The translations under genes were made by a program, and so were the position numbers. From Stappia sp. 28M-7 (GTDB lineage Bacteria; Pseudomonadota; Alphaproteobacteria; Rhizobiales; Stappiaceae), in assembly GCF_014252955.1 (NCBI RefSeq), contig NZ_JACMIA010000001.1, forward strand, positions 744,001 through 808,000: a DNA stretch of 64,000 nucleotides, written 5' to 3'. This document shows, piece by piece, positions 1 to 64,000 of the stretch; position 1 is the stretch's first letter; every line of letters starts with the position of its first letter. Under the pieces are notes generated by a model that worked only from the letters and a program-made list of their open reading frames with translations, was not told the origin of the DNA and ran no database searches.

Positions 1-2
1 TG

Positions 3-164
3 ACCCGCGCCAATGTCTGGAACAGGGAGCGCCGGGCCGCCGCCGCCGAGGCGCTGGAGCGCGAGCTTCAGGGCTTCCTGGCGCTGATCGCCCGTCCCGA
101 AACGCGGGCGCGGATGGAGGCCTTTCTCGCGCCGGCGATGCTGGCCGGGGAGGGGCGGCGATGA
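3..164 (+). CDS. C-terminal fragment, probable enoyl-CoA hydratase/isomerase family protein
   Basis: Only the last 53 residues lie in the window. The reading frame is open from the left edge and ends in TGA at 162-164, overlapping the ATG of the acyl-CoA ligase, so the two are probably translationally coupled. The fragment (…ALERELQGFLALIARPE… then a short Gly/Arg tail) is helical and resembles the C-terminal helices of crotonases, where a stretch ending in a Phe-Leu/Phe pair is usual. No catalytic region is visible. The crotonase assignment is inferred from this tail and from the neighbouring acyl-CoA ligase and two MaoC-type proteins; another acyl-CoA enzyme is possible. Confidence 0.45.
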   Translation, partial: TRANVWNRERRAAAAEALERELQGFLALIARPETRARMEAFLAPAMLAGEGRR

Positions 165-1699
165 TGTCCTGGGTCACCGACATGGCGGCCAAGCGCGCCG
201 AACTGACGCCCGCGCGCGTCGCCTTCACCGACCACGAGACCGGCGTGCAGCTGACCTTCGCCGAAGTCGAGGCAAAGGCCAACCGCTCCGCCCGCGCCCT
301 GCTGGCGCGCGGGATTGCCGCCGGCGAGCGTGTCGCCATCCTGAGCCACAATCATGCGGACTTCTTCGTCCTGCTCTTCGCCGCGCAGAAGACCGGCATC
401 GTGCTGCTGCCGCTCAACTGGCGCCAGCCGCCGGCCGAGCTTGCGCCTGTCGTTGCCGCCTCCGGCGCGCGGCTGCTGCTGCATGACGGCGCAACGGCGG
501 CGACCGCTCAGGCGCTTGCCGGTGATCTCGGGCTCGATCTTGTCGGCTTTGCCGATGCGCCCGTTGCGGGCGAGGCGCCGCATCTCGACGGGCTTGCCGC
601 AGACCTTTCCTGGGCGCCGCTCGGCGACATGCGGGTCGAGGCCGGCCGGCCCTGGTACCTGCTGGCCACCTCCGGCACCACCGGCACGCCGAAACTGGTG
701 ATCCAGACGGCGGAAATGGCCTGGGCCAATGCGGTCAACTACACCCAGGCGACCGGCCTTTCCGGCACCGACCGCGCGGTCAACTTCCTGCCGCTGTTCC
801 ACACGGCCGGCATCAACCTGATGACCCTGCCGCTGTTCCTTGCCGGCGGCGAGAGCATCGTTCTGCGCAAGTTCGATGCCCCGGCGGTGCTGTGGTTGAT
901 CGGTGCCGGCCGTCTCACCGCCTTCTTCGGCGTGCCGGCGATCTACCAGGCGATCGCGCTGGAGCCGAGCTTTGGCGAAACGGACTTTTCCGCCCTGCGC
1001 TCGCTCGGCTGCGGCGGTGCGCCGATGCCCGCGCCCCTGCTTGAGACCTATCTGTCGCGCGGCGTCACCGTGTGCAACGGCATGGGCATGACCGAGACCG
1101 GGCCGACGGTGTTCCTGTCCGATCCGGACAATGCGCCGCGCAAGATCGGCTCCGTCGGCAAGGCGCAGATCCTCGTCGAGGTGCGCCTCGTTTCCGTCAC
1201 CGGCGAGGTGGTCGAAGGGGAAGGCGAGGGCGAGCTGCAGATCCGCGGGCCCGGCGTCACGCCCGGCTATTTCGGCAATCCGCAGGCAAGCGCTGCGGCC
1301 TTCGCGCCGGGCGGCTGGCTGCTGTCGGGCGATGTCGCCCGCCGCGATGCCGACGGCTACTACTACATCGTCGACCGCATCAAGGACATGTACATCTCCG
1401 GCGGCGAGAACGTCTATCCGGCCGAGGTCGAGCGGGTGCTGGTCGCCCATGAGGACGTGCTCGACGCGGTGGTGATCGGCGTGCCGGACGAGAAGTGGGG
1501 CGAGGTCGGCGCCGCCTGGCTGATCGCCCGCCCCGGCGCGGCGATCGATGTCGCCGCGCTGACCCGTTGGTGCCGGGAACGGCTCGCCGGCTACAAGGTG
1601 CCGCGCAGCTTCCAGGTCGTGGACGACCTGCCGCGCACCGCCGCCGGCAAGGTGCAGAAACACATCCTGAGAACGCTGCATGGGGAGAGTGGCCGGTGA
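161..1699 (+). CDS. Acyl-CoA synthetase (AMP-dependent ligase, adenylate-forming family)
   Basis: This 512-residue protein should activate a carboxylic acid to its CoA thioester through an acyl-adenylate. The family motifs are in order: the P-loop-like ATSGTTGTPK near residues 169-178, the adenine-binding GMGMTETGP near 306-314, the hinge/ATP region SGDVARRDADGYYYIVDR followed by GGENVYPAEVE at about 390-425, and the C-terminal catalytic Lys497 in AAGKVQK. Length fits fatty-acid or aryl-CoA ligases. The ATG overlaps the upstream stop, and the stop overlaps the GTG of the next gene (GTGA), so it sits inside a tightly packed acyl-CoA operon. The substrate cannot be read from the sequence. Confidence 0.9.
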   Translation: MMSWVTDMAAKRAELTPARVAFTDHETGVQLTFAEVEAKANRSARALLARGIAAGERVAILSHNHADFFVLLFAAQKTGIVLLPLNWRQPPAELAPVVAASGARLLLHDGATAATAQALAGDLGLDLVGFADAPVAGEAPHLDGLAADLSWAPLGDMRVEAGRPWYLLATSGTTGTPKLVIQTAEMAWANAVNYTQATGLSGTDRAVNFLPLFHTAGINLMTLPLFLAGGESIVLRKFDAPAVLWLIGAGRLTAFFGVPAIYQAIALEPSFGETDFSALRSLGCGGAPMPAPLLETYLSRGVTVCNGMGMTETGPTVFLSDPDNAPRKIGSVGKAQILVEVRLVSVTGEVVEGEGEGELQIRGPGVTPGYFGNPQASAAAFAPGGWLLSGDVARRDADGYYYIVDRIKDMYISGGENVYPAEVERVLVAHEDVLDAVVIGVPDEKWGEVGAAWLIARPGAAIDVAALTRWCRERLAGYKVPRSFQVVDDLPRTAAGKVQKHILRTLHGESGR

Positions 1700-2079
1700 C
1701 CACGGCAATGGACGAATGGACGGCGCGCTGGGTGCCGACACAGGCGGATTTCGACGCTTTCGCGGAACTGTCGGGCGACGACAATCCCATCCATGTCGAT
1801 GCGGAGTTTTCGGCGCGCACCCGCTTCGGGCGCACCGTCTCGCACGGCATGCTGCTCTATTCGCGCCTCTGGGCCCTGCTGCGCCAGCGCTATCCGGAGC
1901 ACCGCCACGCGGTGCAGGCGCTGATGTTCCCCAATCCCGCCTATGCGGAGGAGGAGCTGGAACTCGCCTTCTCGCAAGCCGGTACCGGCGAGGCCGGCGA
2001 GGTCGCGATCACCATTTCGCGGGTTGCAGACGGGGCACCCGTGCTTGTCGGTCAGTGCAGGCTGGAGGCGGGACGATGA
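1696..2079 (+). CDS. MaoC-like (R)-specific enoyl-CoA hydratase, catalytic subunit
   Basis: A 127-residue single hot-dog protein. Near residue 25 it carries the complete hydratase-2 signature FAELSGDDNPIHVDAEFSA, which supplies the catalytic Asp and His, so trans-2-enoyl-CoA hydration is likely. The GTG at 1696 overlaps the ligase stop (GTGA) and is preferred; an in-frame ATG at 1708 is the alternative. The end overlaps the start of the next MaoC-like gene (ATGA). Adjacent half-size MaoC proteins often form heterodimers in which one partner carries the catalytic residues; this would be that partner. Confidence 0.82.
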   Translation: MTTAMDEWTARWVPTQADFDAFAELSGDDNPIHVDAEFSARTRFGRTVSHGMLLYSRLWALLRQRYPEHRHAVQALMFPNPAYAEEELELAFSQAGTGEAGEVAITISRVADGAPVLVGQCRLEAGR

Positions 2080-2459
2080 AGCTGGACGTGGGACAGAGAG
2101 CCGAGGTGAGCCGCCGCTTCCCGGCATCGGATGCGGCCGTCTTCGCCGGTCTTGCCGGCATGGACACGCTCCCGCAGGAGGTGCCGCAGCCGCTGATCGG
2201 CGGGCTCTTCTCCTATCTGCTCGGCGTCCGGCTGCCGGGCTTCGGCACCAACTACCTGAAGCAGGAGATGCGGTTTCTCTCGCCCGCGGGCTTCGGCGAG
2301 ATGCTGACGGCACGCGTCACGATCACGCGCCTGCGCCCGGAAAAGCACCTCGTGGACCTTGAGACCGTGTGCCTCGGCGAGGACGGGCGGCGCGTGTGCG
2401 AGGGCCGCGCGCTGGTCTATGTCGAGGATGTTGGGGTGAAGGATGTCGGGGTTGCCTGA
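2076..2459 (+). CDS. MaoC-like hot-dog protein lacking the catalytic Asp/His motif
   Basis: This 127-residue protein follows the catalytic MaoC protein with an ATGA overlap. The first half aligns in pattern with MaoC proteins, including a long hydrophobic helix around GGLFSYLLG and a C-terminal strand rich in Arg/Val. At the place where GDxNPxH should occur it reads AGMDTLPQEVPQP, so the catalytic pair is absent. It may be a structural partner in a heterodimeric hydratase, a thioesterase-like relative, or a hot-dog fold binding acyl-CoA. The fold is likely; the function is not shown. It is the last gene of the operon. Confidence 0.65.
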   Translation: MKLDVGQRAEVSRRFPASDAAVFAGLAGMDTLPQEVPQPLIGGLFSYLLGVRLPGFGTNYLKQEMRFLSPAGFGEMLTARVTITRLRPEKHLVDLETVCLGEDGRRVCEGRALVYVEDVGVKDVGVA

Positions 2460-2497
2460 GCGCGGCTCGCCGCGCGTTGCGCACCGCTCAACGAGAA

Positions 2498-2522
2498 ACG
2501 CCGCCGGCGATGCCGGCGGCGT
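2498..2522. terminator. Hairpin terminator between convergent genes
   Basis: A perfect 11-bp GC-rich stem (2498-2508 with 2512-2522) closes a 3-base loop. On the minus strand it is followed by a short T-rich stretch, so it best serves the cold-shock gene ending at 2559; it could also stop rightward transcription from the MaoC operon. Confidence 0.7.
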
Positions 2523-2558
2523 CAAAACCGGTTCCTTGCGGAACGGCTCGTCTCGTCG

Positions 2559-2771
2559 TTAGGCGAGCTCGAGCTGGGCGGCCTGCAGGCCGCGACCGCG
2601 ACGGTCTTCCTCGGTCACGAAGGTGAGCGTGGTGCCCTCGGCCGGCACGGCCAGGCCCGAACGCTCGAAAGCGGTGATGTGGACGAACACGTCCTTGCCG
2701 CCCTCGGCCGGGGTCACGAAGCCGAAGCCACGATCATGGTTGAAGAACTTCAGGGTGCCGGTCTGGCGCAT
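2559..2771 (-). CDS. Cold-shock protein (CspA family)
   Basis: A 70-residue, single cold-shock domain protein. RNP1 is visible around residues 9-19 (FFNHDRGFGFV) and RNP2 at 27-32 (DVFVHI), the aromatic residues that stack on single-stranded nucleic acid. It should act as an RNA chaperone/antiterminator in the cytoplasm. The length is the family norm. It is monocistronic, with a terminator at 2498-2522. The region just upstream holds a near-perfect 26-base palindrome (2803-2828) that could be a structured 5' leader or an operator. Whether it is cold-induced cannot be judged. Confidence 0.95.
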   Translation of the reverse strand: MRQTGTLKFFNHDRGFGFVTPAEGGKDVFVHITAFERSGLAVPAEGTTLTFVTEEDRRGRGLQAAQLELA

Positions 2772-2802
2772 GGGAGAACTCCTGTCCCGTGTCGATAGTT
2801 AA

Positions 2803-2828
2803 GCGCAAGTAAGCGCGCTTGCTTGCGC
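2803..2828. promoter_or_regulatory. 26-base near-perfect palindrome upstream of the cold-shock gene
   Basis: The sequence equals its own reverse complement at 24 of 26 positions (a single mismatched pair). It starts 32 bases upstream of the csp ATG (minus strand). It is built from repeated AAGCGC/GCGCTT units. It could form a leader hairpin or bind a dimeric regulator. I see no match to a known operator. Confidence 0.4.
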
Positions 2829-3029
2829 GAGCGTGGCATTCAGAAACGGGAAAGGCAGTTCTGTTCGACAGAACCGGTCGACTGGACCAGGAAGCGCCGC
2901 ATACCGAAACTTTCTTAACCGGGTTCGAATTTTCAAGCCCGCTGGGGCCGGTCCGAAAACCGACCGGGCGAAGTGTATGCGAAAACCCTCAGACCGGCAA
3001 GCCGTCGCCGCAGCGTCCGCAGCGGTTCG

Positions 3030-3854
3030 TTACGTGTCCGCAACACCTTGCACGCCGGCCCGGCTTTCGACGAGGCGTGCCAGCATGTCATTGAACCTGC
3101 TCGCTTCCTCCAGATGCGGCGAGTGGCCGGACCGGGGGAAGGTCTCGATGCGGGCATGGGCGAGATGCGCCGCCTGCCACTCGGCGGCGGCCAGGCTGTA
3201 GAGCTGGCTTTGCGCGCCCCGCGCCAGCACGACGGGCACGTCGATGCGCGGCGTCAGGGGGCGGAAATCCTGGGTCGTGAGCGAGCGCCACATGGCGGCG
3301 AGCAGCGGCGGGCTCGCCCTTCGCATCTCCCGTTCGGCGAAGTCGACGAGCTCCCGGGGCGCATCGGCGGCAAAGCTCCGCCGGGCGGTCGCCGGCGCCA
3401 GCAGCGGCCACTGGCCCTCGATGGCCTTGAGGAACACCGCGTTGCGCGGCCCGTCGAGGCCGTTCAGCGTACCCAGCGTCCAGTCGGGTCCGTTGATCAC
3501 CCGCGGCGCCATGTCCTCCACCACCAGTCCGGCCAGCCGGCCGCTGCCGTGGCGCTCGATCATCGACCAGGCAACCAGCGCGCCCATCGACCAGCCGACC
3601 AGCACCGCGTTCGCGATGCCCTCTTGCTGCATCATTGCGGCGAGCGCATCCGCCCCCGCCTCGATGGTCGGCGCCACCGTGTCGCCGGTCTTTCCGTGGC
3701 CCGGCAGGTCGGGCGCGATCACCTCGGTGAGGCCGCTAAGTGCCTCCAGCTGCGGGGCGAAGAAGCCGCCATGGCACGACCAGCCGTGCAGCAGGATCAG
3801 GATGGGCACGCCCGGCCGGCGGCGGCCGGCCCGATGCAGATGCAGTCTGCTCAT
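3030..3854 (-). CDS. Alpha/beta hydrolase
   Basis: A 274-residue alpha/beta hydrolase of unknown substrate. Visible elements are the oxyanion-hole HGW at 23-25, the nucleophile elbow GWSMG with Ser89, and the C-terminal catalytic His244 in SGHSPHLEE; the acidic member probably lies in the segment before it. There is no signal peptide, so it should be cytoplasmic. The ATG at 3854 overlaps the stop of the LivM-like permease (ATGA), making it the last, coupled gene of the ABC transporter operon. That suggests it cleaves the imported compound or a derivative (inference); esterase, amidase and C-C hydrolase activities all occur in this family. Confidence 0.82.
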   Translation of the reverse strand: MSRLHLHRAGRRRPGVPILILLHGWSCHGGFFAPQLEALSGLTEVIAPDLPGHGKTGDTVAPTIEAGADALAAMMQQEGIANAVLVGWSMGALVAWSMIERHGSGRLAGLVVEDMAPRVINGPDWTLGTLNGLDGPRNAVFLKAIEGQWPLLAPATARRSFAADAPRELVDFAEREMRRASPPLLAAMWRSLTTQDFRPLTPRIDVPVVLARGAQSQLYSLAAAEWQAAHLAHARIETFPRSGHSPHLEEASRFNDMLARLVESRAGVQGVADT

Positions 3855-4909
3855 CCGCGGTTCCTCAGCCGGCCGACGATGCCGTCCGGGAAGAAATAGA
3901 CCGACAGGATAAACAGCGTGCCGAGCCATAGCAGCCAGCGTTCGGGCGCCAGCATGTCGGGCAGCAGCGGCACGCCGCGCGTTGCCGCTTCGGCGCTGGC
4001 CATCAGGCTCTGCAGGTAGGTCTGGGCGAGGATGAAGAGGCTCGCGCCGATCACCGCCCCGTACATGGTGCCCATGCCGCCGATCACCACCATCAGGAGG
4101 ATGTCGATCATGATCTCCATGGACAGGGTCGTCGCCGGTCCCGTGTAGCGGATCCAGATCGCCAGCAGCGCGCCGGCAAGGCTCGCCATGGCGGCGGACA
4201 GCACCGTCGCCGTGGTGCGGTAGAGCACGACCCGGTAGCCGATCGCCTCGGCGCGGAAGGCATTGTCGCGCACGGCCTTCAGCGTGGAGCCGAAGGGCGA
4301 GTTGACGATGCGCAGCATCACGAGGAACAGCACCAGGGCGCTGAAGAAGACGAGGTAATAGGCAAGCAGCCGCCCATCGAGGCGCACGTCGAAGATGCGC
4401 ATGTCGGTCAGGCGGAAGGCCGGCGTCAGCTCGCGCGGGATCCGGTAGGTCAGCCCGTCCTCGCCGCCGGTGATCGACGACAGCTGGGAGACCAGCACGG
4501 CGAAGGCGCTGGCGACCGCCAGCGTGACCATGGCGAAGAAGATCGCCTTCACCCGCAAGGAGAACAGGCCGATGGCGAGCGCGAGTGCGCAGGACAGTGC
4601 CGTTCCGGCCAGCACGCCGATAAGGATCGCCAGGAACGAGGCCCCGAGACTGCCGAGCGCCAGCGCCACGCCATAGGCGCCGATGCCGAAGAACATCGTG
4701 TGGGCGAAGGAGACGATGCCGGTATAGCCGAGCAGCAGATCGTAGCTCGCCACCAGCACGATGAAGATGCAGATGCGCGCGGCCGTATCGAGCGGCTTGG
4801 TGCCGGGAAACAGGAACGGCGCGAAGGCAAGGCAAAGGCCGATTGCGACCAGCAGCAGCGCGAGCGGCCGGCTGTGCGGGCGGTCGCCGGAAAGGAGGGT
4901 GTCGATCAT
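3851..4909 (-). CDS. Branched-chain amino acid-type ABC transporter permease (LivM family)
   Basis: A 352-residue polytopic inner-membrane protein of the LivM family. Hydrophobic segments run from about residue 15 to 330. Family stretches include GYTGIVSFAHTMFFGIGAYGVAL near residues 60-82 and the cytoplasmic loop around NSPFGSTLKAVRDNAFRAEAIGY, which contacts the ATPase. It would pair with the LivH-like protein to form the translocation pore for the HAAT-family importer encoded here. It lies 7 bases after livH and overlaps the hydrolase gene. The substrate class (branched-chain amino acid, amide, urea or aromatic acid) is not determined by this subunit. Confidence 0.9.
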   Translation of the reverse strand: MIDTLLSGDRPHSRPLALLLVAIGLCLAFAPFLFPGTKPLDTAARICIFIVLVASYDLLLGYTGIVSFAHTMFFGIGAYGVALALGSLGASFLAILIGVLAGTALSCALALAIGLFSLRVKAIFFAMVTLAVASAFAVLVSQLSSITGGEDGLTYRIPRELTPAFRLTDMRIFDVRLDGRLLAYYLVFFSALVLFLVMLRIVNSPFGSTLKAVRDNAFRAEAIGYRVVLYRTTATVLSAAMASLAGALLAIWIRYTGPATTLSMEIMIDILLMVVIGGMGTMYGAVIGASLFILAQTYLQSLMASAEAATRGVPLLPDMLAPERWLLWLGTLFILSVYFFPDGIVGRLRNRG

Positions 4910-4916
4910 CTTGCGC

Positions 4917-5945
4917 CTACTTTGCCTTGACCACGGGGTAGAGGCCCTGCGGCCGCCACATCAGCACGCCGACCATCAGCGCGATGGTGGAGACCAGCGC
5001 CACCTTGGGCGCCAGGAACGCCATGTAGTTGGACAGGAGACCCACCAGCAGCGCGCCGATGAAGCAGCCCTCGATGGAGCCGAGCCCGCCGATGATCACC
5101 ACGACGAAGACCAGCACCATGATCTCCGAACCCATATGCGCGGTGATCGTCTCCTGATAGAGGCCCCACATGATGCCGCCGAGGCCGGCAAGCGCCGATC
5201 CGGCCATGAACACCAGCAGGAACAGCCGGTTGATCCGGTAACCGAGCGCCTCGACCATTTCGCCGTTTTCCACCCCGGCCCGCACCAGCAGGCCGAGCTT
5301 GGTCGCCCGCAGCACGTGGCGCATGGCGACGAACAGCACCAGCCCGATGGCCACCGCCAGCATGCGGTATTTCTCGATGGCGGCCTCGCCGACGATGAAC
5401 GAGCCCTGCAGCGAGGGCGGGCGGGCGACATGGATCGCATCCGGCCCCCAGACCACGTGGATCAGCTGCTGGGCGACGATCAGTCCGCCCATGGTGACGA
5501 GGATCTGCTTCAGGTGGTGGCCGTAGACCGGCTTGACGATCACCCGCTCGAAGGCGAGCCCGAGTGCGCCCGTCACCGCCATGGAGGCGAGGATCGCCAG
5601 GAACACGGCGGCAAGGTTCAGCACCACGGCCGGGTTCTGCGTCCAGCCGGACAGCCAGGCGAGCACCGTGAAGCCGACGAAGGCGCCGACCGAGACGAAG
5701 GCGCCATGGCCGAAATTGATCACGTCCATCAGGCCGAAGACGACGGTGAGCCCCGAGGCCATGATGAAGATCATCAGCCCCATGGCGAGCCCGGCGACCG
5801 TCAGCGTCAGCCACACGGACGGATCGCCGACGGCGACAAGCCCGGCGAGGGCCAGCACCGGCGCCAGCAGCAGCGGCGCCGCCTTGCCGAGCCGTTCCAT
5901 TGCCGTCGGCCCCACCAGGCGGGGGCGGATCGCGGTTTCGCTCAC
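4917..5945 (-). CDS. Branched-chain amino acid-type ABC transporter permease (LivH family)
   Basis: A 342-residue integral membrane permease. The LivH hallmark GLMDVINFGHGAFVSVGAFVGF is visible near residues 72-95, with the EAA-like loop VENGEMVEALGYRINRLFLLVF later. The start is GTG at 5945, overlapping the LivF stop (GTGA). It has a longer N-terminal extension with Pro and Arg before the first membrane span than is usual for LivH. It is the third gene of five transporter genes transcribed leftward; it should heterodimerise with the LivM-like protein. Confidence 0.9.
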   Translation of the reverse strand: MSETAIRPRLVGPTAMERLGKAAPLLLAPVLALAGLVAVGDPSVWLTLTVAGLAMGLMIFIMASGLTVVFGLMDVINFGHGAFVSVGAFVGFTVLAWLSGWTQNPAVVLNLAAVFLAILASMAVTGALGLAFERVIVKPVYGHHLKQILVTMGGLIVAQQLIHVVWGPDAIHVARPPSLQGSFIVGEAAIEKYRMLAVAIGLVLFVAMRHVLRATKLGLLVRAGVENGEMVEALGYRINRLFLLVFMAGSALAGLGGIMWGLYQETITAHMGSEIMVLVFVVVIIGGLGSIEGCFIGALLVGLLSNYMAFLAPKVALVSTIALMVGVLMWRPQGLYPVVKAK

Positions 5946-6667
5946 TGGTGCACCTCCAGGCTGAGGCCCATCAGCTTCTCCTGCAGCGACGCGTCGGCGG
6001 CAAGCTCCGCCATCGCGCCCGCATGGACGATGCGCCCGTCATCCATCACCGCCACCGTGTCGCCGAGCGCCGAGGCCATGGCGAAGTTCTGCTCCACCAG
6101 CAGGATGGTGGTGTCGGTGTCCTTCAACTCTTTCAGCGCTGCCGTCATCGCGGCGATGATCGCCGGCGCCAGTCCCTTGCTCGGCTCGTCGATCAGGATC
6201 AGCCGGCGCGGCTCGATGATCGCGCGGGCGACCGAGAGCATCTGCTTCTGCCCGCCCGACAGCGTGCCGGCAGCCTTGTCCCAGAACGTGCCGATGGGCG
6301 GAAACAGCTCCTTGATCCAGGCAAGGCGCCTCTCGTCGAACGGCCCGCGCGTGGCGGCAAGGCGCATGTTCTCCGCCACCGTCAGGTCGGCGAAGATGCC
6401 CATGTTCTCAGGCACATAGGCAATGCCCGCCCGGGCGATGTCGGGGGTTGCCAGCGTCTGGATCTGCCGCCCGTCGAAGGTGATGGTGCCGCGGCTCGCC
6501 TTCCACAGGCCCATGATGGTGCGCAGCGTCGTCGACTTGCCGGCGCCGTTGCGGCCCAGCAGCATGGTCACCCCGCCGCGCGGCACCGCGAAGCTCACCT
6601 CATGCAGGATGTGATAGGGGCCGATATGGGTGTGGACGCCCTCGAGCGTCAGCAGCGCGTCAGCCAT
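5942..6667 (-). CDS. ABC transporter ATP-binding protein (LivF family)
   Basis: A 241-residue ATPase that powers uptake. Walker A GRNGAGKST is at residues 38-46, the signature LSGGQ at 136-140, and Walker B LILIDE at 156-161, followed by the D-loop PSKGLAP and the H-loop region LLVEQNF typical of LivF. Length matches the family. Its ATG lies 8 bases inside the end of the livG gene, and its stop overlaps the livH GTG, so translation of the cluster is tightly coupled. Confidence 0.92.
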   Translation of the reverse strand: MADALLTLEGVHTHIGPYHILHEVSFAVPRGGVTMLLGRNGAGKSTTLRTIMGLWKASRGTITFDGRQIQTLATPDIARAGIAYVPENMGIFADLTVAENMRLAATRGPFDERRLAWIKELFPPIGTFWDKAAGTLSGGQKQMLSVARAIIEPRRLILIDEPSKGLAPAIIAAMTAALKELKDTDTTILLVEQNFAMASALGDTVAVMDDGRIVHAGAMAELAADASLQEKLMGLSLEVHQ

Positions 6668-7451
6668 GCGCGGTCTCCGTTGCGGCAGCGGTATCCGGCG
6701 CCTTGCCGAGATAGGCTTCCTGCACGATGGCCGAGCGCATCACTTCGCCCGGCTCGCCGTCGGCGACCAGCGCGCCGTTGTGCAGCACGACGATGCGGTC
6801 GGCCAGGGTGCGGATCACGTCCATCTTGTGCTCGACCAGGAGGATCGTGCGGTCCTTGTCGGCCTTCAGCTCGCGGATCAGGTCGAGGATCACCGGCACC
6901 TCGTCGACGCTCATGCCGGCGGTCGGCTCGTCGAACATCAGCACCTGCGCGCCGAGCGCGATCATCAGGGCGACCTCCAGTTTGCGCTGGTCGCCATGCG
7001 GCAGGGCGGAGACGGTGACGTCGCGCTTGTCGGCAAGCCGCACCTCGGAGAGCACGTGCTCGGCCCGCTCGATCAGCTCCACATGCGAGCTGGCCCGCGA
7101 GAACAGGTCGAAGCCGCGTCGCGCGCGCGATTGCGCCACCAGCCGCACGTTCTCGCGCACGCTGAGGCTGGGAAACAGGTTGGTCAGCTGGAATGCCCGG
7201 CCGATGCCGCGCTCGCAGCGGTCGGCGACGCCAAGGCGCGTGATGTCCTCGCCGTTGAGCCGCACCGTGCCGGCGCTGGCCTTCAGCTGGCCTGAGACGA
7301 GATTGAAATAGGTGGTCTTGCCGGCGCCGTTGGGTCCGACGATGGCGGTCAGCGTGCCGCGCTCGAAGGCGCAGGTCACCGCGTCGACCGCGACATGGCC
7401 GCCGAAGCGGATCGTCAGGTCCTCGGTCGCAAGAACGGGCGGTTCGCGCAT
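6660..7451 (-). CDS. ABC transporter ATP-binding protein (LivG family)
   Basis: A 263-residue ATPase partner of the LivF-like protein. Walker A GPNGAGKTT is at 39-47. The LivG-type signature reads LPHGDQRKLEVA rather than LSGGQ, and Walker B is VLMFDEP. The C-terminal VRSAIVQEAYLG-like stretch is typical of LivG. ATG at 7451 gives the family length; a longer open frame upstream crosses the two hairpins and is not credible. It is separated from the binding-protein gene by 164 bases holding two strong hairpins (7505-7608). Confidence 0.92.
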   Translation of the reverse strand: MREPPVLATEDLTIRFGGHVAVDAVTCAFERGTLTAIVGPNGAGKTTYFNLVSGQLKASAGTVRLNGEDITRLGVADRCERGIGRAFQLTNLFPSLSVRENVRLVAQSRARRGFDLFSRASSHVELIERAEHVLSEVRLADKRDVTVSALPHGDQRKLEVALMIALGAQVLMFDEPTAGMSVDEVPVILDLIRELKADKDRTILLVEHKMDVIRTLADRIVVLHNGALVADGEPGEVMRSAIVQEAYLGKAPDTAAATETAHG

Positions 7452-7504
7452 GAGGGCTCGGCTCCGGGAAAGGGCGCGGGAAAGGCTCGGTGTCGGAAAG
7501 TTCG

Positions 7505-7538
7505 GGCGGCCCGGCCGCGGCGAAGGGGCCGGGCCGCC
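7505..7538 (-). repeat. Intra-operon hairpin 2, upstream of livG
   Basis: A perfect 12-bp all-GC inverted repeat (7505-7516 with 7527-7538) around a 10-base loop. It lies in the binding-protein/livG gap. No U-run follows on the minus strand, so it is more likely an mRNA-stabilising or attenuating structure than a simple terminator. Confidence 0.6.
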
Positions 7539-7540
7539 TC

Positions 7541-7608
7541 GCGTGGCGGAATTTGAAACACGCTTTGGGAGTGCCGCCGAAACGACGCGTGTTCCAAACC
7601 CGCCACGC
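7541..7608 (-). repeat. Intra-operon hairpin 1, just after the binding-protein stop
   Basis: Imperfect inverted arms of 22-23 bases (7541-7563 and about 7587-7608) with a spacer of about 23 bases begin 8 bases after the stop of the binding-protein gene. It is the first of two tandem stem-loops. The position favours 3'-end protection of the binding-protein message. Confidence 0.6.
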
Positions 7609-7615
7609 CAGAGCG

Positions 7616-8812
7616 TCAGCGCGTGTTGCGGATCGGGATGTTCATGTCCTCGATCTTCAGCTCGCGCACCAGTTCCGGAATGCCCCACTCGACCTCCGGG
7701 TCGACCCGGATCTTGAAGTGGTACATGGACTGCAACGCCTGGTGATCCTCCGCGCGGAAGGTCATCGTGCCCTTCGGCGTTTCGAAGGACATGCCCTCCA
7801 TCGCCGCGATCAGGTCTTCCGTATCGGTCGAGCCGGCCTTGCGGATGCCCTCGACGACGGCGATGGCGGCCGACATGCCGCCGGCGGTGAAGAAGTCCGG
7901 CGGCGAGCCGTGGCGCTTCTCGTGCTCGGAGACCAGCCAGTCGTTCGCCGGGTTCTTCGGGATGTCGTGGTAGTAATAGGTGGCGCCCTCCATGCCCGGC
8001 AGCGCCTTGTAGGCCTTCATCGCCGCCAGGATGTTGCCGCCGGTGGCGATCTCGATGCCGAAGCGCTCCGGCTCCATCGCCTTGATCTTGCCGATCGGGT
8101 TGTTGGCGCCGGCCCAGATCACGAACAGGAACTTGCGTCCCTCGATGTCCTTCATCGCGTCGAAGATGCGCTGGGCGCTGGCGGTGAAGTCCTGGGTGTC
8201 GGTCGGGGCGTATTCCTCGAAGGCGAGCTTGGCGCCAGTATCGGCCAGCGCCTCGCGGAAGGCGGCGACGCCGTCGCGGCCGAAGGCGTAGTCCTGCGCC
8301 AGCGTGGCGATGGTGACGCCGTCCTTGCCGAGCGCGACCGCATTGGCGATGGCGTCCTGCGAGGAGTTGCGCCCCGTGCGGAAGACGTAGCGGTTCCAGT
8401 TCTCGCCGGTGATGGAATCGGCCACCGCCGGCTCGACCAGGAGCAGCTTGCCGTATTCCTCGGCGACCGGCAGCATCGCCAGCGCGACGCCCGAGGACAC
8501 CGGCCCGACGGCCAGATGCACGTCGTCGTCGCCATAGGCCTCGGCCAGCGCGGCGCGGCCGATATCCGGCTTCAGCTGGGTGTCCTTCTCGATGACGACG
8601 ATCTTGCGGCCGTCGATCTCCATCGTGCCGTCGGTCGCGTATTCCAGCCCCATCATGAAGCCGATATGCGACTGCTTGGCATAGGCCTCCAGCGCGCCGG
8701 TCTTGCCGTAGACATGGGCGATGCGGATGTCCTCGGCCTGTGCCCCGGCGCCCAGCGGCGCGGCGGCAAGGGCTGCGGCGAGCAGCGCGGCCGCGGTGGC
8801 ATGTCTGATCAT
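7616..8812 (-). CDS. ABC transporter substrate-binding protein (LivJ-like, periplasmic binding protein type 1)
   Basis: A 398-residue periplasmic protein with a Sec signal peptide (Met-Ile-Arg-His then an Ala/Leu-rich core, cleavage near residue 25 after AGAQA). The mature part begins EDIRIAHVYGKTGALEAYAKQ, the usual start of this class. GPVSSGVALAMLPVAEEYGKLLLVEPA and the RTGRNSSQDAIANAV stretch form the ligand-cleft region. ATG at 8812 follows a good GGGAGG ribosome site. It is the first gene of the operon. The ligand is not predictable with confidence; the absence of short-chain amino-acid markers leaves amides and aromatic acids possible. Confidence 0.88.
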   Translation of the reverse strand: MIRHATAAALLAAALAAAPLGAGAQAEDIRIAHVYGKTGALEAYAKQSHIGFMMGLEYATDGTMEIDGRKIVVIEKDTQLKPDIGRAALAEAYGDDDVHLAVGPVSSGVALAMLPVAEEYGKLLLVEPAVADSITGENWNRYVFRTGRNSSQDAIANAVALGKDGVTIATLAQDYAFGRDGVAAFREALADTGAKLAFEEYAPTDTQDFTASAQRIFDAMKDIEGRKFLFVIWAGANNPIGKIKAMEPERFGIEIATGGNILAAMKAYKALPGMEGATYYYHDIPKNPANDWLVSEHEKRHGSPPDFFTAGGMSAAIAVVEGIRKAGSTDTEDLIAAMEGMSFETPKGTMTFRAEDHQALQSMYHFKIRVDPEVEWGIPELVRELKIEDMNIPIRNTR

Positions 8813-8875
8813 GGTGTCCTCCCTGTGGCGCGGATCGCGGGCCGCTCCTCCAGCCCGCCGGTCCGTATCGCCGTC

Positions 8876-8908
8876 GTTATATGACGCATGATTCATGTTT
8901 CATGTCAA
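8876..8908 (-). promoter_or_regulatory. Candidate promoter for the LivJ-like operon
   Basis: On the minus strand TTGACA (8903-8908) is a consensus -35 element about 90 bases upstream of the binding-protein ATG. The nearest good -10 (TATAAC, 8876-8881) is 21 bases away, longer than ideal, so the exact -10 is unsure. TTCATG is repeated at 8892-8897 and 8899-8904 inside the region, which could be an operator. Confidence 0.35.
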
Positions 8909-8954
8909 TTCAGCCGGGCGGCAGCCCTCGCAGGGCCGCGAAGAAGGTGGCTCC

Positions 8955-8971
8955 CGGGATGCGTCATCCCG
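8955..8971. promoter_or_regulatory. Short dyad in the divergent LivJ/BA14K intergenic region
   Basis: CGGGATG and CATCCCG form a perfect 7-bp inverted repeat around CGT. It lies between the divergent start regions of the transporter operon and the BA14K gene. It may be a small hairpin or a regulator site; no family match recognised. Confidence 0.3.
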
Positions 8972-9083
8972 TGATCGCCATCACAGTTGTCTTGGCAAAA
9001 CCCGTCTATCTTCTGATCATGGACGCAGGGAAAAGCGGCGTCATAGGGATCAGTAAGAAGCATCAAGCAGAGGGAATGAAGTC

Positions 9084-9425
9084 ATGTTCAAGAAGATCGC
9101 AGCCACAAGTCTTGCAGTCGCCCTGACCGCCGGTGCGGTTCTGGCATCCGGCACCACCGGCGCCGAGGCCAAGAAGGGCTGGCACCACAATAACGGCTGG
9201 GCCGCCGCCGGTGGGTTCGTTGCCGGTGCGGTGATCGGCTCCGCCCTGTCGCAGCCGCGCTACTACGAGCCGGCCCCGCGCTACGAACCGGCCCCGGTCT
9301 ATTATGGCCGCCCGGCCCCGTGGACGCCGGAATGGTACAGCTACTGCTCGTCGAAGTACCGTTCGTTCAACCCGGACACCGGCTACTTCCGCACCTATTC
9401 GGGGCGCTACCAGTTCTGCCGCTAG
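9084..9425 (+). CDS. BA14K-family secreted protein
   Basis: A 113-residue exported protein. Residues 1-29 form a signal peptide (MFKK then an Ala/Thr/Val core). A Gly/Ala-rich hydrophobic patch follows near 42-56, then a Tyr/Pro-rich linker with repeated YEPAP units. The C-terminal module WYSYCSSKYRSFNPDTGYFRTYSGRYQFCR matches the BA14K pattern (W-x2-YC-x2-RYRSF-x-P-x-TG … C), named after the Brucella 14-kDa immunoreactive lectin-like protein. The function in free-living bacteria is unclear; an envelope role is likely. It is monocistronic with a strong terminator at 9486-9508. Confidence 0.85.
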   Translation: MFKKIAATSLAVALTAGAVLASGTTGAEAKKGWHHNNGWAAAGGFVAGAVIGSALSQPRYYEPAPRYEPAPVYYGRPAPWTPEWYSYCSSKYRSFNPDTGYFRTYSGRYQFCR

Positions 9426-9485
9426 TCACCCGAAGCTGAAGTTCGCCATACCAGGCGGAACACCCCTAGCTGGGGATCTGAAGAG

Positions 9486-9512
9486 GGCCGGCCTTTGCCG
9501 GCCTTTTTCCGT
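9486..9512 (+). terminator. Rho-independent terminator after the BA14K gene
   Basis: GGCCGGC (9486-9492) pairs with GCCGGCC around a 4-base loop, followed by TTTTT at 9504-9508 and more T after it. A preceding AAGAG can extend pairing with the T-run. Confidence 0.85.
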
Positions 9513-9529
9513 TTTGCGAAGGGGAGGGG

Positions 9530-10789
9530 CTACCGGCCAACCAGTGTCCGGGCGATGCCGTCCGCTGCCGCAACGCCGCTGGCGAAGGACGCCTGCAGCA
9601 GGTAGCCGCCTGTCGGGGCTTCCCAGTCGATCATCTCGCCGGCGACATGGACGCCCGGCAGCTTGCTGAGGCCGAAATCCGCGCCGATCTCGCTCCACGC
9701 GATGCCGCCGGCCGTGGAGATCGCCCGGTCCATGCCGGAGAACCCCGTCGCGGTCAGCGCCAGCCCCTTGATGCGGCGGGCAAGTTCGAGCGGGTCGCTG
9801 GTGCGCTCGCCCGTTTCCCACAGCAGCGCGATGGCGCTTGGGGGCAGGCCGGCCACCTTGCGCAGGTGATTGGAAAGCGACTGCTTGCCGCGCGGGCGCG
9901 CAAGCCGCACTGCCAGATCCGCCTCGCCGAGATCCGGGCGCAGGTCGAGCAGCAGTTCCGCCGTCCCGTTTTCCTCGAAGGCTGCGCGCAGTTCCGCCGA
10001 CAGCGCGTAGACCGCGCCGCCCTCCAGCCCGCGCGCGGTGATCATCGCCTCGCCGGCAACGCGCGTATCGCCGACGCTTGCCGCGATTCGCTTCAGCGGC
10101 GTTCCGGCGAAGCGCTCCTTCAGCAGCTCCGACCAGTCGATGAGAACGCCCGCATTCGCCGGCGTCAGCGGCGTCACCGCCACGCCGTGCCGTGCGATCG
10201 GGTTCACCCAGCCGCCGTCGCTGCCGAGCCGCGGCCAGCTCGCCCCGCCGAGCGCCAGCAGTACCGCATCGGCCTCGATGTCCTTTGTCCCGTCCGGCGT
10301 TTCGAAGGAGAGGCGCCAGCGCGCGGGCGCTTCCGCGCTCGCCTCCAGCCCTGTCTTCTCCAGCCCCGTCCAGGTCCAGCGTGTGTTGAGCTGCACGCCG
10401 CGCGCGGCGAGCCGCGCCAGCAGCGCCCGCACCAGCGGCGAGGCCTTCATCTGGACCGGAAACACCCGTCCGCTCGAACCGACGAAGGTCTCGATGCCGA
10501 GCTCTGCGCACCAGGCTCTCAGCGCTGCCGGGTCGAAGGCGGCGATCGCCGGCGCCAGCTGCGCTTCCGCGTCCCGGTAGCGGGAGAGGAAGACGGGCAT
10601 CTCCTCGCCATGGGTGAGGTTGAGCCCGCCGCGCCCGGCCATCAGCAGCTTGCGCGCAGGCGAGGGCATGCGCTCCGCGATGGTGACGGCAAGGCCTGCT
10701 GCCGACAGCCTGTCGGCGGCGATCAGCCCGGCCGGCCCGGCGCCGACGACGACCACCTGCGGGACCATCCGCGTGCCGTTCTCGCTCAT
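9530..10789 (-). CDS. HI0933-like NAD(P)/FAD-dependent oxidoreductase (TIGR03862-type flavoprotein)
   Basis: A 419-residue flavoprotein. The N-terminal Rossmann dinucleotide fold VVVVGAGPAGLIAADRLSAAG begins near residue 12. KLLMAGRGGLNLTHGE is typical of the HI0933/YhiN group, and the C-terminal FAD-contact region reads VAGEMIDWEAPTGGYLLQASFASGVAA. The family is conserved in proteobacteria, but its physiological substrate is unknown; an RNA- or nitrogen-related role proposed for relatives is not demonstrated. ATG at 10789 gives family length. Its start is 30 bases after the methyltransferase gene, so the two may be cotranscribed. Confidence 0.82.
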   Translation of the reverse strand: MSENGTRMVPQVVVVGAGPAGLIAADRLSAAGLAVTIAERMPSPARKLLMAGRGGLNLTHGEEMPVFLSRYRDAEAQLAPAIAAFDPAALRAWCAELGIETFVGSSGRVFPVQMKASPLVRALLARLAARGVQLNTRWTWTGLEKTGLEASAEAPARWRLSFETPDGTKDIEADAVLLALGGASWPRLGSDGGWVNPIARHGVAVTPLTPANAGVLIDWSELLKERFAGTPLKRIAASVGDTRVAGEAMITARGLEGGAVYALSAELRAAFEENGTAELLLDLRPDLGEADLAVRLARPRGKQSLSNHLRKVAGLPPSAIALLWETGERTSDPLELARRIKGLALTATGFSGMDRAISTAGGIAWSEIGADFGLSKLPGVHVAGEMIDWEAPTGGYLLQASFASGVAAADGIARTLVGR

Positions 10790-10818
10790 TGTTGTGTGTC
10801 CCGTTTCGGCCCGCGCGC

Positions 10819-11592
10819 TCAGCGCAGCGGCGCCCGGCCCTTGGAGAACAGGAAGCCGCGCTTGGCCTCGAACAGCCACAGGCCGAGCTTTGCCAGCAGC
10901 TTCACGTCGCCGGCGGGCAGCAGCGACTTGCGCCCGACGCGGGTGAGATTGAAGCCGCGGAAGGTCTGGAACACCCGGCGCGTCATGCCGAAGGTCTTGT
11001 GGAAGCGCGGGTGCCCGCCGGCCGCAAAGCGCGGATGGAACGAGACGAAGCAGTCGACCCGCTTGCGCTGCAGGAGCGGTGCCAGCATCGGCGCCACGTC
11101 GTATTCCGCGCCCTCGATGTCCATCTTGATGAACAGCTTGTCGTTCGGCCCGATCATCGCGGCGATCTCCTCGATGGAGATGCAGTCGACGTCGAAGGTC
11201 ACGCTCGCGTCCTTGTGCACGAAGGAGGACATCGAATCGCCCGGCGCGGTCTTGGCGGCCATCTTGCGGCTGCCGCTCTGCGTCCACACCGCCTTGCGCA
11301 GAACCGTGACCTTGTCCTTGATCGCCGGGTTGAGCGCGAGATTGGCCTCCAGTTCGTCGGCTGCCGCCGGGTCCGGCTCGAAGGCGATGACCTTGCGCGC
11401 CCGCTGCGCCTCGTAGAGCACGGTCGGGCCGACCCAGGCGCCGAAGTCGAGGCAGACGGTGTCCTCGTCGACGCAGGCGTCGAGAATGTCGTAGGTCGGC
11501 TTTTCCCAGTTGCCGTTTTCCGCCTGCCGCCAGAAGCCGGGGCGCGCATCGTTCACCTGGAAGGAAATGTCGCGGATCGTCACGCTATGCAT
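10819..11592 (-). CDS. FkbM-family methyltransferase
   Basis: A 257-residue protein with a class I SAM-binding fold. Motif I is CLDFGAWVGPTVLYEA (Asp49 onward), motif II VIAFEPDP, and the family hallmark KMDIEGAEYDV follows the central domain. FkbM proteins O-methylate sugars or other hydroxyls. With a family 2 glycosyltransferase immediately upstream, a role in modifying surface glycan or lipopolysaccharide is plausible (inference). There is no signal or membrane segment. Confidence 0.8.
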   Translation of the reverse strand: MHSVTIRDISFQVNDARPGFWRQAENGNWEKPTYDILDACVDEDTVCLDFGAWVGPTVLYEAQRARKVIAFEPDPAAADELEANLALNPAIKDKVTVLRKAVWTQSGSRKMAAKTAPGDSMSSFVHKDASVTFDVDCISIEEIAAMIGPNDKLFIKMDIEGAEYDVAPMLAPLLQRKRVDCFVSFHPRFAAGGHPRFHKTFGMTRRVFQTFRGFNLTRVGRKSLLPAGDVKLLAKLGLWLFEAKRGFLFSKGRAPLR

Positions 11593-11657
11593 CTGGGTGC
11601 CACCGGCTCTCTTTATCTATATGTGTCCTGCAAGGTGCCTCGCCGAAGGGGCGGGCC

Positions 11658-12470
11658 TCAGCTCCGCCGGCGCTGTTCGGCCCGCTCGCAAAGCTCCCGC
11701 TCATAGGCCTTCGCAAGCCGCAGGAACCTCGTATAGGCGAAATTGACGGAGATCACGATCCCCCACCAGCCATAGAGGGCATAGCGGCGGATCGCATAGG
11801 CCTTCAGGAAGGCGAGGGGGAATTCGGTGGCGATGCGCCAGCGGGCGATCCGCCGGCCGCGCGCGGCCATGTCCTCGGCCTGCATGGTCGAGTAGCGGTT
11901 CATCTTCTCCACGTGGAAGGCGACCGAGCGAATCGAGCGGTGCTCCATCGCCCCCTTCAGGCGCGCGCGCCTTGCGCCGTCCGGCGGACGCACCGTGTCG
12001 TGCACGGGCGAATCGGAAAAGCGTCCCGCGCGCCGGTCGTAAAGGCGGATCTGGATATAGCCATAGGCCCAGGGCGCCGGACCGTCCTCATGGGCGAAGA
12101 CGTCCTTGATCGCCACGTCCCAGAACGGCGCCGAGGTCAGCGCGCCGGAGGCGGCCAGTTGCGCGATCTCGCGCGCCAGCGCGGGCGTTGCCGCCTCGTC
12201 CGCATCCAGGTTGAAGATCCAGTCGTTGCGGCACTGGTCCTCGCCGAAGCGCTTCTGTTGTCCGTAGCCCGGCCAGGCATTCTCTATGACGCGCGCACCA
12301 TGCGCGTGCGCGAGGTCCTGCGTCCCGTCGGTGGAGCCGCTGTCGACCACGACGACCTCGTCGGCGAATCCGGCGACGCTGTCGATGGCGCGGGCGATGC
12401 GGTCGGCCTCGTTGTGGGCAATGATGAAGACCGATATGGCGACGGGCGTCCCGCCAACTGTCGTCTGCAT
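11658..12470 (-). CDS. Family 2 glycosyltransferase, lipooligosaccharide-core type
   Basis: A 270-residue GT-A fold enzyme. The nucleotide-sugar region is visible as VFIIAHNEADRI near 14-25, VVDSGSTDGT at 41-50, and the metal-binding DADE at 89-92. A C-terminal amphipathic/hydrophobic stretch around residues 225-252 could anchor it to the inner membrane. The arrangement resembles LgtF/WaaE-like beta-glucosyltransferases of the LPS core. ATG at 12470 is chosen because the motif lies the normal distance from it. Probably in one unit with the FkbM gene 65 bases downstream. Confidence 0.82.
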   Translation of the reverse strand: MQTTVGGTPVAISVFIIAHNEADRIARAIDSVAGFADEVVVVDSGSTDGTQDLAHAHGARVIENAWPGYGQQKRFGEDQCRNDWIFNLDADEAATPALAREIAQLAASGALTSAPFWDVAIKDVFAHEDGPAPWAYGYIQIRLYDRRAGRFSDSPVHDTVRPPDGARRARLKGAMEHRSIRSVAFHVEKMNRYSTMQAEDMAARGRRIARWRIATEFPLAFLKAYAIRRYALYGWWGIVISVNFAYTRFLRLAKAYERELCERAEQRRRS

Positions 12471-12876
12471 CCGTTCACGTCCCCGTTTCCAGCCCTGTGG
12501 GCGTCTTGACTGCCACGAATCGAGGCAGGGCCTGCCTGCAAAAGCGCGCCGATGCGGCATTCGGGCCCTCTTTACGGGTCGCGAGGGGCCGCTTCAAGGC
12601 TCTCGCAGCGCAGCATGGCGCGGAAGGCCGAAAAGCCGCGCCGGCGGCCGAAAACGGCAGAACCGCAGGAAACCTCGGTCATTTGCTAACAGAGGCTTAA
12701 CGGGGTGTCACCACAAAGACACACTGTGTCCGTCGAGTGCCGCTTTCGGGTATTTGCCGGTTGCTAGCCGCCGACGGCCTCGCTTAGAAAAGGATCGAGC
12801 TCGCGGGGAAGCTTGCTCAACTCTTCATCTCCCGTTGGCCGCTAGGTCACACAGGGAATAACGACGAGGTCAGGAA
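12471..12876. other. 406-base gap upstream of the porin gene
   Basis: No credible gene. It must hold the leftward start region of the glycosyltransferase gene and the porin promoter. Visible structures: CTAA-N7-TTAA at 12686-12700 (one base off a full CtrA site) and alternating GTGTC/GACAC half-sites at 12705-12730. Confidence 0.6.
12705..12730. promoter_or_regulatory. Alternating GTGTC/GACAC half-sites upstream of the porin
   Basis: GTGTC (12705-12709), GACAC (12718-12722) and GTGTC (12726-12730) form overlapping inverted repeats, including the perfect palindrome GACACACTGTGTC at 12718-12730. They lie about 150 bases upstream of the porin ATG, where a regulator could act. The regulator is not identified. 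Confidence 0.4.
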
Positions 12877-14070
12877 ATGAACATCAAGAGCATCCTGCTC
12901 GGCGCTTCCGCTGCTGCCATGGCAGCCACGGGCGCTCAGGCCGCCGATCTCCCGGTGGCTCCGGAGCCGGTCGACTACGTTCGCGTTTGCGACGCTTTCG
13001 GCACCGGCTTCTTCTACATCCCGGGCACCGAGACCTGCCTGAAGATCGGCGGCGGCGTTCGCGTCGAGTTCCGTCTGTTCGACATGCTGGACAACGGTGG
13101 TTCCGCTTGGGACGACCGCACCGACACCTCGACCGGCATCCGTGCTCGTGGCTACCTGAACTTCGACAGCCGCACCAACACCGAGTACGGCCTGCTGCGC
13201 ACCTACGTCGCGGCTTGGTCGACCACCGACAACGCCGGTGCGTCTGACTTCTACCTCGACGAAGCCTTCATCCAGCTGGGTGGCTTCGTTGCTGGTCGTA
13301 CCGCTACGTACTTCCAGTTCTACACCGGCAACAACTGGGGTTCCGTCCTCGACCAGGGCTTCACCGATTACGGCGAGACCAACCTGTTCGCGTACACCGC
13401 TCAGTTCGGCAACGGCTTCTCGGCCTCGGTGTCGGCTGAAGTCGCGAACAAGCGCGGCACGATCGTTGGCCCGGTTGCCGGCGTCAACTACTACGGCGGC
13501 CACAAGATCCCGGACTTCGTCGCCAACCTGCGCGTCGATCAGGGCTGGGGTTCGGCTCAGATCATGGGTGCTCTGCACCACGTCTACGGTGCCAACGTTG
13601 CCGGCGTGACCGGTGGCAAGAGCAAGCTCGGCTGGGCGATCGGCGCTGGCGCCACGTTCAACCTGCCGATGATCGCTCCGGGCGACAACATCTCGCTGCA
13701 GGCGGTCTACTCGCAGGGCGCGATCGGCTACGTCAGCTCGGCTTGGGACGGCGTGTTCTCTGACGCTGCTTACAACGCTGGCGGCGCTCTGAAGATGTCG
13801 ACGGCTTGGGGCATCGGCGGTGGCTTCACCCACTTCTGGACCCCGGCGATCTCGACCGCGATCACCGCTTCGTACAACAGCCTGGATCAGGCTGCGAGCG
13901 CTGGTCTGGCCGACATCCGCGACCTGAACGTCCAGGGTAACATCATCTGGCGTCCGGTCTCCGGCCTGTACCTCGGTGCTGAGCTCGAGTACCGCAACCG
14001 CGACATCAAGGGCGTTGCTGGCAACGACGACGCTCTGGTCGGCGTGTTCCGTATCCAGCGCACGTTCTAA
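12877..14070 (+). CDS. Outer-membrane porin (alphaproteobacterial Omp2/RopA-type porin family)
   Basis: A 397-residue beta-barrel porin. Signal peptide residues 1-22 (MNIKSILLGASAAAMAATGAQA) precede ADLPVAPEPVDYVRVCDAFGTGFFYIPGTETCLKIGGGVRVEFR, the classic start of rhizobial and Brucella porins, including its two Cys. Alternating strands follow, and the last residue is the Phe needed for BAM-mediated assembly. Codon use differs from its neighbours (many GCT, GGT, CGT), as expected of a very highly expressed gene rather than foreign DNA. It has its own terminator. Confidence 0.95.
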   Translation: MNIKSILLGASAAAMAATGAQAADLPVAPEPVDYVRVCDAFGTGFFYIPGTETCLKIGGGVRVEFRLFDMLDNGGSAWDDRTDTSTGIRARGYLNFDSRTNTEYGLLRTYVAAWSTTDNAGASDFYLDEAFIQLGGFVAGRTATYFQFYTGNNWGSVLDQGFTDYGETNLFAYTAQFGNGFSASVSAEVANKRGTIVGPVAGVNYYGGHKIPDFVANLRVDQGWGSAQIMGALHHVYGANVAGVTGGKSKLGWAIGAGATFNLPMIAPGDNISLQAVYSQGAIGYVSSAWDGVFSDAAYNAGGALKMSTAWGIGGGFTHFWTPAISTAITASYNSLDQAASAGLADIRDLNVQGNIIWRPVSGLYLGAELEYRNRDIKGVAGNDDALVGVFRIQRTF

Positions 14071-14096
14071 TCTGATCCTCTGAGGATTGGATTGAG

Positions 14097-14130
14097 AGGC
14101 CCGGCAGGCAACTGCCGGGCCTTTTTCTTT
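14097..14130 (+). terminator. Rho-independent terminator after the porin gene
   Basis: An 11-bp stem (14097-14107 with 14112-14122) with a GCAA tetraloop is followed by a long T-rich tail (TTTTTCTTT). Confidence 0.92.
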
Positions 14131-14369
14131 GCTCGCATTCAGGCCGGAGGAGGTGTGTTGGATGCGGGAGAGTTTCTCAAATTTCATCTAAGTTCATATA
14201 TATAAATAAGAAATCCTTCTCTATTGACGTTTTCGTAAATAAGGCGCTTGCAAGCCTGCCTGCGAAGTGGAATCTTCCCCACCATTGAAGGAAACGGCCC
14301 GGGATCCGGACAGGCCCGCCCGCATGGGCAGCCGGCGATCCGCGTCAGGGCGTTTTGGCGGAGGTAGTC
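14131..14369. other. Gap with an AT-rich pocket before the thiolase gene
   Basis: About 240 bases without a gene. Roughly 14170-14245 is strikingly AT-rich for this genome (ATATATAAATAAG and neighbours) and probably contains the thiolase promoter; TTGACG occurs at 14224-14229 but no convincing -10 is paired with it. Confidence 0.4.
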
Positions 14370-15536
14370 ATGACTGCAGCAATTGTCGGCTGGGCCCATA
14401 CCCCCTTTGGCAAGCATTCCGACGAGACGGTCGAGAGCCTGATCGTCCAGGTGGCGCGCGATGCCATCGCCGATGCCGGTTTCGAGCCGGCGGATATCGA
14501 CGAGATCGTGCTCGGCCATTTCAACGCCGGCTTCTCGGCCCAGGACTTCACCGCCTCGCTCGTGCTGCAGGCCGACCCCGGCTTGCGCTTCAAGCGCGCG
14601 ACCCGCGTCGAGAATGCCTGCGCGACCGGATCGGCCGCCGTACATCAGGGCGTGCGCGCCATTGCTGCGCGCGAGGCGCGGGTGGTGCTGGTGGTCGGCG
14701 TCGAGCAGATGACCACGACCCCGGGTCCGGAGATCGGCCGCAACCTGCTCAAGGCCTCCTACCTGCCGGAAGACGGCGACACGCCGGCCGGCTTTGCCGG
14801 TGTCTTCGGCAAGATCGCACAGGCCTATTTCCAGAAATACGGCGACCGCTCGGACGCGCTGGCCGCCATTGCCGCCAAGAACCACAAGAACGGCGTCGGC
14901 AATCCTTACGCGCAGATGCGTAAGGATCTCGGCTTCGACTTCTGCCGCGCCGAGAGCGAGAAGAACCCCTTCGTCGCCGGCCCGCTGAAGCGTACCGACT
15001 GCTCGCTCGTCTCCGACGGCGCCGCCGCGCTGGTGCTGACCGATATCGAGACCGCGCTCGGCCGCAAGAAGGCCGTCGCCTTCCGCGGCCTCGCCCATGC
15101 GCAGGACTTCCTGCCCATGTCGAAGCGCGACATCCTCGCCTTCGAGGGCTGCGGCGAGGCCTGGCGCCGGGCGTTGACGGCGGCGGGTCTGTCCATCGGC
15201 GACCTGTCCTTCGTCGAGACCCACGACTGCTTCACCATTGCCGAGCTGATCGAGTACGAGGCGATGGGCCTGACCGCGCCGGGCGAGGGGCATCGCGCCA
15301 TCCTCGAGGGCTGGACGCAGATGGACGGCCGCCTGCCGGTCAATCCGTCGGGCGGCCTCAAGGCCAAGGGGCATCCGATCGGTGCCACCGGCGTTTCGAT
15401 GCATGTGCTGTCGTCGATGCAGCTGACCGGCACGGCCGGCGACATCCAGGTGAAGAATGCCGAGCTCGGCGGCGTCTTCAACATGGGCGGCGCTGCGGTC
15501 GCCAACTACGTTTCGGTGCTGCAGCCGCTGCGCTGA
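14370..15536 (+). CDS. Thiolase-family protein (acetyl-CoA acetyltransferase-like, SCP2-type)
   Basis: A 388-residue thiolase. The acyl-accepting Cys84 lies in VENACATGSAAV, and the C-terminal motif GGLKAKGHPIGATGV is intact. In place of the HEAF motif of classical thiolases it has THDCFTIAELIEYEAMG, the HDCF form of SCP2-type thiolases, so it could cleave or condense branched or longer 3-oxoacyl-CoA. ATG at 14370 is preferred because GGAGG sits 6 bases before it. It stands alone, with a bidirectional terminator after it. Confidence 0.85.
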   Translation: MTAAIVGWAHTPFGKHSDETVESLIVQVARDAIADAGFEPADIDEIVLGHFNAGFSAQDFTASLVLQADPGLRFKRATRVENACATGSAAVHQGVRAIAAREARVVLVVGVEQMTTTPGPEIGRNLLKASYLPEDGDTPAGFAGVFGKIAQAYFQKYGDRSDALAAIAAKNHKNGVGNPYAQMRKDLGFDFCRAESEKNPFVAGPLKRTDCSLVSDGAAALVLTDIETALGRKKAVAFRGLAHAQDFLPMSKRDILAFEGCGEAWRRALTAAGLSIGDLSFVETHDCFTIAELIEYEAMGLTAPGEGHRAILEGWTQMDGRLPVNPSGGLKAKGHPIGATGVSMHVLSSMQLTGTAGDIQVKNAELGGVFNMGGAAVANYVSVLQPLR

Positions 15537-15576
15537 GGGCGGCGGGGGCATCGCCCCCTAGGGCGCACGAACGAGA

Positions 15577-15608
15577 GGGCGCGGGGGAACTCCCGCGCCT
15601 TTTTCTTT
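15577..15608. terminator. Terminator between thiolase and HAD hydrolase genes
   Basis: GGCGCGGG (15578-15585) pairs with CCCGCGCC (15592-15599), followed on the plus strand by TTTTTCTTT. It lies between convergent genes and may act in both directions, best for the thiolase transcript. Confidence 0.85.
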
Positions 15609-15631
15609 GGCTGGCTGCCTTTGGAAAGGGG

Positions 15632-16333
15632 TCAGTAGACGGCCGATTCCATGTAGCGGGCGAGATCCAGCAGGTCGAAGGCGACGATGTCCCAACTGTC
15701 GCGGGGGGCGAGGTCGTTGCGCTGATCGGCGCCGAATTCCTTCGGCCTTGCAAAGAAGGCGGTCTTCAGTCCCACCGCCCGGGCGGCGGCCAGGTCGGCA
15801 TTGTGGGCGGAGGCATACATGACCTCGGACGGCTGCAGGTCGAGCGTCGCCGCCGCCTTGAGGAACAGGCTGCCGTCGTGCGTCTGCCCGTCCAGCAGGT
15901 CCGATCCCAGCACGAGATCCCACGGCAGGCCCGCATGCTTGGCGAGCCAGGTCATCGGTGCGGTCGGAAGGTCGGTGCAGGCGGCGATGACATATTCGCG
16001 CCGCAACGCGCGCAGGCCCGGCACGCTGTCCGGCCAGGCCGGGAAGCGCTGCCAGCAGGACAGAAGCAATTCCTGTTCGCGGCTGCCGGCCGAAGCTTCG
16101 AGTCCGGCTTCTTCCAGAACCCTGATCAGGCTTTCAGCCAGGTGTTCCTGCGCCTGGATCGCTCCCGTGCTGGAAGCCAGCCGCGCGCGATAGTCCCTGT
16201 ACCATGCACTTGCCAGGGTACTCGCCGAGATGTCCTTGCCACTTTTTGCGAAGGCGCGTTCGAAACCGCTGGATAGACCCCTGTTCCAATCGACAATGGT
16301 GCCCAATACATCAAAGAAAATAGCTTTTACCAC
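15632..16333 (-). CDS. HAD-superfamily hydrolase, haloacid dehalogenase type II-like
   Basis: A 233-residue cytoplasmic HAD protein. The nucleophile motif is IFFDVLGTIVDWNRG (Asp8). The C-terminal region YASAHNADLAAARAVGLKTAFFARP strongly resembles L-2-haloacid dehalogenases (normally AAHNxDLxAAxxxGxxTAFxxRP). Motif II, usually LSNG in dehalogenases, reads AACTDLP here, so the dehalogenase Ser/Asn pair is not conserved. It may be a dehalogenase variant or a phosphatase-like relative. Transcribed towards the thiolase gene; the gap upstream of it is long. Confidence 0.72.
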   Translation of the reverse strand: MVKAIFFDVLGTIVDWNRGLSSGFERAFAKSGKDISASTLASAWYRDYRARLASSTGAIQAQEHLAESLIRVLEEAGLEASAGSREQELLLSCWQRFPAWPDSVPGLRALRREYVIAACTDLPTAPMTWLAKHAGLPWDLVLGSDLLDGQTHDGSLFLKAAATLDLQPSEVMYASAHNADLAAARAVGLKTAFFARPKEFGADQRNDLAPRDSWDIVAFDLLDLARYMESAVY

Positions 16334-16860
16334 GGGTTTTCACTCGATACCGATATGTCTGAAACGCTACTGGGGTGACCAGTATTAGTTGCTTGACTGT
16401 GGGAATCAACCAAGAGTCTTCCTTGTCGCAGGTACAGTAACATTCCCTAACCTGAATTCCTGAAGAAAGCAGAATTATGGATAAGGGGCGAAAACCAAAA
16501 AGAAAACACAGGAAATCTCATCAATGTTGAGCGGGATTCGATAATTTTTCGAAATTATGGCGAAGCGGTTGCAAAGGCTCGCAAGAGCGCGCCAAAGACT
16601 ACGGTTCTGAATTCCGTCAAGGGAAAACCTCTCTCTTGGGTTGTGGTCGGGCGACAGGACGCCTTTTCGTCTTGCGGCAGCAAATTCGTGTCGGCTGCCG
16701 GCAAGCATTTCGGATCCGCCCGCCTCCAAAACCGCCGGAAGCCCGATCCGTAGCATGATTTTTCCCTGCCGCTTCCCTCGATTGAAATGCCATGCCCGGC
16801 GCAAGCGGGGCCGAGGCTTTATCTCTAGGGCTGTTTCAGACCGCCCGGAGATCGCGCCAG
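16334..16860. other. Long gap between the HAD gene and cysG
   Basis: 527 bases with no supported gene and clearly lower GC than its surroundings (about 16330-16620). It should hold the divergent promoters of the HAD gene and the sulfur operon. An ATAATTT/AAATTAT hairpin with a TTCG loop is at 16541-16558. Frames here lack ribosome sites and coding bias. Confidence 0.5.
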
Positions 16861-18306
16861 ATGGCACGCCACGCACAGGCATCGGATCGCAAGCTCGCTG
16901 TCTTCCCGGCCTTTCACAAGGTCGAGGGCAAGCGCGTCGTCGTCGTGGGCGGCGGCGACGAGGCAGCCGCCAAGGTTCGTCTCCTCGCCGAGACGCTCGC
17001 CGATATCGTCGTCATTGCGCCGCAGGCCGAGGACGTCCTGCGGGACGCCGTAGCCCGTGCCGGCGGCACCATTCTCGCTGAAGCCTTCGCTCCCGCTCAC
17101 CTTGAGGGTGCCGTCCTCGTCTTTGCCGCCAGCGGCGACGAAGCGGAAGATACCGCCGTGGTGGCGGCCGCACGCGCGCTGGGGCTTCCGGCCAATGCGG
17201 TCGATCGGCCGGAGATCTGCGACTTCTATGTCGGCGCGCTGGTCAACCGCGCGCCGGTCGCCGTCGCCATCACCTCCACCGGCGTCGGCCCGGTGCTGGC
17301 CCGCCACATCCGTGCGCGCATCGAGGCGATGCTGCCGCGCGAGACCGGTGATCTCGCCCGCCTTGCCGAGAGCTTCCGCGACACGGTCGTTCGGGTCATC
17401 GCCAGCGGCGTCGAGCGTCGGCGCTTCTGGGCCCGCTTCTTCTCCGGCCCGGTCGCTGCCCATCTGCAGTCCGGGCGCCCGGATGCGGCGCGCGCCGAGG
17501 CGCAGCGCCTGCTCAACACCCGCAACGAGGAAGCCGGCTTCGTCTGGCTGGTCGGCGCCGGCCCCGGTGCCGAGGACCTCTTGACCCTTCGCGCACAGCG
17601 CCTGCTGCAGGAGGCCGACGTCATCGTGCACGACGCGCTGGTGCCCGAGGCGGTCGTCGCCATGGGCCGGCGCGATGCGGAACGCATTTCGGTCGGCAAG
17701 CGCAAGGGTCGTCACTCGGTTTCGCAAGCCGAGATCAACGCGATCCTGGTGCGCGAGGCCTCGCACGGCCGCCGCGTCGTGCGGCTGAAGGCGGGCGATC
17801 CGCTGGTCTTCGGCCGCGCCGGCGAGGAGATCGCCGCCCTGCGCGCCGCCGGCATCGCCCATGACGTGGTGCCCGGCGTCACCGCGGCCCTGGCCGCCGC
17901 CGCCAGCACCCGCATTCCGCTCACCCTGCGCGGCGTTGCCTCCGACCTCGTCTTCGCCACCGGCCACGACCGGGACGGCGAGACGCTGCCGTCCTGGGGC
18001 GCGCTGGCGCTGCAGGGCGCGACCGTTGCCGTCTACATGGGCCGCACGGTCGCCGTCCGCGTCGCCGACCGCCTGCTGGAGGCCGGGCTGTCGCCCGCCA
18101 TCCCCGTTGCGGTGGTCGAGAACGCGGCGCAGCGCAACGAGCGTTTCTTTGCCGGCACGCTCGCCGACCTGCCGGCGCTTGAGGACCGTCACGAGATCGA
18201 CGGCCCGACCCTCATCATCATCGGCGAGGCCGTCGGCCATGCCGATCTCGCGAACAGCCAGCCCCTGCGCGTCGTGCCGGCCGAAAGGGCCGTGGTCGCC
18301 GCATAG
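16861..18306 (+). CDS. cysG: Siroheme synthase (precorrin-2 dehydrogenase/ferrochelatase + uroporphyrinogen-III methyltransferase)
   Basis: A 481-residue fusion making siroheme, the prosthetic group of the sulfite reductase encoded downstream. The N-terminal CysG-B half has the NAD-binding VVVVGGGDEAAAKVR at 26-40 and DFYVGALVNRAPVAVAITSTGVGPVLARHIR. The SUMT half starts at about residue 229 with VWLVGAGPGAEDLLTLRAQRLLQEADVIVHDALV and continues through RLKAGDPLVFGRAGEEI and VPGVTAALAAAA. ATG at 16861 is preferred over an upstream in-frame ATG at 16792 because the homologous N-terminus begins there. First gene of the assimilatory sulfur operon. Confidence 0.95.
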   Translation: MARHAQASDRKLAVFPAFHKVEGKRVVVVGGGDEAAAKVRLLAETLADIVVIAPQAEDVLRDAVARAGGTILAEAFAPAHLEGAVLVFAASGDEAEDTAVVAAARALGLPANAVDRPEICDFYVGALVNRAPVAVAITSTGVGPVLARHIRARIEAMLPRETGDLARLAESFRDTVVRVIASGVERRRFWARFFSGPVAAHLQSGRPDAARAEAQRLLNTRNEEAGFVWLVGAGPGAEDLLTLRAQRLLQEADVIVHDALVPEAVVAMGRRDAERISVGKRKGRHSVSQAEINAILVREASHGRRVVRLKAGDPLVFGRAGEEIAALRAAGIAHDVVPGVTAALAAAASTRIPLTLRGVASDLVFATGHDRDGETLPSWGALALQGATVAVYMGRTVAVRVADRLLEAGLSPAIPVAVVENAAQRNERFFAGTLADLPALEDRHEIDGPTLIIIGEAVGHADLANSQPLRVVPAERAVVAA

Positions 18307-18327
18307 CCCCCCTGAAGGAGCGATTGC

Positions 18328-18633
18328 ATGAAGGCTTTGACAGCCAACCGACTGATCGATGGCGAAGTGGTGTGGCTCGGCCGCTCCGGCCAGTGGGTGG
18401 AGACCCTGGCCAGCGCCTGGCTGCTGGAAACGCCCGAGGCTATCGCCGAGGCGGAAGCGGCAGGGGCTGAGGCCGAGGCGGCCCAGCTCATCGTCGAGCC
18501 CTATCTCATCGATCTGACGCGCCAGGACGGCGAGATCCTGCCGGTCCGCTTCCGCGAGAAGATCCGCGCCAAGGGGCCGACCGTGCGCCAGGACCTCGGC
18601 AAGCAGGCCCGGCGCGAGGTGTCGGCGGCCTGA
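18328..18633 (+). CDS. DUF2849 protein of the sulfite reductase operon
   Basis: A 101-residue cytoplasmic protein lying 21 bases after cysG, with GAAGGAG before its ATG. The N-terminus MKALTANRLIDGEVVWL…WVETLASAWL matches DUF2849, a small family found between cysG and cysI in alphaproteobacteria. It is rich in Glu and Ala in the middle (about residues 30-50) and basic at the end. Its strict neighbourhood suggests a role in sulfite reductase assembly or electron transfer, but no function has been established to my knowledge. Confidence 0.82.
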   Translation: MKALTANRLIDGEVVWLGRSGQWVETLASAWLLETPEAIAEAEAAGAEAEAAQLIVEPYLIDLTRQDGEILPVRFREKIRAKGPTVRQDLGKQARREVSAA

Positions 18634-18709
18634 TCCGGCCGCGACACGTTACCCGATAAGGACCCAGAACCCGGACGCGAAGCGATCCGCCGTTCCAGGA
18701 GTTGCAAGC

Positions 18710-20368
18710 ATGTACCGCTATGACGAGTTCGACGCCCATTTCGTGTCCGCCCGCGTGGACCAGTTCCGCGACCAGGTGCAGCGCCGCCTTGCCGGCGACC
18801 TGACGGAAGAGCAGTTCAAGCCGCTGCGGCTGATGAACGGCGTCTACCTGCAGCTCCACGCCTACATGCTGCGCATCGCCATCCCCTACGGCACGCTGAA
18901 TGCCGGCCAGATGCGGCGCCTTGCCCATGTCGCGCGTACCTATGATCGGGGCTACGGCCACTTCACCACGCGCCAGAACATCCAGTTCAACTGGCCGCGG
19001 CTGAAGGACATTCCCGAGATCCTGTCGCAGCTGGCGGAAGTCGAGATGCACGCGATTCAGACTTCGGGCAATTGCATCCGCAATGTCACGGCCGACCATT
19101 TCTCGGGTGCGGCCGCCGACGAGATCCTCGACCCGCGGCCCTATGCCGAGATCCTGCGCCAGTGGTCCTCGCTGCATCCGGAGTTCTCGTATCTGCCGCG
19201 CAAGTTCAAGATCGCGGTCACCGGCGCCCCGCACGACCGCGCGGCGGTGCAGGTGCACGATATCGGCCTGCAGGCGGTGCGCGATGCTGACGGCAATGTA
19301 GGCTTCCGCGTCTTCGTCGGCGGCGGCCTTGGCCGTACCCCGATGGTCGGCCGGCTGGTGCGCGAGTTCCTGCCCGAGGCGGACCTGCTCGCCTACAGCG
19401 AGGCGATCCTGCGCGTCTACAACCGCTACGGCCGCCGCGACAACAAGTACAAGGCCCGTATCAAGATCCTGGTCCACGAGACCGGCCTTGAGGAGCTCAA
19501 GGCCGATATCGAGGCGGAATTCGCCGAAATCCGCGACGGTGTCCTGACGCTGCCGGCCTCGGAGATCGAGCGCATCACCGCCTATTTCGCGCCGCCGGCC
19601 TTCGAGGTCGCGGTCGGGGACGAGGCGGTGCTGGACGCGGCCATCGCCGCGGATCCGCAGCTCGAGGCCTTTGCCGCGCGCAACGTCCACCCGCACCGCG
19701 CGCCCGGCTATGCCAGCCTCACCATCTCGCTGAAGCCCATCGGCAAGGCGCCGGGCGATGCCACGGCCGAACAGATGGAGGTCGTCGCCGACCTTGCAGA
19801 GCGTTATGGCCATGACGAGATCCGCGTCAGCCACGAGCAGAACCTGGTGCTGCCGCATGTGCGTCGCCGCGACATCCCGGCGATCCACGCCGCGCTGGTC
19901 GCAGCGGGCCTGGGCGAGGCCAATGCGGGCCTGGTGACGGACATCATTGCCTGCCCGGGGCTCGACTATTGCGCCCTTGCCACCGCCCGCTCGATCCCGG
20001 TCGCGCAGCGCATTTCCGAGCGTTTCGCCTCGCCCGAGCGTCAGCGCGAGATCGGCGATCTCAAGATCAAGATCTCGGGCTGCATCAATGCCTGCGGCCA
20101 TCACCATGTCGGCCATATCGGCATTCTCGGCGTCGAGAAGAAGGGCGAGGAATACTACCAGATCACCCTTGGCGGCTCGGCCGACGAGAACACCTCGGTC
20201 GGCGAGATCATCGGTCGCGGCTTCTCGTATGACGAGGTCGTCGATGCGATCGAGAAGGTCGTCGACACCTATGTCGGCCTGCGCGAAACCCCGCAGGAAG
20301 ACTTCCTGGCCGCCTATCGCCGTGTCGGCGATCAACCGTTCAAGGAGGCGCTCTATGGCACTGCGTGA
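18710..20368 (+). CDS. cysI: Nitrite/sulfite reductase hemoprotein (assimilatory sulfite reductase)
   Basis: A 552-residue siroheme/[4Fe-4S] enzyme reducing sulfite to sulfide with six electrons. The cluster-siroheme cysteines are C415 and C421 (CPGLDYC) and C458 and C462 (GCINACG). The upstream RTYDRGYGHFTTRQNIQFNW is the substrate/siroheme-binding region of the family's first half. No flavoprotein subunit (CysJ) gene lies in the operon; the ferredoxin-NADP reductase downstream suggests ferredoxin is the electron donor. The end overlaps cysH by 14 bases. Confidence 0.93.
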   Translation: MYRYDEFDAHFVSARVDQFRDQVQRRLAGDLTEEQFKPLRLMNGVYLQLHAYMLRIAIPYGTLNAGQMRRLAHVARTYDRGYGHFTTRQNIQFNWPRLKDIPEILSQLAEVEMHAIQTSGNCIRNVTADHFSGAAADEILDPRPYAEILRQWSSLHPEFSYLPRKFKIAVTGAPHDRAAVQVHDIGLQAVRDADGNVGFRVFVGGGLGRTPMVGRLVREFLPEADLLAYSEAILRVYNRYGRRDNKYKARIKILVHETGLEELKADIEAEFAEIRDGVLTLPASEIERITAYFAPPAFEVAVGDEAVLDAAIAADPQLEAFAARNVHPHRAPGYASLTISLKPIGKAPGDATAEQMEVVADLAERYGHDEIRVSHEQNLVLPHVRRRDIPAIHAALVAAGLGEANAGLVTDIIACPGLDYCALATARSIPVAQRISERFASPERQREIGDLKIKISGCINACGHHHVGHIGILGVEKKGEEYYQITLGGSADENTSVGEIIGRGFSYDEVVDAIEKVVDTYVGLRETPQEDFLAAYRRVGDQPFKEALYGTA

Positions 20369-21110
20369 GGCCTATGCGGTCCGCGAGGACCTGCCGACGC
20401 CGGCCCTCGACGCGGCCTGGCTCGCCGACCGGTTCGTCTCGGCCTCGGCGGAGGCGGTGATCGCCGCCGCGCGCGGCCGCTTCGGCGACCGGCTGGCGAT
20501 GGTGTCCTCCTTCGGCGCGGAAGCGGCGGTGCTCCTGCACCTCGTTTCGCGCGTCGACCGGACGATCCCCGTGCTGTTCATCGACACCGGCAAGCTGTTT
20601 CCCGACACGCTGCGCTACCGCGACCTCCTGGTCGAGCAGTTCGGCCTTTCGGACGTGCGCACCCTTGCGCCCGATCCGGCGGATCTCGAGGCCGTCGATC
20701 CGGCCGGCATGCTGTGGATGAGCGATACGGACGCCTGCTGCGAGATCCGCAAGGTCCGCCCGCTGGCGCGCGCGCTCAAGGGCTTCGACGCCTGGATCTC
20801 CGGGCGCAAGCGCTTCCAGGCGAGCACCCGCTCCAACATCCCGGTCTTCGAGGTCGATGGCGAGCGTATCAAGGTCAACCCGCTGGCCGACTGGGACCCG
20901 TCGGACCTGCGCGCCTATGCGCAGGCGCAGGACCTGCCCAGCCACCCGCTGGTCGCCAGGGGCTACCCGTCCATCGGCTGCATGCCCTGCACCAGCCCGG
21001 TGGCAGAGGGCGAGGACCCGCGCGCCGGCCGCTGGCGGGGGCGCGACAAGACCGAATGCGGCATTCATCTGGCCCTGCCGATGGAGAACGAACAGGGAGC
21101 CGGGATCTGA
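20355..21110 (+). CDS. cysH: Phosphoadenylyl/adenylyl-sulfate reductase (APS-type, [4Fe-4S])
   Basis: A 251-residue enzyme reducing activated sulfate to sulfite using thioredoxin. Substrate-binding motifs include SSFGAEAAVLLHLV, DTGKLFPDT and SGRKRFQASTR. The paired cysteines C128/C129 and C209/C212 bind a [4Fe-4S] cluster, which marks the APS-preferring class; catalytic C235 lies in KTECGIH. ATG at 20355 lies inside the end of cysI, with GGAGG just before it. The next gene starts 2 bases after the stop. Confidence 0.94.
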   Translation: MALREAYAVREDLPTPALDAAWLADRFVSASAEAVIAAARGRFGDRLAMVSSFGAEAAVLLHLVSRVDRTIPVLFIDTGKLFPDTLRYRDLLVEQFGLSDVRTLAPDPADLEAVDPAGMLWMSDTDACCEIRKVRPLARALKGFDAWISGRKRFQASTRSNIPVFEVDGERIKVNPLADWDPSDLRAYAQAQDLPSHPLVARGYPSIGCMPCTSPVAEGEDPRAGRWRGRDKTECGIHLALPMENEQGAGI

Positions 21111-21112
21111 CC

Positions 21113-21637
21113 ATGGCGGCAAGACTTTACCGTAACGGCGGCTTCGTCGCCGACACGTGGACCCATCTGGACGACGAGGCGGAGCTTCCGGCGGAAGGCG
21201 CGTTCGTCGTGCCGCTGGCCCGCTTCCTGGGGGCGGCGGCCGATCTGCCGCAGGGCGTCAAGCTTGCGCCGCTGGTCAAGGCGGGCGACGATCCGGCAAG
21301 CCTTGCCGGCCATCTCGCCGCGCTGGAGCTGGTGGTGGTGGACTTCGCCAAGTTTTCCGACGGGCGCGGCTACTCCACCGCCCGCCTGCTGCGCCAGCGC
21401 TACGGCTTTGCCGGCGAAGTCCGGGCGAGCGGCGACGTGCTGCTCGACCAGATCCCGTTGATGCGGCGGGTCGGGTTCGATGCGTTTTCGGTCGTCAACG
21501 AGCCGACGATCCGGGCGCTGGAGGCTGGCCACGACGTCGACGTGCCACTATACCTCCAACCTGCGGAACGGGCAGGCGAGGTGCCTGCTGGCGCGCGCTA
21601 CTGGGCCCGGCGCCCGGCAGGTGCGCAGCTTTCCTGA
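21113..21637 (+). CDS. DUF934 protein (sulfur-assimilation operon)
   Basis: A 174-residue protein. DUF934 pattern is evident: VVPLARFLGAAADLPQGVKLAPL, then VVVDFAKFSDGRGYSTARLLRQRYGFAGEVRASGDVLLDQIPLMRRVGFDAF. Such genes accompany cysI/cysH in many proteobacteria and the protein is sometimes annotated as an oxidoreductase, without proof. The start overlaps the cysH end region by spacing only (2 bases). It may assist electron supply to the reductases. Last of the tightly packed part of the operon; fpr follows after 82 bases. Confidence 0.88.
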   Translation: MAARLYRNGGFVADTWTHLDDEAELPAEGAFVVPLARFLGAAADLPQGVKLAPLVKAGDDPASLAGHLAALELVVVDFAKFSDGRGYSTARLLRQRYGFAGEVRASGDVLLDQIPLMRRVGFDAFSVVNEPTIRALEAGHDVDVPLYLQPAERAGEVPAGARYWARRPAGAQLS

Positions 21638-21719
21638 TGTCGCCGGCGCGCCGTTTGGCTATTCTGCCGCCGGACATTCGGGTACACGTATTGTTCGACA
21701 TGTAGTGAGGATGCAACGC

Positions 21720-22532
21720 ATGAATGTGGTCAATCTTGCCGGCGATCTCGCCGACGCCGTACCCGCCGGCGCCACCGCCGAGACGGTGACCGAGGTTCAG
21801 CACTACACGGACGACCTGTTCCGCTTCCGCATGACGCGCCCTGCGAGCTTCCGCTTCCGTTCGGGAGAGTTCGTGATGATCGGCCTGATGGTCGGCGACA
21901 AGCCGGTCTTCCGCGCCTATTCCATCGCCTCTCCGTCCTGGGACGAGGAGCTGGAATTCTTCTCGATCAAGGTTCCCGACGGCCCGCTGACCCAGCATCT
22001 GCAGAAGATCAAGGTCGGCGACAAGGTCCTGATGAAGAAGAAGCCGACCGGCACGCTCGTCAACGACGCGCTGGTTTCCGGCAAGCGCCTCTACATGTTC
22101 TCCACCGGCACCGGCTTTGCGCCCTTCGCCAGCCTGATCCGCGATCCGGAGACCTACGAGAAGTTCGAGGAGGTGATCGTCACCCACTCGTGCCGCTTCG
22201 TGGCGGAGCTCGCCTATTCGCAGCAGACGGTGGCCGCCACCCGCGATGACCCGCTGATCGGCGAGCTCGCGGCCAGCCAGCTGCGCCTGTTCACCTCGAC
22301 CACCCGCGAGCCGCACGAGCATACCGGCCGCATCACCACCCTGATCGAGAATGGCGACCTGTTCCGCGCGCTCGGCGTGCCGCCGCTCGATCCGGAAACC
22401 GACCGGGCGATGATCTGCGGCTCGATGGCGATGCTCAAGGACACCAAGGCGCTGCTCGAGGCTGCCGGCCTGACCGAGGGGGCCAACAACCGCCCGGCCG
22501 AGTTCGTCATCGAAAGGGCCTTCGTCGGCTGA
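21720..22532 (+). CDS. fpr: Ferredoxin--NADP+ reductase
   Basis: A 270-residue FAD enzyme moving electrons between NADPH and ferredoxin or flavodoxin. FAD-binding RAYSIAS and the NADP-binding FSTGTGFAPFASLIRDP are in the usual places, and the end ERAFVG is the bacterial Fpr C-terminus. The ATG at 21720 is chosen because GTGAGG lies before it; an in-frame ATG at 21711 is too close to that site. As the downstream member of the cys cluster it is the natural reductant source for a CysI without CysJ (inference). Confidence 0.92.
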   Translation: MNVVNLAGDLADAVPAGATAETVTEVQHYTDDLFRFRMTRPASFRFRSGEFVMIGLMVGDKPVFRAYSIASPSWDEELEFFSIKVPDGPLTQHLQKIKVGDKVLMKKKPTGTLVNDALVSGKRLYMFSTGTGFAPFASLIRDPETYEKFEEVIVTHSCRFVAELAYSQQTVAATRDDPLIGELAASQLRLFTSTTREPHEHTGRITTLIENGDLFRALGVPPLDPETDRAMICGSMAMLKDTKALLEAAGLTEGANNRPAEFVIERAFVG

Positions 22533-22610
22533 CGACTTTTGCCCCCCTTGCGCTGCTTGCCCGTGGCTGACATGAGTGTGACGCCGTGTCGCGGCGCATC
22601 GGGAGAGTTT

Positions 22611-23240
22611 ATGCAAAAAGAAGACAGGCAGGACCCGGCCGAACGGGATGGGGAAGAGGCTGTGCGCGTGATTTCGGAGCGCAGCCTCTACGAGGGCTTC
22701 GGCACCTACCGAGAGATGGTTGTCGAACAGCCGCTGGCCTCCGGCGGCAATATTGAGATTTCAAGAGAGTTTCAGGCACGGCGCGATGTCGTCGCCGTTC
22801 TTCCCTATGATCCGGTGCGGCGGGTCGCCTTGCTCGCCCGCCAGCTCCGCGTACCGCTTTTCGCCCGCGGCGATCATGACGGTTACCTAGAGGAAGTGCC
22901 GGCCGGTTACATCGACGAAGGCGAGGTCGCCGACGAGGCCGCCCGCCGCGAGGCCGCCGAGGAAGTCGGCGTCAAGGTCGGCGAGCTGGAACACGTCGCC
23001 GACGTCTTTCCCTCGCCCGGCGCCATCACCGAACGGCTCAGTCTCTATCTTGCCCGCTACGGCGCCGGCGATGTCGTCTCCAGCGGCGGCGGCCTTGCCG
23101 AGGAGGGCGAGGAGATCGAGGTGCTGGAATGGCCCATCGCCCGCCTCGGCGAAGCGGTGCAGGAGGGCAGCCTCCACGACGCCAAGACGCTGATCCTGGT
23201 TCAGGCCCTGATGTTGCGTGCGCCCGAGCTTTTCTCGTAG
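22611..23240 (+). CDS. Nudix hydrolase (ADP-sugar/nucleoside diphosphatase type)
   Basis: A 209-residue protein with a complete Nudix box: G, five residues, E, seven residues, then REAAEEVGV (around residues 102-124). The box binds the metal and positions the diphosphate of ADP-ribose-like substrates. The following VFPSPGAITERLSLYLARY is typical of the NudF/YffH (ADP-ribose or GDP-mannose) class. ATG at 22611 has GGGAGAG 4 bases before it, so the earlier in-frame starts are not needed. Housecleaning or signalling role; substrate not certain. Confidence 0.88.
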   Translation: MQKEDRQDPAERDGEEAVRVISERSLYEGFGTYREMVVEQPLASGGNIEISREFQARRDVVAVLPYDPVRRVALLARQLRVPLFARGDHDGYLEEVPAGYIDEGEVADEAARREAAEEVGVKVGELEHVADVFPSPGAITERLSLYLARYGAGDVVSSGGGLAEEGEEIEVLEWPIARLGEAVQEGSLHDAKTLILVQALMLRAPELFS

Positions 23241-23282
23241 CCTTGCCGCTATCGTATCTCCAACACGCGAAAAGGGACCGCC

Positions 23283-24287
23283 ATGCCGATGAACCGCGTC
23301 GTGCGTCTGGTCAAGCGCCCGGCCCCGGGCCTTGTCACGCCGGATTGCTTCGAGATCCGGGACGAGCCGCTGCCGGAGCCGGGGGAGGGCGAGTTCCGCG
23401 TCCGCATCAGCCATGTCTCGCTGGATCCGGCCATGCGCGGCTGGGTCAATGAGGGCAAGTCCTACGTGCCGCCCGTTGGCCTCGGCGATGTCATGCGCTC
23501 CTTTTCCGCCGGTGTCGTGGAGGCCTCGCGCAATCCCGACTTCCAGGAGGGCGAGGCCGTCGTCGGCCTGTTCGGCGTGCAGACCCATGCCGTGTCGGAC
23601 GGCAAGGGCGTGCAGCGCGCCGACACCTCGATCGCTCCGCTGCAAAGCTGGATCGGCGGCCTCGGCATGCCGGGCCTGACCGCCTATTTCGGCCTGCTGC
23701 GGGTTGCCGAGGCGAAGGAGGGCGATACGGTGGTCGTTTCCGCCGCCTCCGGCGCGGTCGGCTCCATCGTCGGCCAGATCGCCAGGATCAAGGGCTGCCG
23801 GGCGGTCGGCATCGCCGGTGGACCTGAAAAGTGCCGGGCGCTGGTCGAGGAGGACGGGTTCGACGCGGCGGTCGACTACAAGGCCGGCAATCTTACCGCG
23901 GATCTGGCCGCTGCCTGTCCGGGGGGCATCGACGTCAATTTCGAGAATGTCGGCGGCGAGATCCTCGACACGGTGCTGGCGCAGATGAACACGTTCGGGC
24001 GCATTGCCGTCTGCGGCCTGATCTCGGCCTACAACGCGACGACGCCGCAGCCGGGTCCCGCCAACCTGCGGTTTCTGCTGACCCAGCGGCTGCGCATGCA
24101 GGGCTTCATCGTCTTCGACTTCATCCGCGAAAACCCGGTCGCCCTTGCCGACCTGTCGCAATGGGTCTCGCAAGGGCGGCTGAAGTTCCGCGAGGACGTG
24201 CGCGAGGGCGGGGTGGACGCCTTCCCGCAGGTGCTGAACCTGCTCTATACCGGCGGAAATTTCGGCAAGCTTTCGCTGAAAGTCTGA
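23283..24287 (+). CDS. NADP-dependent oxidoreductase (zinc-free MDR, PTGR/leukotriene B4 dehydrogenase-like)
   Basis: A 334-residue medium-chain reductase. MNRVVRLVKRPAPGLV starts the domain, and the nucleotide-binding region is VVSAASGAVGSIVGQIARIKGCRAVGIAGG near residues 150-180. The VDYKAGN and NFENVGGEILDTVLAQMN segments are typical of curcumin/DHC and enone reductases of this group, and catalytic zinc ligands are absent. It should reduce alpha,beta-unsaturated ketones or aldehydes with NADPH. It is a separate unit 42 bases after the Nudix gene. Confidence 0.88.
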   Translation: MPMNRVVRLVKRPAPGLVTPDCFEIRDEPLPEPGEGEFRVRISHVSLDPAMRGWVNEGKSYVPPVGLGDVMRSFSAGVVEASRNPDFQEGEAVVGLFGVQTHAVSDGKGVQRADTSIAPLQSWIGGLGMPGLTAYFGLLRVAEAKEGDTVVVSAASGAVGSIVGQIARIKGCRAVGIAGGPEKCRALVEEDGFDAAVDYKAGNLTADLAAACPGGIDVNFENVGGEILDTVLAQMNTFGRIAVCGLISAYNATTPQPGPANLRFLLTQRLRMQGFIVFDFIRENPVALADLSQWVSQGRLKFREDVREGGVDAFPQVLNLLYTGGNFGKLSLKV

Positions 24288-24360
24288 CCTCTCCGCCATC
24301 CTGCTGACAAGATGTCGCGGCCTCATCGAAGCCGTCTTTTTCGGACGGTGGGAGCGCGGG

Positions 24361-25614
24361 ATGCGGCGGATCGGGCTGGGGTCGATTGCAGGAATGGGGC
24401 GCTCTCGGGCGGGGCCCGCAAAGGCGCGGGGCGCGGTGCCGGCGCTTGCCGGCCCGTTGCTGGCATTGTCGCTGGCGCTCGGCGCTTCGCCCGCTGCCGC
24501 ATCGCTGGAAAGCTGCCTGCCGCAGATGCGCGCCGAGGCCGTGAAGGCCGGCGTCAGCCAGCGCACGGTGGACGCCGCGCTCGCCAATGTCGCCTATGAC
24601 GAAAAGGCCGTGCGCTTTTCCACCAGCCAGCCGGAATACAAGACGCCGATCTGGGACTACCTCGCCTTCCTCGTCGATGCCGAGCGCATCGCCGACGGCC
24701 GCAAGATGCTGTCCCGTCATGCCCGCGTGCTGGAGCAGGTCGAGAAGACCTACGGTATCGACCGCCACATCGTCGTCGCCGTGTGGGGCGTGGAGAGCGA
24801 TTTCGGCCAGTTCCGCGGCGACTTCCACGTTCCCCATGCGCTGGCCAATGTCGGCTGTTCCGGCCGGCGGGCGAAGTATTTCCGCTCCGAGCTGATCGAA
24901 ATCCTCAAGATCGTCGACCGCGGCGACGTGCGCCTTGCCGACCTGCAGGGCTCCTGGGCCGGTGCCTTCGGCCAGACCCAGTTCATGCCCTCCACCTATC
25001 GCCGTCTTGCGGTCGACTTCGACCGGGACGGGCGCAAGGATCTGGTCAACTCGGTGCCGGACGCGCTCGCCTCCACCGCCAACTATCTCAAGAACGCCGG
25101 CTGGGTCACCGGCATGCCCTGGGGTTATGAGGTCAAGGTGCCGGCCGGCTATCGCGGTCCCTCGGGCCGCAAGTCCAAGGTCTCGGTCACCGAGTGGGGC
25201 AAGCGCGGCATCCGCCATCTCGACGGGGGCGATCTGACCGGCGCGGCGAAGGCCGGCCTGCTGCTGCCCGCCGGCGCGGAAGGGCCTGCCTTCCTCGTCT
25301 TCAGCAATTTCGATGCGATCTACACCTACAATGTCGCGGAAAGCTACGCGCTGGCGATCTCGCATCTCGCCGACCGGCTGCGCGGCGGCGGGCCGTTCCA
25401 GGTCGCCTGGCCGACCAGCGATCCGGGCCTGTCGCGCAAGGAGCGGCTGGAGCTGCAAAAGCTGCTGCTGCGCGCCGGCTACGATATCGGCGAGGCCGAC
25501 GGGCGGGTGGGGGCCGCGACCCGCGAAGGCATCAGCAAGGCCGAGGCGCGGCTCGGGATGCCGGTCACGGGTCGTCCGGGCCAGCGCATCTACAAGGCGC
25601 TCGGCGGCCGCTGA
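24361..25614 (+). CDS. Lytic murein transglycosylase (MltB-like) with peptidoglycan-binding domain
   Basis: A 417-residue exported enzyme cleaving the glycan strand of peptidoglycan to anhydro-muropeptides. A long Arg/Ala-rich N-terminus and hydrophobic core (to about residue 45, AAA/ASLE) serve as signal peptide. The SLT_2 domain has the catalytic Glu145 in VWGVESDFGQFRG, followed by SWAGAFGQTQFMPSTY. The last 60 residues form a peptidoglycan-binding module (LQKLLLRAGYDIGEADGRVGAATREGI). No lipobox Cys is visible, so it is probably periplasmic. A short GC hairpin covers its stop (25602-25621). Confidence 0.93.
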   Translation: MRRIGLGSIAGMGRSRAGPAKARGAVPALAGPLLALSLALGASPAAASLESCLPQMRAEAVKAGVSQRTVDAALANVAYDEKAVRFSTSQPEYKTPIWDYLAFLVDAERIADGRKMLSRHARVLEQVEKTYGIDRHIVVAVWGVESDFGQFRGDFHVPHALANVGCSGRRAKYFRSELIEILKIVDRGDVRLADLQGSWAGAFGQTQFMPSTYRRLAVDFDRDGRKDLVNSVPDALASTANYLKNAGWVTGMPWGYEVKVPAGYRGPSGRKSKVSVTEWGKRGIRHLDGGDLTGAAKAGLLLPAGAEGPAFLVFSNFDAIYTYNVAESYALAISHLADRLRGGGPFQVAWPTSDPGLSRKERLELQKLLLRAGYDIGEADGRVGAATREGISKAEARLGMPVTGRPGQRIYKALGGR

Positions 25615-25621
25615 GCCGCCG
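25602..25621. terminator. Weak GC hairpin between convergent genes
   Basis: A 7-bp perfect stem (25602-25608 with 25615-25621) spans the transglycosylase stop and precedes the end of the GGDEF gene. No U-run on either strand, so terminator activity is doubtful. Confidence 0.3.
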
Positions 25622-25651
25622 GCCGGCTATTCCGGAAACAAGAGTAGGAGG

Positions 25652-26905
25652 TCAGGACGCGACCGTGCGGTTGCGTCCGCCGTGCTTGGCCTCATAGAGC
25701 CGCATGTCGGCGATCCGCATCGCCGCCTGCAGGGACGCCTCGTTGCCGTTCGACAGGCCGACGCTGATCGTCACATTGCCGAGCAGGCGCAGCGGCCCCT
25801 CGTGCCCGGTCAGCTCGGCCAGTCCCTTGCGCACCTTGTCGATGAAGGCGACGCCGTCGGCCGGTTCGACGCCGGGCAGCAGCACGCAGAATTCGTCGCC
25901 GCCCAGGCGCGCCGGGAAGGCGCGCTGCGGGCAGTGCTCGCGCAGCAGCATGCCGAACAGACGGATCAGCTCGTCGCCCTGTTCGTGGCCGAACCGGTCG
26001 TTGACGGACTTGAATGTATCGATGTCGATAGCCGCCACTGTCACAGTCTCGCCGGCGCGGCGCGTCCGCTCGAACATGCCATTGCCCTCGGAAAACAGGT
26101 GGCGGCGGTTCGACAGCCCGCTCAGCGCGTCGCCATGCGCCATGCCCGACAGGGTCTGGATCCGGTCCAGCATGTCGAGGTTCTGCGAGATCCGCAGCAT
26201 GAACTCTTCAGGCGTGCAGGACTTCGGCAGGAAGTCGTTGGCGCCCGATTTCAGGAAGCGGGCGATCACCTCGGGGCCGGCCTTGCCCGAAAGGCCGATC
26301 ACGGCCAGCTCGTTCATGGTGAAGCGCCCGCGCACGGCCCGCAGCACCTCGAACCCGTCGATCCGCGGCATCACATAGTCCAGCACCACCAGCCGCAGGT
26401 TCTCGAACGTGTCCAGCAGGTCGATGGCGGTCTTGTGGTCCGGCGCGGTATGCACCCGCAGCTGGTAGAGCGACAGGCGCCGGGCGATCACTTCCGTGTC
26501 GACCCGGCTGTCGTCGATCACCAGCGCATCGATATGGCGGTTGGCATGGACGCGCTGCACCAGCGTCGTCAGGTAGGTCAGGCTCGCCGGGCTGTCCTTC
26601 AGGATGTAGTCGACCACGCCCTTGTTCAGCAGCGTGTGCCGCAGCTTCTCGTCGAAGCGTCCGGAAAACACGATGGTCGGCAGCTGCGCGTTCAGCGTCA
26701 CATCGACGATCTCGCCGTCGGGCGCGTCCGGCAGGGTCAGGTCGACCAGGGCCACCACCGGCTTGAAATCGGGTCGCGCCAACAGGGCCTCGGCCTCCGC
26801 TCGTGTCGTCGCGGAAACAACCTCCAGCCCGTGCAGCTCGCTCAACTGACGGCGAATGACCCGCTCGAAGAATGACGCATCCTCTACAAGCAGAACTTGT
26901 CCCAT
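25652..26905 (-). CDS. Two-receiver GGDEF response regulator (diguanylate cyclase, PleD-like layout)
   Basis: A 417-residue protein with the REC-REC-GGDEF layout. REC1 starts VLLVEDASFFERVIRR with a candidate phospho-Asp in VDLTLPD. REC2 starts VIDDSRVDTEVIARR with VLDYVMPRIDG and the conserved Lys in LSGKAG. The cyclase domain begins near DALSGLSNRRH; the active loop GGDEF is at 335-339, so c-di-GMP synthesis is expected. The RxxD product-inhibition site normally five residues before GGDEF is absent (PQRA there). The REC1 loop is unusual, so phosphorylation may be confined to REC2. Stands alone, convergent with the transglycosylase. Confidence 0.88.
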   Translation of the reverse strand: MGQVLLVEDASFFERVIRRQLSELHGLEVVSATTRAEAEALLARPDFKPVVALVDLTLPDAPDGEIVDVTLNAQLPTIVFSGRFDEKLRHTLLNKGVVDYILKDSPASLTYLTTLVQRVHANRHIDALVIDDSRVDTEVIARRLSLYQLRVHTAPDHKTAIDLLDTFENLRLVVLDYVMPRIDGFEVLRAVRGRFTMNELAVIGLSGKAGPEVIARFLKSGANDFLPKSCTPEEFMLRISQNLDMLDRIQTLSGMAHGDALSGLSNRRHLFSEGNGMFERTRRAGETVTVAAIDIDTFKSVNDRFGHEQGDELIRLFGMLLREHCPQRAFPARLGGDEFCVLLPGVEPADGVAFIDKVRKGLAELTGHEGPLRLLGNVTISVGLSNGNEASLQAAMRIADMRLYEAKHGGRNRTVAS

Positions 26906-27408
26906 CTCGCACGCCCCAACTCTCTCCCAGGGACCACGACCATTGTCCGGGATCGGTGAAGGAAACGTTTACCGAATCGCGTTTCCGCCGATGATGCGGG
27001 CGGCTGCTTCGGCTGAAATTCGTCTGAAATCCGGCGCTTGGCTCAGCGAGGGGATAAGACGGGACGACGGCGGGGATAGTGCGCGCGGGATGCTGCGTCC
27101 GCCATCCGATACCGGGAGGGCCTTCGTTCCGGCCCGTGTCCGGGGATAAGTCGCCGCGCCTGCGCCTTCGCGCTGCATCCGCAGATTGTCGTGTTTGCGC
27201 GGAAAAACGCAAATCCCGCGGTTATTGAGACGGGATTTTGCAAAATCCTGCGCAACTTTTCTCGAAATTGCACGGCGCCTTCGCACGGCTCGCGCTTTAT
27301 CGCCCGCCGGCCATCCCGGCCCAAACAAAAAGGCGGACGGGAGGTCCCGTCCGCCTTTGCTGGTCTTGCAGATGATCCGGCCGATCGGGCCGGATCACTA
27401 CCGGCTCA
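26906..27408. other. 503-base gap with nested palindromes
   Basis: No credible gene. It contains an inverted pair GGAAACG/CGTTTCC (26961-26986) near the GGDEF gene start, and a cluster at 27194-27247: TTTGCG/CGCAAA, GCAAATCCCG/CGGGATTTTGC and the perfect 14-base palindrome GATTTTGCAAAATC (27234-27247). The scoB terminator closes it. A small RNA or regulatory region is possible. Confidence 0.45.
27326..27356 (-). terminator. Terminator after scoB
   Basis: A perfect 11-bp stem (27331-27341 with 27346-27356) closes an AGGT loop; on the minus strand it is followed by a run of five U then GUUU, an ideal rho-independent signal. Confidence 0.9.
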
Positions 27409-28044
27409 TCAGGCCGGAATGGTCAGCTTGGCCGTGGTGCTGGCCTTGACCTCGTCCGCGGTCACGTCCTTGGCCAGTTCCACCAGCACCAGGCCGTCCT
27501 CGGTCACGTCGAAGACGCCCAGATTGGTGATGATCCGGTGCACGCAGTTGACGCCGGTCAGCGGCAGGGTGCACTCGGGCAGCAGCTTCGGGTCGCCCGA
27601 CTTGGACGTGTGGTCCATGATCACCACTACGCGCTTGACGCCGGCGACCAGGTCCATGGCGCCGCCCATGCCCTTGACCATCTTGCCAGGGATCATCCAG
27701 TTGGCGAGATCGCCCTTCTCGGACACTTCCATGGCGCCCAGGATCGACAGGTCGATATGGCCGCCGCGGATCATGCCGAAGCTGTCGGCGGACGAGAAAT
27801 AGCTCGTCTGCGGCAGCTCGGTGATCGTCTGCTTGCCGGCGTTGATCAGGTCCGCATCCACCTCGTTCTCGGTCGGGAACGGGCCCATGCCGAGCATGCC
27901 GTTCTCCGACTGGAGCGTGACGTGGACGCCTTCGGGAATGTAGTTCGAGACCAGCGTCGGGATGCCGATGCCGAGATTGACGTAGAAGCCGTCCTCCAGC
28001 TCCTGCGCGGCCCGCTGGGCCATTTCGTCGCGAGTCCAGGCCAT
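27409..28044 (-). CDS. scoB: 3-oxoacid CoA-transferase subunit B
   Basis: A 211-residue subunit of succinyl-CoA:3-ketoacid (or acetoacetate) CoA transferase. The catalytic Glu47 that forms the enzyme-CoA thioester lies in [30 protein letters not shown] and [19 protein letters not shown] are the standard subunit B stretches. With ScoA it activates acetoacetate for ketone or PHB breakdown. The start is ATG at 28044, 17 bases after scoA. A strong terminator follows. PHB relevance is hinted by phasins in the same window. Confidence 0.93.
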
Positions 28045-28061
28045 TGTTCTTCTCCTTGTCC

Positions 28062-28757
28062 TCAGGCGGCGCGGGTGGTGCGCTTCTCGATCCGCTTCTC
28101 GTGCTGGCCGAGAATGATGCGGTCGACGAAGATGCCGGGCGTGTGGATGGTGTCGGGATCGAGTTCGCCGAGCCCGACGATCTCTTCCACCTCGACAAGG
28201 GTCGTCTTGCCGGCGGTCGCCATCATCGGATTGAAGTTGCGGGCGGTCTTCCGGTAGATCAGGTTGCCTTCCGGATCGGCCTTCCAGGCCTTCACCAGCG
28301 ACACATCGGCGACCAGTCCGGTCTCCAGGATGTAGGTCTCGCCGTTGAAGTCCTTGTGCTCCTTGCCTTCCGCGATCAGCGTGCCGACGCCGGTCTTGGT
28401 GTAGAAGCCCGGAATGCCGGCGCCGCCGGCGCGGATGCGCTCGGCCAGGGTGCCCTGCGGGTTGAACTCCAGCTCCAGCTCGCCGTTGAGGTACTGACGC
28501 TCGAAAGTAGCATTCTCGCCGACATACGAGGAGATCATTTTGCTGATCTGGCGCGTCTGCAGCAGCAGGCCAAGGCCGAAATCGTCGACACCGGCATTGT
28601 TGGAAATCGCCGTGATGTTCTTCGCACCGCTGTCGCGCAGCGCCGCGATCAGGTTCTCCGGAATGCCGCAAAGACCGAATCCGCCGGCCATCACAGTCAT
28701 GCCGTCAAACGTCAGTCCCTCAAGCGCGGCGGCCGCGTTGGGGTATACCTTATTCAT
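28062..28757 (-). CDS. scoA: 3-oxoacid CoA-transferase subunit A
   Basis: A 231-residue subunit carrying the CoA-binding glycine loop [16 protein letters not shown] near 25-40 and [15 protein letters not shown]. The family-typical [22 protein letters not shown] and [28 protein letters not shown] follow. ATG at 28757 has GAGGAG 8 bases upstream, so an in-frame GTG/ATG further upstream is unnecessary. It forms the catalytic alpha2beta2 enzyme with ScoB. Confidence 0.93.
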
Positions 28758-29033
28758 CTGGCGTCTCCTCGCATCAGCGTCTCCTCGCAACGGGTCCTGC
28801 GGACGGGGCAGGGGCGCGAGCGCCGCCCGTCCAACATGAACCTTTCGTCAGGCGCCCTGTGATACCTTCCCTCACCGGTGATCTCAAGCGCCATCCATTC
28901 GGCCCGGGATTTCCTGCGGTTTCGTCTTGAACCGCGTGCCGCGAACTCCTATCCCGATGCAGGATGCGGCGTGGTGCGCCGCGGCCTCCCACGTTGAAGA
29001 CGATGCGCCGGATGGCGCTGGCCGGATTGTGTC

Positions 29034-30818
29034 ATGAAGCGCCTGGTGGCGATCCTCCTTGCAGCCCTTGTCCTCGTCGCGGTGGCGGGCATCGCCGGCT
29101 ATCTCCTGATCTCGCGCGAGGTCTCGCGCGAACGCGTCGAGGCGAGCCTGGCGGCCCGGCTCGGCGGCACGCTGCGCCTTGCCGGCACGCCCGCCGTTTC
29201 GCTCGCGCAAGGGCCCGCTCTGGTGCTCGGCGGCGTCCGCTGGCAAGGGCAGGGCGGCCGCTGGACGCTGGCGGCCGAGCGCATGGTTGCGGGGATAGAT
29301 CCTGCCGGCCTCCTTTGGGGCGAGGTGCGTCTGTCGTCCTTCCAGCTGGAAGGCGCGCGGCTTCACCTTGCCGGGGCCGATCCGGCGGACGGCGCCCTTG
29401 CGGACCTCGGCCGTGATCTGTCGCGGGTTCTTGGGGCGCAGGTCACCGTGTCCGGCGATGCGATCAGCTGGGGTGCGTCCGACAAGCCGCGCCTTGGAGC
29501 CTTCGCCTTCCGTCTTGCCCCCTCGGGCGAGGGCGGTACCCTTCGCGGGTCAGTGGAGGCCGGCGACCAGACGGTCGAATTCGGCATCACTCTCGGACAT
29601 CGCGGCATCCTGACCGGCACGGCCAGCGGGCCGGTGGCCGTATCCGTGGTCTCGCCGCTTGCCGGCTTCCGCATGAGCGGGGCGGTCCGCAACCCGGAAG
29701 CGGCCCGGATCGAGGGAAATTTCGATTTCAATACCAGCGACTTGCGAGGGCTGGTCGCCCGCTTCGGCAAGACGCTGGTCGGAGAGGCGAGCTTCGGCGC
29801 CTTGCGGATCACCGGCGATGGCGCGCTCGACTTCTCCCGCCTGGAGCTCGACACGGCGCGTCTGGAGCTCGACGGCAATGTCGGCGAGGGCCGCCTCGGT
29901 TTCGGGCTCGGCGCCACGCGGCCGCGGCTGGAGGGAACGCTCGCCTTCGAGCAGTTCGACCTTTCCGCCTATCTCGGCGAGCTGCGCAGCCTGGCCGGCG
30001 TCGAGGACGAGGCGCCCCAGGGCGACAGCCTGCGCGACCGGTCCCTGTCGGGCTTGCTGCAGTCGGCCGATATCGACCTGCGCCTGTCGGCGAACCGCTT
30101 CATTGCCGGCCCGCTGTCGGGCGGTCCGAGCGCCATCGCGCTGTTGCTGCGCGACGGCGACCTGTCGCTCGACCTCAGCGAAACGCCGGTTGCCGGCGGC
30201 ACGCTGGAGGCGACGGCCCGGCTGAAGCCGGCGGGCGGCGACACGTTCGACCTTGCGGCGAGCGCCATCGCCGAGAAGCTGGACGTGCGCCAGCTTCCTG
30301 CTCTCGAGGTGGTGACGATGCCACAGTCGGGGGCGCTGACCTTCCGTCTCGGCCGCACCGGCAAGGGGCAGACCCTTGCCTCGATACTGGGATCGGCCGG
30401 CGGCGAGGCCCATCTTCTGCTCGAAAACGCCACCTATCCGGCCGGCGGCGAGGTGCTGGCCCGGCTCGCGGCCTCGGCAAGCGAGGCAGGCTCGTCCGCC
30501 TCCTCGCTGGTGCTCGAGCGCGTGACCGGACGCGGCGGCATGGAAGGGCAGGAGATGCGCCTCAGCGATGTCGAGGTTTGGTCGGGCAAGCATCTCTTGC
30601 GGCTCGCCGGGCGCCTGTCGCTGGCCGATGTGTCGCTGTCGCTGCGCGGCAGGCTGCTGCCGCGTCCGGCCGAGGCCGATCCCGCGCCCGGCGCGCCAAC
30701 GACAGCAGTGCCCGATCCTGCAGTGGGACAGGCTTCCGGCGGCATCCCGGTGCTGGTGCGCGGCACGCTCGCCCGGCCGAGCCTCCTGCCGGACATGACC
30801 GGCATCGGCGCGCCCTAA
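29034..30818 (+). CDS. AsmA-family protein
   Basis: A 594-residue protein with one N-terminal membrane anchor (residues 2-26, MKRLVAILLAALVLVAVAGIAGYLL) and the rest predicted in the periplasm, rich in beta strands of the AsmA/TAM-like repeat type (VSLAQGPALVLGGVRWQG…, LSLADVSLSLRGRLLP). AsmA-like proteins are thought to form lipid-transfer grooves between inner and outer membranes or to influence outer-membrane protein assembly. The C-terminal AsmA_2 signature is visible as DLRLSANRFIAG… FDLAASAIAEKLD. Monocistronic, convergent with the polyamine permease gene. Confidence 0.82.
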   Translation: MKRLVAILLAALVLVAVAGIAGYLLISREVSRERVEASLAARLGGTLRLAGTPAVSLAQGPALVLGGVRWQGQGGRWTLAAERMVAGIDPAGLLWGEVRLSSFQLEGARLHLAGADPADGALADLGRDLSRVLGAQVTVSGDAISWGASDKPRLGAFAFRLAPSGEGGTLRGSVEAGDQTVEFGITLGHRGILTGTASGPVAVSVVSPLAGFRMSGAVRNPEAARIEGNFDFNTSDLRGLVARFGKTLVGEASFGALRITGDGALDFSRLELDTARLELDGNVGEGRLGFGLGATRPRLEGTLAFEQFDLSAYLGELRSLAGVEDEAPQGDSLRDRSLSGLLQSADIDLRLSANRFIAGPLSGGPSAIALLLRDGDLSLDLSETPVAGGTLEATARLKPAGGDTFDLAASAIAEKLDVRQLPALEVVTMPQSGALTFRLGRTGKGQTLASILGSAGGEAHLLLENATYPAGGEVLARLAASASEAGSSASSLVLERVTGRGGMEGQEMRLSDVEVWSGKHLLRLAGRLSLADVSLSLRGRLLPRPAEADPAPGAPTTAVPDPAVGQASGGIPVLVRGTLARPSLLPDMTGIGAP

Positions 30819-30850
30819 CCGGCGAAAACGGCTGGCGTTCTGATCCCAGG

Positions 30851-31672
30851 TCAGCCCTGCGCTTCGGCCCGCCGCATGTCCTGTGCGCGCCGCACCTCGC
30901 GCCGCTTGGTCAGCAGCGAGGTACAGACCACCACCACCGTCACCACACCGACCAGGATCGTGCAGACCGCGTTGATCTCCGGCGTCACGCCGAGGCGCAC
31001 CTGCGAGTAGATCTTCATCGGCAGGGTCGTGGCTTCCGGCCCGGTGGTGAAGCTGGCGATGACCAGGTCGTCGAGCGACAGGGTGAAGGCCAGCATCCAG
31101 CCGGCGACGACGCCCGGCAGGATGATCGGCAGGGTGATCGAGAAGAAGGTGCGCGCCGGCGGGCAGCCCAGGTCCTGCGCCGCTTCCTCCAGCGACCGGT
31201 CGAAGCCGGCAAGGCGCGATTGCACCACCACAGCCACGTAGCACATGGCAAAGGTCGTGTGCGCGATCATGATCGTCCAGAAGCCGCGGGCCTGGTCGAT
31301 GGCGACGAAGAGCAGCAGCAGGGAGAGGCCCAGGATCACCTCCGGCATCACCAGCGGCGCGTAGACCATGCCGGAAAACAGGCTTCGGCCGACGAACCGG
31401 CCCGAGCGCACCAGCACCAGCGCGGCCAGCGTGCCCAGGACCGTGGCGATGGTCGCCGAGGCGAAGGCGACCCGCACGGTCACCCAGGCGGCATCGAGGA
31501 GCTGCTGGTTACCGAGCAGCGTGCCGTACCATCTCGTCGAGAAGCCGCCCCACACGGTGACGAGCCGCGAGTCGTTGAACGAGTAAATCACCAGCAGCAC
31601 GATCGGCAGGTACAGGAAGGAAAATCCCAGCACCAACGAGGTGACGTTGAACCAGCTCGGCCCCTGTCTCAT
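30851..31672 (-). CDS. Polyamine ABC transporter permease (PotC/PotI family)
   Basis: A 273-residue permease with six membrane helices. FLYLPIVLLVIYSFNDS begins the first helix, and the ATPase-contacting EAA loop is SLEEAAQDLGCPPARTFFSITLPIILPGVVAGWMLAF. It is the last gene of the leftward putrescine-type transporter operon. ATG at 31672 (MRQGPSW) gives the family length. It pairs with the PotH-like permease 52 bases upstream. Confidence 0.9.
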   Translation of the reverse strand: MRQGPSWFNVTSLVLGFSFLYLPIVLLVIYSFNDSRLVTVWGGFSTRWYGTLLGNQQLLDAAWVTVRVAFASATIATVLGTLAALVLVRSGRFVGRSLFSGMVYAPLVMPEVILGLSLLLLFVAIDQARGFWTIMIAHTTFAMCYVAVVVQSRLAGFDRSLEEAAQDLGCPPARTFFSITLPIILPGVVAGWMLAFTLSLDDLVIASFTTGPEATTLPMKIYSQVRLGVTPEINAVCTILVGVVTVVVVCTSLLTKRREVRRAQDMRRAEAQG

Positions 31673-31724
31673 CGTGCCGTCCTTTCGCGCGTGCCGGCCG
31701 CGTTCGGGTCTGTCGGTCGGGTGC

Positions 31725-32651
31725 TCACAGGCCTTTCTCCGCGGCTTTCTGCTGCTGGTTCTGGAACAGCACGATCGGCACCACCAGGATGAGCAGGAGA
31801 ATGACGGCAACCGCCGAGGAGACCGGCCAGTCGCGGTTGGTGAAGAACTCCATCCACAGCGTCTTGCCGATCATCAGGGTTTCCGAGCCGCCCAAAAGGT
31901 CCGGAATGACGAACTCGCCGACGGCCGGAATGAAGACCAGGAAACAGCCGGCGATGACGCCCGGGATCGCCAGCGGCACCGTGATCGTCCAGAAGCTGCG
32001 CCAGGGCGGGCAGCCGAGGTCCGCGGCCGCTTCCAGCAGGCTGGTATCCAGCTTTTCCAGGTTGGCGTAGAGCGGTAGCACCAGGAACGGCAGGTACGAG
32101 TAGACGATGCCGATATAGACCGCGATGTTGGTGTTGAGGATCGTCAGCGGCTGGTCGATCAGCCCCAGCCACATGAGAAACTGGTTGAGCAGCCCTTCGT
32201 TCTTCAGGATGCCGATCCAGGCGTAGACGCGGATCAGGAAGCTGGTCCAGAACGGCAGGATCACCAGCATCAGCAGGGTCGTGCGCCACTCCTTCGGCGC
32301 GCGCGCCATGCCGTAGGCGATGGGAAAGCCGACCAGCAGCGTAATCAGCGTCGAAACGGCCGCGATCGAGACGCTGGAGAGGTAGGACTTCCAGTACAGG
32401 TCGTCCTGCGTCAGCCAGACATAGTTTCCGAACGACAGTCCGCCGAGCATCTTCATGAGCCCGTCCCAGCCGGCGGCCGGGTCGAAGGTCGGCATGTAGG
32501 GCGGGATCGCGACGGCGATCTCCGACAGCGAGATCTTGAAGACGATGAAGAACGGCGCTAGGAAGAAGAACAGCAGCCACGCATAGGGCACGGCGATCAG
32601 CAACCAGCCGCCAAGGCCGCGCCTGGGTCTCGTGCTCACCTGCTCGGGCAT
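31725..32651 (-). CDS. Polyamine ABC transporter permease (PotB/PotH family)
   Basis: A 308-residue permease. After a cytoplasmic N-terminus it has six helices; the EAA loop is SLLEAAADLGCPPWRSFWTITVPLAIPGVIAGCFLVFIPAVGEFVIPDLLGG, which is highly characteristic of PotH/PotB (the GEFVIPDLLGG end). Together with the PotI-like protein it forms the channel. It lies 50 bases after the ATPase gene. Confidence 0.92.
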   Translation of the reverse strand: MPEQVSTRPRRGLGGWLLIAVPYAWLLFFFLAPFFIVFKISLSEIAVAIPPYMPTFDPAAGWDGLMKMLGGLSFGNYVWLTQDDLYWKSYLSSVSIAAVSTLITLLVGFPIAYGMARAPKEWRTTLLMLVILPFWTSFLIRVYAWIGILKNEGLLNQFLMWLGLIDQPLTILNTNIAVYIGIVYSYLPFLVLPLYANLEKLDTSLLEAAADLGCPPWRSFWTITVPLAIPGVIAGCFLVFIPAVGEFVIPDLLGGSETLMIGKTLWMEFFTNRDWPVSSAVAVILLLILVVPIVLFQNQQQKAAEKGL

Positions 32652-32701
32652 CGTGTCGTCTCCCCGTTGAGTCCGGCGGCCTCATGGCGCGCCGGACGGC
32701 G

Positions 32702-33850
32702 TCACTTCGTCAGAATGACCCCGGCATCCGCGTCCCAGGACAGCCAGACCTTGTCGTCCCAGCCGACCGGCCGCTCGACGACGCGCGAGCGGTTGGCGAC
32801 GGTCGCCCGCACGGTCTGCTCGTTGGCGATATGGGTGTGGTAGATCGACACGTCGCCGAGATAGGCGATGTCCCAGACCTCGCCGGTAAGCGCGTTGATC
32901 TTGCTCGCCGGCTCGTCGAAGGAAATGCGCACCTTTTCGGGGCGGATCGCGAACCACACCGTCTCGCCGACCGCCGCGTCCAGCGGCTGCATCACCTCGA
33001 TGTCGCAGCCGAACTCCACCGACTTCAGGCGGGAGCGCTCGCTGCCGCGCTCCATGATCTTGCATTCCATCAGGTTGATATCGCCGATGAAATCCGCCAC
33101 GAAGCGGGAGTTCGGCAGCTCGTAGATTTCCGCCGGCGTGGCGATCTGGATGATCCGCCCACGGTCCATGACGGCGATCCGGTCGGCCATGGTCATGGCC
33201 TCTTCCTGGTCGTGGGTGACGATCAGGAAGGTCATGCCGAGCTCGTATTGCAGGTCGGTGAGCTCGAACTGGGTCTCCTCGCGCAGCTTGCGGTCGAGGG
33301 CGCCGAGCGGCTCGTCGAGCAGCAGCACCTTGGGCTTCTTGGCGAGCGAACGGGCCAGCGCGACGCGCTGCCTCTGGCCGCCGGACAGCTGGTGCGGCTT
33401 GCGCCTGGCGAAATCCTGCAGCTTCACCAGCTTCAGCATTTCTTCCACGCGCGCGGCGATCTGGTCCTTCGGCATGCCCTCCTGCTTGAGGCCGAAGGCG
33501 ACATTCGCCTCCACGCTCATGTGCGGGAACAGCGCGTAGGACTGGAACATCATGTTGACGGGGCGCTTGTAGGGCGGCACCCCGGCAAGGTTCTGCCCGT
33601 CGAGAAAGATCTCGCCTGCGTTCGGCGTCTCGAAGCCGGCGAGCATGCGCATCATCGTCGTCTTGCCGCAGCCGGAGCCGCCGAGCAGGGCGAAGAACTC
33701 GCGCTCGTAGATCTTGAGGGAAAGATTGTCGACGGCGGTAAAGTCGCCGAAGGTCTTGGTAACGTTCCTGAATTCGATATACGGCTTCGCCTGCGGGTCG
33801 TCCCAGGGTGCGAATTCGCGGCGCACCGGCCCGATCGGTTTCTTTCCCAA
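32702..33850 (-). CDS. Polyamine ABC transporter ATP-binding protein (PotA/PotG family)
   Basis: A 382-residue ATPase. Walker A GGSGCGKTT is at 57-65, the signature LSGGQRQRVALARSL and Walker B LLLDEPLGALD follow, and a C-terminal TOBE/OB-fold (about residues 290-375, VWFAIRPEKVRISFDEPA) is present as in PotA/PotG. The start is TTG at 33850 with GAGGGGG upstream; no better ATG is in range. It follows the potF-like gene after a 66-base gap containing a perfect GC hairpin. Confidence 0.92.
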   Translation of the reverse strand: MGKKPIGPVRREFAPWDDPQAKPYIEFRNVTKTFGDFTAVDNLSLKIYEREFFALLGGSGCGKTTMMRMLAGFETPNAGEIFLDGQNLAGVPPYKRPVNMMFQSYALFPHMSVEANVAFGLKQEGMPKDQIAARVEEMLKLVKLQDFARRKPHQLSGGQRQRVALARSLAKKPKVLLLDEPLGALDRKLREETQFELTDLQYELGMTFLIVTHDQEEAMTMADRIAVMDRGRIIQIATPAEIYELPNSRFVADFIGDINLMECKIMERGSERSRLKSVEFGCDIEVMQPLDAAVGETVWFAIRPEKVRISFDEPASKINALTGEVWDIAYLGDVSIYHTHIANEQTVRATVANRSRVVERPVGWDDKVWLSWDADAGVILTK

Positions 33851-33881
33851 GTCAGCCCCCTCGTCGACGGGAGGAAAGGGC

Positions 33882-33903
33882 CCGGCCGCCGGTCGGCGGC
33901 CGG
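33882..33903 (-). repeat. Hairpin between the polyamine binding protein and ATPase genes
   Basis: A 9-bp all-GC perfect stem (33882-33890 with 33895-33903) closes GGTC. It sits 13 bases after the potF-like stop and has no U-run, matching the arrangement seen after the other two binding-protein genes in the window. Confidence 0.6.
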
Positions 33904-33916
33904 ACGAAGATCCGCC

Positions 33917-35008
33917 TTACTGGCCGGTCTTGACCCGGGTCCACTCGCGGGTGCGCGACCGCATGGCCTGGGGCGACTTGGTGGTGGTGGTGAACAGCTT
34001 GTCGACGGTCTCCGCGCTCGGGTAGATCGCCGGATCGTCCAGCACTTCCTTGTCGACGAACTCCTGGCTCGCCTTGTTGCCGTTGGCGTAGAAGACGTAG
34101 TTGGTCGCCTTGGCGACGACTTCCGGCTTCATGATGAAGTTGAGGAAGGCATGGGCCTCCTCCACATGCGGCGCGTCGGCCGGGATCGCCATGTTGTCGA
34201 ACCACATCATCGCACCCTCCTTGGGGATGACGTATTCGACCGTGACGCCGTTATTGGCCTCCGAGGCGCGGTCGCGCGCCTGCAGAACGTCGCCGGACCA
34301 GCCCACGGCCAGGCAGATGTCGCCATTGGCCAGCGCGTTGATGTACTCCGACGAGTGGAACTTCTGGATGTAAGGGCGGATCTTCATGAGAAGTTCGCCG
34401 GCCTTCTTGAAGTCTTCCGGATCGCCGCTGTCGGGGTCGAGCCCGAGATAGTTCAGCGCGGCCGGAAAGATCTCGTCGGCGGTGTCGAGCAGGTGCACGC
34501 CGCAATCGGCGAACTTGGAGATCACTTCCGGCTTGAAGATCATGTCCCAGCTGTCGAGCGGGGCGTCCGGCATGCGCTCCTTGATCTTGTCGACATTGTA
34601 GCCGAAGCCGGTGGTGCCCCACATGTAGTTGATGGCGTGCTCGTTGCCCGGATCGAACTTCTCGATGCGGCTGGAGATCTCGGGCCACATGTTCTTCAGG
34701 TTCGGCAGCTTCGACTTGTCGAGCTTCTGGAACACGCCGGCCTGGATCTGGCGGCCGAGGAAGGTTCCGGTCGGCACGACGACGTCGTAGCCGGTGCCTC
34801 CGGCCAGCAGCTTGGTCTCCAGCATCTCGTTGCTATCGAACACGTCGTAGACGACCTTGATGCCGGTCTCCTTGGTGAACTCCTCGAGTACCGACTCGTC
34901 GATATAGTCCGACCAGTTGTAGACGCGCACTTCGCGGTCCTGGGCGGATGCCGCGGTGGCGGCAAGCACGCCGAGCATTGCGACGCTGGTGAACAGCAGC
35001 TTCTTCAT
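33917..35008 (-). CDS. Polyamine (putrescine-type) ABC transporter substrate-binding protein (PotF/PotD family)
   Basis: A 363-residue periplasmic protein. Signal peptide MKKLLFTSVAMLGVLAATAASA (1-22) is followed by QDREVRVYNWSDYIDESVLEEFTKETGIKV, the unmistakable PotF/PotD start; the YNWSDYID stretch contacts the polyamine. Other ligand-region markers are YMWGTTGFGYNVDKI, VGWSGDVLQARDRA and IPKEGAMMWFDNMAIP. The gene lies between the GS-like ligase and the ATPase. Neighbouring putrescine-degrading enzymes support putrescine as ligand. Confidence 0.93.
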   Translation of the reverse strand: MKKLLFTSVAMLGVLAATAASAQDREVRVYNWSDYIDESVLEEFTKETGIKVVYDVFDSNEMLETKLLAGGTGYDVVVPTGTFLGRQIQAGVFQKLDKSKLPNLKNMWPEISSRIEKFDPGNEHAINYMWGTTGFGYNVDKIKERMPDAPLDSWDMIFKPEVISKFADCGVHLLDTADEIFPAALNYLGLDPDSGDPEDFKKAGELLMKIRPYIQKFHSSEYINALANGDICLAVGWSGDVLQARDRASEANNGVTVEYVIPKEGAMMWFDNMAIPADAPHVEEAHAFLNFIMKPEVVAKATNYVFYANGNKASQEFVDKEVLDDPAIYPSAETVDKLFTTTTKSPQAMRSRTREWTRVKTGQ

Positions 35009-35230
35009 CAGTCCCTCCGTCTGGCCTGCGCCGGCGCGGCTCGCACCCCGGCCCCTGTCGTTTCCGGCTGCGGACGCTGGCGCCCGTTCCGGATCGTGTC
35101 TTTATGGTCGGCCGCGTGCGGCCCCTCTGCCCCGCAGCCTAGAAGCGATGCCGCCCGTCCTCAAGAGAGCATCCGTGCCAATCGCCACGAACTTCCCCAA
35201 CGGACAGGCATTTCCCCAGCCGCGGCCGGA

Positions 35231-36622
35231 TCACAGGTAAGTCTGTCGTTCCAGTGACGAAATCTCGCGTCCGAATGCGAAGAGTTCGTGACGCTTGATG
35301 TCGACCAGCACCTTGTGCATTTCCTCGCCGACCGCGTCCTGCATCCGCTGCGAGGCGGCGAAGGCGTCGATCGCCTCGTCCATCCACGGCGTCAGGCGCG
35401 GGGCGGTTTTCTCGTAGGCATTGCCGTCCACGGCCGGCGGCGGCGGCAACTCGCCGAGCACCCCCTGCATCATCCCCGCCAGCACCCCGCTCAGCACCAG
35501 GTACGGATTGGCGTCGGCACCGGCGATCCGGTGCTCGATCCGGGCCGAGGCCGGCGTTCCGGCAGGCACGCGCAAGGCGACCGAGCGGTTGTCGTAGCCC
35601 CAGCAGATCGAGGTCGGCGCATAGGAGCCCGGCTGCATGCGGCGGAAGCCGTTGAAGGTGGAAACGAACAGCAGATGCGCTTCCGGCATCGTGTCGAGCA
35701 GCCCGCGGATCGCGTAGCCGAGGCGCGTCTCGCCGGTCTCGGGATCGGCGAAGATGTTGCCCGTGCCGTCCTCCATCGAGACATGGACGTGCATGCCGTT
35801 GCCCGGCCACTCGACGAAGGGCTTGGCCATGAAGGAGGCCTTGAGATTGTGCTTGCGGGCGACGCCCGCGACCAGCCGGCGCAGCAGCACCGCGTCGTCC
35901 GCGGCACGCAAGGGATCGCGCTGGTAGTGCAGGTTGAGCTCGAACTGCCCGGGCGCGGCCTCGGAGACGGCCGCGTCGGCCGGAATGTCCTGCGCATCCG
36001 CCGAGCGGCGGATCTCGTCGACCAGCGGCATCAATGCCTCGAGGTCGGACAGCGCATACATGTTTTGCCGTGCCGGACCCAGATGGGTGGAGAAGACCGG
36101 CGTCGGCGCGCTGCTCCAGTCGCCGTCGTCCTTGTCCTCGAACAGGTAGAACTCGAGCTCGAAGGCGGCCGTCGCCGTCAGTCCGTGCTCGCCCAGCCGG
36201 TTGGCCATGCGCGCCAGCACGTGGCGCGGATCGCACATGAAGGCGCTGCCGTCGCGGTCGTGCATCGACAGCAGTACCTGCGCCGTCGGGCGCTCGGCCC
36301 ACGGCACGGCGCGCAGCGAGCCCGGCACCGGCCAGCACACGCCGTCCTTGTCGCCGGTCTCGATATGCATGCCGGTCTCTTCGACCTCGCGGCCCCAGAC
36401 ATCGAGGCCGAACAGCGAGAAGGGCAGGGCGACGCCGCTTTCGAACACCTTGCGCAGCGCGCTGCCGGGCAGCCACTTGCCGCGCAGAACCCCGTTGCTG
36501 TCGGGCAGGATCACCTCCAGCGTGTCGAGGTCGGGATATTCCGCCTCGAAGCGGGCCACTTCTTCCTGCCAGTCGACGCCGCCGGCCGGGCGCTGCCAGG
36601 CCGTGCGATGGGTCTGCAACAT
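35231..36622 (-). CDS. Glutamine synthetase-family protein, probable gamma-glutamylputrescine synthetase
   Basis: A 463-residue GS-like ligase. GS motifs: VILPDSNGVLRGKW near residues 35-50, the Glu-rich catalytic segment TATAAFELEFYLFEDKDDG, QFELNLHYQRDPLRAADDAV, and the nucleotide/ammonium region KPFVEWPGNGMHVHVSMEDGTGN then GSYAPTSICWGYDNRSVALRVP. GS-like proteins of polyamine loci (PuuA, GlnA3-type) ligate glutamate to putrescine with ATP. It is the first gene of the leftward unit (then potF-like after 222 bases) and begins 108 bases from the divergent regulator, with the operator between. Confidence 0.85.
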   Translation of the reverse strand: MLQTHRTAWQRPAGGVDWQEEVARFEAEYPDLDTLEVILPDSNGVLRGKWLPGSALRKVFESGVALPFSLFGLDVWGREVEETGMHIETGDKDGVCWPVPGSLRAVPWAERPTAQVLLSMHDRDGSAFMCDPRHVLARMANRLGEHGLTATAAFELEFYLFEDKDDGDWSSAPTPVFSTHLGPARQNMYALSDLEALMPLVDEIRRSADAQDIPADAAVSEAAPGQFELNLHYQRDPLRAADDAVLLRRLVAGVARKHNLKASFMAKPFVEWPGNGMHVHVSMEDGTGNIFADPETGETRLGYAIRGLLDTMPEAHLLFVSTFNGFRRMQPGSYAPTSICWGYDNRSVALRVPAGTPASARIEHRIAGADANPYLVLSGVLAGMMQGVLGELPPPPAVDGNAYEKTAPRLTPWMDEAIDAFAASQRMQDAVGEEMHKVLVDIKRHELFAFGREISSLERQTYL

Positions 36623-36677
36623 CAGATCCTCCAGGGCGCGGATCTGTGGTCCGCGCGAATTGCCGTTTATGCAAAAA

Positions 36678-36687
36678 TGTGATCACG
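36678..36687. promoter_or_regulatory. Operator 1 for the FCD regulator, divergent ligase/regulator gap
   Basis: TGTGATCACG contains the perfect palindrome GTGATCAC (36679-36686), preceded by GCAAAAA. The same palindrome with the same A-rich flank recurs at 37473-37482 upstream of the second ligase, and these two copies bracket the regulator gene. A GntR/FCD dimer is the natural ligand (inference). Confidence 0.68.
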
Positions 36688-36730
36688 TAGCGGCAAGGCT
36701 GTCAAGCAAGGCCGGGAGGGAACGAGGGAA

Positions 36731-37447
36731 ATGGCTGACCGTAGCCGTCCGCAAAAGGCGCAGGACGCGCCGGAGACTGCCGATGCGCCGGCGCGCCATT
36801 CCCTGCGCGAGACGGTCGAGCAGGCGGTGCGCGAGGCGCTGCTGACCGGACGCTTCGTTCCCGGGCGCGCTGTCACGCTGCGCGGGCTGGCGCAGGAACT
36901 CAAGGTTAGCCCGATGCCGGTGCGCGAGGCGGTGCGGGCGCTGTCGGCCGGCCATGCGCTGGAGATTCGCGCCAACGGACGCATCCAGGTGCCGACCATG
37001 ACCGCTCCGCGCCTTGCCGAGATCGTCAAGGCACGGGTGCTGCTGGAGCCGGAGCTGGCTCATGCCGCAGCGGCGCATCTGGGGCCTCGCGATGCGACGC
37101 GGCTTGCCGCCATCGACGACCGGATCGACGCCAGCCTGGATGGCGGGGATGCCGAGACCTACATGCGCCTCAACCATTCCTTTCATTTCGCGATCTATCG
37201 TGCGGCAGGCTCGCAGGTGCTGCTGCCCCTGGTCGAAAGTCTGTGGTTGCAGTTCGCCCCGTTCATGCGCACCGTCTACGGGCGGGTGGGAACGTCGGCC
37301 CTCGTCGATCACCACAAGGAGGCGATCGACGCCGTGCGGGCCCGCGATGCCGCAGCCCTGCGCGAGGCGGTGGCGGCGGACATCCGCTGCGGAATGGATC
37401 TGCTCGACACCGGGCTTCCCGATGGCGGGCCGTCGGTTGCCGAATGA
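36731..37447 (+). CDS. GntR-family transcriptional regulator with FCD domain
   Basis: A 238-residue regulator. An N-terminal tail rich in Pro/Ala precedes the winged-helix domain (about 25-95: LRETVEQAVREALLTGRFVPGRAVTLRGLAQELKVSPMPVREAVRALSAGHALEIRANGRIQV). The FCD ligand domain follows (ARVLLEPELAHAAAAHL, HSFHFAIYRAAGSQVLLPLVESLW, DHHKEAIDAVRARDAAALREAVAADI), with the usual His/Asp metal-binding positions. It lies between two TGTGATCAC palindromes and beside polyamine genes, so it probably responds to putrescine or a catabolite and controls both arms. Confidence 0.9.
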   Translation: MADRSRPQKAQDAPETADAPARHSLRETVEQAVREALLTGRFVPGRAVTLRGLAQELKVSPMPVREAVRALSAGHALEIRANGRIQVPTMTAPRLAEIVKARVLLEPELAHAAAAHLGPRDATRLAAIDDRIDASLDGGDAETYMRLNHSFHFAIYRAAGSQVLLPLVESLWLQFAPFMRTVYGRVGTSALVDHHKEAIDAVRARDAAALREAVAADIRCGMDLLDTGLPDGGPSVAE

Positions 37448-37472
37448 TCGCCGGCAATTGACTCGTTGAAAA

Positions 37473-37482
37473 TGTGATCACA
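37473..37482. promoter_or_regulatory. Operator 2 for the FCD regulator, upstream of the second ligase gene
   Basis: TGTGATCACA is a perfect 10-base palindrome within AAAATGTGATCACAAAAT, about 80 bases before the start of the second ligase gene and 25 bases after the regulator stop. It matches operator 1 (36678-36687). Confidence 0.72.
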
Positions 37483-37557
37483 AAATGCAGCGTATGTGGT
37501 GAGGAGGCGGAAAGGTGTCCGCTGCCCCGCGTGCCCTGCGCCCGAAAGGCGAGACCC

Positions 37558-38955
37558 GTGAGCAAGAAGAAGAAATCCGCACCGAAGATTGCCAGCCGCC
37601 GGGGCGTCGAGAGCTTCGACGCGGCCCAGCTGTGGCTGTCCGAGCGCGGGATCGAGGACATCGAGTGCATCGTGCCCGACCTTGCCGGCGTGGCGCGCGG
37701 CAAGATGATGCCGACGGAGAAGTTCTTCTCCGGCCCGGTGATGACGATGCCCGCCTCGATCTTCGCTCAGACCATTTCCGGCGATTACCCGCCGGACGAC
37801 GAGCGCTTCCAGCACAACACCACCGACGGCGACCTGTTCTTCCGCGCCGACTACTCGACGCTGACCGCCGTGCCCTGGGAAAGCGACCCGACCGCCCAGT
37901 TGATCCACGACGCCTATACCCGCGAGGGCATTCCGGTGGAGACGGCGCCGCGCAACGTGCTCAAGCGCGTGCTGCAGCTCTATGAGGACGAGGGCTGGGC
38001 GCCGCTGGTCGCCCCGGAAATGGAGTTCTATCTGGTCCGCCCGAACACCGATCCGGACTATCCGCTGGAGCCGCCGACGGGCCGCTCGGGCCGGCCGGAG
38101 GTCGGTCGCCAGTCCTATTCGATTTCCGCGCTCAACGAGTTCGACGACCTGATCGACGACATCTACGACCTGTCGGAGGCGCAGGGTCTGGAGATCGACA
38201 CCCTGATCCACGAGGAAGGCGCCGCGCAGATGGAGATCAATCTCCGGCACGGCCATCCGCTCGAGCTTGCCGATCAGGTGTTCCTGTTCAAGCGCACGAT
38301 CCGTGAGGCGGCGCTGCGCCACGACATGTACGCGACCTTCATGGCCAAGCCGATGTCGAACCAGCCTGGCTCGTCCATGCACATCCACCAGTCGGTGATG
38401 GACGCGGACAAGGGCACCAACATCTTTTCGCGCGAAGACGGCGAGCCGACCAGCGAGTTCCTGTCCTTCATCGCCGGCCACCAGGCCTATCTGCCGGCGG
38501 TGACCTGCATCCTGGCGCCTTACGTGAACTCCTACCGCCGCTTCACCCGCGGCACCACGGCGCCGGTCAACGTGCACTGGGGCTACGACAACCGGACGGT
38601 GGGCTTGCGCGTGCCGAACTCCAAGCCCGGAGCCCGCCGGCTCGAGAACCGCGTTCCCTCGTCCGACGCCAATCCGTATCTGGCCATCGCCGCTTCGCTC
38701 GCCTGCGGCTATCTCGGCATCAAGCAGCGCCTGACGCCGGACGAGCCGCGCAGCGGCAACTTCAGCGAGGACATGCACGCCCTGCCGCGCGGCCTGCTGG
38801 AAGCGGTGGCGCTGTTCGGCGAGTGCGAGGAGCTGATCGACGTGTTCGGCGAGAAGTTCGTCGCCACCTACCGCGCCATCAAGCAGGAAGAATTCGAGAC
38901 CTTCATGAAGGTCATCAGCCCATGGGAGCGGGAATACCTGCTGCTCAACGTCTGA
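37558..38955 (+). CDS. Glutamine synthetase-family protein, second probable gamma-glutamylputrescine synthetase
   Basis: A 465-residue GS-like ligase paralogous to the one at 35231. Key stretches are IEDIECIVPDLAGVARGKMMP, WAPLVAPEMEFYLVRPN, GAAQMEINLRHGHPLELADQVFLFKR, AKPMSNQPGSSMHIHQSVMD and RGTTAPVNVHWGYDNRTVGLRVPNSKPGARRLENRV. The N-terminus is Lys-rich (SKKKKSAPK). I chose GTG at 37558, which has AAAGGCGAG upstream; an earlier GTG at 37474 falls inside the operator. It heads the rightward catabolic unit with the aminotransferase and oxidase. Confidence 0.85.
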   Translation: MSKKKKSAPKIASRRGVESFDAAQLWLSERGIEDIECIVPDLAGVARGKMMPTEKFFSGPVMTMPASIFAQTISGDYPPDDERFQHNTTDGDLFFRADYSTLTAVPWESDPTAQLIHDAYTREGIPVETAPRNVLKRVLQLYEDEGWAPLVAPEMEFYLVRPNTDPDYPLEPPTGRSGRPEVGRQSYSISALNEFDDLIDDIYDLSEAQGLEIDTLIHEEGAAQMEINLRHGHPLELADQVFLFKRTIREAALRHDMYATFMAKPMSNQPGSSMHIHQSVMDADKGTNIFSREDGEPTSEFLSFIAGHQAYLPAVTCILAPYVNSYRRFTRGTTAPVNVHWGYDNRTVGLRVPNSKPGARRLENRVPSSDANPYLAIAASLACGYLGIKQRLTPDEPRSGNFSEDMHALPRGLLEAVALFGECEELIDVFGEKFVATYRAIKQEEFETFMKVISPWEREYLLLNV

Positions 38956-39010
38956 CGCGTGTCGGGCGGGGCAACGAGATCGACAACCAGAAAAACCGGG
39001 AGACGCCACC

Positions 39011-40408
39011 ATGACCGGTGCCTCGAACCTGTACCCGACCTCCGACCTGCGCGCCCGCGACGCTGCGCATCATTTCCACCCCTTTACCGATACGGGGGCG
39101 CTGAACCGGGAGGGCGTGCGCGTCATCACCTCGGCCAAGGGCGTGTGGCTGACCGACAGCGACGGCAACCGCTATCTCGACGGCATGGCGGGCCTTTGGT
39201 GCTGCCAGGTCGGGCACGGCCGCGACGAGATCGTCGACGCGGTCGAGAAGCAGATGCGCGAGCTCGACTATTACAACACCTTCTTCAAGACCAGCCATCC
39301 GCCGGTCATCGCCCTGTCGGAACGCCTGGCGCAGCTCAGCCCGCCGCAGTTCAACCGCGTGTTCTTCACCTCCTCCGGCTCGGAGGCGAACGACACCGTG
39401 TTCCGCATGGTCCGCACCTATTGGGACCTGATGGGCAAGCCGGAGAAGAAGACGATCATCGGCCGCTGGAACGGCTATCACGGCTCCACGCTGGCCGGCA
39501 CCAGCCTCGGCGGCATGACCGGCATGCATGCGCAGGGCGACCTGCCGGTGCCCGGCGTCCATCACATCCCCCAGCCCTACTGGTTCGGCGAAGGCGGCGA
39601 GATGTCGCCGGACGAGTTCGGTCTGTGGGCGGCACGCGAGCTGGAGCGCGCCATCGACGTCCTCGGCGAGGGCAAGGTGGCGGCGTTCATCGCCGAGCCG
39701 ATCCAGGGCGCGGGCGGCGTCATCATCCCGCCGGACAGCTACTGGCCGGAAGTCGCCCGCATCTGCCGCGAGCGCGACATCCTGTTGGTCGCCGACGAGG
39801 TGATCTGCGGCTTCGGGCGTCTGGGCAGCTGGTTCGGTTCGCAGCATTACGGCATCGAGCCGGACCTGATGCCGATCGCCAAGGGCCTGTCCTCCGGCTA
39901 CCTGCCGATCGGCGGTGTGATGATCGCCGACCGGGTGGCGGACGCCTTCATCGAAAAGGGCGGTGAGTTCTATCACGGCTACACCTATTCCGGTCATCCG
40001 GCCTGCTGCGCCGCGGCGCTCGCCAATCTCGACATCATGGTGCGCGAGCGGCTGGTCGAGCGGGTGGCCGACGATATCGGGCCCTATCTGCAGCAGCGCT
40101 GGAAGGCCCTGGGCGACCATCCGCTGGTCGGCGAGGCGCGTATGGTCGGTCTCGTCGGCGCGCTGGAGCTGGTGCCGGCCAAGGGCGACCGCTCGCGCAA
40201 GTTCGCGCCGGTCGGCGAGGTCGGCACGCTCTGCCGCGACATCTCCTTCGGCAACGGGCTGGTCATGCGCGCGGTGCGCGACAGCATGATCATCTCGCCG
40301 CCTCTGGTGCTGACCCACGAGGAGGCGGACGAACTGGTCGCCCGTGCCGCCCGCACGCTGGACGAGACCTATGCGGCCCTGAAGAAGGACGGCCGGCTCG
40401 CAGCCTGA
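39011..40408 (+). CDS. Putrescine--pyruvate-type aminotransferase (class III, SpuC-like)
   Basis: A 465-residue PLP enzyme of the omega-transaminase class. The Schiff-base Lys291 lies in IAKGLSSGYLPIGGVM; the cofactor-phosphate region is TSSGSEANDTVFRMVRTYWD, followed by GRWNGYHGSTLAGTSLGGM and the Asp of LLVADEVICGFGR. It closely resembles SpuC, which deaminates putrescine (or gamma-glutamylputrescine) to the aldehyde with pyruvate as acceptor. Class III relatives also accept beta-alanine or taurine, but the ligase and oxidase neighbours make polyamine the likely substrate. Confidence 0.87.
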   Translation: MTGASNLYPTSDLRARDAAHHFHPFTDTGALNREGVRVITSAKGVWLTDSDGNRYLDGMAGLWCCQVGHGRDEIVDAVEKQMRELDYYNTFFKTSHPPVIALSERLAQLSPPQFNRVFFTSSGSEANDTVFRMVRTYWDLMGKPEKKTIIGRWNGYHGSTLAGTSLGGMTGMHAQGDLPVPGVHHIPQPYWFGEGGEMSPDEFGLWAARELERAIDVLGEGKVAAFIAEPIQGAGGVIIPPDSYWPEVARICRERDILLVADEVICGFGRLGSWFGSQHYGIEPDLMPIAKGLSSGYLPIGGVMIADRVADAFIEKGGEFYHGYTYSGHPACCAAALANLDIMVRERLVERVADDIGPYLQQRWKALGDHPLVGEARMVGLVGALELVPAKGDRSRKFAPVGEVGTLCRDISFGNGLVMRAVRDSMIISPPLVLTHEEADELVARAARTLDETYAALKKDGRLAA

Positions 40409-40442
40409 GACGCGCCGCACACCAAACCGCGGGGAGGCGGAC

Positions 40443-41735
40443 GTGACCGAGATCGCCCATGCCCATGCTCCGTCCTACTACGCGACCAGCGTAGAGGACC
40501 GTCCTGTCCGCCCGGCGCTGTCCGGCGCGCGGCAGGCGGACGTGGCCATCATCGGCGGCGGCTTCACCGGCCTCAACGCGGCGATCACCCTTGCCGAGGC
40601 GGGGCGCTCGGTCGTCCTGATCGAGCAGAACCGCATCGGCTGGGGCGCCAGCGGGCGCAATGGCGGCCAGCTGCATAGCGGCCAGCGGCGCGACCAGGCG
40701 CATCTGGAAAAGCAGTACGGCCTCGACATCGCCCGCCGGCTTTGGACCTTCGCCGAGGAGGCCAAGGCCCTGTTGCACGACCGGGTGCAGCGCTTCGGCA
40801 TCGACTGCGACTGGACGGAAGGCCTGATCCACGCCGCCCACAAGGAGCGGTTCGTTGCCGAGGAATGGGACTATGCCGAGAAGCTCGCCCGCGACTACGG
40901 CTATGACGCGGTCACGCCGCTGGACCGGGCGCAGCTGGCGGCTGCCATCGGCACGAAGCAGTATTTCGGGGGCGTACGCGATGGCGGGGCCGGGCATCTG
41001 CACCCGTTGAAGCTGGCCCAGGGGCTCGCCGATGCGGCGGAAGCAGCCGGCGCCGTCCTGCACGAGGCGACCCATGCCGTGTCGTTGCGGCATGCGGGCG
41101 GGCGCGTGCTGGTCGAGACGGGGCAGGGCGAGATCGACGCCGGCAGCGTGCTTCTGGCCGGCAACGGTTATCTCGCCGGGCTCGACCGCGACAGCGAGGC
41201 CCGCGTCATGCCGATCAACAATTACATCCTGACCACCGAGCCGCTGTCGCGCGAGGCGGCCGATCACCTGATCCCCGGCCGCGAGGCGGTCTCCGACAGC
41301 CGTTTCGTTGTCTATTACTGGCGCCTGACCCGCGACTTGCGGCTGCTGTTCGGCGGCGGCGAGACGTACCGGCGCGGCTTTCCGCCGGACCTGCGCGCCT
41401 TCGTGCGCTCGCATCTGAGCAATGTCTATCCGCAGCTTGCCACCGCGCCCGTCTCCCATGCCTGGGGCGGTACGCTCGGCGTCACGACCTCGCGCATGCC
41501 GTGCCTGCGGCGCACGGCGCCGGGCGTCTACGTCGCGGCGGGATTTTCCGGCCACGGCGTCGCGATAGCGGGCTTTTGCGGCCATGCGGCGGCCAGCGCC
41601 ATGCTGGGCGATGCCGAACGGTTCGACGTGTTCGAGAAGCTCTCGCCGCCGAAATTCCCGGGCGGCCGGGCGTTCCGCTGGCCGATCCTGGTGCTGGCGA
41701 TGAGCTGGTTCGCCCTGCGCGACCGGCTCTGGTAG
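40443..41735 (+). CDS. FAD-dependent amine oxidoreductase, gamma-glutamylputrescine oxidase-type (PuuB-like)
   Basis: A 430-residue DAO-family flavoprotein. The dinucleotide fold is DVAIIGGGFTGLNAAITLAEAG near residues 33-54, followed by GWGASGRNGGQLHSGQR, which is a PuuB-type FAD contact. The C-terminal FAD region reads GVYVAAGFSGHGVAIAGFCGHAAA. The product would be gamma-glutamyl-aminobutyraldehyde plus peroxide. Start is GTG at 40443 with GGGGAGG before it, 34 bases after the aminotransferase. No aldehyde dehydrogenase or gamma-Glu-GABA hydrolase gene lies in the window. Confidence 0.87.
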   Translation: MTEIAHAHAPSYYATSVEDRPVRPALSGARQADVAIIGGGFTGLNAAITLAEAGRSVVLIEQNRIGWGASGRNGGQLHSGQRRDQAHLEKQYGLDIARRLWTFAEEAKALLHDRVQRFGIDCDWTEGLIHAAHKERFVAEEWDYAEKLARDYGYDAVTPLDRAQLAAAIGTKQYFGGVRDGGAGHLHPLKLAQGLADAAEAAGAVLHEATHAVSLRHAGGRVLVETGQGEIDAGSVLLAGNGYLAGLDRDSEARVMPINNYILTTEPLSREAADHLIPGREAVSDSRFVVYYWRLTRDLRLLFGGGETYRRGFPPDLRAFVRSHLSNVYPQLATAPVSHAWGGTLGVTTSRMPCLRRTAPGVYVAAGFSGHGVAIAGFCGHAAASAMLGDAERFDVFEKLSPPKFPGGRAFRWPILVLAMSWFALRDRLW

Positions 41736-41748
41736 CCGGCCGGATCCG

Positions 41749-43461
41749 TCAAAGGCGCGTGCTGCCCTTGTCGCGGAAGCTGCGGGCGGAGGTGCGCGCC
41801 AGCAGGATCGACGGCAGCAGGCCGACCAGCACGATCAGCAGCGCCGGCAGGGCGCCTTCCCCGAAGGCCTCGCGCGAGGCGGCATTGTAGACCGTCGTCG
41901 CCAGCGTCTCGAAATTGAACGGGCGCAGCAGGATCGTGGCGGGGAGTTCCTTCATGCAGTCGACGAAGGCCAGCAGCAGCGCCGTCAGCAGCACCGGGCG
42001 CAGGATCGGCAGGTGTACCTGGAACAGGATCCGCCCGGAGCTGCGCCCCAGCGTGCGCGCCGCCATGTCGAGATGCGGCGTCACCTTGCCGAAGCCGCCC
42101 TCGATCTGGCCGTAGGAGACGGCCAGGAAGCGGACCATGTAGGCATAGACCAGTGCCGTGCCCGAGCCGATCAGCAGCAGTCCGGTGGAATAGCCGAAGG
42201 TCGATCGGGCGATGCCGTCGATGAAATTGTCGAACTTCGCCAGCGGGATCAGGATGCCGACGGCAAGCACCGTGCCGGGAATGGCATAGCCGATCGAGGC
42301 GATGCGACCGAACAGCTGCGTCGTCCGGCTGGCCTGGACGCGGTGGGCATAGGTCAGGACCACGCCGATCACCACGGTCAGCACGGCGGCGGAGACCGAC
42401 AGGACCAGCGTGTTCTGCATCGCCGCGAGCAGGCGCGGGTCGAACAGGTCGTCGAGCCGGCGGCTGGCATAGTCGGCAAGCAGCGCGGCCGGGAAGACGA
42501 AGCCGATCAGGATCGGCAGCGCGCAGGCGGCGGTGGCCAGCCATGCCCGCGGCCCGCTCAGCCGGTAGCTCGGCAGCGTCTTGTAGCTGGCCGAGGGGGT
42601 GTGGAACCGCTGGCCCTTGCGGGCGCGCCGCTCCATCCATAGCAGCGCGAAGACCAGCGCCAGCATGGCGCAGGCGATCTGCGCCGCGCCGGCCAGGCTC
42701 GAGCGATGCACCCAGGTGTCGTAGACCGAGAAGCTGAGCGTGTGGACGCCGAAAAAGGTCACCGCGCCGATGTCGTTGAGGCACTCCATCAGGGCGAGCG
42801 AGATGCCGACGACGATGGCCGGGCGGGCAAGCGGCAGCGCCACGCGGAAGAACAGGCGCATGGGGCCGGCGCCGAGCGTGCGCGACACGTCCAGCGTCGA
42901 GGCCGACTGCAGCAGCAGCGAGGCGCGCGTCGTCAGGTAGACATACGGGTAGAGCACGAAGCCCATCACGAAGATCGCGCCGCCGAGCGAGCGGATTTCC
43001 GGGAACCAGTATTCCCGCGAGGTGCGGAAGCCGAAGATCTCGCGGACGAGGCTCTGCACCGGCCCGGTGAAGGTGAGGATCTCCACATAGGTATAGGCGA
43101 TGATGTAGGTCGGCACCGCCAGCGGCAGCAGCAGCGCCCAATCGAAGAGGGCGCGGCCGGGAAAACGGCACATGGTGACGAGCCAGGCGGTGCCCGTGCC
43201 CACCACCAGCGTGATCAGGCCGACGCCGAGCAGCAGCAGGAAGGTGGTCTGGAGCGAGCGTGGCAGCACCGTGCCGATCAGGTGGCTCCACACATCGCCT
43301 GTCGGCTGGGCGGCAAGGACGACGAGGGCGCCGATCGGCAGCAGCGTCAGACCGGCGACGATGAGGCCCGCGACGAGCCACAGCCGGTCGGCGAGGCTGC
43401 GCGAGGCGCGCGGGGCGACCGGGATCGCGGTCATGTCGTCGAGGCGGGCAGTGTCGCTCAT
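41749..43461 (-). CDS. Iron(III) ABC transporter permease (FbpB/SfuB-type double permease)
   Basis: A 570-residue membrane protein made of two fused permease halves, each with about six helices and an EAA loop: SASTLDVSRTLGAGPMRLFFRVALPLARPAIVVGISLALMECLNDIGAVTFFG and HLDMAARTLGRSSGRILFQVHLPILRPVLLTALLLAFVDCMKELPATILLRP. This layout is typical of FbpB/AfuB-like iron(III) or sulfate-like transporters. ATG at 43461 (MSDTARL) gives the family length. It follows the binding-protein gene after 162 bases with a hairpin; no ATPase gene accompanies it in the window. Confidence 0.9.
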   Translation of the reverse strand: MSDTARLDDMTAIPVAPRASRSLADRLWLVAGLIVAGLTLLPIGALVVLAAQPTGDVWSHLIGTVLPRSLQTTFLLLLGVGLITLVVGTGTAWLVTMCRFPGRALFDWALLLPLAVPTYIIAYTYVEILTFTGPVQSLVREIFGFRTSREYWFPEIRSLGGAIFVMGFVLYPYVYLTTRASLLLQSASTLDVSRTLGAGPMRLFFRVALPLARPAIVVGISLALMECLNDIGAVTFFGVHTLSFSVYDTWVHRSSLAGAAQIACAMLALVFALLWMERRARKGQRFHTPSASYKTLPSYRLSGPRAWLATAACALPILIGFVFPAALLADYASRRLDDLFDPRLLAAMQNTLVLSVSAAVLTVVIGVVLTYAHRVQASRTTQLFGRIASIGYAIPGTVLAVGILIPLAKFDNFIDGIARSTFGYSTGLLLIGSGTALVYAYMVRFLAVSYGQIEGGFGKVTPHLDMAARTLGRSSGRILFQVHLPILRPVLLTALLLAFVDCMKELPATILLRPFNFETLATTVYNAASREAFGEGALPALLIVLVGLLPSILLARTSARSFRDKGSTRL

Positions 43462-43560
43462 GGGTGCATCTGACGGGGCTTGATCAGCGAAACCCGGCAG
43501 GTCGGGCCCGGATCTGGCTGGTCTGGGGGCCTTTTCCGGCATCGGCCGGAAATGGAGAAC

Positions 43561-43587
43561 GGCGCCCGGTCGCAAGGACCGGGCGCC
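43561..43587 (-). repeat. Hairpin between iron-binding protein and permease genes
   Basis: A perfect 11-bp stem (43561-43571 with 43577-43587) with loop GCAAG, 37 bases after the binding-protein stop. On the minus strand it is followed by GUUCUCCAUUU, not a proper U-run. It probably stabilises or attenuates the message rather than ending it. Confidence 0.6.
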
Positions 43588-43623
43588 GCGGAGTTTCGAG
43601 GCAGCGCGTGAAAGGACGCGGCC

Positions 43624-44676
43624 TTAGCTCTGCGGACCGTCGTTGAAGCCGACCTTGTCGACCAGCTCGCTGGCGGTCTTGCGGTTCTTGGCGATCTCGT
43701 CGAGCGACAGGGTGTCCGGCTTGAACTCGCCCCACGAGGCGACCAGCTCGGAGATCTCGACGCCCGGCTTCACCGGGTACTCGTTGTTGGCCTCGGCGTA
43801 GATGTGCTGGGCCTCCTCGGAGGAGAGGAACTCGATCAGCTTGACGGCGGCTTCCGGGTTCGGAGCATGCTTGGCCATCACGACGCCGGAGATGTTCACG
43901 TGGGTGCCGCGGTCGCCGGTGTTCGGGAACAGGATCTTGACCGAGTTGGCCCAGTCCTTCTGCTCCGGCTCCTTCTCGTTGTTCAGCATCGCACCCATAT
44001 AATAGGTGTTGCCGAGCGAGATGTCGCATTCGCCGGCGAAGATCGCCTGGACCTGGCTGCGATCGTTGCCGGTCGGCTTGCGGGCGAGGTTGTCGCGCAC
44101 GTCGGCGAGCCACTTCTCGGCTTCCTCGGCGCCCTTGTTGGCGACGATCGAGGCGAACAGGGCGACGTTATAGACGTGCTGGCCGGAGCGGGTGCAGATC
44201 TTGCCCTTCCACTTCGGGTCGGCCAGCTCCTCATAGGTGATGCTGTCCTGCTCCACGCGCTCCTTGGAGGCGTAGACGATGCGCGCGCGGGTGGTCAGGC
44301 CGATCCAGTGGCCCTCCGGATCGCGGAACGCGGCCGGCACGTTCTCGTTCACGACCTCGGACGTCACCGGCTGCGTGATGCCAGCTTCCTTGGCGCCGTC
44401 GAGGCGGCCGATGTCGACCGTCAGCAGCACGTCGGCCGGCGAGTTCTCGCCCTCGGCCTGGATGCGCTCGGCAAGGCCGTCGGCGGCAAAGATCACGTTG
44501 GTCTTGATTCCGGTTTCCTTGGTGAAGGCCTCCAGCAGCGGCTCGATCAGGAACGGCTGGCGATAGGAATAGATGTTGACCTCACCCTCGGCAGCGGCCG
44601 GCGTGGCGATCGCGGCGGATGCGAGAAGCGCGGCGGACAGAAGGCCGGTGCGCAGAGCGGAAACCTTGTGGAACAT
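43624..44676 (-). CDS. Iron(III) ABC transporter substrate-binding protein (FbpA/FutA-like)
   Basis: A 350-residue periplasmic protein. Signal peptide residues 1-28 end near ATPAAAEG. The mature start EVNIYSYRQPFLIEPLLEAFTKETGIKTNVIFAADGLAERIQAEG is typical of the class, and GDISLGNTYYMGAMLNN carries the adjacent Tyr pair that binds Fe(III) in FbpA/FutA proteins. ATG at 44676 was chosen over an upstream ATG because the signal peptide begins there. Promoter and Irr-type box lie upstream (44770-44838). Confidence 0.9.
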   Translation of the reverse strand: MFHKVSALRTGLLSAALLASAAIATPAAAEGEVNIYSYRQPFLIEPLLEAFTKETGIKTNVIFAADGLAERIQAEGENSPADVLLTVDIGRLDGAKEAGITQPVTSEVVNENVPAAFRDPEGHWIGLTTRARIVYASKERVEQDSITYEELADPKWKGKICTRSGQHVYNVALFASIVANKGAEEAEKWLADVRDNLARKPTGNDRSQVQAIFAGECDISLGNTYYMGAMLNNEKEPEQKDWANSVKILFPNTGDRGTHVNISGVVMAKHAPNPEAAVKLIEFLSSEEAQHIYAEANNEYPVKPGVEISELVASWGEFKPDTLSLDEIAKNRKTASELVDKVGFNDGPQS

Positions 44677-44769
44677 GGAAATCTCCCAGCGATCAGGGGA
44701 CAAGGCCCTGATGTCGGTTGCATTGGCCCGCAGGACTGCCGTTGCGGCAATTCCTCGTCAGGCGCTGGC

Positions 44770-44797
44770 ATCCTATAAACAGGAGTTCTGGTGTCAA
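44770..44797 (-). promoter_or_regulatory. Candidate sigma-70-type promoter of the iron transporter
   Basis: On the minus strand TTGACA (44792-44797) is a perfect -35 and TAGGAT (44770-44775) matches 4 of 6 -10 positions, with a 16-base spacer. It lies about 95 bases upstream of the binding-protein ATG. Confidence 0.55.
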
Positions 44798-44823
44798 GAA
44801 TAATCGCCTGCAAAATCAATAGT

Positions 44824-44838
44824 TTAGAATTATTCTAA
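44824..44838. promoter_or_regulatory. Irr-type iron-responsive box (ICE motif)
   Basis: TTAGAATTATTCTAA is a perfect 15-base palindrome with a central T, embedded in GTTTAGAATTATTCTAAG. It matches the TTTAGAA-N3-TTCTAAA ICE pattern bound by Irr in Rhizobiales and Rhodobacterales (pattern from memory). It sits just upstream of the -35 of the iron transporter, the position of an activator site; Irr activation of iron-uptake genes under iron limitation is described for this group. Confidence 0.75.
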
Positions 44839-44895
44839 GTTAAGGTGAGTGTGTTTGGCAAGTTTTCGCGGCTTGCGGGAAGCCGCGCTGATTTC

Positions 44896-45858
44896 TCACG
44901 CGGCAGGCGTGCCACCGGCCAGGATCTCGGCCATCCAGGCGGTGTCGATATTCTGCCCGCTGAGCACGATGCCGGCGACCTCTCCGCGCCTTTGGTCCTG
45001 CAGCAGCGCGGCAAGGGCCGCCGCGCCCGAGCCTTCCGCGACGGAGTGCGTGGTGCGGTAGAGCAGGCGCACGGCCTCGGCAATCGCCTCGTCGCTGACG
45101 CGCAGGATGTCGTCGACGCCGGCGCGAATGACCGCCAGCGCGGTCTCGTCCGGCCCGCGCACCGCCATGCCGTCGGCGAAGGTGACGGCGCTTGCCGTCT
45201 CCACCCGCTGGCCGCTTTCCAGTGACAGCGCATAGGCGTCGGCCTTGTCGGATACGACGCCGACGATGCGCGTGCGCCGACCGAGCAGGTTGCGCGCCGA
45301 AATCATGCCGCAGATGCCCGAACCGAGGCCGATCGGCACATAGACGACGTCGAGATCGTCGGCCGCCCGGAAAAACTCCATCGCGTAGGTGGCAACGCCG
45401 CGCACCAGATCGGGATGGAAGCTCGGCACCATCAGCAGGCCGCGCTCGTCCGCCAGCGCCATCGCATGCTGCTTGGCCTCGTCGAAATCGCTGCCGGCCT
45501 CGATCAGCTCGGCCCCGAAGGCGCGCATCGCGGCATTCTTCTCGGCCGAATTGCCGTGCGGGACGACGATGGTGCAGGCCAGCCCGTTGCGGGCCGAGGC
45601 GAAGGCAAGGCTCTGGCCGTGATTGCCGCGGGTGGCGGAGATGATGCCGGTGCCGGCGGGCGAGTTGCGCGCGATGCCGCTGGTGATCACCAGTCCTCCG
45701 CGCACCTTGAAGGCGCCGGTCGGCGTATGGTTCTCGTGCTTGACCCAGACCTTCCGTCCTACCGCGTCCGCCAGCAGCGGCCAGGCATATTGCGGGGTCG
45801 GGCGCATCGACCGGTAGACGGTCTCGGCGGCATCCTCGATGGCGGCAAGCGTCAGCAT
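44896..45858 (-). CDS. Threonine/serine dehydratase-like PLP enzyme
   Basis: A 320-residue fold-type II PLP enzyme. Schiff-base Lys51 lies in HTPTGAFKVRGG, the substrate loop in SATRGNHGQSLAFAS, and the phosphate-binding glycine stretch in PIGLGSGICGMISARN. Without a C-terminal ACT domain it resembles catabolic threonine dehydratase or related hydroxyamino-acid dehydratases. ATG at 45858 (MLTLAAIEDA) has a GGA site; the TTG at 45891 is an unlikely alternative. It lies upstream of, but is probably not in, the iron operon. Confidence 0.82.
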   Translation of the reverse strand: MLTLAAIEDAAETVYRSMRPTPQYAWPLLADAVGRKVWVKHENHTPTGAFKVRGGLVITSGIARNSPAGTGIISATRGNHGQSLAFASARNGLACTIVVPHGNSAEKNAAMRAFGAELIEAGSDFDEAKQHAMALADERGLLMVPSFHPDLVRGVATYAMEFFRAADDLDVVYVPIGLGSGICGMISARNLLGRRTRIVGVVSDKADAYALSLESGQRVETASAVTFADGMAVRGPDETALAVIRAGVDDILRVSDEAIAEAVRLLYRTTHSVAEGSGAAALAALLQDQRRGEVAGIVLSGQNIDTAWMAEILAGGTPAA

Positions 45859-45936
45859 GGCGGATCCGGAAAATGGTGGCGGGACCTGCAAAGCAGCTCC
45901 CCGTTTGGCGAGGCCGGTACAGTGGCGCGCCCGGAG

Positions 45937-45987
45937 GGGCGGGTCAATCCCCGCCCATCCCGCACGCAGAGCCTTCGCGAAAGGCTC
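45937..45987 (-). terminator. Two hairpins after the PdhS-like gene
   Basis: GAGCCTT/AAGGCTC (45969-45987) begins 4 bases past the kinase stop on the minus strand, then GGGCGGG/CCCGCCC (45937-45943 with 45950-45956) follows. Neither has a U-run, so their strength as terminators is uncertain. Confidence 0.4.
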
Positions 45988-45990
45988 CGG

Positions 45991-48900
45991 TTACTCCGCC
46001 AGCACGCGCTGCGGCGGGAAGGTGACCTCCACCAGCGTGCCGTGATTGACCTCCGAGTCGATCCGGAAGCTCGCCCGGTTCGCCTCTACCAGCGCCTTGG
46101 TCAGCGGCAGGCCGAGCCCGGTGCCGCCGCCGTGGCGGGCGGTGTGCAGCTGGCGGAACGGCTCCATCGCCGCCGCCAGGTCCTGGTGGCTCATGCCCAT
46201 TCCGGTGTCGCGCACCCGCAGGATCACCTCGCCGGTGTCCTCCAGCGCCGTCGAGACGATCACCTGTCCGCCCGGCTGGTTGAACTTGATGGCGTTGGAC
46301 AGAAGGTTCAGCACGATCTGGCGCACCGAACGGCCGTCGGCGACGATCTTCGGCACCGAGGTCGGAAGGCTGGCGCGGATGATCACCCGCTCCCGGTTGG
46401 CCTGCGGCTGCATCAGGGCGACGCATTCGCGGATGATGTCGTTGGCCGACACCGCCTCGAAGGTCAGGTCCAGCTTGCCCGCCTCGATCTTCGACAGGTC
46501 GAGCAGGTCGTTGATAAGGCTCATGATATGCGAGCCGGAATTGTGGATGTCGCGCAGGTAGCCCTTGTAGCGGTCGTTGCCGACCGGGCCGAAGCGCTCC
46601 TCCATCATCACTTCCGAAAAGCCGATGATCGCGTTGAGCGGCGTGCGGATCTCGTGGCTGATCTTGGCCAGGAAGTCCGACTTCTGCGAGCTGGCGTTTT
46701 CCGCCTGCCGCTTGGCGTCGGTCAGTTCCTCCTCGGCCGTCTTCCACTGGGTGATGTCGCGCAGCACCGTGCAGAAGCGCGGCCCTTCCGAGCCGTGGCC
46801 GACCCGGCCGATGGTCATGAACAGCGGGATCAGCCCGCCGGAGCGCAGCTGGCCGATCACCTCGCGCCCGTCGTTCAGCACGCTGGCAACGCCGTTGCGG
46901 GCCAGCCCGTCCAGATAGTCGTTGGCGTCCCGATGGCTTTCCGGGGCCAGGAAGTCGGTCAGCGGCGCGCCGATCATGTTCTCGCGCGCCCCGTCGAACA
47001 GCGCCTCGGCCGAGCGGTTCACCTTCATGATGCGGCCGCCCTCGTCGAGGATCAGCACCCCGTCCGTCGCGGTTTCCAGCACCGCATCCATCTCGGCCAG
47101 GTGCTCTTCGGCCAGCGCCAGCGACGACTGGGCCTCGTGCAGGCGGTCGAGCGCGGCTTCCTGCGCCGGGTCGTGCCGGTCGAGCAGCGACATCATCAGC
47201 GCCGTGCCCTCCTTCCACGGGACCGTGTGCAGCCGCGCCTTCACCGGCTTGGTGCCGCCATCGGCGAGCCGGATGCGCATGGTCCGCTCGGTCATGGCGC
47301 CGGGCAGGGCGCTCGGCCAGTCCTCGGGCTCGGCAAAGACCGAGTCGAGCCCGCCGACGGATTTCAGCGTGTCGAGATCGGCATAGCCGAGCAGGTCGAG
47401 CAGCGTCGCATTGGCGTAGTCGACATCCTCGCCGGCAATGATCGCGACACCGACCGGCAGCTTGTCGAGCAGGCTGGTGCGCGCCGCGCGCGGTGCCGGG
47501 GCCTGCACGCGCGGGATGATGCCGAGGCTCGCAACGTTGGAGGCTTCGCGTCCGCCGACGATGCCGGCAGTGTCCGGCGTGGAGGCGGCGACCGGTCCCG
47601 GTGCGGCGGCTGCCGCGTCCTTTGCCGCATCCTTGGCGGGGGCATTGGTCGCAGGCGCCTGCGGGGCAGGGGCTGCGCTGCGGGTCGGCTCGGCAGGCGG
47701 TGCGGCCGGTTCCTCCGGCTCGTTGCGTGCGCCGAGCGCTTCGGCGATTTTGCGGAAGGCCTCGCGCTCGGGCTTGGACAGGCGCGATGTTTCGAGGCTG
47801 TCGTCGCGGCGCGCGGCAATGCCGGCCTCGCGGTCCGGCGTCCCGGTGCCCGACCGGGCGTCTGAACGAGTGTCCGGCGTGTGGACCGGTGCCTGCGGCT
47901 CGATCAGCGGCAGCAGGCCGGCTTCCACCGGAGCGGCCGTCTCATCGGCGGATTGGGCCTCGTCTTCGGTGGGAGCGGTCTCTTCTGCTCCAGTCTCGGT
48001 TTCAGCTCCAGCCTCAGTTTCAGCCTCAGCCGTAATCCCGGCTTCGGTCCCGAGTTCGCCTTGGGCTTCCGGTTCCACTTCGTCCTGCGCGAAGGTGGCC
48101 TCGTCCTCGGCAACCGGAAGGACCGGTTCCGCAGGGGCGGCCGGCGGCTCATCGGCCTGCAGGTCATCGCCTTGCTGGTCGGGCGTCTCTTGCACGCTCG
48201 CTTCGTCGCTGCCGACCGGCGAGAAGGCCGCGTCGGTCGTGTCCGCATCGTCCGCGGCAAGGATGTCGTCGATCTCCCGCGCGCCCGGCAGGTCCAGCAG
48301 ATCGGCAACGTCGGCGGTCAGTTCCCGGGGGGCGGGCTCGGCCGCGTGCTCTTCCGGGTCCGAGGCCAGCATGGCTGCCGACACGGCGGCCGGGATGGCG
48401 GCAAGATCGGTCGTGCTGTCTTCTGCCGGCGGCACGGCGTCGGCCGTCTCCGCCGTCTCCGTGACGGGGGGCGTCTCCGGTTCGTGCGTCTCGATGCCAC
48501 CGGTTTCGGCCTCGGCTTGCGCGTCCTCGCGCAGCGTCAGCGCAAGGCCGGTCGCCGCCGGATCCTGTGACGCCTCGCCGGTCCGGCATACACCGAACCC
48601 GCGGAAGCCCTCGAACACCCGCTGGCGGTCGAAGGCCGGCAGCGCCGCCATATCGACGGGCACGCGCAGGGCCGCACCGCTGACCGGCCAGTCGACGGTG
48701 CGTCCGCTCCAGGTGTCGCGGCGGCGCAGCGCGGCCGCAACCCGGCCGTCCTGATCGAGGTCGAACCTCTCGGCCACCTCTTCCCAGCTGAGCCCGACCA
48801 CATCGGCGGCCTGCGGGCCGAGCGCCTCGGCAAACTCCGGCGAGATGAAGGTGAAGCGCCGGTCGATATCCATCTTCCAGGCAAAGCGCACCGGCCGCTC

Positions 48901-50322
48901 GCGCGCCTCGAAGGCGAAACCGGACGTGGCGCCGGCAGGCAGGGCGCCGGCAGGTAGGGCCTCGACAGGCGCTGTGGCCTCACCGTGTCCGTCGTCGATC
49001 TCGGTATCGGCGTCGGATTGCGGCTCGGCCTCCACCTCAAGGCGTACCTCGTCCACTGTCTCGATGGCGGGCGCGGTCTCGTCCTGAACAGGCATGTCTT
49101 CCTGGGCGGGCGAGGGCGCCGCGATCTCGTCGGCCTCGCGTGTTTCGCCCGTGCCCTCCTCGTGCAGATCCGCCTCGTCCGCCTCCGGGGCGGTCTCGGC
49201 AAGGGCCGCGTCCGGCACTTCGTCGGCGATCACGACCGCCTCGGCCGCAGCGACCAGCGTTTCGGTCGTCTCGAGAACAGGGGCCTGCGACGCCGCGTCT
49301 CGGGCTTCGGCGGTGTCCGCATCGGCGCCGTCGTCATCTACAGCAATCTCCTGCGACACAGGAGCAGGGGGGAGCGGTTCGCCCGCGTCTGCGGGTGGGA
49401 TATCCGCAGGCTCGGCGCTTGCTGTCCGGCCCGCCGGGAGAAAGCGCGTGCCGCTGGCAAAGGCGAAAAGGCCGCCCCTGCTGAGGCGGCTGCGCGTCGG
49501 CGCTTCGGTTTCTGTCTCGCTCTCGGTCACGGTTTCGGCGGGGACGGGCGCGGCGGCCTCGACAGGGCCGGCCTCGTCCGGCTGTTCCGCTGCCGTCGTC
49601 TCGTCGGCCGGCGTTGCGGCGTCGGCAAGATCTGGCGCGATCGCGGGTGCCGCGTCTTCGGCAAGCGGGCGGCCGCCGGCCTCGGCGACCATCAGCACCG
49701 CGCCGCTGTCCAGCGTCAGCACGGCCGTCTCGTGCAGCTCTTCGCCGAAAGCGAAGGCCCGGCGCAGGGGCGCATGCTTGGCCTGGCGCAGAGCGGCGCG
49801 CACGCTGTCGGCGTCGGGCAGATCCAGCTCGCCCGTGCCGCTGGTCAGCACGGTGCCGCTGCGCTGATACAGCACGGCGACATGATCTTCGCCGCCCAGG
49901 AAGTCGACAAGCGCGGCTTCCTCGCCGTCGCCCGCATTGGCCGGGGCGTCGAGCGCGACGATCAACGCGCCGCTGGAGCCGTTCGGCAGGTCGAGCCGGC
50001 GGCAGGCGCAGGTCAGCAGCATCACCCGCAAACCGCGATAGAAGCGCAGCCGGTCGATGGTGTCGCGCTCGGTCGAACCGCTGATCGCGACCCGCGCGAT
50101 GTGCGGGCGCGCAGGCGCACGGCCGAGGCCCGAAAGCTCGGACAGGGCCGCAAGGGTGCCGACGCCGAAGAAGGCCGCGCCCGCCGGGTTCGCCCACAGC
50201 AGCGTCTTGCCGTCCTCGGCCCAGATCCAGGCCGGGCGTGCATCCGTCAAATGGCTGCTGGCGGCCGCCAGGCCGCTCAACGCCATGAAGGTGCTCAACT
50301 GGCTGTTCATGGGCATGCTCAC
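45991..50322 (-). CDS. PdhS-like cell-cycle sensor histidine kinase with PAS domains
   Basis: A 1443-residue cytoplasmic kinase, longer than the roughly 1000-residue Brucella PdhS. N-terminal PAS-like region (to about 150), then an acidic disordered stretch (about 225-465, rich in Glu/Ala/Pro/Thr). A PdhS-type core follows (about 472-585, RFTFISPEFAEALGPQAADVVGLSWEEV… RDTWSGRTVDWPV… RRVFEGFRGFGVC), then a second acidic stretch, PAS at about 949-1050 and PAS at about 1078-1190. HisKA has His1223 in HEIRTPLNAIIGFSEVMMEERFGPVGNDRYKGYLRDIHNSG, and the ATPase has NLLSNAIKFN, DTGMGM and GGGTGLGLPL. It should feed phosphate into DivK-like regulators. Confidence 0.88.
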   Translation of the reverse strand: MSMPMNSQLSTFMALSGLAAASSHLTDARPAWIWAEDGKTLLWANPAGAAFFGVGTLAALSELSGLGRAPARPHIARVAISGSTERDTIDRLRFYRGLRVMLLTCACRRLDLPNGSSGALIVALDAPANAGDGEEAALVDFLGGEDHVAVLYQRSGTVLTSGTGELDLPDADSVRAALRQAKHAPLRRAFAFGEELHETAVLTLDSGAVLMVAEAGGRPLAEDAAPAIAPDLADAATPADETTAAEQPDEAGPVEAAAPVPAETVTESETETEAPTRSRLSRGGLFAFASGTRFLPAGRTASAEPADIPPADAGEPLPPAPVSQEIAVDDDGADADTAEARDAASQAPVLETTETLVAAAEAVVIADEVPDAALAETAPEADEADLHEEGTGETREADEIAAPSPAQEDMPVQDETAPAIETVDEVRLEVEAEPQSDADTEIDDGHGEATAPVEALPAGALPAGATSGFAFEARERPVRFAWKMDIDRRFTFISPEFAEALGPQAADVVGLSWEEVAERFDLDQDGRVAAALRRRDTWSGRTVDWPVSGAALRVPVDMAALPAFDRQRVFEGFRGFGVCRTGEASQDPAATGLALTLREDAQAEAETGGIETHEPETPPVTETAETADAVPPAEDSTTDLAAIPAAVSAAMLASDPEEHAAEPAPRELTADVADLLDLPGAREIDDILAADDADTTDAAFSPVGSDEASVQETPDQQGDDLQADEPPAAPAEPVLPVAEDEATFAQDEVEPEAQGELGTEAGITAEAETEAGAETETGAEETAPTEDEAQSADETAAPVEAGLLPLIEPQAPVHTPDTRSDARSGTGTPDREAGIAARRDDSLETSRLSKPEREAFRKIAEALGARNEPEEPAAPPAEPTRSAAPAPQAPATNAPAKDAAKDAAAAAPGPVAASTPDTAGIVGGREASNVASLGIIPRVQAPAPRAARTSLLDKLPVGVAIIAGEDVDYANATLLDLLGYADLDTLKSVGGLDSVFAEPEDWPSALPGAMTERTMRIRLADGGTKPVKARLHTVPWKEGTALMMSLLDRHDPAQEAALDRLHEAQSSLALAEEHLAEMDAVLETATDGVLILDEGGRIMKVNRSAEALFDGARENMIGAPLTDFLAPESHRDANDYLDGLARNGVASVLNDGREVIGQLRSGGLIPLFMTIGRVGHGSEGPRFCTVLRDITQWKTAEEELTDAKRQAENASSQKSDFLAKISHEIRTPLNAIIGFSEVMMEERFGPVGNDRYKGYLRDIHNSGSHIMSLINDLLDLSKIEAGKLDLTFEAVSANDIIRECVALMQPQANRERVIIRASLPTSVPKIVADGRSVRQIVLNLLSNAIKFNQPGGQVIVSTALEDTGEVILRVRDTGMGMSHQDLAAAMEPFRQLHTARHGGGTGLGLPLTKALVEANRASFRIDSEVNHGTLVEVTFPPQRVLAE

Positions 50323-50733
50323 TCCGCCATTGCAGCCTTGCCGGCATCCCGATCGCCGCGGCCGGTCCTCCTGACAGGGGAGGCGCCGGCAAGGTCCTGT
50401 TTCCTCAGGCCTTTGTCGACAGACACTCGAGAATACGCCGAGCTTTCAAAATCCGACGCGGTAAACAAACAGTAAATATCGTTTCGCATCCGAGTCGTCC
50501 ACGTCAGCCACTGTAAATGGCCGGTTTCTCTTGAACTGTGGTTAATCCGGATGTGGGGCGGCGATATGACTTTGAAAGGTCCTATTCACGCCCGGGACTC
50601 CCATTCGGCCCGATTTCCTCTAGGATCGCATGTGTCGCGGGTACTGCGCGTCTCGCGTGCGGCGGCGCGCCGGGGCCTGACGGGCCCAAGGGTCGGGTCA
50701 GCGTAAATCAGATCAGCGTGAAGGAGAGGCATC
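50323..50733. other. Divergent gap between the PdhS-like kinase and phasin genes
   Basis: 411 bases with no supported gene; promoters of both genes must lie here. On the minus strand a TTAC-N7-TTAC repeat (GTAA at 50461-50464 and 50472-50475) is one base per half off a CtrA site. The segment 50440-50600 is locally AT-richer. Confidence 0.45.
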
Positions 50734-51120
50734 GTGACGAAAAGCGGCAAGACAGGCTTTGAAATTCCCGAGCAGATGCGCGATTTCGCCGACCAGAGCG
50801 TCGATCAGGCCCGCAAGGCCTTCGACGAATACATGTCGGCGACGCGCAAGGCCGTGGGCAGCGCGGAAGAAACCGCCCAGACGGTGAAGGCCAGCGCCAA
50901 TGATATGGGCCGCACCGCGCTTGAATACACCGAGGAACATGTCTCGGCCGCCTTCGATCTTGCCCAGAAGATGGTCCGGGCCAAGGATCCGCAGGAAATG
51001 ATGCAGCTGCAGAGCGAGTATCTGAAGAAGCAGATGGAAGCCTTGGGCGAGCAGGTGCGCGAACTCGGCGACAAGGCCACCCGGACCGCGCAGGACATGG
51101 CCCGCAAGACCAGGGACTGA
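50734..51120 (+). CDS. Phasin-family protein
   Basis: A 128-residue amphipathic helical protein. Repeated heptads of Ala, Glu and Lys, with the phasin_2 pattern FADQSVDQARKAFDEYMSATRKAVGSAEE and AFDLAQKMVRAKDPQEMMQLQSEYLKKQMEALGEQVRELG, cover its length. It should coat poly-hydroxybutyrate granules. The start is GTG at 50734 after AAGGAGAGG. A second phasin gene follows with its own promoter, so two paralogues may serve different granule sizes or conditions. Confidence 0.85.
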   Translation: MTKSGKTGFEIPEQMRDFADQSVDQARKAFDEYMSATRKAVGSAEETAQTVKASANDMGRTALEYTEEHVSAAFDLAQKMVRAKDPQEMMQLQSEYLKKQMEALGEQVRELGDKATRTAQDMARKTRD

Positions 51121-51213
51121 TCTCTCCTCGGCACGCTGCCGTTTTGGCGGCGGAAACGGCGGGTTTCGCGGCCCGGTTTCCCAGGGAGCGGCGGGACTGC
51201 CATGCACATGGGC

Positions 51214-51249
51214 ATTGTGCGTTGCAATATTTATGTTGCAATGCACAAT
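51214..51249. promoter_or_regulatory. Large inverted repeat over the second phasin promoter (PhaR-type candidate)
   Basis: Arms 51214-51228 and 51235-51249 (15 bases each, 13 of 15 matching) flank a 6-base AT spacer. They are built of ATTGTGC and TTGCAA, with GCA/TGC repeats continuing to 51258. The right arm covers the -35 of the phasin promoter, where the PHB-responsive repressor PhaR acts in other bacteria; its known sites are TGC/GCA-rich. The identity is inferred. Confidence 0.62.
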
Positions 51250-51264
51250 GCACTTTGCTATATG
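51236..51264 (+). promoter_or_regulatory. Candidate promoter of the second phasin gene
   Basis: TTGCAA (51236-51241) and TATATG (51259-51264) are 17 bases apart, each matching 4 of 6 consensus bases. The transcript would start near 51271, about 95 bases before the ATG. Confidence 0.55.
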
Positions 51265-51365
51265 GAGGTCTGTAGATGGCGACCAGCGCATCTGGCGTTC
51301 CGGTCGCAGGCTTTCCCCGTAAGGCAGCCCGCCCAAGGGCCAGGGATCTGCCAAAGGAGCATACC

Positions 51366-51881
51366 ATGACCGAGACCAAGACCGCTTCCGCTGCGCCGAA
51401 GGCGCCGCGTGCCAAGACCGCCAAGGCCGCTGACGCGACCGTTTCCGCTTTCCCGAACTTCGAGGCTTTCACCATGCCGAAGATGGAAATTCCCGCCGTG
51501 ACCCGCGAGATGGCCGAGAAGAGCATCGAGCAGGCCCGTGAGGCCTATGCCAAGCTCAAGACCGCTGCCGAGGACGCGACCGACCTCATCGAGGACGGTT
51601 TCGAGACCACCCGCCGCAGCGTGCTCGACTTCAACCACAAGGCTGTCGACGCGGCCCGCGCCAACACCGACGCCACGTTCCAGTTCGTCAAGGACCTGTT
51701 CGAGGTCAAGACCCTGGCCGAGGTGATCGAGCTGCAGACCTCCTTCGCCCGCGCCCAGTTCGATGCGTTCGGCGCCCAGGCCAAGGACATGCAGGAGCTG
51801 TCCACCAAGCTGGCCGGCGAGATGAACGACACGTTCAAGGGGGCCGTCGAGAAGGCGTCCAAGGACTTCAAGGCGGCCTGA
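51366..51881 (+). CDS. Phasin (PhaP-type polyhydroxyalkanoate granule protein)
   Basis: A 171-residue phasin. After an Ala/Lys/Thr-rich tail (residues 1-25) come the Phasin_2 core helices: FEAFTMPKMEIPAVTREMAEKSIEQAREAYAKLKTAAEDATDLIEDGFETTRRSVLDFNHKAVDAARANTDATFQFVKDLFEVKTLAEVIELQTSFARAQFDAFGAQAKDMQELSTKLAGEMND. The start is ATG at 51366 with AAAGGAG upstream, so a longer open frame starting at 51276 is unnecessary. It probably is the major granule-coating protein, controlled by the inverted repeat at 51214. Terminator at 51914. Confidence 0.92.
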   Translation: MTETKTASAAPKAPRAKTAKAADATVSAFPNFEAFTMPKMEIPAVTREMAEKSIEQAREAYAKLKTAAEDATDLIEDGFETTRRSVLDFNHKAVDAARANTDATFQFVKDLFEVKTLAEVIELQTSFARAQFDAFGAQAKDMQELSTKLAGEMNDTFKGAVEKASKDFKAA

Positions 51882-51913
51882 TCCGCCTCCGGTCGATGAC
51901 CGGAACAGACATC

Positions 51914-51942
51914 GAGCCCGGGCCGCAAGGCCCGGGCTCTTT
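51914..51942 (+). terminator. Terminator after the second phasin gene
   Basis: A perfect 11-bp stem (51914-51924 with 51929-51939), GCAA loop, followed by only three T. Strong stem, short tail. Confidence 0.75.
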
Positions 51943-52062
51943 GCGTCGCGACAGGGCGTTTGCCCGGTGCGATGCCAGCTTGTGGACGAGCAGTCGGAAA
52001 GGCGGTTTGCACCTCTTGCAATCACCGTCGTTTCAAACTAGGTTCCGCCACCGAATTGACGT

Positions 52063-52139
52063 GCAGACGTAGCTCAGTTGGTTAGAGCGTCGGATTGTGG
52101 CTCCGAAGGTCGTTGGTTCAACTCCAACCGTCTGTACCA
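52063..52139 (+). tRNA. tRNA-His (anticodon GTG)
   Basis: A 77-base gene with CCA encoded (52137-52139). Acceptor GCAGACG pairs with CGTCTGT through a G1-U72 wobble at the end. D arm GCTC…GAGC, anticodon stem TCGGA/TCCGA with loop TTGTGGC (anticodon GTG at 52097-52099), and T arm GTTGG/CCAAC with TTCAACT are all present. The discriminator is A73 and the base before position 1 is T, so G-1 is not encoded. That is the known alphaproteobacterial form of tRNA-His. Confidence 0.95.
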
Positions 52140-52315
52140 TTCGCCTCCCTCCCCACATTGCTCATTCTCCTTATGCGTGACAGGCCGGCTTGTTGCCGCC
52201 TTTCGTGACGTTGCGCACGGCCGCGCCCGACTTTCCTTGCCTCCATCCTGCATCTTGAGGCACCCTGCCATAGGGGGCCGCCGGAACAATTGGACACGCA
52301 GGCGGGTTGGGGGAG

Positions 52316-52723
52316 ATGGCAGAGGACACCGGACGGACCGGTCATGCCGGCGATTCAACCGCCTATCGGATGCGTCGGCTGCTCGAGACCTATTACGACT
52401 TGACGCTGCAGATCAGCGAGCGTCTCCACGTGCACGACATGTCCGATGTCCTGATGCTGGTGCTGGTTGCGATCGCCGATCTGCGCGGCGCGCCGATGGA
52501 TGCCGAACTCCTCGCCGAAAAACTCGACTCCTCGCGCTCCACCATCGAGCGCCGCCTCAAGCCCTATCTGGATGACGGCCGGATCGCCAAGGAACGGCGG
52601 GGCAAGTCAGTGGTTTACCTATGGTCGGCCGAGGCCGGACAGCGCGAGGAAGCGCCGCCGGACATGAGCGTCGAGATGGTCCGGGCTGTCATGGCGATGG
52701 TTTTTGACATTGCCAACGATTGA
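52316..52723 (+). CDS. Small winged helix-turn-helix protein, GC-rich copy
   Basis: A 135-residue protein of unknown function with normal GC content. An N-terminal helical segment (about 17-55) leads to a winged-HTH core at about 60-105: MDAELLAEKLDSSRSTIERRLKPYLDDGRIAKERRGKSVVYLWS, with the recognition helix around SRSTIERRL. It is MarR/HTH-like and could bind DNA; no ligand domain is present. ATG at 52316 is preceded by GGGGGAG. It aligns without gaps to the next gene product (20 of 84 identical), so the two are tandem, diverged paralogues. Confidence 0.72.
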   Translation: MAEDTGRTGHAGDSTAYRMRRLLETYYDLTLQISERLHVHDMSDVLMLVLVAIADLRGAPMDAELLAEKLDSSRSTIERRLKPYLDDGRIAKERRGKSVVYLWSAEAGQREEAPPDMSVEMVRAVMAMVFDIAND

Positions 52724-52895
52724 GCTGACGCAAGGTACAGGCGGGTTAAAATTGTGGATAATCTGCATGACTGCGAAAATTACCCAGTGGATTGCCTGCC
52801 GCGCCCGCGACTTGGCGCTTGAGCTGCCGGGAATCGCCCCCGGAAACAGGCCTATTTCGTCAAAATGACGAATGACGACCCTCGGGAGGACCTTC

Positions 52896-53318
52896 ATGGC
52901 ACATTCAGATGATGAACTCCCGACTCAGGCGCACCGGATTCTGCGCCTCTATGAGATGTTTTTCAGCCTCATGTTCCGCTTCATGGAAGAGTATGAAGTA
53001 AACGACCTTGGAAATCTGATGATTATTACGACGATTTCCATCGCTAATGCGAACAGGATCGAGGCGGATATTGAAACTATCTCTGAGGAAACGGACATTC
53101 CGTACTCAACAGTACGTAGAAAAATCGAAAAAATGTGTGCTGATGGCATCCTTGAGATGCGAAAAGAAAATCAGAAGCTTGTTTTTTCTATCTCAGACCA
53201 GATGAACTTTGCTCACCCGGGTCAGAATAAAGAAGAAATAAGAAGAAAATTCCAGAAAGATGTAATTGATATTGTTGTTAAGTCTATAAACGCAATAATA
53301 CTTGAGAATAAGAAGTAA
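52896..53318 (+). CDS. Small winged helix-turn-helix protein, AT-rich copy
   Basis: A 140-residue protein with the same layout as its neighbour: N-terminal helices AHRILRLYEMFFSLMFRFMEEYEVNDLGNLMIITTIS, then a wHTH IEADIETISEETDIPYSTVRRKIEKMCADGILEMRKENQKLVFSIS and a basic, Lys/Ile-rich tail. Codon use is clearly AT-rich (AAT, ATA, TTT, AGA) unlike almost every other gene in the window, a sign of horizontal acquisition or relaxed constraint. RBS GGGAGGA is ideally spaced before ATG 52896. Role unknown; a DNA-binding regulator is the best guess. Confidence 0.72.
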   Translation: MAHSDDELPTQAHRILRLYEMFFSLMFRFMEEYEVNDLGNLMIITTISIANANRIEADIETISEETDIPYSTVRRKIEKMCADGILEMRKENQKLVFSISDQMNFAHPGQNKEEIRRKFQKDVIDIVVKSINAIILENKK

Positions 53319-53343
53319 AATTCAGAATGAAAAATTCATTTAA

Positions 53344-53373
53344 TTGACCTGTTAAGGTATCGTTAACTATACA
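53344..53373 (+). promoter_or_regulatory. Candidate gcrA promoter with CtrA site between -35 and -10
   Basis: TTGACC (53344-53349, 5 of 6) and TATACA (53368-53373, 4 of 6) are 18 bases apart, about 200 bases before the gcrA ATG. The spacer contains the full CtrA site (53352-53366), the classic geometry of repression. Confidence 0.55.
53352..53366 (+). promoter_or_regulatory. Full CtrA binding site (TTAA-N7-TTAA) upstream of gcrA
   Basis: TTAA at 53352-53355 and TTAA at 53363-53366 are separated by exactly seven bases (GGTATCG), the consensus for the master regulator CtrA. In Caulobacter CtrA represses gcrA. Position between the promoter elements supports repression here. Confidence 0.75.
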
Positions 53374-53570
53374 ATACACATACTCGATGACAGGTTCATC
53401 GAGTGACAGAGCCGGGGGGCGGGAACGCTCGGAACGCTCGCCACGGCGATGTGAGTCGCTACCGGAAAAACAGGATGTCGACAGCTGCCGGCGCTCGAAA
53501 GGGGCATCGGCGGAACAGGGAACCTGCGTGTGCGCACCAGGTGACCGAAGAGAAGAAAGCGGGGCTGAAC

Positions 53571-54101
53571 ATGGCTTGGACTCAGGAACGCGAAGATCTG
53601 CTCAGGAAGCTGTGGCTGCAGGGGCTCAGCGCCAGCCAGATCGCCTATGTGATGGCGGGCATCACTCGCAATGCAGTGATCGGCAAGGCCCATCGCATGG
53701 GGCTTCCCAAGCGTTCGCCGGCTACCAGCCATCGTCCGAAGCCCCGGGTCCAGCGCGGCAAGCCCTCGCTCGCCCTGGTCGGCGCCAAGCCGGCTCCGCG
53801 TGAAAGCATCATCGAGAAGCAGTTCCAGCGCAGCCTCGGCCTCAGCTTCGAAAGCGGATTCCAGGCGGAGCAGGGCGATCGCGTCACGCTGATGACGCTG
53901 ACCAGCCGCACCTGCAAGTGGCCGATCGGCGATCCGGCGGATGCCGACTTCCACTTCTGCAGCCATGAGGCGGAGAACGGCCGCTCCTATTGCGAGTTCC
54001 ACCACGGTCTTGCCTATCAGGGTGTCCGTCGCCGTCGTCAGGCGTCCGAGCGCACCGTAGCTGCCGTCCAGGCGATGCCGCTTCGAGCGATCGCGGTCTG
54101 A
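53571..54101 (+). CDS. gcrA: GcrA-family cell-cycle regulator
   Basis: A 176-residue protein. The N-terminal HTH (MAWTQEREDLLRKLWLQGLSASQIAYVMAGITRNAVIGKAHRMGLPKR) and the C-terminal zinc/Cys-His region (LTSRTCKWPIGDPADADFHFCSHEAENGRSYCEFHHGLAYQGVRRRR) are both classic for GcrA. It binds GANTC-methylated promoters with sigma-70 to drive S-phase and division genes. ATG at 53571 fits family length. Upstream promoter carries the CtrA site; two tandem terminators follow. Confident identification. Confidence 0.96.
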   Translation: MAWTQEREDLLRKLWLQGLSASQIAYVMAGITRNAVIGKAHRMGLPKRSPATSHRPKPRVQRGKPSLALVGAKPAPRESIIEKQFQRSLGLSFESGFQAEQGDRVTLMTLTSRTCKWPIGDPADADFHFCSHEAENGRSYCEFHHGLAYQGVRRRRQASERTVAAVQAMPLRAIAV

Positions 54102-54164
54102 CTGCTACGGGTCAGGGTTCGACGCGGGGGCCTTCCCCCTCCCAGGCCACTCGCGTTTGACCCC

Positions 54165-54202
54165 GGGGCGAGGCCGGTAACGGCCTCGCCCCCTTTTGTT
54201 TG
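54165..54202 (+). terminator. Terminator 1 after gcrA
   Basis: A perfect 12-bp stem (54165-54176 with 54181-54192) with GTAA loop, then CTTTTGTTT. Confidence 0.9.
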
Positions 54203-54210
54203 AAGGCGCT

Positions 54211-54244
54211 GCGAGGCCGGCAACGGCCTCGCTCTTTTTGTTTT
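54211..54244 (+). terminator. Terminator 2 after gcrA (near copy of terminator 1)
   Basis: A 9-bp stem (54211-54219 with 54224-54232) with GCAA loop, followed by TCTTTTTGTTTT. It repeats the GCGAGGCCG/CGGCCTCGC core of terminator 1, so it looks like a local duplication; a third, broken copy (GCTGCGAGGCTG) lies at 54250-54261. Confidence 0.9.
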
Positions 54245-54402
54245 ATGGGGCTGCGAGGCTGAAACTCGTGGTTCGCCGCTCTTGCCGCATTTGCCAGCCG
54301 GCTTGATCCTGCTCATTGTCGCTGGGGCGCATTCGCGCAAACTGGCAGCGAAAACGACAGGACCCGCCGGCATCGATGGCCGGCACGACGGGAGCACGCC
54401 GC

Positions 54403-54783
54403 ATGACCCTCCATCCCGGTTTGAAGAAGATTCGCCTCAACCTCGCTCGCACCCACGACTTTCCCAGCGGGTCGGCGCGCCACGGCTACGAGTTCGTCGC
54501 CCCGCTGGGGGAGGACGGGCATATCGATGCGGCGCAGTGGAAGGCGCATCGCGAGGCCTGCCGCGTGCGCCGGTTCTGGGCGGACGAGGAGGAGGACATC
54601 GGTCACCTCCTGCACCGGCCGGGCGGCTCCTGGGCCTTCCGCTACGATATCGGCGGCGACGAGGACGACGAGGCCGGTTATCGCTTCGCCGCCCATGCCT
54701 TCGTGCCGGGCGAATATGTTTCCATCCGCGACGAGGACGGCGACCTTCACACGTTTCAGGTGGTGACCGTCCAGGACGTGTGA
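54403..54783 (+). CDS. Conserved hypothetical acidic protein
   Basis: A 126-residue protein I do not recognise. MTLHPGLKKIRLNLARTHDFPSGSARHGYEFVAPLGEDGHIDAAQWKAHREACRVRRFW is followed by an acidic stretch (DEEEDIGHLL) and a beta-rich end (FRYDIGGDEDDEAGYRFAAHAFVPGEYVSIRDEDGDLHTFQVVTV). No signal peptide or membrane segment. It has a normal codon pattern and a usable GGGAG before ATG 54403. It stands alone between the gcrA terminators and the TPP enzyme gene. Confidence 0.65.
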   Translation: MTLHPGLKKIRLNLARTHDFPSGSARHGYEFVAPLGEDGHIDAAQWKAHREACRVRRFWADEEEDIGHLLHRPGGSWAFRYDIGGDEDDEAGYRFAAHAFVPGEYVSIRDEDGDLHTFQVVTVQDV

Positions 54784-54864
54784 GCCTTCCCTTCGGCGGA
54801 AGACTCATTCCGTTTCGGAATAGGGTGCCGACACTCGTGCCTTTGCGCGCGGGACTGCCGGCGG

Positions 54865-54882
54865 GTATACCGTGAGGTATAC
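54865..54882. promoter_or_regulatory. GTATACC/GGTATAC dyad upstream of the TPP enzyme gene
   Basis: A perfect 7-bp inverted repeat separated by GTGA, 25 bases before the ATG at 54908. GTATAC-type dyads are common operators of GntR-family repressors; the controlling factor is not known. Confidence 0.5.
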
Positions 54883-54907
54883 AACACTTGGATCGGGATG
54901 GAGTCAC

Positions 54908-56581
54908 ATGCACGGGAACGAGGCGCGCCGGGTCGCTGGTACGGGCGGATTTTTGCTGGTCAAGGCGCTGGAGCAGTTGGGCGCCGGCCGCGTCTTCTGC
55001 GTGCCGGGCGAGAGCTATCTGCCGGTGCTGGATGCGCTGCATGATGCGGCTATCCCCGTGACGGTCTGCCGCCAGGAAGGCGGCGCGGCGATGATGGCCG
55101 AGGCCTGGGGCAAGCTGACCGGCCGGCCCGGCATCTGCATGGTCACCCGCGGCCCCGGTGCCACCAACGCCGCCGCCGGCCTGCATGTCGCCCAGCAGGA
55201 TTCCACGCCGATGATCCTCTTCGTCGGCCAGATCGAGACCGGCATGCGCGGCCGCGACGCCTTCCAGGAGGTCGACTACCGCCAGATGTTCGGCGGCATC
55301 GCCAAGTGGGTCGCCGAGATCGAGGACCCTGCCCGCATCCCGGAGATGCTCTCGCGCGCCTATCACGTTGCGACCTCCGGCCGCCCCGGCCCGGTGGTTC
55401 TCGCCCTGCCGGAGGACACGCTGGCGCGCACCGCCGAGGTGATGGAGCTGCCGCCCTTCCGCCCGGTCGAGACCCATCCCTCGCTGGCCCAGATGGCCGA
55501 GCTGCAAAAGCGCCTGTGGGCGGCCCGCCGGCCGCTCGCCATTCTCGGCGGCAGCCGTTGGAACGACGCCGCACGCGCGGCCTTCGCCCGTTTTGCCGAG
55601 CGCTTCCGCCTGCCGGTCGCCTGCTCCTTCCGCCGGCAGATGTTGTTCGACAACCTGCATCCCAACTATGCCGGCGATGTCGGCATCGGCATCAACCCGG
55701 CGCTGGCTGAGCGGGTGAAGGAGGCGGACCTGCTGCTTCTCGTCGGCGGCCGCATGTCGGAGATGCCGAGCCAGTCCTACGAGTTGCTCGACATTCCCTC
55801 GCCGCGCCAGGCGCTGGTGCATGTGCATGCCGGCGCCGAGGAGCTCGGCCGCGTCTATCTTCCCGATCTGGCGATCCATGCGACCCCGATCGGCTTCTGC
55901 GCCGCGCTGGAGGGCTTGCAGCCGCCGAACGAGATCTCCTGGTCGGGCAGCGCCGACGAGGCGCACAAGTCCTATCTTGCCTGGTCGGGTGCCCGCCCGC
56001 AGGTGCCGGGCGCCCTGCAGATGGCACAGGTGATGGACTGGCTGGAGGAAAACCTGCCGGAAGACGCGGTGCTGACCAACGGCGCCGGCAACTACGCCAC
56101 CTGGGTGCACCGCTTCCACCGCTTCCGCCGCAACAATACGCAGCTCGCCCCGACCAGCGGCTCGATGGGCTACGGCCTTCCCGCCGCCGTTGCCGCGGGG
56201 CTGCATTCGCCCGGTCGCCGCGTCGTCTGCTTTGCCGGCGACGGCTGCCTGCAGATGACCATGCAGGAGTTCGGCACAGCGGTGCAGGACGGGTCGGCGA
56301 TCATCGTCGTCGTCGTCGATAACGGCATGTACGGCACCATCCGCATGCATCAGGAGCGGGAGTTCCCGGGCCGCGTCTCGGCGACCACCCTGGTCAATCC
56401 CGACTTCGCGGCGCTGGCCCGCGCCTATGGCGCCCATGCGGAGACCGTGCTGACGGCGGACGAGTTCGGCCCGGCCTTCGAGCGTGCGGCCGCTTCCGGC
56501 GGGCCGGCGCTGCTGCATCTCAAGCTCGATCCGGAGGCGATCACCCCGGTGCGCACGCTGAGCCAGATCCGCGCCGGCTGA
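54908..56581 (+). CDS. Acetolactate synthase-like thiamine-pyrophosphate enzyme
   Basis: A 557-residue TPP enzyme with the three-domain (PYR, central, PP) layout. Catalytic Glu57 lies in CRQEGGAAMMAEAWGKLTG, and the TPP/Mg site is GDGCLQMTMQEFGTAVQDGSAIIVVVVDNGMYGTIR starting near residue 444. It resembles AHAS large subunits and oxalyl/glyoxylate carboligase relatives, but no regulatory small subunit (IlvN) gene is adjacent, so a housekeeping AHAS is unlikely. ATG at 54908 has GGAG before it. The substrate is unknown; a GntR-like dyad controls its start region. Confidence 0.82.
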   Translation: MHGNEARRVAGTGGFLLVKALEQLGAGRVFCVPGESYLPVLDALHDAAIPVTVCRQEGGAAMMAEAWGKLTGRPGICMVTRGPGATNAAAGLHVAQQDSTPMILFVGQIETGMRGRDAFQEVDYRQMFGGIAKWVAEIEDPARIPEMLSRAYHVATSGRPGPVVLALPEDTLARTAEVMELPPFRPVETHPSLAQMAELQKRLWAARRPLAILGGSRWNDAARAAFARFAERFRLPVACSFRRQMLFDNLHPNYAGDVGIGINPALAERVKEADLLLLVGGRMSEMPSQSYELLDIPSPRQALVHVHAGAEELGRVYLPDLAIHATPIGFCAALEGLQPPNEISWSGSADEAHKSYLAWSGARPQVPGALQMAQVMDWLEENLPEDAVLTNGAGNYATWVHRFHRFRRNNTQLAPTSGSMGYGLPAAVAAGLHSPGRRVVCFAGDGCLQMTMQEFGTAVQDGSAIIVVVVDNGMYGTIRMHQEREFPGRVSATTLVNPDFAALARAYGAHAETVLTADEFGPAFERAAASGGPALLHLKLDPEAITPVRTLSQIRAG

Positions 56582-56589
56582 GCAAGTGC

Positions 56590-56612
56590 GGAGCCCGTCT
56601 CAGGCGGGCTCC
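56590..56612. terminator. Hairpin over the convergent ends of the TPP and Pat-like genes
   Basis: An 8-bp stem GGAGCCCG/CGGGCTCC (56590-56597 with 56605-56612) spans the Pat-like stop codon. It lacks a U-run, so it is a weak candidate. Confidence 0.4.
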
Positions 56613-59326
56613 ACGCTTGTGCCTTCGGCGGGGGCGATCGGCAGCGTCACCTTGGCGATGGCGTCGTCGTCGACCGATGACTTCACGGTGAAGCCGAGCG
56701 CGGTGCACATCGCCAGCATGGTGGTGTTTTCCTTCAGGACCTCGCCGGTGATCGTCTCGATGCCGTCCGAGCGCGCATAGTCGATGATCAGCTGCATCAG
56801 GGCCCAGCCGAGGCCGCGCCCCTTCAGGTCCGACTGGACGATGATCGCGTATTCGCCCGTGCGGTGGTCCGGGTCGGCATGCAGGCGCACCACGCCGAGG
56901 ATCTCGTCCGTGCCCGGCGTCAGCGCGGCAAAAGCCATGGCGCGCGAATAGTCCAGCTGCACCAGCCGCTGCATGAAGGCGTGGTTGAACTCCTTGACCG
57001 GCGCGAAGAAGCGCAGCCGCAGGTCGTGCGGCGACACTTTCTCGAAGAAGCGGCGATAGCGCTCCTCGTCCTCCGGCCGCACCGGGCGGATGTCGACGGT
57101 GCTGCCGTCCTTGAGCTGCAGCTGCTTTTCCCATTCCTTCGGATAGGGCGCGATGGCGAGCCGCGAGGTCGGGTGGCGCCCGCGATGCACTTCCGGCTCG
57201 CACAGGGCGATGCGCGCGTCCAGCGCGGTGACGCCGCCGGCATCGGCGACCAGCGGGTTGAGGTCGAGTTCGCGGACCTCCGGCAGGTCGACGGCGATCT
57301 GCGCGACCTTGACGAGGGTCAGCGCGATGGCGTCGAGATCGGCGGCCGGGCGGTTGCGGAAGCCGGCGAGCAGCCGGCTGACCCGCGTCTGGCGGATCAG
57401 CGCCTGTGCCAGGTTGAGATCGAGCGGGGGCAGGGCGAATGCGACGTCGCCCATCACCTCGACGCCGGTGCCGCCATGGCCGAACAGCAGGACCGGCCCG
57501 AAGCCCGGATCGTCGGCAAGGCCGATGAAGATCTCCGTTCCGCTCGCCGAGCGCACCATCGGCTGCAGCAGGATGCCGGTGATCTCGGCCGCCGGATGCG
57601 CCGCGCCGATCCGCTCCAGCAGGGTGGCGGCGGCGATCCGCACCGCCTCGGGCGAGGCAAGGTCGAGCACCACGCCGCCCACATCCGACTTGAAGGGGAG
57701 CTGCGGCGAGACGAGTTTCAGCGCCAGCCGTTCGGCCTGCATCAGCATGCCGCGTGCCAGTACCTCGGCCTCGTCCGGCGTTGCCGCCAGCTGCCACGGT
57801 GCCTGCTTGATGCCGTAGCACGCGAGCAGCGAGGCAATCTCGTCCGGGCGCAGCCAGGTTCGCCCGCTGTCGAGCACCTGTCGCACCAGCCGCTGCGCCG
57901 TCTTGCTGTCGGTGGTGAAGCCGGCCGGCAGGCTGGGCGGCGCCGCCATCAGCATCTCGCGGGCATCGGCGTAGCGCACCAGGTGCATGAACGAGCGCAC
58001 CGCTTCCGAGGCGCTGGCGTGGCAGGGAATGCGCGCGGCATCCAGCGGCTGGCGCGGCAGCGGCGCCCCGGCGGCCAGCGCCACCAGCAGCGGCTTGCGC
58101 CGGCCGTAGCCCGATTGCGTCTCGCCATGCGCCTTCGCCAGCTCGCCGGCGATCTCCTCCAGGTCCACGAAGGCGGACGGCGCGGCAACCGCCAGCACCG
58201 CATCGACGTTGCGGTCGCCGAGCAGCGTCTTCGCGGCCTCGCCATAGCGGGCAGGCGGCGAGGTCTCGTGCAGGATCAGCGGGTTGGCCCGCGTCTGTCC
58301 TTCCCGGCGCAGCGGTTCCAGCTGCGTTGCGGTGGCCGCCTCCAGTTCGGCGAGCTGCCCGCCCTGGCGCTCCAGCTGGTCGGCGGCAAGCGTCGCCAGG
58401 CTGCCGCCGGTCGCCAGGATGGCAAGGCGGCGCCCGGCCACCGGCTTCACCCGGCTCACCGTTTCCACCGCCTCGAACATCTCGTCGATATCGCCGACGC
58501 GCAGCACGCCGGCGCGCGCCAGCGCCGCATCGTAGACCGCGTCCTGCACGGCGATCCGTCCGGCATGGGTGACGCGCTCGCCGATCCGCTCGCGGCTGGC
58601 ACCCGAGCGCAGCACCACGACCGGCTTGGAGCGGGCGGCGACGCGGGCCGCCGACAGGAACTTGCGCGGATTGGCGATGGTTTCCAGATGCACCAGGATC
58701 GCCCGGGTGCGGTAGTCGAGAGCGAACCAGTCGAGCAGGTCCGACACGTCGACATCCGTGCGCTGGCCGAGCGAGGCAATGGCGGAAAACCCGATGCCGT
58801 TGGCCTTTGCCCAGGACAGTGTCGCATTCACCACCGTGCCCGAGCGGGCGATGAAGGCAAGGTCGCCCTTGTCGGCCCCGCACACGCCCATATGGGCGGC
58901 CAGCCCCGACGCCGGCGCGGCGATGCCCAGGCTTCCGGGGCCGAGCAGGCGCAGGGTGTGGGGGCGGGCGGCCTGCAGCGTCGCTGTGACGGTGGCCTCG
59001 TCCCATCGGTCGTAGCCGGGCGACAGGGCGGCGACGGCGCGGGTGCCGGCGGCCCCCAGCGCCGCGACCACGGCCGGCGCGTCCTCGGGACTGCCGAGAT
59101 AGAGTGCAAGGTCGGGGGCGGAGGTCAGCTCGGCGATGGCGCGGGCGGCGGACAGTCCGCCGCGGGCGCCGTCCGCCGGACAGGCGATGGTCGTCACATC
59201 GCCGGCGAAGCTGCCGCCCGCAAGGCGCGACAGCAGAAGTTCGAGCACCTGCCCGCCGAAACGGTTTGGCCCGACCACGGCCAGCGAGGCCGGGCGGAAG
59301 AGCGCTTCGAGATTGCGGATCGTCAT
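56600..59326 (-). CDS. Pat-like protein: NDP-forming acyl-CoA synthetase domains fused to GNAT acetyltransferase
   Basis: A 908-residue fusion. The first about 690 residues are ADP-forming acetyl-CoA synthetase-like: CoA-binding fold SLAVVGPNRFGG, ARSGTVVNATLSWA, GERVTHAGRIAVQDAVYDAALARAGVLRVGDIDEMFEA with a candidate catalytic His254, and an ATP-grasp part (LKLVSPQLPFKSDVGGVVLDL… GHGGTGVEVMGDVAFALPPLDLNLAQALIRQTR). The last about 180 residues form a GNAT domain (YAIIVQSDLKGRGLGWALMQLIIDYARSDGIETITGEVLKEN). Such proteins (Pat/PatZ) acetylate lysines of metabolic enzymes. ATG at 59326 was chosen; TTG 59332 is possible. Confidence 0.88.
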   Translation of the reverse strand: MTIRNLEALFRPASLAVVGPNRFGGQVLELLLSRLAGGSFAGDVTTIACPADGARGGLSAARAIAELTSAPDLALYLGSPEDAPAVVAALGAAGTRAVAALSPGYDRWDEATVTATLQAARPHTLRLLGPGSLGIAAPASGLAAHMGVCGADKGDLAFIARSGTVVNATLSWAKANGIGFSAIASLGQRTDVDVSDLLDWFALDYRTRAILVHLETIANPRKFLSAARVAARSKPVVVLRSGASRERIGERVTHAGRIAVQDAVYDAALARAGVLRVGDIDEMFEAVETVSRVKPVAGRRLAILATGGSLATLAADQLERQGGQLAELEAATATQLEPLRREGQTRANPLILHETSPPARYGEAAKTLLGDRNVDAVLAVAAPSAFVDLEEIAGELAKAHGETQSGYGRRKPLLVALAAGAPLPRQPLDAARIPCHASASEAVRSFMHLVRYADAREMLMAAPPSLPAGFTTDSKTAQRLVRQVLDSGRTWLRPDEIASLLACYGIKQAPWQLAATPDEAEVLARGMLMQAERLALKLVSPQLPFKSDVGGVVLDLASPEAVRIAAATLLERIGAAHPAAEITGILLQPMVRSASGTEIFIGLADDPGFGPVLLFGHGGTGVEVMGDVAFALPPLDLNLAQALIRQTRVSRLLAGFRNRPAADLDAIALTLVKVAQIAVDLPEVRELDLNPLVADAGGVTALDARIALCEPEVHRGRHPTSRLAIAPYPKEWEKQLQLKDGSTVDIRPVRPEDEERYRRFFEKVSPHDLRLRFFAPVKEFNHAFMQRLVQLDYSRAMAFAALTPGTDEILGVVRLHADPDHRTGEYAIIVQSDLKGRGLGWALMQLIIDYARSDGIETITGEVLKENTTMLAMCTALGFTVKSSVDDDAIAKVTLPIAPAEGTSVEPA

Positions 59327-59440
59327 CGGCAATCACCCCGGGTTCGTGGGCGGCGCATGCGGCCGCAACAAGCCGCGGCGCGGCGGTTCCTGCCGGAGAG
59401 TGTGGTGCGTGAGGGCGGATGTCAAAGGCGGGGATGTCGA

Positions 59441-59474
59441 AGGCGCCGCCACTTCCCCCGATGTGGCGGCGCCT
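59441..59474 (-). repeat. Hairpin between the stress-protein and Pat-like genes
   Basis: A perfect 12-bp stem (59441-59452 with 59463-59474) and 10-base loop, without a U-run. It lies between two genes read leftward and may end or attenuate the stress-protein transcript. Confidence 0.5.
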
Positions 59475-59548
59475 CGCTCCCGGGCATCAGGGCCGAAGGC
59501 CGCGCCCGAAAGCACCTCGTTGCGGGCAGAAACGCTCTGCCCGGCGGA

Positions 59549-60379
59549 TCAATGCGCCATCAGCACCGGCACGGTCATCGAGGCGAGGATCTCGCGCGTT
59601 GCGCCGCCGAACAGGAACTCGCGCATGCGCGAATGGCCGTAGCCGCCCATCGCGATCATGTCGACGCCGTGGTCGGAGACGTAGTTGAGGATCGCATCGG
59701 CGACGCCCGAGCCGGGCCGCGGCACCACGTCGACGGTGACCGACAGGCCGTGCCGGGCGAGATAGGTGGCGATGTCGGAGCCGGGCTCGCCCTCGGTGAT
59801 CCGGCGGCCGGTCTCCACGATCATGACGGTGACCTTCTTGGCCATCTGCAGCATCGGCATCGCCGCATGCACGGCGCGGCTTGCCGTCGGGCTGCCGTCC
59901 CACGCGACCATGACATTCTTCATCTGCAGGCCGCCGCCGATATAGGGCACGACCAGCACCGGCACGCCGGCCTCGAACAGCACAGTCTCGATCAGCAGCT
60001 CGCGCATCGGCTCCGGCGCATCCGGATTGTCCTGGCCGATGACCACCAGGTCGGTCAGCCGGCAATGGCTAAGCACCGCCTCGGCGGAACCGCCGGTGAT
60101 GACCTCGGCGGTGCGGATCTCGGCGCCGACGCCTGCCTTGCGGGCCATTTCGGCGAAGGTCTCGCCGGCGCTCTTGGCCGCCTTCAGCGCCTGGCCGCGG
60201 GCGATCTCGATATAATCCGCCGGCATCGGGCCGGCGATGAAACCGGGCACGACGGGCTCGAAGGCGACCGTCAGGCCGGTCGCATGTGCGCCGGTGCGGG
60301 TTGCCAGGTCGAGCGCCATCTGCGCCGCATGCTGTTTGCCGGCCAGGTCGACCAGCGTGAGAATGTCCTTGATAGCCAT
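59549..60379 (-). CDS. Universal stress protein (UspA family, two-domain)
   Basis: A 276-residue protein with two Usp folds. The first domain begins MAIKDILTLVDLAGKQHAAQMALDLATRTGAH; the second begins NVMVAWDGSPTASRAVHAAMPML. The ATP-binding motif of the second domain is complete: GGYGHSRMREFLFGGATREIL (G-2X-G-9X-GA/T). Tandem Usp proteins help cells survive oxygen or energy limitation. Upstream is an FNR/FixK-type box with exact class II spacing, so low-oxygen induction is likely. Confidence 0.92.
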   Translation of the reverse strand: MAIKDILTLVDLAGKQHAAQMALDLATRTGAHATGLTVAFEPVVPGFIAGPMPADYIEIARGQALKAAKSAGETFAEMARKAGVGAEIRTAEVITGGSAEAVLSHCRLTDLVVIGQDNPDAPEPMRELLIETVLFEAGVPVLVVPYIGGGLQMKNVMVAWDGSPTASRAVHAAMPMLQMAKKVTVMIVETGRRITEGEPGSDIATYLARHGLSVTVDVVPRPGSGVADAILNYVSDHGVDMIAMGGYGHSRMREFLFGGATREILASMTVPVLMAH

Positions 60380-60445
60380 GGATCGCGTCCCTCCATCTCA
60401 CACCGTGCCGTTGCAGCCGGAAAGGCTGCCGCGGGGGTTGTGCCG

Positions 60446-60451
60446 AAATTA
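60446..60451 (-). promoter_or_regulatory. Candidate -10 element of the stress-protein gene
   Basis: TAATTT on the minus strand. It places the start near 60439, exactly 41.5 bases from the centre of the FNR-type box at 60474-60487, the class II activation geometry. The hexamer itself is only a moderate match. Confidence 0.45.
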
Positions 60452-60473
60452 GGACGTCCGCTCCCCCCGATCC

Positions 60474-60487
60474 TTGACCGGGATCAA
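60474..60487. promoter_or_regulatory. FNR/FixK-type box upstream of the stress-protein gene
   Basis: TTGACCGGGATCAA (minus strand TTGATCCCGGTCAA) matches TTGAT-N4-ATCAA at 9 of 10 specified bases. It lies about 95 bases before the ATG of the stress protein. FNR- or FixK-controlled Usp genes are known in proteobacteria. Confidence 0.7.
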
Positions 60488-60697
60488 TCTTCGGGTGTGG
60501 AACGGACATGCGCGCGTGTCCCGGGATGGGCGCGCGGTTACGCATCGTTGCACAGGATGGATCAGATTTAAATCGGGACTGATTTTAGCCCGTCAGTATT
60601 TCATCCGATGTTTTTTGCCTGCGTAAGAACAATCGGAACCCGCGGCATGAGATGTGCGGCGGTATCCCGAAAAATGACAAGCGATACGGAGGCAATT

Positions 60698-61186
60698 ATG
60701 CGCAAATACTTCATGGGTGCAGCCCTCGCGACGGCCCTGGCCACTGCCGGCACCGCGAATGCGGCAAATATCGTAGAGACGGCCCAGGAAGCCGGAACCT
60801 TCAACACGCTGATCGCGGCCGCTCAGGCTGCCGGTCTGGTCGAGGCCCTGTCGGCCCCCGGCCCGATCACCGTCTTCGCGCCGACCGACGAGGCCTTCGC
60901 CGCGCTTCCCGCGGGCACGGTCGAGAATCTCCTGAAGCCGGAGAACAAGGGCCAGCTGGCCGCGCTCCTGAGCTACCACGTGGTCGGCCAGGAGATCACC
61001 TCGGATCAGATCCCGGCCGCCACGACCGAGGTCGAGACGCTCAAGGGCGAGGGCGACCGCACGATCACCGTGGTGAAGAGCGACAGCGGCGTGACCGTCG
61101 ACGGGGCCAATGTGGTCACCGCCGACATCAAGGCCGACAACGGCGTCATCCATGTCATCGACAAGGTGATCATGCCGTCCGAGTGA
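60698..61186 (+). CDS. Fasciclin-domain secreted protein
   Basis: A 162-residue exported protein. Signal peptide residues 1-23 (MRKYFMGAALATALATAGTANAA) precede one FAS1 domain: NIVETAQEAGTFNTLIAAAQAAGLVEAL, then the H1 motif GPITVFAPTDEAFAALPAGTVENLL, and the H2-type end DGANVVTADIKADNGVIHVIDKVIMP. FAS1 proteins mediate adhesion or matrix contacts; in rhizobia relatives contribute to symbiosis and surface properties. ATG at 60698 is preceded by GGAGG; earlier in-frame starts are implausible as they precede the signal peptide. Confidence 0.92.
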   Translation: MRKYFMGAALATALATAGTANAANIVETAQEAGTFNTLIAAAQAAGLVEALSAPGPITVFAPTDEAFAALPAGTVENLLKPENKGQLAALLSYHVVGQEITSDQIPAATTEVETLKGEGDRTITVVKSDSGVTVDGANVVTADIKADNGVIHVIDKVIMPSE

Positions 61187-61208
61187 CCTTGCCGAAAGCA
61201 CTGCATGG

Positions 61209-61235
61209 AAAGGCCGGCGTTCGCGCCGGCCTTTT
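61209..61235 (+). terminator. Terminator after the fasciclin gene
   Basis: GGCCGGCG (61212-61219) pairs with CGCCGGCC (61224-61231), TTCG loop, A-run before and TTTT after. Effective on both strands (convergent genes). Confidence 0.88.
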
Positions 61236-61268
61236 CGTTCGGTGGCCCGTGGCGGGCACCGCGTTCGC

Positions 61269-62423
61269 CTACTGGTCGCGCAGTGCCTCGCGGGCGATGA
61301 TCAGCCGCTGGATCTCCGAGGTGCCCTCGTAGATCGTGGTGATGCGGGCATCGCGCGCCAGCCGCTCCAGCGGATATTCGCGGATATAGCCGGCCCCGCC
61401 ATGCAGCTGCAGCGCCGCATAGGTGGCGCGCTGGGCGGCTTCCGAGGCGAAGAGCTTGGCCATCGAGGCCTCGCGGGCGAAGGGCTTGCCCTCGTCCTTC
61501 AGCGCCGCGGCCTGCAGGATCAGCAGCCGTGCCGCCTCCAGCTCGGTCTCCCGGTCGGCGATCATCCATTGCACGCCCTGCATGTCGGAGATCGCCTTGC
61601 CGAACTGCCGGCGCTCCTTCACATAGGCCTTGGCCCGCTCCATCGCCGCACGGGCGATGCCCAGCGACAGGGCGGCGATGCCGATGCGCCCGCCGGCCAG
61701 TTCGCCGACGGCGATGCGGAACCCGTCGTTCTCGCGGCCGAGCAGCGCGCTTGCCGGCACGCGGCAATTCTCGAAATGCACCTCGTTGGTCGCCGAGCCG
61801 GTCTGGCCCATCTTCTTCTCGGCCTTGCCGATGACGAGGCCCGGCGTGCCCGCTTCCACCAGGAAGCAGCTGATGCCCTTGCCCTTCGGGGCTTCCTTGT
61901 CGGTGACGGCCCACACCACGAAGACGCCGGCATATTCGGCCGAGGTGATGTAGAGCTTGGAGCCGTTCAGAATATAGTCGTCGCCCTCACGTTCGGCGCG
62001 TGTGCGCATCGAGGCCGGGTCGGAGCCCGCGCCCGTTTCCGTCAGGCAGAAGGCGCCGGCGGCATAGGTGCCGTCGGTCAGCAGCGGCAGGTAGCGCGCG
62101 CGCTGCTCGTCATTGCCCACCGCCTGGATGACCTCGGCCACCATGTTGGAGACCGAGACGGTGACGCCGGTGGAGGCGCAGGCCCTGCCGATCTCCTCCA
62201 CCGCGATGGCGAAGGCGACGCTGCCCGCGCCCGTGCCGCCATGGTCGGGCGAGATGTTGAGGCCCATGAAGCCGTTTTCGGCAAGCAGCTTCAGATTGGC
62301 GAGAAAGGCCTCCCGGCCGCCGCCCTGGTCCAGTTCCTCGGCCAGCGGGGCGATCCTGTCTTCGGCGAGCTTTCGCGCCGTGTCCTGGATGAGATACTCT
62401 TCCTCGCTCAACGAAAACTGCAT
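61269..62423 (-). CDS. Acyl-CoA dehydrogenase
   Basis: A 384-residue FAD enzyme for the first step of beta-oxidation or branched acyl-CoA breakdown. CLTETGAGSDPASM is the FAD/substrate loop, TSAEYAGVFVVWAVTD follows, and the C-terminus has catalytic Glu366 in IYEGTSEIQRLIIAREAL. ATG at 62423 has GGGAGG upstream. It is transcribed leftward and diverges from the DctB-like kinase gene. Its substrate cannot be told; the short/medium chain class (BCAD/SCAD) is likeliest from the Glu position. Confidence 0.93.
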   Translation of the reverse strand: MQFSLSEEEYLIQDTARKLAEDRIAPLAEELDQGGGREAFLANLKLLAENGFMGLNISPDHGGTGAGSVAFAIAVEEIGRACASTGVTVSVSNMVAEVIQAVGNDEQRARYLPLLTDGTYAAGAFCLTETGAGSDPASMRTRAEREGDDYILNGSKLYITSAEYAGVFVVWAVTDKEAPKGKGISCFLVEAGTPGLVIGKAEKKMGQTGSATNEVHFENCRVPASALLGRENDGFRIAVGELAGGRIGIAALSLGIARAAMERAKAYVKERRQFGKAISDMQGVQWMIADRETELEAARLLILQAAALKDEGKPFAREASMAKLFASEAAQRATYAALQLHGGAGYIREYPLERLARDARITTIYEGTSEIQRLIIAREALRDQ

Positions 62424-62485
62424 CGGCGTTCCTCCCAGAACAATGATGTCGCCAAAGGGTTGGATCAGGACCGCAAGAACCGGCC

Positions 62486-64000
62486 ATGACAGGTGCAAAG
62501 ACATACGGCCCGGCGGCCCCGCTGTCCACGGTCGAGGAAGCGCCGGCGCGCGCGCAAGGGTTGCAGGCCCGCTCCCGCTACATGCCGGCATGGGTGTTCC
62601 GCCGGCCTCCGCCGCAGGTGCGGCGCGCCCTGTTGTTCCTGCCGCCGCTCCTGGTGCTGCTGCTGGCCGTCTTCGCCGCCGACTGGGCCGAGGTGCAATC
62701 GGGCCTGCGCAGCGATGCGGCGGCGCGCGAGCGGCTGACCCTTTACCGCGAGACCATCCTGCGCGAGCTCGAGAAGCATCGCTACCTTCCCTACATCGTC
62801 GCGCGCGATCCCCGCGCCGTCGGCGTGCTGGCGGACCCGGATCAGGTGGCCTCCGCCAACCGATTCCTCAAGGATCTGGCGGCGACGACCGGGGCGGATG
62901 CGCTCTACGTAATGAATGCGGACGGGCTGACCGTCGCGGCCAGCAATTTCGATACGGCCGGTTCCTTCGTCGGCCGCAACTACTCCTTCCGCCCCTATTT
63001 CCACGAGGCGAAGGACGGCGGAGAAGGGCGCTTCTTCGCGGTCGGCGCCACCACCGGCGAGCCCGGTTTCTTCTTCGCCCGCTCCACGCCGGCCGGTGCG
63101 CCGGTGCAGGGCGTCGTGGTGGTCAAGGTCGACATGGAGCGGCTGGAGAACAACTGGCGCGAGGCCGGCGAGACCGTGATGGTCACCGACGTGCACGGTG
63201 TCGTCTTTCTCGGCACCCGCGACGACTGGCGCTATTCCTCCATCGCCCCGCTCGACGACATGGTCGTCGCCGCCATCCGCTCCGATAGGCAATACGGCAA
63301 TGCCCGCCTCGCCAGCCTGCAGCAGGGACCGCTGGCCCAGACCCGCCTCGTCCTCGGCGGCACCGCCTGGCGTCAGGCCCGGCTCAAGGTCGGCATGCTC
63401 GACTGGACCATCCACTACCTCACGCCGATGAGCGAGGTGCGCGCGCCGCGCGGCATCGTGTGGGCCGGCGCCTTCGCGCTCATCCTGCTTTATGCCATCT
63501 GGCTGCTGGTGCTGCGCAGCCGCCGGCTCGGGCGCGTCACCGCCGGCCTGCGCCAGGACGCGGCGACCTTGCGCGATCTCAACCGCCGCCTCGTCGACGA
63601 GATCGAGGAGCGCCGCCGGGTCGAGCGGGAGCTGCGCGACACCCAGGCCGATCTTGCCCGCGCCGGGCGCCTTGCCGCCGTCGGCGAAATGTCGGCGGCC
63701 GTCGCCCATGAGCTCAACCAGCCGCTCGCCGCGCTGGGCATGTTCGTCTCCGGTGCCCGGCTCTACCAACAGCGCGGCGAGACCGCCGCGGTGACCGAGA
63801 ACCTCGACGAGATAGATGCGCTGCGCCACCGCATGGCAACGCTCACCCAGGAGCTGAAGCGCTTCGCCCGGCCCGGCGAATCCCGCATCGAGACGGTGGA
63901 CCTGCGCGACTGCCTGAAGACCAGCGCCAAGCTGGTGCGCCCGCGCATCGAGGAAAGCGGTGTCGCCCTGCAGCTGCATCTCCCCTCGCAGCCGATGACC
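62486..64000 (+). CDS. DctB-like sensor histidine kinase (runs off the window end)
   Basis: The first 505 codons of an inner-membrane kinase, open to the right edge. A 40-residue basic tail precedes TM1 (ALLFLPPLLVLLLAVFAADW, about 50-70), then a periplasmic double-PDC sensor part (ADALYVMNADGLTVAASNFDTAGSFVGRNYSFRPYFHEA… GFFFARSTPAGAPVQGVVVVKVDM) and TM2 (about 320-340). A coiled-coil linker and HisKA with His408 in GEMSAAVAHELNQPLAALGMF follow. This matches DctB, which senses C4-dicarboxylates; the DctD partner would lie to the right. A later ATG at 62582 is a possible start. Confidence 0.9.
   Translation, partial: MTGAKTYGPAAPLSTVEEAPARAQGLQARSRYMPAWVFRRPPPQVRRALLFLPPLLVLLLAVFAADWAEVQSGLRSDAAARERLTLYRETILRELEKHRYLPYIVARDPRAVGVLADPDQVASANRFLKDLAATTGADALYVMNADGLTVAASNFDTAGSFVGRNYSFRPYFHEAKDGGEGRFFAVGATTGEPGFFFARSTPAGAPVQGVVVVKVDMERLENNWREAGETVMVTDVHGVVFLGTRDDWRYSSIAPLDDMVVAAIRSDRQYGNARLASLQQGPLAQTRLVLGGTAWRQARLKVGMLDWTIHYLTPMSEVRAPRGIVWAGAFALILLYAIWLLVLRSRRLGRVTAGLRQDAATLRDLNRRLVDEIEERRRVERELRDTQADLARAGRLAAVGEMSAAVAHELNQPLAALGMFVSGARLYQQRGETAAVTENLDEIDALRHRMATLTQELKRFARPGESRIETVDLRDCLKTSAKLVRPRIEESGVALQLHLPSQPMT

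Follow-up and report, generated by a model that had tools for sequence, protein, structure and literature searches.

Together, our results point to a lineage-specific second GcrA in the marine Stappia sp. 28M-7, encoded by a gene that we call gcrA2, which is likely transcribed on its own and repressed by CtrA through an operator in the spacer of its promoter. The gene lies in a 64,000-nucleotide stretch of the genome, the window, to whose numbering positions refer unless a contig or locus is given. Its placement and its conservation in 17/17 genomes give good support for a CtrA operator at this gcrA-family promoter, in a position where it would block RNA polymerase.

gcrA2 (53571–54101, + strand, as are the promoter, leader, terminators, and winged-helix gene described below) begins with an ATG at 53571 and encodes a 176-amino-acid protein that scores 145 bits against the Pfam GcrA model (cut-off 26.9). 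The genome holds two GcrA genes. The other, canonical gcrA (G000:C1:1047343-1047861), lies ~250 kb from gcrA2, adjoins a gene for a PhoB-type regulator (phoB), and is the better match to the Pfam model. GcrA2 retains both GcrA (PF07750) domains, the N-terminal DNA-binding domain and the C-terminal sigma-interacting domain. Most of its length can be aligned to the solved full-length chain of Caulobacter GcrA (7ye1), and it also matches the structures of the DNA-binding and sigma-interacting domains (5yiu and 5yix). As judged from its family, GcrA2 probably has the role of GcrA, assisting sigma-70 as a cofactor at promoters that are methylated. The NCBIfam model for the sigma-70 cofactor GcrA equivalog (NF050816, threshold 280 bits) cannot separate the two proteins, because both score below threshold (135 bits for GcrA2 and 184 bits for canonical GcrA).

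When 249 sampled genomes of the order were searched for gcrA2, proteins from Stappia and one sister genus scored at least 282 bits, and all others scored 174 bits or less. Relatives of the gcrA2 type were found in 14/14 Stappia genomes and in 3/3 genomes of the sister genus. In a tree, these proteins formed a clade of their own (support 100/99) outside the canonical GcrA proteins of Stappiaceae and other Rhizobiales; the deeper placement of this clade is unsure because the sequences are short and the branches long. By these comparisons, gcrA2 is a lineage-specific second GcrA that, among the genomes sampled, is limited to Stappia and one sister genus. The sequence-only reading, which held that the promoter reproduces the Caulobacter repression of gcrA, was inaccurate in this respect, as GcrA2 is 41% identical to the canonical GcrA of its own genome and belongs to a separate clade. 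A phage origin for gcrA2 was not supported: phage matches were distant (29–43% identity), and the upstream neighbor is constant across the genus.

The elements of the gcrA2 promoter could be read directly. The −35 hexamer TTGACC (53344–53349), in which TTGAC is unvarying in 17/17 genomes, is separated by 18 bases from the −10 element TATACA (CTATACAAT; 53368–53373), and 15 of these 18 bases make up a CtrA full site, TTAA-N7-TTAA (53352–53366), which reads TTAAGGTATCGTTAA and is the sole match in the window. The earlier placement of a full CtrA site exactly between TTGACC and TATACA (53344–53373) therefore holds. Of the wider claim for a CtrA site in the gcrA promoter, the site, its placement, and its conservation stand, while the gene proved to be the second, diverged GcrA rather than the canonical one. 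The −10 is short of perfect. Positions 2–3 (AT) are unvarying in 17/17 genomes and TAT is present in 15/17, with TATAAA, TATAAC, TATATT, TATGAT, GATAAT, or CATAAT in relatives. A strict sigma-70 scan of the region missed the promoter because it demanded T at the last −10 position. About 10 bases 5′ of the −35, the sequence TGNAAA (53328–53333) is also unvarying in 17/17 genomes and may provide one more promoter or regulator contact.

A full site was expected 0.01 times in the 64-kb window and found once. Pattern searches of the 5.13-Mb genome returned 23 matches, compared to 12 for the reversed control pattern. When the intergenic region 5′ of gcrA2 was shuffled with dinucleotides preserved, 0.12% of the shuffles contained a perfect site; when the letters of the spacer were shuffled, 0.02% did. 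Conservation is stronger evidence for the site than these single-genome chance figures. All 17 genomes examined that have gcrA2 (14/14 Stappia and 3/3 of the sister genus) carry the site in register, within a common block of TTGAC-N3-TTAA-N7-TTNA-N2-AT. Eight sites are perfect (TTAA/TTAA), and nine have one mismatch, in the second half-site (TTAA/TTCA in seven and TTAA/TTTA in two). Across the 18-base spacer, unvarying columns made up 7/8 of the motif positions versus 0/10 of the others (Fisher p = 2.5e-4), where p-values are indicative only, as the 17 genomes share ancestry and are not independent tests. For this count the block was located through TTGAC-N3-TTAA; since a separate look that dropped this requirement found the site in 17/17, no genome was selected away. 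Could the motif nonetheless be chance AT-rich promoter sequence, passed down among close relatives? Among shuffles of the AT-rich 70 bases of the intergenic region, DNA of like make-up, 1.7% contained a perfect site and 22.6% a one-mismatch site. However, conservation is limited to the half-site columns, and the adjoining spacer columns vary, across two genera, making this explanation very unlikely.

The motif might instead be read by another regulator and merely resemble a CtrA site. The gene directly 5′ of gcrA2 in at least 15/17 genomes encodes a small winged-helix-like protein (52896–53318) whose TrmB-type HTH match is weak and does not reach the curated cut-off, and its stop codon lies 25–28 bases from the gcrA2 TTGAC in 15/17 genomes. 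This gene position and the departure of half of the second half-sites from TTAA speak for such a reader. Yet this gene has its own, different palindrome, TTCGTCA-N3-TGACGAA (52856–52872), the sole copy in the genome, and conservation in the spacer coincides exactly with the CtrA half-sites and leaves the N7 free; we regard another regulator as distinctly improbable. A repeat similar to the palindrome occurs at the matching place in most relatives, and it is possibly an autoregulatory operator of the winged-helix gene. A further reading, in which CtrA bound to the spacer serves as an activator of gcrA2, or as activator and repressor in one, strikes us as unlikely. It draws on the Caulobacter promoters hemE Ps, fliQ, and fliL, at which CtrA has both roles (PMC11264516), and on the dual role proposed for gcrA of S. 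meliloti (PMC3616915). On the other side, the near-consensus TTGAC −35 of gcrA2 needs no activator, and the site fills the spacer, whereas activating sites typically overlap the −35.

Two other features were seen near the winged-helix gene. A second small winged-helix-like protein is encoded in tandem with the first (52307–52723), and by eye the two look related to each other. A candidate DnaA box at ~52753 was rejected because it is not conserved, being exact only in this genome and TGTGGAAAA in most relatives.

We favor a model in which gcrA2 is repressed by CtrA. The gene would be transcribed, apparently alone, from a single sigma-70-type promoter whose spacer is nearly all CtrA site. When abundant, phosphorylated CtrA would fill this spacer and keep RNA polymerase off, and gcrA2 would be expressed when CtrA is cleared. 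We infer this direction and timing because a −35 so close to consensus can do without an activator, and because polymerase would be blocked by a regulator that fills the spacer. The position of the site fits repression, as there are precedents in Caulobacter: the ctrA promoters P1 and P3, which are repressed and have their CtrA sites in the −10 region (PMC4287350), and hemE Ps, where CtrA sites at −35 and −10 mediate repression (PMC11264516). Points against the model are the mismatch in the second half-site in 9/17 genomes, the imperfect −10, the relatedness of the 17 genomes, and the ability of CtrA to activate as well.

Since gcrA2 has its own promoter and is followed by two terminators, it appears to be a one-gene transcript. 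The terminators (54165–54192, with a stem of 12 pairs, and 54211–54232, with a stem of 9 pairs, each running into a T-rich tail) are near-identical, with the common stem GCGAGGCCG-CGGCCTCGC. The predicted leader spans ~190 nt (53380–53570), from a start site inferred from the −10 to the ATG, and is about 190–210 nt in the 14 Stappia genomes and longer in two sister-genus genomes (G005 and G006). At its very start is a stable stem-loop, ACTCGATGA-CAGGT-TCATCGAGT (53382–53404; leader fold, z = −2.5), which occurs with changes in several relatives. Covariation in this stem-loop was not above chance, as 226/500 shuffles were as high in both-side changes, and the leader matched no riboswitch or other Rfam element. 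We rejected a methylation-timed gcrA2 promoter, because the only GAGTC (~53453) is found in 4/14 Stappia genomes; no conserved GANTC lies upstream of gcrA2 in the Stappia genomes compared.

Further components of a CtrA circuit, which also speak for the model, are present in the genome. The CtrA gene (G000:C1:4100932-4101603) scores 426 bits (cut-off 350), and a CcrM-type RAMA domain was found. The ctrA upstream region contains TTAACCAT and four GANTC sites, while TTAACTCCCGATTTA and one GANTC lie near the ccrM start. CtrA full sites also occur 5′ of flgB and of hemE (L152:1367-1381; TTAACCATCTGTTAA). Since hemE adjoins the replication origin in several alphaproteobacteria, the hemE site may be an origin site. 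These CtrA-type sites (at ctrA, hemE, and flgB) sit where they would be expected and support reading the gcrA2 site as a CtrA site. A few kilobases from gcrA2, a large histidine kinase (45991–50322) matches the model for the cell-division kinase PdhS in its C-terminal part, with a score of 789 bits that is below the cut-off of 2000.

We surveyed canonical gcrA using a strict full-site motif with a one-mismatch threshold, which ignores half-sites and degenerate sites. In Stappiaceae, a CtrA-like site lies within 250 bases of the start in 28/30 loci compared to 2.5 expected, and these 30 loci contain 8 perfect sites compared to 0.13 expected. In a sample of 16 loci from the order, CtrA-like sites were present in 4 compared to 1.85 expected; 15 of these loci, with 3 of the 4 matches, are from non-Stappiaceae families, and one match is from Stappiaceae. 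Class-wide, sites were not above chance (16/44 loci, 16.1 expected). The survey lost 7/23 and 17/61 loci in which the pattern did not recognize the start or the upstream stretch was too short. On conservation across Hyphomicrobiales gcrA genes, the check named in the sequence-only reading, canonical gcrA has a conserved CtrA-like site in Stappiaceae, and by the strict motif the other Rhizobiales families sampled give no clear excess. In the ten Stappia loci whose upstream sequence could be read, canonical gcrA is preceded by two conserved GANTC sites. A palindrome of the type ACGANATCTCGT (L001:2131-2146) is also found 5′ of canonical gcrA and recurs across Stappiaceae.

CtrA probably controls canonical gcrA too, and both GcrA proteins would then be held down when CtrA is high and rise as it falls. 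More tentatively, the two genes may form separate arms, one consisting of canonical gcrA with conserved GANTC and a CtrA-like site, and the other of gcrA2, occluded by CtrA and lacking conserved GANTC; we hold this to be possible rather than probable. If true, a sigma cofactor of the GcrA type, with targets of its own, would be made in a second pulse that does not depend on methylation.

For Caulobacter, it is textbook knowledge that CtrA controls gcrA, and both a second GcrA and the principle of a CtrA-blocked gcrA promoter were already known. What appears to be new is a second GcrA with its own conserved, predicted CtrA-occluded promoter: we found no description of this combination in the literature searched, and no publication there that mentions Stappia along with both CtrA and GcrA. 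The gcrA2 case extends a known circuit in a sensible way and is not a new kind of system. That the predicted CtrA-over-GcrA link is seen on an independent second GcrA argues that this wiring is worth keeping or re-evolving. In addition, the gcrA2 promoter is compact and natural, and it lends itself to tests of whether CtrA can repress by occluding a spacer.

Like the CtrA-DnaA-GcrA-CcrM circuit of Caulobacter crescentus, the Stappia system has a CtrA site at the promoter of a gcrA-family gene, and with such wiring GcrA and CtrA would be expected to peak out of phase. Unlike in that circuit, the gene is a second, diverged GcrA, and canonical gcrA lies elsewhere with its own site. Caulobacter also has a second gcrA-family gene, gcrB (CCNA_01269), which the available portion of PMC3885167 describes as 44% identical and as able to partly replace gcrA when expressed; that portion describes no regulation of gcrB. 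In Stappia and Caulobacter alike, the second GcrA thus shares about 40–44% identity with the first. In Rhizobiales, CtrA control of gcrA was considered absent (Brilli et al., 2010; PMC2877005), a view that gcrA2 would qualify, at least for Stappiaceae. The non-Caulobacter setting, which the sequence-only reading stressed, is not in itself novel, since a CtrA motif overlapping the start site of S. meliloti gcrA was reported in 2013 (PMC3616915). Both are Rhizobiales genes whose promoters have a predicted CtrA site, but the S. meliloti gene is a canonical gcrA, and its strong motif covers the start site on the opposite strand, outside the −35/−10 spacer. Finally, Caulobacter ctrA P1 and P3 and hemE Ps share with gcrA2 the placement of CtrA sites inside the polymerase footprint (PMC4287350, PMC11264516). 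In those promoters, the sites are half-sites or overlap the −35 or −10, whereas in gcrA2 a full site fills the spacer.
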